Assembly: GCA_024760905.1 (NCBI GenBank)
Contig: CM045733.1
Span: 33,330,001-33,394,000, forward strand
Source of the DNA: Plotosus lineatus
Lineage: Eukaryota; Chordata; Actinopteri; Siluriformes; Plotosidae
Reading direction: 5' to 3'
Length of the DNA stretch: 64,000 bases
Every line of letters begins with the position of its first letter. The first letter of the stretch is position 1. Below, in pieces: positions 1 through 64,000 of the stretch. The position numbers were made by a program, and so were the translations under genes. The notes below the pieces were generated by a model that made no database searches, was not told where the DNA came from, and saw nothing but the letters and a program-made list of their open reading frames with translations.

Positions 1-704
<704 letters not shown>

Positions 705-759
705 ATAGCAGTATTGTCTTCTAAAATCGTTTTCATTTTACAAGCTTTGATTGTTATGA

Positions 760-1115
760 GGGCAGCATGGTGGCGTAGTGGTTAGAATATCTGCCTCACA
801 GAAAGAAGGTCCTTGGTTCAATTCCCAGCTTGAACATTTTTGTGTGGAGTTTGGATGTTGTCCCCATGCCTGTGTGGCTTTCCTCTGGACACTCCAGTTT
901 CTTCCTACGGTCCATAAACATGCACAGGAGGATAATTCGCTGTTCCAAATCACCCCAAGGTGTGAATGTCAGTATGAATGGTTGTATGTGTGTTGGCCCT
1001 GCAACGGTCTGGTGAGCTGTCCAGGGTGTACCCCACCCTCACCAGGAGCCAGTTGAGATGGGCGCCAGGCTCCCCGTGACCCTAAGGATTAAGCTGTCGA
1101 GAAAATGTATGAACG
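760..1115 (+). mobile_element. tRNA-derived SINE, family B (HE1/DANA-like layout)
   Basis: The copy begins with a tRNA-like head: a box A-like tggcgtagtggtt near 771 and a box B-like ggttcaattcc at 815-825. A central segment reads 'tgtgtggagttt', 'ggacactccagttt' and 'caaatcacccc', the layout seen in fish tRNA-derived SINEs of the HE1 type. The 3' tail (gcaacggtctgg ... gaccctaaggattaag) is the same tail carried by most family A SINEs in this window. It sits just upstream of the first visible synapsin exon. Confidence 0.75.
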
Positions 1116-1292
1116 AATCTTTATTATGATGAGTTTTGTACATCAGATGTTTTGCATTTTGTGGAATGTTTTAATATTTCATGGTTTGATGTGTTTACTG
1201 AATTTGCTTTCCAGCCGCTTTGTGAAGTTCAATGCCCTTGTGTAAAGTAAAATACCTACAAATGGGCCTGTGCTATCTTCACTGCATGTTAG

Positions 1293-29766
<28,474 letters not shown>

Positions 29767-30900
29767 TACGCTCACTCTCTAGCATACACCAAGATCTGCA
29801 CTTTTGGAATGAAGGTTGTGTCGGTGACGATCAGTAGAGTTGAGGTGATAACCTCTGTGAATGATGTCCAGTAGGTCCAAGTCACTAATAATTGTTTTTA
29901 AGCCTTCATTGTCAAAAACATTAAGATTCGACTTTCTTTTTTAATCAATAATATCTATATTGATGTTTCCACCATGAAAACCACAAAAGCAAGTCTAACA
30001 TGTCTGGTATATTTACTTTCTCCTTTTTTTGTTGACCTTACTTCAGTAATTTGAGTGTTTACATCAGGCTTCTCCAATTCCAATCCTGGAGATTTAAAAT
30101 CACATTTGGGTGTTTTCGTGACACTAGTATTTATGATTTATTTCTGGATTCCAGGTTAGTAAGCAGGTTTAAACAGTGATCCAATGCAGGGAATTCAGCA
30201 GACAGCATTGGATTGTGAACCTTCAGGACTGGAATTATGGAGCACGGCTTTGCGACCTGATTTTTTATTTTTTTTTTATCTCAAATCCAGCACAGATTTC
30301 CTGTGCACTCAGAAACCCAGTTATAACATGTGATGTAACAAATATAAGAAAAATATCCACAACCATAAAACTTAAAATCTCAGCATCACTAATATTTATT
30401 AAGCAAATAAATTGTCCAAAATAATGAATTGTTTGACACATAAATCTGAAAAGTTATTTTGGTTTAAAAGAATTGTAAACACCTGGTTTAAATGCACACC
30501 TAGAGACAAGATTACCGTTTCAGCTTCCCTGAGCAATGCATGCTTTGTTATTTTTTGCTCGATGTTAAAACCGCAGAAAGTAAAAAGAGAAATTAATACA
30601 GAACTCAGACACTGTCTTTTAGTATAAACTTTTATGTTTTGCACATTAGTGAGTTAGTACAAAAATACTTAACATTTCCAAACATTAGCTTTTCAGCTCA
30701 AAATGAAATGTTGCAGATGGGAAAAAAGTGTGTGTAATTATAGAAAGCAGTTTATTAAGTAAGAGACCCCTTTCCGGATGCAAACAAAACCAACAAGTGG
30801 AATAGTCAACATCTCCATGAGAACTGAGGTCGGATTTACAAGATTTACAGAGAAGCCTTTCATTTCTTTGCATGTGACCAAACCCTTTGTACAGTACTAT
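29767..30900 (+). other. Probable synapsin 3' UTR, end not determined
   Basis: It directly follows the stop codon. I see no clear AATAAA in this stretch, so the polyadenylation site cannot be placed. Confidence 0.45.
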
Positions 30901-30903
30901 ATA

Positions 30904-30975
<72 letters not shown>
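30901..30975. repeat. (TA)n microsatellite
   Basis: About 36 TA units. Confidence 0.97.
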
Positions 30976-30980
<5 letters not shown>

Positions 30981-31122
30981 AAACATCAGAAGAAATACTG
31001 GGAAGGCCTGGTTATGATATCCATTGGGCTCAGAGTTATCAGCTCGTTTCTCGTAAACTGATATAGTTCTGTGTTTTAATAACACAAGAGACCAGGTACA
31101 ATGTGTGTAAAGCAACGAGCTA

Positions 31123-31126
<4 letters not shown>

Positions 31127-31160
<34 letters not shown>
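31127..31160. repeat. (TC)n microsatellite
   Basis: About 17 TC units. Confidence 0.97.
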
Positions 31161-31164
<4 letters not shown>

Positions 31165-31273
31165 CAGAGGAATGCAACATAAGAACACATGCAGCGGCTT
31201 TAAGGGGTTTGAGATTACTCTTTTGATTGTTTAATTGGTTAAAATAGATTTGAATGATATGCTTGACTATATA

Positions 31274-31724
31274 CAGGGATCCTTCACTTTCCGCGGTTAA
31301 TTGGGACCGAGATCCCCCGCGACCGCCGAATTCTGCGAAGTAGGATCAATCCCCCCCTGACTCATGTATATGTATACACTATAATATCAATAAATGCATA
31401 TTCAATGCATTCAATGCTACAAATACTTAATAACAATTAAACATTCAAAAATAATGCATAAATATGTAAATAAAATATAAATACACACATTACAGATGCA
31501 CACCTCACATCGAAATGTAAGTAGTTTTGATGGGGGGGGTTTTGGGTTGGAGTTTTTTTTTTTGTTTTTTTGGTTGTTTTTTTTTTTGCATAATTGGCCT
31601 TGTTTTTGCGGCATTTTTCTTAACTTTTCCCCCTATTCTTCCTTAATTTCCTTATTTTTTAATTAGATGAATATTTAAAAAAAATTCCACATGAATTGAA
31701 GCGCAAAGTCACAAGGGATCCCTG
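31274..31724. mobile_element. Non-autonomous TIR element, TA target
   Basis: The left end is cagggatccttcactttccg and the right end, inverted, is cagggatcccttgtgacttt. TA lies on both sides (31272-31273 and 31725-31726). A subterminal gcggttaattgggaccgaga is shared with the element at 59692-60214. No coding sequence. Confidence 0.8.
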
Positions 31725-31734
31725 TATGTGTTAT

Positions 31735-32728
<994 letters not shown>

Positions 32729-32945
32729 GTGGCATGGAGGTGCAATGATTAGCACCTCTGTCTCACCACAAGGTCTGGGTTTGATTCCCAGTAACACCAT
32801 GTTTTCATGTTCTTCCTATGTGTGGGTTTCCTCCGGGTAATTCAGTTTCCTTCTACAGCCCAAAAATATGCAGTGAACTAATTTGGATGTACCAAATCAC
32901 CCCGAGGTGTGAGTGTGAATGGTTGTGTGTGTTTTGGCACTTAGC
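32729..32945 (+). mobile_element. SINE family B, 3'-truncated
   Basis: Head gggtggcatggaggtgcaat, box B-like gggtttgattccc, then 'gtgtgggtttcctccgggta', 'caaatcaccccgaggtgtga' and a TG-rich stretch. The shared tail is missing. Confidence 0.75.
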
Positions 32946-33740
32946 GAATTAATCTTCTTTTGGTTCAATGTACTGTAGACGTTTGGTATTAAAGAAGGCA
33001 TGATGAAAAAATAAACATGTTGTTTGAGAGAGTTAAATACTTGGCTAATTTAATATTTTATTAACAACAGTGATCAACATTAAGGAGAAAAATGGCAGCA
33101 ACTCGGGAAATCCGCTGCAATTGCGGAAACCGACGGACTTGCCGAAGGTAGTAGCGGAAACTGGCAGAAATAGCAGAGGGAGTCCTAAAAGCCCCTACCT
33201 CGGATATAAAAGTAGGACGGGCTCCAAAGTACCCCCCACAACCTGAGGTACAATTCAATAAAAATAGGCTTAATAGCCATAGGAAGTTCATATATTTGCG
33301 ATTGCCTTGCTATGAATTTGACAGAAATATAAAGACATAAGTTTTTGTGCAATGAAAGTAAAGAATGAGTTACAAAACAACCAGTATGAAAGAAAAATAA
33401 AATGAATGCCATGTTCAGAGGGTACATGTGAACAAAAATCTTTGCAAAGGCGCCATTCAAATATTGTCGGATCAATGGAATGAACATCTCAATTAATATG
33501 ACTTAATATTAATGGGGCTTTTTTTTCATCCAACATTTGGGGCATGTCGTCAACACAGTGTAGCAAAAGTTCATTATCCATAATGCATTTGTTAGCAAAA
33601 TATTACACTGAAAACAACCTTTAAATATGACTGTATACAGTAAATAGTTTTGATAATTTCTTATTATTGGCTCCACCAGATTTGACAGATGACTAGTAAG
33701 TTAAAAGAAAATTAATCGTAATACGTATCCAATAATCAGT
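32946..33740. other. Intergenic sequence, nothing recognised
   Basis: 33060-33250 contains CG-containing phrases (gcggaaaccgacggac) unlike the AT-rich surroundings, but no family is recognised. Confidence 0.4.
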
Positions 33741-33744
33741 TTTT

Positions 33745-34070
33745 GTAACCGCTTAATCCTAATTAGAGTCGCAGGGATGCTGGCGCCCATCCCAGCCGAC
33801 TCCGAGCGAGGGCAGAGTACACCCTGGACAGCTCGCCAGGCCATCACAGGGCAGAAACACGTTGACGGCTATGCACCTACTCTTGTTGAAAGTCAGCAAT
33901 GGTTCTTTTACATGCCTCACAACATAGACAGTGAGAGATGGCCGGCCTTTGATAACCCAGTTAGCTGCACTTGGGGGGGACAGCAGTGACAACTCTTGAG
34001 ATTGGGGCTTGACCCTCTCAATCATGGGAACAGTAATCCAGCACCTTACCACTGGGCCACCACTGCCCCG
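33745..34070 (-). mobile_element. SINE family A, type 2 tail
   Basis: Full-length reverse-oriented copy: tail (gtaaccgcttaatcctaatt) at the left, body, and head (gtggcccagtggtaagg on the minus strand) at the right. No clear target-site duplication. Confidence 0.85.
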
Positions 34071-34132
34071 GGATAGAAGATTAGATTCTTATTCCCAGTT
34101 CCCATTTCCAAGGGAAGTTGAATGCAGCATAT

Positions 34133-34135
<3 letters not shown>

Positions 34136-34193
<58 letters not shown>

Positions 34194-34198
34194 CACCG
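34136..34198. repeat. (CA)n microsatellite
   Basis: About 25 CA units with one CG variant near the end. Confidence 0.95.
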
Positions 34199-35015
34199 TA
34201 TCATGGTTCTTGAAGTAACTTTCAGGTTTTAATAAACTACAACCCAGTATTTCCCAGTTTTAGGTAGAAGACAGAATTTTGAGGGGGAAAGAAGTAAAAA
34301 TTTTGTTCATGTTGTAAAGTAATTCTTGATAAGGCCTATTACTAGATTAGCTTGCTTCTGGTTGTTTTTGGCAGGTTGATTGTTATGTGAATGTTGTCGA
34401 GTTTGCAGGTGAGCTTAATCACACACACACACACATACACACACACCTACCTTTAGTAAATTGGGGCTTAAATGTTTCAAACCTTATTTTTATTATTAAA
34501 AAAAAGCACTACTGAATATTCATGGTGTCATATTGGTCTTTCTCAGTGTTTTGTTTCAATTCTGTATTGTACAAAAAGTATTTTATAACAATAATGACCA
34601 ATATTATGTTGCCTGTTAATATAAGTAGCTTGGTTTATTTGACTTGTGGACCAAATTGTGTGTTCATGTAAACAATAATAATCAAGAGGGGAAAAATCAA
34701 TTGTAGTGATGCTACTTGTTTAATCTTCTTTCCTTTTTTTTTTCCTTTTGAGAGAATGCCTCATATCAGTGTGATGTGTTGGTTTCCTCTATATAATTTA
34801 CATGCACCCTACGAAGTGCAATGTATTTGTCATGTTTGGTGATTTTAACTGTTATTTGTTCCATGTTTATATTTTAGGTATACACTGCTAGGTTTTTATT
34901 TCTTATCGATCTGGTAATGATGAAAGATGTGTACAGCACTTTATACAGAAGGTCACATGTCTGTACACGTCACTTTCCCAGTTAACCTGCAGAATAATGA
35001 CAATAGATCGAGAAC
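34199..35015. other. Intergenic sequence, nothing recognised
   Basis: Apart from a short interrupted (CA)n near 34421-34445, nothing is recognised. Confidence 0.5.
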
Positions 35016-35857
35016 TACAGACGCTCCCCGATTTACGTTTTTAATTGGTTTCGGACGGAGTTCAAAAGTTGAAAGTGAACGTAAGTTGTTACAGTGACGT
35101 ATGACGTATGGCGTGTGACCTTTGACGCTCATACTGTACTATACATCCATAAATACCATTTACTGTATCTCATAAAACACCCCTAAATCAATTATTATAA
35201 ACATAACATTGTAAAATAATATCAAATATATAAAATAATATCAACATCAATTTCAAATAAGTCACTTATTTATACCGAGGCACTTTACTTGAAGCTTAAA
35301 ACAGCCAATTAACACTTACAATATGTGAAGCGCTCCATACCGAAAGTAGTGTACTTGCGAAAGTAGTGTACTTGCTGTGGGTTATACAGACTTCCGGTCT
35401 TTCAAGTGCGCAAGGGTGCCGTTGAACTCGTTTAGAACACAGCCTGCACTGATGTGAATCCCGGCAAAGCGGAGAGTTCTTTCCTTTGTGTAAGTAAGTA
35501 TACTTTATTCAAGAGATGCATACAAAGAACAAGTACAAATCCTAATGAATATTAATAGAAAAATAAGTATACACTCTTAGGATTCTGCTAAAAGATAATA
35601 AATATCTGTAATTGTTCTGTAATTTGTGCATTCGGTTTTCATTCATATTACAACTTTGCTTAACTGAGTATGCATGGTAGATTGTGCAGATCTGAGCAGA
35701 TACTTAATTCATCTCCGTTTATGAGACTTGAACCCATGATAGTAGGCTTATACTTCTGACCAACCAGATTTGCTTAGGGTTACAAAAGTCCGCAAAACAG
35801 TGTAAACACAAAGATCACAGAGACGACGTCTTAACACAAGGGGAACATGCTATATAA

Positions 35858-35915
<58 letters not shown>

Positions 35916-36020
35916 ATTTTCTGAGTAGATCCTTCCGTAGGAGAGTGCTCAATACTTTTTGGTAGAGCAAATAACAAAAATAAAAGGACAGGACAAAGAC
36001 TTTCTATTGAAACTCCATTT

Positions 36021-36075
36021 ATCACTACAGATCTGTTTCGAGGGGTGGTGAAACCATCCTCTCTCTTCAGGTGAT
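36021..36075 (-). ncRNA. Hammerhead ribozyme motif, minus-strand copy
   Basis: This is the exact reverse complement of the plus-strand motif at 36107-36161, so it carries the same conserved core, stems and GTA cleavage triplet when read on the minus strand. The two motifs are arranged so that a transcript across the whole palindrome would form one long hairpin, competing with either ribozyme fold. Confidence 0.75.
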
Positions 36076-36106
36076 TATAGAAGAATCTCTATAATCAAAT
36101 TCTATA

Positions 36107-36161
36107 ATCACCTGAAGAGAGAGGATGGTTTCACCACCCCTCGAAACAGATCTGTAGTGAT
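36107..36161 (+). ncRNA. Hammerhead ribozyme motif, plus-strand copy
   Basis: Stem I is ATCAC (36107-36111) with GTGAT (36157-36161). Core box 1 is CTGAAGA (36112-36118), fitting CUGANGA. Stem II is formed by 36119-36142, with GAG, GG and TGGT pairing to ACCA, CC and CTC around a TTC loop, one mismatch and one bulged A. Core box 2 is GAAA (36143-36146). Stem III is the minimal ACA/TGT with loop GATC (36146-36155). The cleavage triplet GTA ends at 36156. Short stem III and an open stem I are features of type I hammerheads found in Penelope-like retroelements and retrozymes. Activity is untested. Confidence 0.78.
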
Positions 36162-36206
36162 AAATGGAGTTTCAATAGAAAGTCTTTGTCCTGTTCTTTT
36201 ATTTTT

Positions 36207-36260
<54 letters not shown>

Positions 36261-36417
36261 TGTCTGTAGTTTGTAAACAATGAATGCAGCGTCATTACGT
36301 CAGCGTACTACGTATGTACGTCTAAACTCAAAATTTGACTTTTTTTTTTTTTTTTTTTTTTAAATGTAAAATCGAAAAAACGTAAAACTGATGAACGTAA
36401 GTCGGGGAGCGTCTGTA

Positions 36418-37780
36418 ATCAAAGCAATTGAATGAGCTGTTCACGAGAACGTCAATGTTGTCTTATGTATTGTATTTTTTATTATCCGAACAGAGTAACT
36501 AATTTATAAAAACTCAGTGTATCATTATTTTATTATCTTGTATCTTGGTGTATTATAATACCTATTAACGTTTTATCATTATTTACTATAATTTATTCAG
36601 TTATCCCGTGTATCAACACTACAATTTTATTTGTTTATTTGAATGTCTTTGTTTCGTTATTTCTATCAATTATTTGATTCCATGTATATCAGCAGGAAGA
36701 CTTAAAAGTATGCCTTTATTTTCACAGTATTTCACCCTAGGCTTTAACATCCAATCCAAGCAGAAGTACAAATAGCTTATTAGCTATTAGCTTTAAAAAC
36801 TGAGGCATAGCTGTTGATCACATGACCAAGCCACTGGGCTACGTCATGGCTCCCAGCTCTGGACAAACAAACAGACCCATCGATTAAGAATTATGCAGCA
36901 AAAGCTACAACCAGGAGAACATCAGAAATGTGCAGTGTACAAAACAGTTGTAATATTCTTTTCCATTTTATAGGACATTAGGTTGCGATTCCTTCATTTT
37001 GGTCAAACTGATGTGGGTCTTATAACAAAACCACAACTATAGCAACATGAAATTTCCAGGAACGATGCAAAACCAGCCAATGGCAAAGTAAATAGCATCA
37101 CCGATATTATGGTGACTTCAGCACTCTTTCTCTGCAGTGAGCCTAAAATATACACACCAAATTACATGCAGGAAAAAAAAAATACACATTGAGAAGATGA
37201 AGACATTTATATGGTTGTCATATTCCAGTGAGTTATGCAGTGTAGTGGTTTTCTCTAAAGTAAATGTGGCATGATTAGGACTCCTGTTCTCTCTGGTGCC
37301 TCTGTAGTGAATGTTACTCATGTAGATCAGTGTTTCTGAATGCATTGTGTGTAGTGTGGATCATTCAACATGTGTTTTAATGTCACACGTGCCATTTTTG
37401 TTACAGTTTGTGTTCTATATTTTGTTTAATGGAAATGCTAATAAAGTGTTTAATAAAAATGGATGTTTGTGTTTTTTAGGAGTTTAAGTAAATACATGAG
37501 GTTGTACATGGTGTAATGGATACAGTACCAGGTTTGAGAGCACTCCCAATGCATGTTGGGCTGGATGGCTCGTCCAAGTTCCACCTGACAATACCAGTGG
37601 GAATGGATGTTTGTTGGCGAGAACAGGTTGTGTTCTTGTAACCCTTTAAATGAATTAATACACACTGCAGAGAAAACCAAGAAACTGGTCCAATTAAGAC
37701 TGCAAAGGGGTGAAACGTGTGTGATAAATTTCTAGAAATAGAAATCTTCATGCGATCATAAGCCGGGAATATTTTTATAC
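36418..37780. other. Intergenic sequence, nothing recognised
   Basis: AT-rich; I see no repeat family or gene. Confidence 0.5.
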
Positions 37781-37794
37781 ACTTCAACATTACT

Positions 37795-38054
37795 TTCGAA
37801 TTTTCGAACCCCCCCAGTGCAGCTAACTGGGTTATCAAAGGCCGGCCATGTCTCTCACTGTCTATGGTGTGAGGCATGTAAAAGAACCATTGCTGACTTT
37901 CGACAAGAGTAGGCTGCAAAGCCGTCAGCGTGTTTCCACCCTGCGATGGCCTGGCGAGCTGTCCAGGGTGTACTCTGCCCTCGCCCTGAGTTGGCTGGGA
38001 TGGGCACCGGCCTCCCCGCGACCCTAATTAGGATGAAGCGGTTACAGAAAATGA
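37795..38054 (+). mobile_element. SINE family A, headless, 14-bp TSD
   Basis: A 5'-truncated copy begins at the C-run before cagctaactggg, with about 13 filler bases (ttcgaattttcga) in front. Body and type 2 tail are intact. Flanking duplications acttcaacattact lie at 37781-37794 and 38055-38068. Confidence 0.92.
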
Positions 38055-38068
38055 ACTTCAACATTACT

Positions 38069-39971
38069 CATTTACTGATTCACTTAATTCCAGGGCACAG
38101 GGAGACTAGTGCCGATCAACTATATTCAGTAATTTGCCAAACCGGTTAATCCTACTAGGATTGCAGTGGTATCTGGGCTATACAGGAATAAACTGGAAAT
38201 TTACGGATAATTAAAAAAAAAAAAAACTGGGGTAGAATACAATGGACTGGACAGTGCTAAAATAAAATAAAGGCACCCAGATCCAAAATCATTCAAAATA
38301 GGCTGATGTGTTAAACATTTCATCAGGCAGACTGGGCAGGAAATAAGACAAATACATTTATAAATATTGATATTCAAGGAAATCAGTATTTAATATGACT
38401 TTACTGTAATTTTGATTATAGGAAGGTCTGTAAATATTTGGACCAAAATATGTTTGATATTGCCTCTGTTTACCACCATTGGTTTATAGTTGATGCATAA
38501 AGTATTGATTTGACTGAAGTGTCGATATTTGGCTTTGATTTGAGGCAGTTTATGTGAATAAGGCAGATGTTTTACCCAACAGTGTAAAAGGACAGCAGTG
38601 TTATCTACACCAATATCACCACCCAAGCCAACTGTAAATACTGCAGTTGGACAGCTGCCACATGATTACAATCACGCAGGTGTAATTATATAGTGTCACT
38701 TTACAAAATGTATACCAAAGTAATTGATTGATTGACGGATTGTCAGGATCATTGCCAGGCGGGGCCTGTTTCCTCGTTAATTCATGACAATTAGGGAGAT
38801 CAACGTTGGGGAATTGGTTCCAAGTGTTCCAAGACTCTGAAAGCTGTTCACTGGAACTCTAAATCTGGAGCCCTGAAGAGGTTTTTGATGGAACTGAATG
38901 AGGTCATCATTTGGCTGAAAAACAAAGCACACCTATAAACTATGACACATACACAGATTTGCATCAACTTTAACCACATATGACTGAAATCAATATGACT
39001 GGGCTAAATACCCCTATCCACAGCAAGCTGGAATGCACTGTGTGTTCCAACACCTCTCTTTTAAAACTATAATACATTCAGTGGGTGCAACTGTGGCCCT
39101 TCTGTGGGATCAGACCAGATATCCTCATCAGTTCACTGGTTCCTCTTCCTTGGACAACCTTTAGTATCTACCTACCACTGAATACCAGTAACACCAACAA
39201 GACAATGTTGGAGATCAGTAGACTTGTTGTTCTATTGTGTGGACTATTTCAGGTAGCTTGAGATGGACTAATATTTATAAATGAGTAATTTCATGTTTTG
39301 GTGCATAGCATGCAATGTCACCTCTTCACAGTTACAACGTCACTGGTTTGAACTTGACCTTATGTTAATATAAATGTGGGTTTCCTCAAGTCTGTTAAAA
39401 AAAAAAAACAAGTGAGTATTTGGATTTAATATGTTAACATGCCCTGAGATGTGCATTGTTCTTTCTCCCAAATGTCCAGTGTTCCGAGGATAGGCTTTGG
39501 AAACCAGTACCAGACATGTGAACTGTTTCACTGAAAATACTGGATGCACATGCTGATTGCAATGAAATTACCATATGTATGCATAGTAGTTTCACAATTG
39601 GATATCTATGAAGTCAGGGTTGTGTGGAATGTAAAAATGGCATAATGGTTGTTTCAAGACAAGGTACAGAATGTTTAGGTGTTGAAGGAAAAGGGGTGGG
39701 TTTGGAAATGGCTTTGCTGTTTGAGCGATTGGATGAAATCAGTAACACCAGGGGGCAGCACCTGCACAGCTAATAACCACAACACTGCAGTGCATGGGAA
39801 CTAAGCAACCACTGTATACTATACAGATATAGAACTTTCCTCAAGTGTTTCAGAAAAAAATCCTCAAGAATAAGTTGGGAAGCACACCCACCTCAAGACT
39901 TCTGAAATAGCAACAATAAAAAGCAAAAAGATGGAGTGAGACAATACAGCCTCTAGCTCAAGAGAAAGTGC

Positions 39972-40011
<40 letters not shown>

Positions 40012-40060
40012 GAGTGTCAATTTAAAGAATATTTTCCCCCCCAAATTCTATCATTTCATT
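38069..40060. other. Intergenic sequence, only simple repeats
   Basis: Simple repeats include an A-run near 38213-38227 and (ATT)n at about 39973-40010. I see no gene or transposon family. Confidence 0.5.
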
Positions 40061-40063
40061 CAT

Positions 40064-40607
40064 TCATTTTCAGAACTGCTTAATCTCAAATAGGGTCACT
40101 GGTGGTGGGAGGGACTCATGGCCATCTCAGCCTACTCTGGTGAGGACAGGGTAATCCCTGGACAGCTTGTTCCTTTCTTTTTCTTTTTTATTGTATATTA
40201 CTTTATACTATTTATGTATATGTTTATTTATTTACCTATATAATATATATGTATGTATGTGTGTGTTTGTATTTGTATCTATTTTTGCACCCCCTACTGA
40301 TGGTACCTCAAGAGCCTGAAACAGTGAATTTCTCCATTGTGAGATTAATAAAGCTGTATCTTATCTTATCTTATCTTATCTTGCCAGGCCATCACAGGGC
40401 AGAAACACACTGATGGCAATGCATCCTGCTCTTTTTCAAAAGTCATCAATGTTTTTTTTTTTTTGCACGCCCCTCACCAGACAGTGAGAAACATGGCCGG
40501 TCTGTGATAACCCAGGTAGCTACAGCAGTGACAATGTGGCAATGGTCAAGCTTGAACCCTCAGCCTTCGGATCAGTAAGCCAGCACCCTACCACCGAGAC
40601 ACCTCTC
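40064..40607 (-). mobile_element. SINE family A, split by an L2 3' end
   Basis: The reverse-oriented tail (cattttcagaactgcttaat) and the part up to 'ccctggacagctt' lie left of 40170. The rest resumes at 'gccaggccatcacagggcag' (40383) and runs to the head (caccgagacac). In intact copies these two words are adjacent (gacagctcgccaggcc). Confidence 0.88.
40170..40382 (+). mobile_element. L2-group LINE 3' end only, nested in a SINE
   Basis: The sequence tttttgcaccccctactgat, ggtacctcaagagcctg, gtgaatttctccattgtgag and agattaataaagctgtatct followed by (TTATC)n matches, on the opposite strand, the 3' UTR of the L2 element at 16.1 kb. It is a severely 5'-truncated insertion. Confidence 0.9.
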
Positions 40608-40617
40608 CCTCATACTC

Positions 40618-42691
40618 AAGTCTTCTTCTTCTTTTCCTTTCGGCTGTTCCCTTCAGGGGTCGCCACAGCAAATGATCTGCCTCCATCTCTCCCTATCCTC
40701 TGCATCTTCTACTCTTACTCCAACGACCTTCATGTCCGCCTTCACCGCATCCATAAATCTTCTCTTTGGTCTTCCTCTGGGCCTTTTGCCTGGTAGTTCC
40801 AACCTCAGCATCCTACGACCAATATACTCACTATCCCTCCTCTGTACATGTCCAAACCATCTCAATCTAGCCTCTCTGACTTTGTCTCCAAAACATCTAA
40901 CATGTGCTGTCCCTCTGATGTACTCATTTCTGATCCTATCCATCCTCGTTACTCCCAAAGAGAACCTCAACATTTTCATCTCTGCTACCTCCAGTTCTGC
41001 CTCCTGTCTTTTCCCCAGGGCCACTGTCTCTAAACCATACAACATCGCTGGCCTCATCACCGTCTTGTACACTTTTCCCTTCATTCTTGCCGATACTCTC
41101 CTATCACACATCACACCGGACACTTTTCTCCATCCATTCCAACCTGCCCGCACACGCTTCTTCACCTCTTTTCCACACTCTCCATTGCTCTGGATTGTTG
41201 AGCCTAAGTACTTAAAATCCTCCACCTTCTTTATCTCTGCCCCCTGTAACCTCAAAGTTCCTCTTGGGTCCTTGTCGTTTACACACATGTATTCTGTCTT
41301 ACTAAGACTAACCTTCAATCCCCTCCTTTCCAGGGCATACCTCCACCTCTCTAGATTTTCCTCCACTTGGTCTCTGCTCTCACTACAGATCACTATGTCA
41401 TGTGCAAACATCATAGTCCATGGAGATTCTTGTCTAACCTCATCTGTTAGCCTGTCCATCACCACAGCAAACAAGAAGGGGCTGAGAGCTGACCCTTGAT
41501 GCAGTCCCACCTCCACCTTGAACTCTTCTGTCACACCGACAGCACACCTCACCACTGTCTTCCATCTCTCATACATGTCCTGCACCACTCTAACATACTT
41601 CTCTGTCACTCCAGACTTCCTCATACAATACCACAGTTCTTCTCTCTGCACCCTGTCATATGCTTTCTCCAGATCCACAAAGGCACAATGCAGCTCCTTC
41701 TGACCTTCTCTGTACTTCTCTATTAACATCCTCAAAGCAAACACTGCATCTGTGGTGCTCTTTCTTGGCATGAAACCAAACTGTTGTTCACAAATGCTGA
41801 CCTCTGCCCTTAGTCTTGCTTCCACTGTTCTTTCCCATAGCTTCATTGTATGGCTCATCAACTTTATCCCTCTGTAGTTGCCACAACTCTGTACATCTCC
41901 CTTGTTCTTTAAAATGGGCACAAGCACACTTCTCCTCCATTCCTCTGGCATCTGCTCACTTTCTAAGACCTTGTTGAATATTCTTGTCAGAAAATCTACT
42001 GCTACCTCCCCTAGACACTTCCATACCTCAACTGGTATGTCATCAGGGCCAACTGCCTTTCCACTCTTCATCCTCTTCAATGCCCTCCTCACTTCTCCCT
42101 TACTAATCTTTGCTACACCCTGCGCCTCAAAGGTCACCTCTTCTATTCTTTTTTCTCTCTCATTTTCCTCATTCATCAGCTCTTCAAAGTACTCTTTCCA
42201 TCTTCCCAGCACACTTCTGTCATCAGTCAATACATTTCCCTCTCTGTCCTTTATCACTCTAACTTGCTGCACGTCTTTCCCATCTCTATTTCTCTGCTGT
42301 GCTAACCTGTATAGATCATTTTCTCCCTCCTTACTGTTCAACCTATCATACAAGTCATCATACGCCCTCTGTTTGGCCTTTGACACTGCTACCTTCGCCT
42401 TACGCTGTGTCTCCCTGTACTCCTGTTTACTCTCTTCGGTCCTCTCAATGTCCCACTTCTTCTTGGCTAACCTCTTCTTTTGTACACACTCCTGCACTTC
42501 CTCATTCCACCACCAAGTTTCCTTATCTACTTTCCTTCCAGAGGACACACCAAGTACTCTCCTACCGGTCTCCCTGATCACATTGGCTGTGGTTGTCCAG
42601 TCCTCTGGAAGCACTTCCTGACCACCCAAAGCCTGTTTCAACTCCTCCTTGAAGACAACACAACACTCTTCCTTTTTCAGCTTCCAAGTCT
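40618..42691 (-). mobile_element. RTE-type LINE, longest copy in the window
   Basis: The 3' end (cctgaagggaacagccgaaa and (AAG)n on the minus strand) lies at the left, and the 5' truncation near 42691 at the right. The words caagtct occur at both junctions (near 40617 and 42685) and may be a short duplication or microhomology. The APE endonuclease is lost; the RT and C-terminal region are kept in one open frame. Confidence 0.92.
40653..42641 (-). pseudogene. RTE reverse transcriptase ORF, N-truncated, catalytic Asp lost
   Basis: Non-LTR reverse transcriptase that would copy the element's RNA at a nicked target. The 662-codon frame has no internal stop. Its first codon here is TTG and the frame stays open 5' to a TAG near the truncation point, so there is no real start. 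Visible motifs are [62 protein letters not shown], then FAHDIVIC where the family has FADD: the first catalytic Asp is His (codon 41400-41402 on the + strand, residue 414). The C-terminal part has FSLGVTRMDRIRNEYIRG and ARLRWFGHVQRRD. An RT lacking this Asp should be inactive. Confidence 0.92.
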
Positions 42692-43092
42692 AATTTGTCA
42701 AATTTAGTTTAAAATATGCCATGAGGGAAAACAGGGCTGTACTTTATTATTTATGAAAGATCTTGATTTTCATAAAAAACAACATTTTCTGCTTCTTTTA
42801 AGTAAATGTTACTTTTTGACCCTATTTTTTATGATTTCCATTTCCATCAGCCTAACATGAGCTTCCACTCTCTTTGGGTCATAGGAACTCATAGATGCCC
42901 ATGATTGGATAATGTTACTGTGCTTGATAGCAAAGGGGGAACATGACTAATTTTGGTCCATAGAATGGAATTTACAGGATTCAAGTTTGTGATGGGGGTT
43001 AAACATTTATTTGTATACGTTATCTCAAGTGCTGATTTTTTTTTAGTGATAGTGAACTCACCTTCGACAAAATTGTGAATAGTGCTCATAAT
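42692..43092. other. Intergenic sequence, nothing recognised
   Basis: AT-rich; no family or gene seen. Confidence 0.5.
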
Positions 43093-43431
43093 GGGGGCGG
43101 TGGTGGCTTGGTGGTAAGGTGCTGGATCACTGATCCTAAGGTTGGGGGTTCAAGCCCCACTCTCAATGGGCTGTCATTATTGTCCCCCCCTTCCCCCAAT
43201 GCAGCAAACCAGGTTATCAAAGGCTGGCCATGCCTCACTGTATGGTGAGAGACTGTAAAAGAACCATTTCTGATTTTTGTAAAAAGTAGACTGCATAGTC
43301 ATCAGTGTGTTTCTGCCTTGCAATGGCCCGGCGAGCTGTCCAGGGTGTACTGTGCCCCCACCCAGTGTCAGCTGAGATGGGCACCAGCCTCCTCACAACC
43401 CTAATTAGGATTAAGCGGTTCAGAAAATGAA
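43093..43431 (+). mobile_element. SINE family A, type 2 tail, full length
   Basis: Head gggggcggtggtggcttgg, box B gggttcaagcccc, diverged body, and type 2 tail (cctaattaggattaagcggt). Confidence 0.88.
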
Positions 43432-43549
43432 TGTATTGGGAACACAATACACATTCTATTCCAACCAAAATACATCAAATTATGACATTTAATTTTTTTT
43501 TATTTTAAGAACAGTATATATTTTTAAAGAAATTGAAATGAATATTAGA

Positions 43550-44946
43550 CAGTTCAAAAAAATAGCAGTGTGTGCTTTCTTCTTTATAAACTCAAGCATT
43601 CGCTGTATAAACAGAAAAATGTAAGATTTTGCTTCCTTTGAATCACTGAAGATTTAGTTGTATAAACACTGTTTCTGAGAACTGTGGCGCATCATCTGTA
43701 TTGCATAGAATCAACCAACCTTCTGGCACCTGTCAACAGGTTTTCCATCCCAGGATGATTGGACGGCATTCTACAGTTCTTCTTTATTTCTTGGTTTTTC
43801 CTCAGAAACTGCATTTTTGATGTCACCCCCACAAGTTTTCTATTGGATTAAAGTCCTGGAACCAAGATGTTGATTGTTTACTGGTGTTTTTGGGGTCATT
43901 GTCATGTTGGAACACCCATTCCAAGGGCATTTCCTCTTCAGCATAAGGCAGCACAACCTCTTCAAGTATCCCGATGTATTCAAACTGATCCATGATCCCT
44001 GTCATGTGATAATATCCCTGACACTGTAGTATGAGAAACCTCCTCATATCATGATGCTTGTTCCCCCATGACTCACTGTCTTCAGTTTACTGTGGCTTGA
44101 ATTCAGGTTTTTGGGTCGTCTGACAAACTGTCTCTGGCCACTAGACACAAAACAGACAATCTTACTTTCATTGGTCCTCAAAATGTCAACCCGTTTCTCT
44201 TTAGGTCAGTCAATGTGCTCTTCAGCAAATTGTAACCTCTTCGTGTGTGTGTTTTTTTTTAACAGAAGGTCTTTTCAGGGGTTTCTTGCAGATAGTTTGG
44301 CTTCACATAGGCCTCTAGTAACAGGACTCAAAGGTAATTTTAGACCTTCTTTGATCTTCCTGGAGCTGATTGGTGGACGAGTCCTTGCCATTTTGCTCTT
44401 CTGCGGTTCAATTAAATGATTTTTTTTTCACTTTCTTCCACATCTTTTAGGTTTTGGTTGCTATTTTAAATCATTTGTGATCATTTCAGCTGAGCAGCCT
44501 CTCATTTTCTGCACTTCTTCATATGTTCTCCCCTCTCCAATCAACTTCCTAATCAAGGTATGCTGTTCTTCTGAACAATATCTGAAACGACCCATTTTCC
44601 TCAGAATTTCGCAGAGAAATATTCTAATAACCAGCAGGTACAACATTTGCTGCCTTCCTTAAATAAGGCAAATACAGTAAATGACACCAGTTTTTTTAAT
44701 GAATGAATGACGTCACTAATTGAACTCCACACTGCTATTATTTTGGACACGCCCCTTTCAATTACTGTAGTGGCTCAGTTACACAGAATCAGCAGTATAC
44801 ACGTCACAATTGTTGGGTCTGTTTGGATTCTATTACTCTGCTACACCTGCTAGTGAATTATTTGCCATGAAGAAATATCAGTTCTACCAAAAACAGTGGC
44901 TGATCAGGTTAGTGCTGTTTGACTGCTATTATTTTGAACACAACTG
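43550..44946 (-). mobile_element. Tc1-like DNA transposon, decayed
   Basis: Ends are cagttcaaaaaaatagcagt (left) and, inverted at the right, cagttgtgttcaaaataata. The minus strand encodes a Tc1-type transposase in pieces: MGRFRYCSEEQHTLIRKLIG and YEEVQKMRGCS (N-terminal HTH, 44461-44600), and GIMDQFEYIGILEEVVLPYA, EWVFQHDNDPKNTS and FNPIENLWG (DDE region, 43823-44047). QHDNDPK holds the second catalytic Asp. A short deletion removes the segment before NPIENLWG, and several frames are broken. Confidence 0.9.
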
Positions 44947-45430
44947 TGTGGAAGAAGACTGTTCAGTGTGCAGCAGAGTTCAGGAGTTGCTCTGATGCAT
45001 TTGCAGAGGGATTAAGGGATTATCAGTGCTCTATTGCATGGCAGTGGATTGCTTACAAAAGTATTGTGCAGTTTGCTGTGTGAGGAAGAAAAAGCACAAT
45101 GCACAGAAAGTATAATATAAATACAGCACAAATGCACCATGCTGTTCCAGTTCCTTGAGTTTGTTCACACCACTGTCTGTTTTGTTATACAAAGTAAAGC
45201 TAAGTGCCTCCCTTCTTCCTCGCTGTAAAACTAACTGTAGCTATGGACCACAGAACATCTGTCACTCTGAGACACCAGCAGATCTCAGACTCATTGGAGT
45301 ATCCACTTCATTCTAGTGTTGATGATGTGGGGTTGAACACATGTTGCTTCCATAATTCTGGAAGATTGACCTCAGACTTTTAAACCTATATTCTGTGTAC
45401 AACCTAAATAAACAAATACATTATCTACAG
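44947..45430. other. Intergenic sequence, nothing recognised
   Basis: I see no gene or repeat family. Confidence 0.5.
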
Positions 45431-45752
45431 GGCTTGGCAGTGGTGGCCTGGTGGTAAAGGGCGCTGGATCGCTGATCCTAAGGTTGGGGGTTCGAGTCCC
45501 ACTCTCCACAAGGTTGTCACTGGATTATTAAAGGCTGGCCATGTCTCTCATCGTCTATGGTGAAAGGTTAAGGGGAAGAAAAAAAAAAAACATTGCTGAC
45601 TTTCGTAAAGAGTAGCTGCATAGCCGTCAGCATGTTTCGTGTCTGCCCCTTGCTAAAGGTTTGTGTCAGGAAGGGCATCCGACGAAAAAACCTATGCCAG
45701 ATCAAACCTGCAAATCAGATGATTTTCTGTGGTGACTACTGAAAGGAAAAGA
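45431..45752 (+). mobile_element. SINE family A with RTE-like tail (type 1)
   Basis: Intact tRNA-like head (ggcagtggtggcctggtgg; box B gggttcgagtccc), shortened body with an inserted A-run, then the type 1 tail: aggaagggcatccgacg, 'aacctgcaaatcagatgatt' and a degenerate gtggtgactactgaaaggaa. It lies 55 bp upstream of an RTE copy in the same orientation. Confidence 0.88.
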
Positions 45753-45806
45753 TCATCCCCATGGAGGCTGACCCAAGACGTTGTTTATCCAAGTAAAAAA
45801 AAAATC

Positions 45807-46578
45807 AGACATTGTGATCTGTCGTGAGAGCAGAGAACAAGTGCAGGAAAATCTAGAGAGGTGGAGGTATGCCCTGGAAAGGAGAGGAATGAAGGTTAGC
45901 CCCAGTAAAACAGAATACATGTGTATGAATGACAAGGACCCAAGAGGAACGGTGAGGTTACAGGGAGCAGAGATAAAGAAGGTGGAGGATTTTAAGTACT
46001 TGGGTTCAACAATCCAGAGCAATGGAGAGTGTGGAAAAGAGGTGAAGACGCGTGTGCAGGCAGGTTGGAATGGTTGGAGAAAAGTGTCCGGAGTGATGTG
46101 TGATAGGAGAGTATCAGCAAGAATGAAAGGAAAAGTGTACGAGACGGTGTTGAGGCCAGTGATGTTGTATGGTTTAGAAACAGTGGCCCTGGGGAAAAGA
46201 CAGGAAGCAGAGTTGGAGGTAGCGGAGATGAAAATGTTGAGGTTCTCTTTGGGAGTAACGAGGATGGATAGGATCAGGAATGAGTACATCAGAGGGACAG
46301 CACATGTTAGAGGTTTTGGAGACAAAGTCAGAGAGGCTAGATTGAGATGGTTTGGACATGTACAGAGGAGGGATAGTGAGTATATTGGTAGTAGGATGCT
46401 GAGGTTGGAACTACCAGGCAGAAGGCCCAGAGGAAGACCAAAGAGAAGATTCATGGATGTGGTGAAGGAGGACATGAAGGTAGTTGGTGTAAGAGAAGAA
46501 GATGCAGAGGATATGGTGAGATGGAGGCGGATGGTTCGCTGGAGCGACCCCTGAAGGGAACAGCCGAAAGGAAAAGAA
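45807..46578 (+). mobile_element. RTE-type LINE, 5'-truncated, plus strand
   Basis: It starts just after the catalytic FADD (at DIVICRESREQVQENLERW) and runs uninterrupted to WSDP-stop: ALERRGMKVSPSKTEYMC, VEDFKYLGSTIQSNGECGKE, VMLYGLETVALGKRQEAELE, ARLRWFGHVQRRDSEYIGSR. The 3' end is cgacccctgaagggaacagc. It is open over about 250 codons despite truncation, which suggests a young insertion. Confidence 0.92.
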
Positions 46579-47085
46579 CGTGCACTCCTGTGTAAAAGAA
46601 AGTACACCCCTTTTTTTCTTACATGGTTTTACATGACAAGACATACATTTGTTTATTTACCCATTTCTAGCTCCCACCCATTGAGAGTTATAGGAATGGG
46701 TTCTGTCCCTCGGTCTGTCCATCTATCTGTAACACTTTATATTGCAGACTTTTGGAGCTTTTAAATTTGGTATGTTTGTTCAGTACTATGAGTATTAGGA
46801 TGAGTTTGTGTTCCTACTTTTCATGGAAATGGAGGCAAAACTGTAGATTAGGTTTTTGAATATTTACTTGGTGGGCGCTGAAGCTGGGTTAGCTATGCTT
46901 GTTCCATATTGGCAGATTATGACGCGGTCCTTTCAGCGGTAGCATCTGGATTCCTGCGGTCTTTTTCTTTTTCCTTGATATAGAACTGAAAGAGGGTGCA
47001 CATTATTTCTGAATGTTACTGTAGGTTCCATGTAAGGAAATCAGTTCTGTACATATTTTTTGCCTCGAATCATAGGCATTAATAT
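46579..47085. other. Intergenic sequence, nothing recognised
   Basis: I see no gene or repeat family before the Tc1-like end. Confidence 0.45.
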
Positions 47086-47087
47086 GC

Positions 47088-47770
47088 ACGATGGCCAAAA
47101 GTATATTGACACATCCATTTATGGATTGACATGAGGTTGTTTTCCCTTAGCTGTTATAACATTCTCCACTTTCTGGGAAGGTTTTTCAGTTGGGCACTGA
47201 GGTCTGGAAAGAAGGCCTGGCATGAAGGTGGTGTTCCGAATGATCCCAAAGATGTTCAGTGAGGTTAAGGATAAAGTTCTTCCTTACCAATTTTGGTAAA
47301 TCATGTCTCCATGGAGCGGGCAGTGGTGGTCTAGTGGTATAGGGCGCTGGATCGCTGATCCAATGGTTGGGGGTTCGAGTCCCACTCTCCACAAGGTTGT
47401 CATTGCCACCCCACCCCCCCACCCAGTGCAGCTAACTGGGTTATCAAAGATCAAAGGCCGGCCATGTCTCTTACTGTCTGTGATGTGAAGCATGCAAAAG
47501 AACTATTGCTGACTTTCGACAAGAGTAGGCTGCAAAGCCGTCACCGTGTTTCTACCCTGCGATGGCCTGGCGAGCTGCCCATGGTGTACTCTGCCCTCGC
47601 CTGGAGTTGGCTGGGATGGGTGCCAGCCTCCCCACGACCCTAATTAGGGTGAAGCGGTTACAGAAAATGAATGAATGTCTTCATGGATTTCACTTTTTCA
47701 TGCTGGAACATGACTGGTCTGGGCCTCTTATCTCTATTATTGTAAAATCAAATTTTATCATTGACAAAGA
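47088..47770 (-). mobile_element. Tc1-like transposon remnant, host of a SINE
   Basis: The left part reads atggccaaaagtatattgac, 'agctgttataacattctcca' and 'gatcccaaagatgttcagtg', text I know from a Tc1-like family with ccaaaagtatt ends. After the SINE it resumes with tcatgctggaacatgactgg. No coding frame remains. Confidence 0.7.
47316..47674 (+). mobile_element. SINE family A, full-length reference copy
   Basis: Box A-like tggtctagtgg at 47327-47337 and box B ggttcgagtcc at 47372-47382 have tRNA-like spacing. They are followed by a C-rich stretch, the full body, and the type 2 tail ending in (aatg)n. Duplications atgtctccatgga (47303-47315) and atgtcttcatgga (47675-47687) differ at one base. 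It is inserted in a Tc1-like remnant. Confidence 0.93.
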
Positions 47771-47816
47771 GATTCTACACAATTGGTTGTCCGGTTTGTG
47801 GCAGGTAGCATTAGTG

Positions 47817-48091
47817 CAGGGGTGTCAAACTCGTGCCAGAAAGGGCCATGTGGCTGCAGGTTTTTGTTTCAACCAAGCAGCAGCACACCTGACTTTGATC
47901 ATTGAATCAACTGAGTTGAGTGTTCAGGCAGTTGATTGGTCAGTCTCTGTACAGAGCACACAGATTGACCAATCAGCGGCCTGAAGACTCAGATGAGTTG
48001 ATTAAATGAGCAAAGTCAGGTGTGCTGCTGCTTGGTTGAAACAAAAACCTGCAGCCACATGGCCCTTTCTGGCACGAGTTTGACACCCCTG
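47817..48091. mobile_element. Palindromic hAT-type MITE
   Basis: It starts caggggtgtcaaactcgtgc and ends with its inverse. The arms pair over more than 100 bp each. The 8-bp flanks cattagtg (47809-47816) and cattggtg (48092-48099) differ by one base, as expected for a hAT duplication. There is no coding capacity. Confidence 0.92.
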
Positions 48092-48099
48092 CATTGGTG

Positions 48100-48945
48100 T
48101 GTAATGATGAAACATTGAACTCTATAATGCAGGATGTCAGATCTCACTGCAATGACTTGTAATTGTCTACAATATTCATTCACTCATTCATTCCTTTATT
48201 TCAACACATGACTACTGGAGAACTGCAGTCCAGGTTGTTTTGGGATTGGCTCCAGAATCATCACAGCCTTGGACACCTGACATAAAACAGTTAGAGAAGA
48301 TAAATTAGTGGGTGCTCGATGAAATTACAGTTGGTATATTGTTCTCACCACAAAATGGCAACGTCTAGGCAACAATAATGCAGAAAGTAAAAATAAGGAA
48401 ATTAGACGTGTGTTCGAGACTTTAACGTGGTACAAATCTGATATGCAGGAGTGTAATTCATATCTTTATACAGTAAAGGTAGCCTGGGAACACAGCGGTG
48501 AAAACAAACTTTGAGGTAGCACAAAACAATACATACATTTTGGTTTTCCACAGAAACAATCCCCTGTTGGCCTTTTTGGTTTGGCTGTAGAAAATGCCCG
48601 TGAGTGTAAAATAAAACGTAATGTTTAAATAAATCATCTTCCATGGCAACGGTACAAAAAAAGGGATTCATTTTTATATGTAACCCCAAACTCAACTTTA
48701 TTTTGTGGCTGACTTTTGAGCTGTGGATCTCTCCAAGCCATAGAAGTTATAATGCAGGAAAGATTTTACTTTCCATAAGTCATTCAGGTTTAACTCGTTT
48801 TATACGACTCAACTTTCTGCCTGTGATGTGTTGGAAAGGAGTCTGAAGAATTATGATGAAATATAAAAAGTCTACAGTGTTATAAGTTGGGCGGATATTC
48901 AGATGCAGAATATGTTATGAAATTTACCTCTTATGTGACCTCTAC

Positions 48946-48977
<32 letters not shown>

Positions 48978-49081
48978 CTTTTGATGTCATTTCCTAGGCG
49001 AACTTCCCAGTGTCCTTTTAGCATCATAACTACACTGTCTTCACTTTTCTTATTCATAGACTCACCTCACTGCACTTGATG

Positions 49082-49082
<1 letters not shown>
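48100..49082. other. Intergenic sequence, possible SINE trace
   Basis: 48178-48300 (ttcattcactcattcattcc ... attggctccagaa) resembles a decayed SINE tail in reverse. A 26-bp A-run lies near 48951-48976. Nothing else recognised. Confidence 0.4.

Positions 49083-49140
<58 letters not shown>
49083..49140. repeat. (TG)n microsatellite
   Basis: About 29 TG units. Confidence 0.97.
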
Positions 49141-49142
<2 letters not shown>

Positions 49143-49427
49143 TCATTGTTTCCACATTGTGGATTATCTTAAAACTTTATTTTTCATAAAGAAATACAAT
49201 ACAGAAAAGTCTGAGCACCTTGATAAGTTGAAAACAGAGAAATATTTGGTCTCCATAGCAACTGTAATACCTCTCAGTAAACACAAAGCAGGAGAAGAGT
49301 TTAGATCAAGGACAAAAAATTGAACTATGAATTAATCCAAGAGCTACTGCAATAACAGCAAGTTAGACTGTATCAAAAGTCATGCAGGCCTGTTAGGATT
49401 CTCAACTTAACCCTCCTCACATGAGAA

Positions 49428-49466
49428 CACACACACACACACACGGACACACTCACATGCACGCAT

Positions 49467-49499
<33 letters not shown>

Positions 49500-49570
49500 A
49501 GCACTCACATGCACCCATACACACACACACAAACACACACACACACAAGCGCTCACATGCACGCACACAC

Positions 49571-49602
<32 letters not shown>

Positions 49603-49700
49603 GCGCGCGCGCACACTCACATGCACGCATACATACACATACACACACATGCGCGCGCACACTCACATGCACGCATACATACACAAGCACGCACACACAA
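49428..49700. repeat. CA-rich minisatellite
   Basis: CA blocks alternate with a recurring segment, actcacatgcacgcatacat, about every 60 bp. It is a higher-order repeat built on a microsatellite. Confidence 0.9.
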
Positions 49701-49874
49701 ATCAGAAACATGTTAAGTTGTAAGTTACACTCAATATAACATGACCCACATATGTATCTATATTCAGGAATAGGCAATTTCGTTGGTGGTGGGGGCCAAC
49801 ATTTTTTTCTTACTACCAGGGGGCCAAATTACAAATGTGTACTTAATGAGTTTAACCAGTAACATTGCACAAAT

Positions 49875-49916
<42 letters not shown>

Positions 49917-50151
49917 TCAATTTTCCTAACTAGTGAACATTAATTGAGATAAATGGAGACGTTGACAAATAGCCAAGTGAAAGGAACGAGTGACCGAATG
50001 GTTCGTGGCAGTAATAACCTCTTAAACAGATATTGTCCGTCTGATGCTACGTGTTCAGTGTTTTTTGCCTCAGATAGAAAAAAAAGCCAGCATTCCCTCT
50101 GCCTTATTATCTATCTTTGTGGTACAGCTTTATCATTTTACAGCTCCGAGG

Positions 50152-50338
50152 TCGGACAGTACAGTGGGGTGATGGTTAGTATGTCCACCTCACAGCAAGA
50201 AGGTCCTGGGTTCAAATATCAGACTTGGGAATTTGTGTGTGGAGTTTGCATGTTCTGTCTGTATTCCCCTGAGAACTATGGTTTCCTCCCACAGTCCGAA
50301 GATATGCCAATTAGGCAAACTGGCAGTTCCAAATTGTC

Positions 50339-50377
<39 letters not shown>

Positions 50378-50482
50378 CCTTGCAATAGTCAGGCAAGGTG
50401 TTCAGGGTGTTCTCTGCCTCCAGCCAGTTTTGGCTGAGATAAGCTCCAGCCAACCTTAGTAGTGGTATTAAGTGCTTCAGCA
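50152..50482 (+). mobile_element. SINE family B with expanded (TG)n
   Basis: Head (cagtggggtgatggttagta), 'agaaggtcctgggttcaaat', 'gtgtggagtttgcatgttct', an expanded TG tract at 50341-50373, then the shared tail (cttgcaatagtcaggcaagg ... gctgagataagctccagcc). Confidence 0.82.
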
Positions 50483-50849
50483 TACGAGTGAGTAACTGAA
50501 TCACGCTGAGAAATGTTTAATGAGACACTTTCTAACGTGGTGTTAATCCTGATCTCAGGCTACTCATGTTTTGAATGCCCTCCCATCGGTCTACTCTCAA
50601 AAACATGGCAATAAGTGGACTGCTGCAATTGGCTCTAGATGTACCTCGCCCTTGGCCAGAATAAAACCAGTAGTGAAAGCAAATGAATGAATTAGGAGGA
50701 GTGGTGCTAGAGAATCTAAAATTGATTTTTGTAAACCTATCACAGAATAACAGAACATATTGCTGTAGAAACATCCACTTTACATTTCTATACAGCAGTG
50801 CAGATACTGATGGCGGGCTTATGAATACATTGGATAAATCATATTATGG

Positions 50850-51040
50850 GAGCAAGGTGGCATAGTGGTTGGCATGTCTGCCTCATAGCAAGAAGACTAT
50901 GGGTTCAAGTCCTGGGCTCAGAAGTGGCTTTATGGAGTTTATATGTTCTCCCTATGCTTACATGGGTTTCATATGGGTCCTTTGGTTTTCTCCTACAGTT
51001 CCAACACATGGGCTGTTCCAAATTGTTTTGGCTGTTCCAA

Positions 51041-51104
<64 letters not shown>

Positions 51105-51200
51105 GCCCTATGATGGTCTGAGTTCTTCAAGGTGTACTGAGACTTCACCCTGTGTCAGCTGAGATAGGCTTGGCCCAACCCTAATAGTGGGATTAAGTAG
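50850..51200 (+). mobile_element. SINE family B with expanded (TG)n
   Basis: Head (gcaaggtggcatagtggttg), box B-like gggttcaagtcct, 'gtttcatatgggtcctttgg', a TG tract at 51042-51102 in the same relative place as in the previous copy, and the shared tail ending 'gggattaagtagttcc'. Confidence 0.82.
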
Positions 51201-51737
51201 TTCCACAAATGAGTGAGTGAGTGAATCGCACAGAGAAAACAGATCTGTGTGTGTTTAATGATGCCTTTTGTACCATGTTGTACAAGCCACACAAGAAGGG
51301 ATTTTTGCCCAAAATTTTGTTCGAGGCTCTCAGCTTTAAAAGTTGCAAACGGGTTAAAAATGGTCCAACCGAGACAATAAACTGCAGTTAACAAAAAATA
51401 AGCATACCCTAAATGTATCATTATACTTTTGCTACTTCACTGCTTGTTCTTCCATGGACCAACTTTGAGAGGCATTTCCCGCAGCAACCAGGAACGCTCC
51501 ACTGGACCTGCTGCTTTGCAGATTATTAAACATCACAATATGGTCCTTGTCAAAGTCACTCAGATCCTTATGTCTGCTCATTTCTGCTGCTTCCAACACA
51601 ACTTTGGAAACTGTTCACTCTCTGCCTAATAGATTGTACTCCTTGGCAGGTGTAGCTGTAACAAGATCATCAAAGTTATTCACTTTACCTGTCACTACTC
51701 ATAATGTTTTTAATGCTGGGGCTGAATGGTATACACC

Positions 51738-51777
<40 letters not shown>

Positions 51778-52700
51778 TCAAAGCAGCTGAGCCCAGACGG
51801 TGAAATTTGCTTTCGGCATTATGCAAGATTAAAATATTCAACATGATTGCAGATATATAATGTAATACATCTGCACTACATTTGGATATTTTGCAGGCAT
51901 GGATCAGAATCCAGTCATAAAACTAATCAATTGCGGCTGTTCTTAATAGCCACACTACAAATCCATTTCCGAAATCACCAGAGGTGAACCAGTGATGAGA
52001 ATCGAGAATAAAATCTACAAACATATGTTAACTAAATGAAGCCCACACTTGTTTGCTAAACTGTGAGTGGCTGAGCTCCAAATGTTGACTCTTGATTGTC
52101 CAGTACCAGACCGAGCACATCAGTTTATTTACATATCATTTCCCTTATCAACAAATTAAGAACATTTTCGTCATTGCTGTTCCCAAGTGATGTCACAGAT
52201 TTATGAGTTCTCAGTACAAAAACCTTCCAATGTCCCATAAAAAATAAAATACAATTTAAAAGTAGCTGGCATGAGTGAGTAACCACATCCAATTCATCCT
52301 CACTCACACTCAAAATGGAATGTGAAACACCCATTTAAAGTTTTAGGCCGAAATACTCTCTTTAATCTTGTTCCACTTTGTTTTTTGTTTTTTTTGTTTG
52401 GTTGTTTTTTTTTTTTTTTTTTTTTTTGTCATCTGGAAAATCAAACACTGATAGTTTGCCACATATATTAAGTAACAACATGTATTTTTTCCACCATGAG
52501 AAATGTCTTTTTTTCATATGTTATGAGCATGTCGTCATCTCTTTTCTATGAGTTAAATAAGGTGTTCCTCACTTTTCATGTAATTCAGACAGTCTTGTAA
52601 TAGAAACTTGCGTGTCAAAAGGATATACTATGCATTGAGTACAAAAATGAATCTGTCTGACTCTCACACACCTGTGCACACACACACACACACACATATA
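51201..52700. other. Intergenic sequence, simple repeats only
   Basis: (CA)n at 51739-51776, T-runs near 52382-52428 and a short (CA)n at 52676-52697. No gene or transposon family seen. Confidence 0.45.
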
Positions 52701-52709
52701 TCAAACTAT

Positions 52710-54170
52710 ATAAATTTTGTTGCTTTGCAGCCTGAAATGAAGCCTGAAATACAGACTCTCAAAAATTATTTTTCCTGCAAAGATTAAAGAATCATGCAAA
52801 CTCAATCAGGTGTAGCCACCCTCTCCATGACATACCACTCTAACTCTTCAATTCAGTTCATTTTCTGTTATTGTTTAATCCTAATTAGGGTCACGGGGGG
52901 GGGGGCTGACACCCATCCCATGCGACTCTGGGCGAGGGAAGAGTACACCCTGGACAGCTCGCAAGGCCATCGCAGGCTTTGCAGCCTACACTTGTCGAAA
53001 GTCAGCAATGGTTCTTTTACATGAACCTCTCACCTTTTGACAGTGAGAGACATGGCCCGCCTTTGATAACCCAGTTAGCTGCACTTGGGGGACAGTGACA
53101 ACCTTGTGGAAAGTGGGACTCGATCCGGTACCCTATACCACTAGACCACCACTGTCTCATACCACTCTAACTGGATTCCACCTTTGATTAACAGTAACCA
53201 TTCTAATGATAATTATAATTAGATATCCTAAATCATTCCAGTACCTGGAAGTGTAACTTAAAACAACCAATGAAGAATGGCAAGGCACTCTCAAACGTTC
53301 CTATAGATGATGTAATCAACACAAGTCAGGATATAATTAAAAACAATTATTTCAAAGGCTCAATCCCAAGGAACACAGTAAAGTCCATAGTCTGGATGTC
53401 GAAAGTATTTAGTACAATGAGGACCCTACAGGTATCAGGCTTTTCCTCCAAGGTGGAGGCAACTTTGAAGCAGTTACAGGTATGTTTGGCAAAGATGTTT
53501 ATTAAATGCATATGATGATAATATTACAAATACACCACAAATGTGTGTTGTATAGGAGAATTGCAACTAAAAAGACAAGTCTTGATTGATCTGGGCCAAC
53601 ATGCACTTTGACGATCCTGCGGCCAAATGGAGAAAAGGTGTTCTGCTCAGACGAGATCAATGCCAAACGGTATAATTGGCAGAAACCCAATACAGTGTAC
53701 CATCCAAAAAAAAAAAAAAAAGGCAAAAAGAACCACCATACCTGCTATAAAAGTATAAAAGTTGTAGCATCCTGGTGTAGTGTTGTGTCTCTGCAGCAGG
53801 AACTGGGGCACTTGTCAAAATAGAAGAAAAACAGATGGAGAAAAATAGCTTCAAATTCTAGAGGAAAACCTGCTGCCCTCGATCAGAAAGTTGTCAATGG
53901 AAAGAAGGTTTGCCTGCAATCATGACAATGCACTGAAGTTGACAAAGTGGCTAAAGGTGAATGTTCTTGTAAGATCTACTCAGAGCTCAAATTTAAAATC
54001 TATTTAAAATTTGTGAAATGGTTTCAAAATGCCAGTCCACCAATGGCCACCATCCAATTTGACTGAACCTCAACATTTCAAAGAAGAAGACAGAAGGAGA
54101 GGGCAATTACTGCACAGTCTAAATGCATAAAGTTGGTATTGAAGTATCTCAACAGGTTTGTGGCTGTCGG
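52710..54170 (+). mobile_element. Tc1-like transposon, decayed, split by a SINE
   Basis: Left part: gttgctttgcagcctgaaat. After the SINE come aagaatggcaaggcactctc and caaggaacacagtaaagtcc (transposase start), AKWRK/FCSDEINAKRYNWQKPNTVYHPK near 53610-53710 (catalytic SDE region and WRKPNT-like motif), 'aactggggcacttgtcaaaa', atcatgacaatgcactgaag (DND-like site), and 3' text 'acagtctaaatgcataaagt'. Many stops and shifts make it inactive. Confidence 0.85.
52846..53157 (-). mobile_element. SINE family A, type 2 tail, 15-bp TSD, nested in Tc1
   Basis: Reverse-oriented copy with tail (taatcctaattagggtcacg), body and tRNA-like head. It is bounded by perfect duplications cataccactctaact at 52831-52845 and 53158-53172, which interrupt the Tc1 leader. 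Confidence 0.95.
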
Positions 54171-54500
54171 TTTAATGCCACAGCTGTCCACGGCTGTGAT
54201 TCCATCGAGGCTAATTGGCCAAGCCATCACGAGAGGGACAGATGGCATACACTCAGTTTCCTGTGAATCACAGTGATCACCAACCAATCACATGAGCTCA
54301 TTCGTATGAGGGGGGCAGATAGCGCTTTCCCTCCGAGAGTGTTAAACCCCAAGTACACCTGCACAGCACTTTCAAAAAGAGACAGGTGGCTAACATTGCA
54401 TGTCAAGGAGGGATGTGTGTGCATGCTTTCATCCTCCTTGGTCAGTGGTGGTTGAGTGATAGGGAAAATGATACCTGATGGGTGGGAATTGGATACAACT
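54171..54500. repeat. Probable interspersed repeat, family unknown
   Basis: The block from ccacagctgtccacggctgt through ccaatcacatgagctcattc to ctccttggtcagtggtgg reads like a diverged dispersed repeat directly after the Tc1 remnant. I cannot show a second copy in this window. Confidence 0.35.
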
Positions 54501-55470
54501 AAAAACCTTAGGCTTTGGCCACGAAGTACAAATACTTGAATTAAAAAAATATAATAAAATTGTTTTGGTTACTGAGAGTAAAGGGGCCAGCTCATCCTTT
54601 CCAAAATACTGTATAGACTTGGTACTTAGGCATGGACCCTTTAAAATTAATTGCATCTATGCACCCAAAGCTTTTACTTATCATAGCAACAAAAAAAAAA
54701 ATTGTATTAAACAATTTTGAAAATTCACACAGAATCAGAAAAGCATGACATACCCTTACAGAGTTCTTCAGGTGTACAACTCATATTTTACTGTAGAATC
54801 CCAATTTTAATTATCATTTTCATGTTCAATATTTTTAAATGGCTGCAGTGCTCAATGTGACATTCGAGTATTCACATTCACCCTCCCATTTTTCCCACCG
54901 TTTATACATTTTGCAAAATAGATTTTCGGTCTTTGCCCTTTAATCTTCAGAATATTCACTGCCACTTTTAGGGATTAGCTGTCAGGAAATTTACTTTGTG
55001 GCTCTAAAATTTAATTCATAAAGTAGACACAGACATTACTCAGATTTGTCGCTAGGACAAATAAACTTCTGCGTGGAGTGTTAATTATTTTTGTTGCTAA
55101 GGGCTCGAAGATTCTGTGACACCAGGAACATTCAGCCGTACCCAAAAATGCAGGAGACAGAGTCTGATGGAGGAGCTTTATTATTCACAGGGAAGGCACT
55201 AGAGTATGGGGAAATCATAGTCACTGTTAGAGAAGCCCTATGATTGCTAAGTGGAATCAGGTGTGCGTGCTTAGTACTCCACCCGCGTGTGACAGCCACG
55301 CCCCTCTTCAGCGCTGCATGCAGGGAGTTAGAGCCGCCAAAACCGGAGTCTCTCACAACACAGACCATAACACACTAAAATAAAATCCACAGTACAGTTA
55401 AAACATAACAACAATAAATATAAGAATGTTTACATTTGTGGTGGTGAGAAGTTGGCATACATAAATGTTG
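54501..55470. other. Intergenic sequence, nothing firmly recognised
   Basis: 55090-55370 has higher CG content (ccacccgcgtgtgacagcc) and may be a fragment of a retroelement, but no diagnostic motif is visible. Confidence 0.4.
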
Positions 55471-55687
55471 GAGAGGGAGAGAGGAAGCGGATCCCCTTCC
55501 ATAACAGAGATGGAAAGGAGAGGCGGATCCCCTTCCATAACGAAGAGGGAGAGGGGAAGCGGATCCCCTTCCATAACAGAGAGTGTGAGGGGAGGTGAAT
55601 CCCCTTCCATAACAGAGAGGGAGAAAGGAAGCGGATCCCCTTCCATAACAGACAGGGAGAGGGGAGGCGGATCTCCTTCTATAACAG
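55471..55687. repeat. 36-bp minisatellite, about six units, open on both strands
   Basis: Each 36-bp unit (gagaggggaagcggatcccc then ttccataacaga) contains a GGATCC or near variant. As 36 is 12 codons, the array translates without stops as a 12-residue repeat: GSGSPSITERER-like on the + strand and MEGDPLPLSLSV-like on the - strand. No promoter, splice or homology evidence makes it a gene. Confidence 0.93.
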
Positions 55688-55899
55688 CTTCAGGTGAATC
55701 AGCCAATGGTGTTTTTTTTTTCCTCTTGCTATGTGTTTTGGCGTGGATGACTCTTCTTCAGGATGTCCCTTTCTTTTCTTGAAGAACATTTCTAACATGG
55801 CTTGTTTCTGCCTTCTTTTCAAAACCTTACGGAAGTGGCTCATGACCTCATTGTTAAAGGTGTTCACAGCGATACATAGTATCAACAACTTCCGGACTT

Positions 55900-56125
55900 C
55901 CCCAGAACAGCGCTAGGGTGACATGGTATCAACAACTTTCGGACTTCCGGAAAGCACGCATTTTCCCTCCCTCTCGGTCTCGTTTTTTCTCACGCTTTTT
56001 TAGCGTTCGACTTCCAGATTTTGGTCGACTTCTGGAACAAAAATAACCTGGATTTTTCGGTCGAATTCCGATTTGTTTGACCTCTAAAGCGTTCAAGTAC
56101 CAAGGTATCACTGAAATAAATATAC
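55900..56125 (-). mobile_element. Single end of a TIR-type DNA element
   Basis: Read on the minus strand it starts cagtgataccttggtacttg and continues cgctttagaggtcaaacaaa, an end in the style of the other TA-target elements here. The partner end was not found. The words cggacttcc(g/c) following tatcaacaactt occur twice, near 55879 and 55928. Confidence 0.5.
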
Positions 56126-57284
56126 AGTACACTTACCAAGACCTTTGTGTCCATTAGAGAACTGTAATTTTATTTTGTTGATTTTTAGTACCCAGTCCTA
56201 CACTGTCCTCTCTTCCTTCAGGAACAGTGTGGGTGAAGGAAGAGTCGGTGTACATCTGGTTATAAATATAACCATCAAGTGTGTAAATATAACAAAGCGA
56301 GTGTGTGTAATATTGTATATCCAGACTGCTATGAAATGCCATCTGAACTACGATCAGAAGGTCATGAGCTCAAAATCCAGCATGGCCAAGCTACCACGTC
56401 CAGTCCCTTAACCCTGAATAGTTTATATACAGTACTTGTAAGTCACCTTGGATAAGGCTATCCAATCAATCCGATACATGGAAAATACAATAAAATAAGA
56501 CTTTGCTCCATGATACTGAATTTCTAAGCAAAAATGACAAGCAAACATCTTGACTCTCATTCCTGGGTGAACAATCAGAATTCACTGCACTTGTTTCTCT
56601 AAAAGGCTGCATTCTCCCTTTGGAGGTGAGGTGTCTCAGCACAGCAGGAGTTCAAGCTGTACCTGAGAGACGCTTGTCAGAGACCGTTTCACTAAAGCTG
56701 TTTCATTAATATGCATGAGATTCTGATGCCTTCAGCCCATTCTGTCCACCAATGCACAGTCTGAAGAGGGCAAAGGCAGTAAAAATAGTGTAGAGGTGCA
56801 AAGATGCAGCCTACTCACTGCCAGTATTGAATATGGTTTTTCATAAAACAGTGGTCCTAAAGCGTGGCCTCAGGAAGCACATGCTGAAATGTCATTGAAA
56901 AATTATAGTGGTGAAAATCGCAAGTAATGTTGTAATATATAATGTGTATTGCCATGATTTTGACATTAATAACTATTCAACAGTAATGACTAGCGATATA
57001 TTACCTACAGCAAGGAGATTATATTTTTCTCTGTATTTGTTTGTTAGCAACTTCACGCAAAAAGTTATGAACTGATTTTAAGTAAAATTTTGGAGGGGTG
57101 AAGAATATCCTAATTACCATCCTGGTAGATTTTGATGACAATATGGTTCACAATCCAGAACTGGGATTTTTTTTTTTTTTTTTTTAATTCTTCTCAGCAT
57201 TTTTAGACAATTTTAGGAATTTTGCATTAAATTTTATTAATTAAGATGCCTCCACAAAAATGACTGTAAATATCTTCATTAGAT
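56126..57284. other. Intergenic sequence with a short SINE C trace
   Basis: 56340-56475 (agtcccttaaccctgaatag, gtcaccttggataaggctat) matches the 3' half of the SINE at 61862. Otherwise nothing; a T-run lies near 57171-57185. Confidence 0.45.
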
Positions 57285-59010
57285 CTATCAAAAGCTGCAG
57301 TTCGATGATCGACTTTGGAGTCATGTCTTTGGATTTGCAGCCGCATGTTTTGGACACTCTAGTGAAGAGGGGAGCTGAGCTGTCAACTGATCACCAGCTG
57401 GTGAGGAGTTGGCTCCAATGGCAAGGAATGCTGCTCTTCAGACATGGAAAACGTGTAATTAGGGTTTCCTGAAAACATTTGGCAGAGTCAAATGTTCCCT
57501 GTCAGAAGGTTCTTCAACTCCTACCTCTGGCAGAGCTACAACCACATACCAATAGACGACAGGGACACGAAGTCCAAATGGGCCATGTTCTGTCTCCATT
57601 ATTGAAGTCATTGGTGCCTGTCATGGGGGCAACCCCCAATCCAGATGATGGACATGTGTGGTGAGGGGGGCCATCAAGCTTAAGAAGGAGGTCTAATGGG
57701 TTGATTTGGCCTGTGGAACTCCCGAGGCAGTGGATGTGTACTGACAGACCAAACTTCCTGCAGTTTGGGCTGTCACAGATGCAAAATCTTGGTTGTGGGA
57801 GGAGTTCAGTAAAGGCCTGTAAAAAGTTCTGGACCACCATCCTCCACCTCAGGAGGGGGAAGCAGTACACCACAAACACTGTTTACAGTCAAAGTGAGGA
57901 GCTGCTCACCTCCACTAAGGATGTTTTCAGGAGGTGGAAAGAATACTTCAAGTACCTCCTCGATCCCACCAACATGCCCTCTGTGGAAGAAGAAAGCCTG
58001 GAGGTTCAGAAGGGGTTCTGCCAATTACTAGTGCTCAGGTCGCCAAGGTAATTAAAAACCTTTTTAGTTGCTGGGCTCCAGGGGATCGACAATATCTGCC
58101 CTGAATATTTCAAGGCTCTGAATGTTGTAGGACTGTCTTAGTTGGCGCATCTCTACAACATTATATGGTAATCAGGAGCCATACCTCTGGATTGGCAAAC
58201 CAAGTGGTAGTTTCCGCTTTTAAAAACAGTGGACCCAGGAGTGTATTCTGGCTATCGTGGAAGCACATGCCTCAGCCTACATGGGGAAATCTGTTCAGGA
58301 GTACTGGAGAGGAGAAGCCAACCGATTGTTGAACCTTGGATTTAGGAGGAAGGATGTGGATTTCGTGGGGGATGGGAGTTTGCCCAACCTGTCCACATGT
58401 TCTTTGTGGACTTGAAGAAGGCTCTCAACCATGTCCCTCAGGATATCTTGTGGGGCGTGCTCCAGGAATATGGTATACTGTACCAGTTACAATAGGCCAT
58501 TTGGTTTCTATACTGCGAGAGCTTGGAACACATTGGTAATAACATGTCAAATACAGTAGGGCTTGGACTCCACCATGGCCATCTTTTGTCACTGGTTCTG
58601 TTCATAATATTTATTGATAGAATTTTTAGTCACTGATGAGGCTTTGGGGGGGTTCTCCTCTCTGCTTTTTGCAGATAACCTTATACTTTTGAATTCATCA
58701 ATCTGGGATCATCAGCTCTTGCTGGAGTGATTTTCAGTGGAGTGTGAAGCTACCAGGATGAGAATCAGCAACTCGTCCTGGACTAAGTCCACGGTCCTGT
58801 CCTCAACCAGAAAAGGGTGGAATGCACCCTCCGATTCTGGAATGAGGTCCTTCCCTAAGTGGAGGAGTTCAGACATCTCGGGATCTTGCTCACAAGTGAG
58901 GAAAAAATGGAGTGGGAGATCAACAGACGGATGGTGCAGCCTCTGCAAATGTGGTCCAATGCTGTATGGTTCAATATGTACCTGGTTGCCAAAAGCCTGA
59001 GAAAGTCTGC
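57285..59010 (+). mobile_element. APE-type LINE (family 3), 5'-truncated, decayed
   Basis: The plus strand reads SMIDFGVMSLDLQPHVLDTL, VKRGAELSTDHQLV, KKFWTTILHLRRGKQ, DVFRRWKEYFKYLLDPTNMP and, near 58860-58980, EEFRHLGILLTSEEKMEWEI. The RT core is present only in broken frames (ttgcagataacctt near 58670 marks the FADN-like site). Confidence 0.82.
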
Positions 59011-59689
59011 TGTAACACATCAAAACACTGAAACTGTGTATGAAGTGTTTTGTTTTTTTGTGAATAGTGCGAGTGATGCTTGTCTCTTTGTTTTAAATAT
59101 GAATGTTTGATGTCTGCACTGGAGCTTATTATAAAAGGTTTTTTTACTTGCATAAAGATTTCACTTTTTAAAAATTCCAAAAAATTACACTATTTATATC
59201 ATATCAAATTAAATAATACAAAAATGTAAATTCAATATACTGTAATTCAGTTCATTGCACATTTTCTTTTTTGTAATGGGCTAAGAATGATTTGATGCTG
59301 TTTAGAGAGAGAGAGAACTGTGGTCTCATAACTGCTATTCTCAGAGACTCAATAGTAATTATCCAGCCATGACTACAGGGAACACCCAGGCCCCACCTAA
59401 ACCCAACAAAGTCTAAAACGGACGCAAACACAGGCTCTGAATTAAACCTCTTGTACTTTATAAAAAAAAGTTAAACTTAAATTACTGCTTAAACATTTAA
59501 ATACAGCAACAGTTACATCTGTATAAATGATCTTTCATATCATGCTTGAGTGTAAAGCTAGAGTCAAATGTTTTCTAATACTTCCTAATATGAAAAGCAC
59601 TGAACTCTTATACTATTCTTCAAAAATCAACGCTTTATTCAAATCAAGTCAGTTTGAGTTATGTAAAAACATTTTTTTTCTTTTTTAAA
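59011..59689. other. Intergenic sequence, nothing recognised
   Basis: AT-rich; no gene or repeat family. Confidence 0.5.
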
Positions 59690-59691
59690 TA

Positions 59692-60214
59692 CAGTGATCC
59701 CTCGCTTTCCGCGCTTAATTGGGACAGAGAGCCCCACGTGACCATCGAAATCCGCAAAGTAGGATCACCCCCCCCAACTGACGTATATGTACATGCATAT
59801 GTGTATATGATATCAATAAATACATATTCAATGCTATTAATGCTTTTAATAACAATTAAACATTAAAAAATAAAGCATACAATGTAACTAAAATATAAAT
59901 AAACATACAGATGCGTGCACGCACGCAGATGCAGATGCGTGTACACACTCAGATGTGCACCTCACAACAATGTATCCAGTTTTGATGGGAGATTTTGAGT
60001 TGTTTTATGTTTTGTGTTGTTTTTGGTGGGTTTTTTTTTTTTTTTTTTTTTGCATAATTTGCCTTGTTTTTGTGGCCTTTACTTTTTCCCCATTCTTCCA
60101 TAATTTTCTTATTTTTTAATTAAATGAATATTTATTAATTTATTAAAAAAAAAAAAAAAACCGTGATGCACTGAAGCCACATGAATTGAAGCGTGAAGTA
60201 GCGAGGTATCCCTA
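59692..60214. mobile_element. Non-autonomous TIR element, TA target
   Basis: The left end is cagtgatccctcgctttccg and the inverted right end is tagggatacctcgctacttc. The subterminal gcttaattgggacagagagc is shared with the 31274-31724 element. The right-hand TA (60215-60216) is also the left-hand TA of the next element. Confidence 0.78.
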
Positions 60215-60216
60215 TA

Positions 60217-61236
60217 CAGTCATACTTCACCTTACAAAATTAATCTGTTCCAGAAGTGGGTTTGTAACCTCACTTTTTTCATAAGTTGAGTCGCATTTTA
60301 CATGTAAAAGGCCTGATTCGTTCCAAGGCCCCCAACACTACCCCCTAAACCCTTTAAAAATTATAAAAATATACGTTTTAAGGCCTCCTTCTGCTTCAAT
60401 ATTGTACCAATGGTAGACGTGTTTCAGTCATATTCCTTTGTGATATCACTCAACCACATGCCACGAGCCCGATTCTGCTTTTCACTCACACCGGGAATCA
60501 ATTTCTTGAGGCCCATGATGTCTGTCTCTCTGTCTTCCTTTCGGCTTTTTCCCTTTTACTCGGGAGTCGCCACAGCGAATCATCTGATTCGCAGGTTTGA
60601 TTTGGCAGAGGTTTTGACGTCGGATGCCCTTCCTGTCACAACCCTTTTTAGCAAGGGACAGAAACACACTGACGACTTTGCAGCCTATTCTTTACGAAAG
60701 TCAGCAATGGTTCTTTTACATGCCTCTCACCATCGACAGTGAGAGACATGGCCCGCCTTGATAACCCAGTTAGCTGCACTGGGGGGTCTTGAGGCCCATG
60801 ATGAATGACAAAAAATAAAGTTTCAATGAGCACACTCGAAAAACTCATGAAACAACAGTAACTCTATCCTTTACGTGTGTTAGAACTCCGTGATGAACAA
60901 TGGGTCGGAGGCACACGAAAAGCATCATGGGTATCATGGAGATTCAGCTCCCTCCAAGCCAATGGGAGGCCAGAGGGGTGGGGTGTTGGGAGATAGCCAA
61001 TGGGAGAGCAACTCTATCACGCCAATTTCAAAACAAAATACAAGATGCTACAAGTGTATTTACATTTCGGGGGATTCAGGCAGCTGAAAAGCTGAGTGCG
61101 CATTGTTTGAATTTTTGCGATGTCGTGTTTCGTAATGTGAATTTTTTTCGTATCCGGAGACGGAAATTTTAGGTAAATGTGTTTTCGTAACTTGGATTTT
61201 CATTAGTTCGGTCGTTCGTAACGTAAGGTATGATTG
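60217..61236. mobile_element. Non-autonomous TIR element, host of a SINE
   Basis: The left end cagtcatacttcaccttaca and inverted right end caatcataccttacgttacg match apart from one small gap. Subterminal ttaatctgttccagaag recalls the other TIR elements. A family A SINE is inserted at 60521. Confidence 0.72.
60521..60786 (-). mobile_element. SINE family A, headless, RTE-like tail, 17-bp TSD
   Basis: Reverse-oriented copy with type 1 tail (gtggcgactcccgagtaaaa, agccgaaaggaag on the minus strand) and body. It ends at the C-run before the head. Perfect duplications tcttgaggcccatgatg at 60504-60520 and 60787-60803 show that the headless form is the whole insertion. Confidence 0.95.
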
Positions 61237-61861
61237 TTACTGTTTTGGATAGTTATAAAAACTTGTGGAAATATAGAAGAAATAACCTGGAAAAAATGGA
61301 CAATTTGAAGCATGTCTTGAGGTTCCACAGTGACCCAGAAAAAATAGTGAATATAGCATATTTTGAACAAAATCACAAAATGGCAAAAACAAAGGTTAGC
61401 ATAAGGAATACAATTATTTTATTTGTACAAAGTTAACCAGCAACATTACCACTAGTAAGAACAATATCTTTGAACAAAACAAAAATTGTTTATATAGATT
61501 TATAAAATGTGTAAAATAACATTACCACAAAGATACTGAGCAATCCAGATGTGAAATGTTTGCGTATTTAATATGTTTAAATAGCTTATCTTGCTCAATA
61601 AGCAGAGAGGAAAAACTTCCTGAGACAGAATGCAAAAAGAAATATAGAATAATACAGAAGTGTAAATTATACCACAGTTAGTCCTGGTTCCCTAATTTGA
61701 TCGGTCAAGCTATGCACCAGGAATGCCATTTTGCACCAAGAATGCCATCTGTTGTTATGCCGTGTCACATTTCATTTCCTAGTTTCAAACTGTTTTCACA
61801 GTAGAGTTTGTGACGCCACTGGCTGTTCTCCATTTTTACCAATAATGTACAAATCAATGTC
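61237..61861. other. Intergenic sequence, nothing recognised
   Basis: AT-rich; no gene or repeat family. Confidence 0.5.
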
Positions 61862-62050
61862 TGTGGCAGTGGTATCTCAGTGGTTAGACCTCTAGGCTAC
61901 CAATCAGAAAGTTAAGGGTTAAAGTCACAGTACCAGCACTCTACCACTGTTGGGCCCTTGAGCAAGACCCTAAATCCCTCAACTGCTCGGTTGTATGAAT
62001 CATAAAAATGTAAATCACTTTGGGTAAGGGTATCAACCAATTTCTGTAAA
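61862..62050 (+). mobile_element. tRNA-derived SINE, third family (C)
   Basis: Head ggcagtggtatctcagtggt, a weak box B (agggttaaagtcac), then ccactgttgggcccttgagc, aagaccctaaatccctcaac and aatcactttgggtaagggta. This body is well known to me from fish SINEs and differs from families A and B. Confidence 0.75.
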
Positions 62051-62724
62051 TATAAATAGTTCTGTTTACTTAGGACCTATTTGGAACTATTTGTTAGCAG
62101 AGCAAAACTATAGTGACTGATACTGTATGTCAATTACATCGAGAGAACTCTTCTGCAAAAGAAAACTTCACACTTATAAATGTGTGGTAAAGTTTATAGT
62201 AGCATGGTTTTATTATATTTATATCACTGCCGATATTCCTCATAATATCCTGTCAAGCTACACATGCAACGTCTGATACCAGTGATCCTGACCCGACTGC
62301 TGTGTGGACCTTCCTGATCCATCCTGAAGCCTTACTTCTGTTTGGAGTTCTTATCACTTGGAAACCACTTCGTCCTTCTCAAAGTGGTTACAAACCATGA
62401 GGATGGCTTTGGACAGGACTTTCTGTGGGCTACAACTGCTATCATTGCTATGATGCCATAAACAGCTTTGTGCTGATGTCTCCATTAGTAAAGATAACAG
62501 CATCTTTTTCACTGAACACATCGTGCACTTTGACTATATAGCACACAGTCATTGAAATACAGTGTTTATAAGCACACTATTCAGTGTCACTTTGATAAGG
62601 ATATGTGTTCTTTTTGCGACAGGTACTTCACAAGGTTCTCAAGATAGATAGACAAACAGATTAGCACTGTTTTGCGCTTCTGCTTCAGGGCAAAAAAAAA
62701 AAAAAAGAGTTCTGAAGTCAAGCC
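62051..62724. other. Intergenic sequence, nothing recognised
   Basis: An A-run lies near 62693-62706. No gene or family seen. Confidence 0.5.
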
Positions 62725-63005
62725 TTTAGCTCAGACATGGTATTTCTGTTTGGAGTTTTAATGTTCTTTCTGTTTTGTGAAGGTTTTCTCCAGGTGCTCT
62801 GGTTCACTCCCACAGTCCAATATTTTTCAATTGTGTGTGTGTGTGTCTGTGTGCGTGCGCGCGCGCGTGTGTGTGTGTGTGTGTGTTAGCCCTGTCATGG
62901 ACTGACGAGTGTGTTCACGGTGTACCCTGCCTTTTGTCATATTCGGATATGCTCCAGCCTCCCCATGACCCTAATGCAGTCAAGGATAAAGAAATTCAGA
63001 TGAAA
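62725..63005 (+). mobile_element. SINE family B, head-degenerate, with TG/CG tract
   Basis: It retains 'tgtttggagttttaatgttc', 'ttctccaggtgctctggttc' and 'cccacagtcca'. A TG/CG tract (62832-62886) is at the usual internal place, then the shared tail (cctgtcatggactgacgag ... cagcctccccatgacccta). Confidence 0.72.
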
Positions 63006-64000
63006 TGAGGTGAGGATTTAAGGTAGGATTCCTTGTAGAACTATGAACAGCAGCAGAAATTGCATCACAAGCACTGGAGTACAATAAAAGTAGAGCATCA
63101 TGATGGATCTGGCAGGTGTGGAGAGCGAAGGCAGCCACAGAAGCTACAGCATTTATAATCGTTGTCGCAACACCAGTATGAAGTGTAATATAACATTCTT
63201 ATGATAAAAACAGGGTTTGTTACATTAATAAATGTATCTGGAATATGACTCCGAAAAACAGAATAGTCTGTGACAAGTCTTATTTTTTTAACCTGACTGA
63301 TCTTCACAATGCACACGATTCATTTTACAGTCAGTGAGATAGTACAAGGATCCTTTTCTTTAAAATAAATAAATAAATAAATAAAAAGGTAAGTTATGAC
63401 TGCAAAATCCAGCACAGACACAACATGTGTAATGTTACAGCTGTATGGCTCTGCCGGTTTGGATATTAGTTTTGTGAAATTAGCTCTGTATCAGGCTGAG
63501 CTGCCTGCTGCCCAAAACTGTGGCAGTGTCTGAAATGAATAGAAACCATCTACCTCCAAATTAACCTTTCTATATTTCGCACATCAGTAGAAATTAAATC
63601 CACACTGCAACAGTTTTAGCAAAGAGCATACAATACCTTTCAGCATGATTGTGTAAACATTATACAATGTGGGTGTAATGAGATGCACATTCTTGTCATG
63701 GATTAGTTCTTTACGTTATTTTTAGTAGGGCAAAAGTATTCGTTCTGAAGGTGTAAATTCATTATAACGAGAGAGATGAGGGTGTGTGTGTATTATAATA
63801 TCAGCATGAAGCATTTGTGACATATTTGATTTGTTTAAGATTCTGCTTAGTCACAACTCAACTCAATTACCACACAGTGACAAATACGAGTAGTTTTTCT
63901 TTATTGACAAATTGTAGTTTTCTTACTAGTTTTAAAGTGTATGGATATAATAAACATAGATAACTGAATAAAGTATCACTGCAGCGTTTGTGTAACTGGA
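63006..64000. other. Intergenic sequence, nothing recognised
   Basis: A short (AAAT)n lies near 63361-63385. No gene or repeat family seen. Confidence 0.5.

Follow-up and report, generated by a model that had tools for sequence, protein, structure and literature searches.

Work by Cervera and de la Pena in 2014 and by Lunse in 2017 reportedly deals with the pLTRs of Penelope-like elements. Penelope hammerheads, inverted repeats as sources of RNAi, and surveys of Penelope elements are treated in general terms in PMC6431247, PMC1431729, and PMC6515669, respectively. In rotifers, inverted Penelope pLTRs are mostly arranged head to head, with junction palindromes that the authors ascribe to self-priming, and the 3′ end of one pLTR of such a pair may carry an optional 31-bp tail (PMC3846280). 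That paper also describes a preference for simple AT-rich targets, the existence of solo pLTRs, and some copies without a TSD.

In Poseidon of the anole, the ORF begins at hammerhead stem II, the cut is located 26 bp downstream, a main site of RT initiation is found 111-118 bp inside the ORF, and the tail of 30-40 bp corresponds to the stretch between two RT starts (PMC11167929). In this study, the Poseidon ribozyme cleaved only in the presence of the element’s protein, hammerhead mutants had no effect on in vitro insertion, and no reads ended at the cut site. A role of the hammerhead in transposition is therefore not established, as the anole mutants insert normally in vitro and no reads mark the cut. 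Penelope hammerheads are described as minimal and often devoid of a stem III loop (PMC7761336), and hammerheads with a weak stem III, from both amphibians and Penelope, are reported to cut better as dimers (PMC7229834, PMC7761336, PMC6466107).

The window analyzed here, by which we mean the whole 64-kb stretch of DNA, harbors a palindrome at 35973-36209 in which each strand carries a sequence fitting the type I hammerhead (Table 1). The palindrome is probably a solo head-to-head Penelope-like pLTR pair, predicted to have been self-primed at an AT-rich microsatellite, and this inverted pair is likely nested in a TA-flanked terminal-inverted-repeat (TIR) element. Among the titles and abstracts listed by literature searches, none deals with such a pair in fish or within a TIR transposon, which is not to claim that it is unpublished.

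Table 1. Coordinates of the palindrome, its two hammerheads, and the surrounding features in the 64-kb window
Feature	Position	Strand	Remarks
Carrier element	35018..36415		1,398 bp; TIRs beginning CAGACGCTCCCCGA; TA at both outer sides
(TA)n left of the palindrome insert	35861..35892		followed by (GA)n
Extension on left arm only	35917..35972	-	56 nt; candidate Penelope “tail”, outer limit provisional
Left palindrome arm	35973..36082	- (ribozyme sense strand)	110 nt; 99% complementary to right arm
Left hammerhead, mirror image	36021..36075	-	- strand cut predicted after 36026
Junction hairpin	36072..36110		TGATTATAGA 36072-36081 opposite TCTATAATCA 36088-36097 and 36101-36110
Spacer	36083..36099		17 nt
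Right palindrome arm	36100..36209	+ (ribozyme sense strand)	110 nt; complementary to left arm
Right hammerhead	36107..36161	+	core and stem descriptor, fold; cut predicted
Right hammerhead, stem I	36107-36111 / 36157-36161	+	ATCAC / GTGAT
Right hammerhead, core segments	36112-36118; 36143-36146	+	CTGAAGA; GAAA
Right hammerhead, stem II	36119-36142	+	
ATG within stem II	36125..36127; mirror 36057-36055	+; mirror -	32 nt upstream of predicted cut
Right hammerhead, stem III	36146-36155	+	ACAGATCTGT; own reverse complement, perfect 10-nt palindrome
Right hammerhead, predicted cut	after A36156	+	
(TA)n directly adjoining right arm	36210..36253		

An inverted-repeat comparison recovered the two 110-bp arms with one mismatch and a 17-nt spacer, as claimed in an earlier note on this DNA. 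The sole mismatch is at 36195, where the right arm has T and the mirrored left copy has C. No further copy of the arm occurs within the window. (TA)n is present on either side of the palindrome, immediately so on the right, and the left arm runs 56 nt further outward before reaching (GA)n(TA)n. In the sequence of the locus, no TSD was recognized around the insert. The junction hairpin between the arms has a 6-nt loop, and of its two repeat units TCTATAATCA is present twice and TGATTATAGA once.

Both arms contain, on opposite strands and head to head, a complete type I hammerhead (HHR) core with 13 of 13 positions, two of them degenerate. The acceptance rule for the core was taken from PMC3088659, and C3 U4 G5 A6 N7 G8 A9 G12 A13 A14 A15 U16 H17 are found in each arm. 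Three helices, open at stem I, surround the core, and 5, 3, and 3 of their pairs adjoin it without a gap; stem III consists of 3 pairs with a GATC loop, and the predicted fold has an internal loop after the 5 pairs of stem I as well as bulges in stem II. The pattern CTGANGA..CGAAA..GTA matched three times in the window (36112-36156 (+), 36070-36026 (-), and 54950-54905 (-)) versus 0.14 expected. The third match was rejected, as it failed the stem test. With the full descriptor (exact core and at least 4, 3, and 2 pairs in stems I, II, and III, respectively), the two arms are the sole matches in the window. Matches expected by chance were counted in a first-order Markov chain with the dinucleotide frequencies of the window. 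A first run of this null gave 376 matches in 4.48 Gb; for 16.48 Gb, there were 1,358 matches (0.082 per Mb per strand), which corresponds to about 0.0105 per 64-kb window with both strands counted, for a descriptor that was defined after the sequence was seen. A fully palindromic stem III of at least 10 nt together with a stem I of at least 5 pairs occurred in three null matches in the 16.48 Gb.

The Rfam scan of the whole window returned no hammerhead at gathering level, and with a 401-base query, Hammerhead_1 was absent from the 40 matches at E<=10. A 91-base query placed Hammerhead_1 in register at 36106-36161 with an E value of 7.8 over 4,227 families, or about 0.002 for a single family by simple division. 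The score of 10.7 bits misses the RF00163 gathering score of 34, and since the type I model nevertheless aligns in register, the arms appear to be an outlying member of the family. The earlier note had named the lack of a significant covariance score as a refutation of its reading, which applies in part, with a score far below gathering. Many Rfam microRNA models also match the hairpin, with every listed one scoring below gathering; these matches were discounted because any near-perfect hairpin should give them, and a microRNA precursor was rejected. Judged from its sequence, the hammerhead-type motif is in all likelihood genuine, an outlying member whose activity is only predicted.

The hammerhead-constrained fold of the monomer lies 2.8 kcal/mol above the minimum free energy (MFE), compared with a median of 15.9 kcal/mol above the MFE for the null matches. 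For three of the 1,358 null matches, the gap between hammerhead fold and MFE is 2.8 kcal/mol or less, and likewise three have a hammerhead fold as stable as -16.5 kcal/mol; an artificial positive control folded as expected in this test. In the MFE structure of the monomer, the core CUG pairs with the stem III CAG in place of the hammerhead, which is the MFE in the dimer and not in the monomer. Monomer folds are modestly better than those of shuffled sequences (z -1.74, -0.71, and -2.21). Pattern, descriptor, and fold comparison together support the claim that each arm fits the hammerhead consensus on its own strand.

When two arm RNAs are folded together with no constraint imposed, the predicted structure is a double hammerhead whose stem III has 10 bp, at -49.2 versus 2 x -19.3 kcal/mol. 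None of the 1,358 null matches, few of which have a palindromic stem III, gave an unconstrained double hammerhead in this comparison, which had no separate positive control. The two ribozymes are never on one RNA because each transcript comprises one ribozyme and its antisense, and a dimer would therefore need two transcripts of the same strand. The earlier proposal that the short stem III acts in dimers thus agrees with the co-fold of two molecules, but not with a dimer within a single transcript. The RNA of all 237 nt is predicted to fold at -197.2 kcal/mol (z -30.17), in line with the long double-stranded RNA (dsRNA) that had been anticipated on read-through, and in prefix folds the hairpin energy is gained steadily while the second arm emerges.

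Hammerheads with related properties are known from several other systems. Metazoan retrozymes and amphibian satellite hammerheads are likewise type I, and their weak, palindromic stem III lends itself to dimers, but they occur in tandem repeats of 150-450 bp, whereas a single inverted pair is present here (PMC7229834). Avsunviroids and viroid-like RNAs also have a ribozyme on each strand and form double hammerheads via a short stem III; there, one RNA circle contains two distinct motifs (PMC6466107), whereas here one sequence is mirrored in a 99% DNA palindrome, and there is no evidence of an RNA replicon. The Aedes repeat hammerheads share a stem III that is fully self-complementary together with its loop and has 10 bp in the dimer, but differ in host, repeat, and inverted layout (PMC3088659).

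The closest resemblance in layout is to Poseidon of Anolis (PMC11167929) and Pen2/Pen3 of Adineta vaga (PMC3846280), which show head-to-head copies with junction palindromes. According to the same sources, one copy of the Penelope pLTRs may bear a 3′ tail, targets are AT-rich, and a hammerhead lies near the stem-II ATG. In the window, an inverted head-to-head pair with a junction palindrome is found at 35973-36209, and (TA)n on both sides represents the simple AT-rich target. Downstream of the stem-II ATG, the predicted cut is at 32 nt and the arm ends are at 85 and 141 nt. The 56-nt one-sided extension, with its provisional outer limit, compares with 30-40 bp for the published tails. The locus differs from Penelope-like elements in this longer extension and in that no RT/GIY-YIG ORF was recognized here, and from Penelope hammerheads in having a stem III, which is perfectly palindromic, and a closed ATG frame. 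This frame stops after 10 codons, so that no Penelope protein is started in this copy. That no RT/GIY-YIG ORF was recognized in the 96 of 147 listed ORFs scanned bars the name Penelope element but not Penelope derivative, because such an ORF would be missing from a solo pair of pLTRs. The likeness is one of architecture, and by this comparison, descent of the pair from Penelope pLTRs is likely. Descent from Penelope had been put forward in the earlier note and holds at the level of architecture; its description as a tail pair does not, as the pair is head to head with the 5′ ends facing the spacer. The layout suggests that the pair is probably a broken leftover of a Penelope-like element rather than a new kind of device.

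The TIRs of the carrier (35016-35039 and 36394-36417) are 24 nt long and 96% complementary, with the outer TA included at each end. TA-flanked TIRs as in a TA-target transposon are thus present, and the earlier claim that the pair is carried by a TIR DNA transposon at 35018-36415 is borne out by the TIRs and TA ends. The carrier is at most a non-autonomous element, as a Pfam scan of 96 of the 147 listed ORFs of 28-45 kb found no transposase domain. The palindrome was also considered as a TA-target element of its own and rejected, since by eye there is no TA or other duplication at its ends. The TIR sequence gave no match in viral_contigs, a collection without fish genomes. Within the TIR element, a tRNA-like stretch at 35694-35775 (-) with a B-box-like GGTTCAAGTCTC (by eye) is possibly an old SINE; it was called neither by Rfam at gathering level nor by ARAGORN.

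Among the same 96 of 147 ORFs, Pfam recognized no Penelope-type RT or GIY-YIG endonuclease. The scan yielded a single family, RVT_1, in one ORF, which was taken to be the LINE-type ORF at 40653-42689 (-). This ORF is the longest in the window and encodes a reverse transcriptase of 678 aa without a stop. Its 120 best listed relatives are from fishes where named (among them Hemibagrus, Lucifuga, Pangasius, Channa, and Oryzias) and are up to 89% identical (Lucifuga); by its sequence, the window looks like teleost genome DNA. Copies of the LINE-type RT ORF, similar by eye, are found at 7638-8192 (-), 22625-23080 (-), 40653-42689 (-), and 45772-46554 (+). Three Rfam tRNA matches that reach or barely exceed the gathering score (5849-5921 (-), 45437-45510 (+), and 47320-47393 (+)), for which ARAGORN made no call, are probably tRNA-derived SINEs. 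The window further contains an inverted repeat at 3518-3748 / 5595-5825 (231 nt, 90% complementary, 1,846 nt apart) and a second palindrome at 47815-48093 (136-nt arms, 93%, 7-nt spacer). The latter has ends CAGGGGTGTCAAACTC and nearly matching 8-bp flanks, CATTAGTG/CATTGGTG (by eye), and presumably resembles a hAT-type MITE.

Two open frames extend over the left arm, one of 85 codons on the - strand (35834-36088, no ATG by eye) and one of 49 codons on the + strand (35925-36071). Residues 1-60 of the former yielded one candidate in a protein search, with nothing at E<=1; the latter likewise had no match at E<=1 among solved structures, and no Pfam match was attributed to either. A coding origin of the arm region was rejected, as these searches lent it no support, and the frames were treated as chance. 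Exact arm pieces had no matches in viral_contigs or genome_contigs, neither of which covers fish genomes, and in further collections without fish genomes the pair was unmatched in phages and the arm in plasmids. These zeros say little because none of the collections comprises fish genomes.

Instead of a Penelope pLTR, the arms might represent an inverted piece of a metazoan retrozyme or of another hammerhead-bearing repeat (short tandem non-LTR, type I), which we consider rather unlikely. Retrozyme hammerheads have a real stem III, and the amphibian ones, whose weak stem III ends in a palindromic tetraloop, cut better as dimers (PMC7229834), comparable to the 3 pairs and GATC loop of stem III seen here. 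However, the window contains neither a tandem copy nor any further copy of the arm, its 110-166 nt compare with repeats of 150-450 bp (PMC7229834), and an arrangement head to head with an extension on one side has been published for Penelope (PMC3846280). It is also improbable that the hammerhead is a coincidence in ordinary fold-back DNA, whether as a piece of the TIR element or as a small palindromic MITE, where the palindrome would make only dsRNA or a cruciform. Palindromic elements are not rare here, as seen from the one with 136-nt arms at 47815-48093, the Rfam score is weak, and the basic descriptor, with about 0.16 matches per Mb on both strands, implies many chance matches genome-wide. 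Chance is nonetheless a poor explanation because 0.0105 matches are expected per window, and far fewer for the palindrome alone, and because only 3 of the 1,358 null matches reach this fold quality.

A library or assembly chimera arising from a fold-back read, with one real hammerhead arm, appears very improbable. While a near-perfect short palindrome beside microsatellites is a place where such chimeras could arise, the arms differ at 36195, the outer flanks differ, and a single element, with TIRs that match and TA at its ends, encloses both arms. We give even less credence to a strand-symmetric ribozyme hairpin cassette, in which RNA started in the spacer would cut itself, read-through would yield a 110-bp dsRNA and small RNAs against all retroelements with this hammerhead, and a TIR transposon would have spread the cassette through the fish genome.

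If the palindrome is a solo pLTR pair, a Penelope-like RT would have copied one pLTR, and the copied strand would have folded back on the TGATTATAGA/TCTATAATCA repeat to be extended into the mirror copy. At a (TA)n target, one of the two 3′ ends may then have been joined at the boundary of the pLTR, and the second a “tail” length beyond it. In its parent element, the ribozyme would be expected to cleave tandem transcripts, and to do so more efficiently as a double hammerhead via the 10-nt stem III or with the element’s protein. In the inverted copy, a read-through transcript from either side would contain the antisense arm first and the ribozyme arm second, and as the antisense arm is made first, the RNA should collapse into the -197 kcal/mol hairpin and cut poorly. 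The ribozyme fold would be open only to RNA started in or near the spacer.

Should the pLTR reading hold true, the locus would be a compact record of the proposed self-priming of Penelope, in which the two 3′ ends are preserved, at 85 and 141 nt downstream of the stem-II ATG. The hammerhead would in addition be a vertebrate one of Penelope type whose stem III can form pairs in a dimer, which would bear on the need for a partner RNA or protein. The inverted pair is a simple test case of how inversion may turn a ribozyme into a source of dsRNA.
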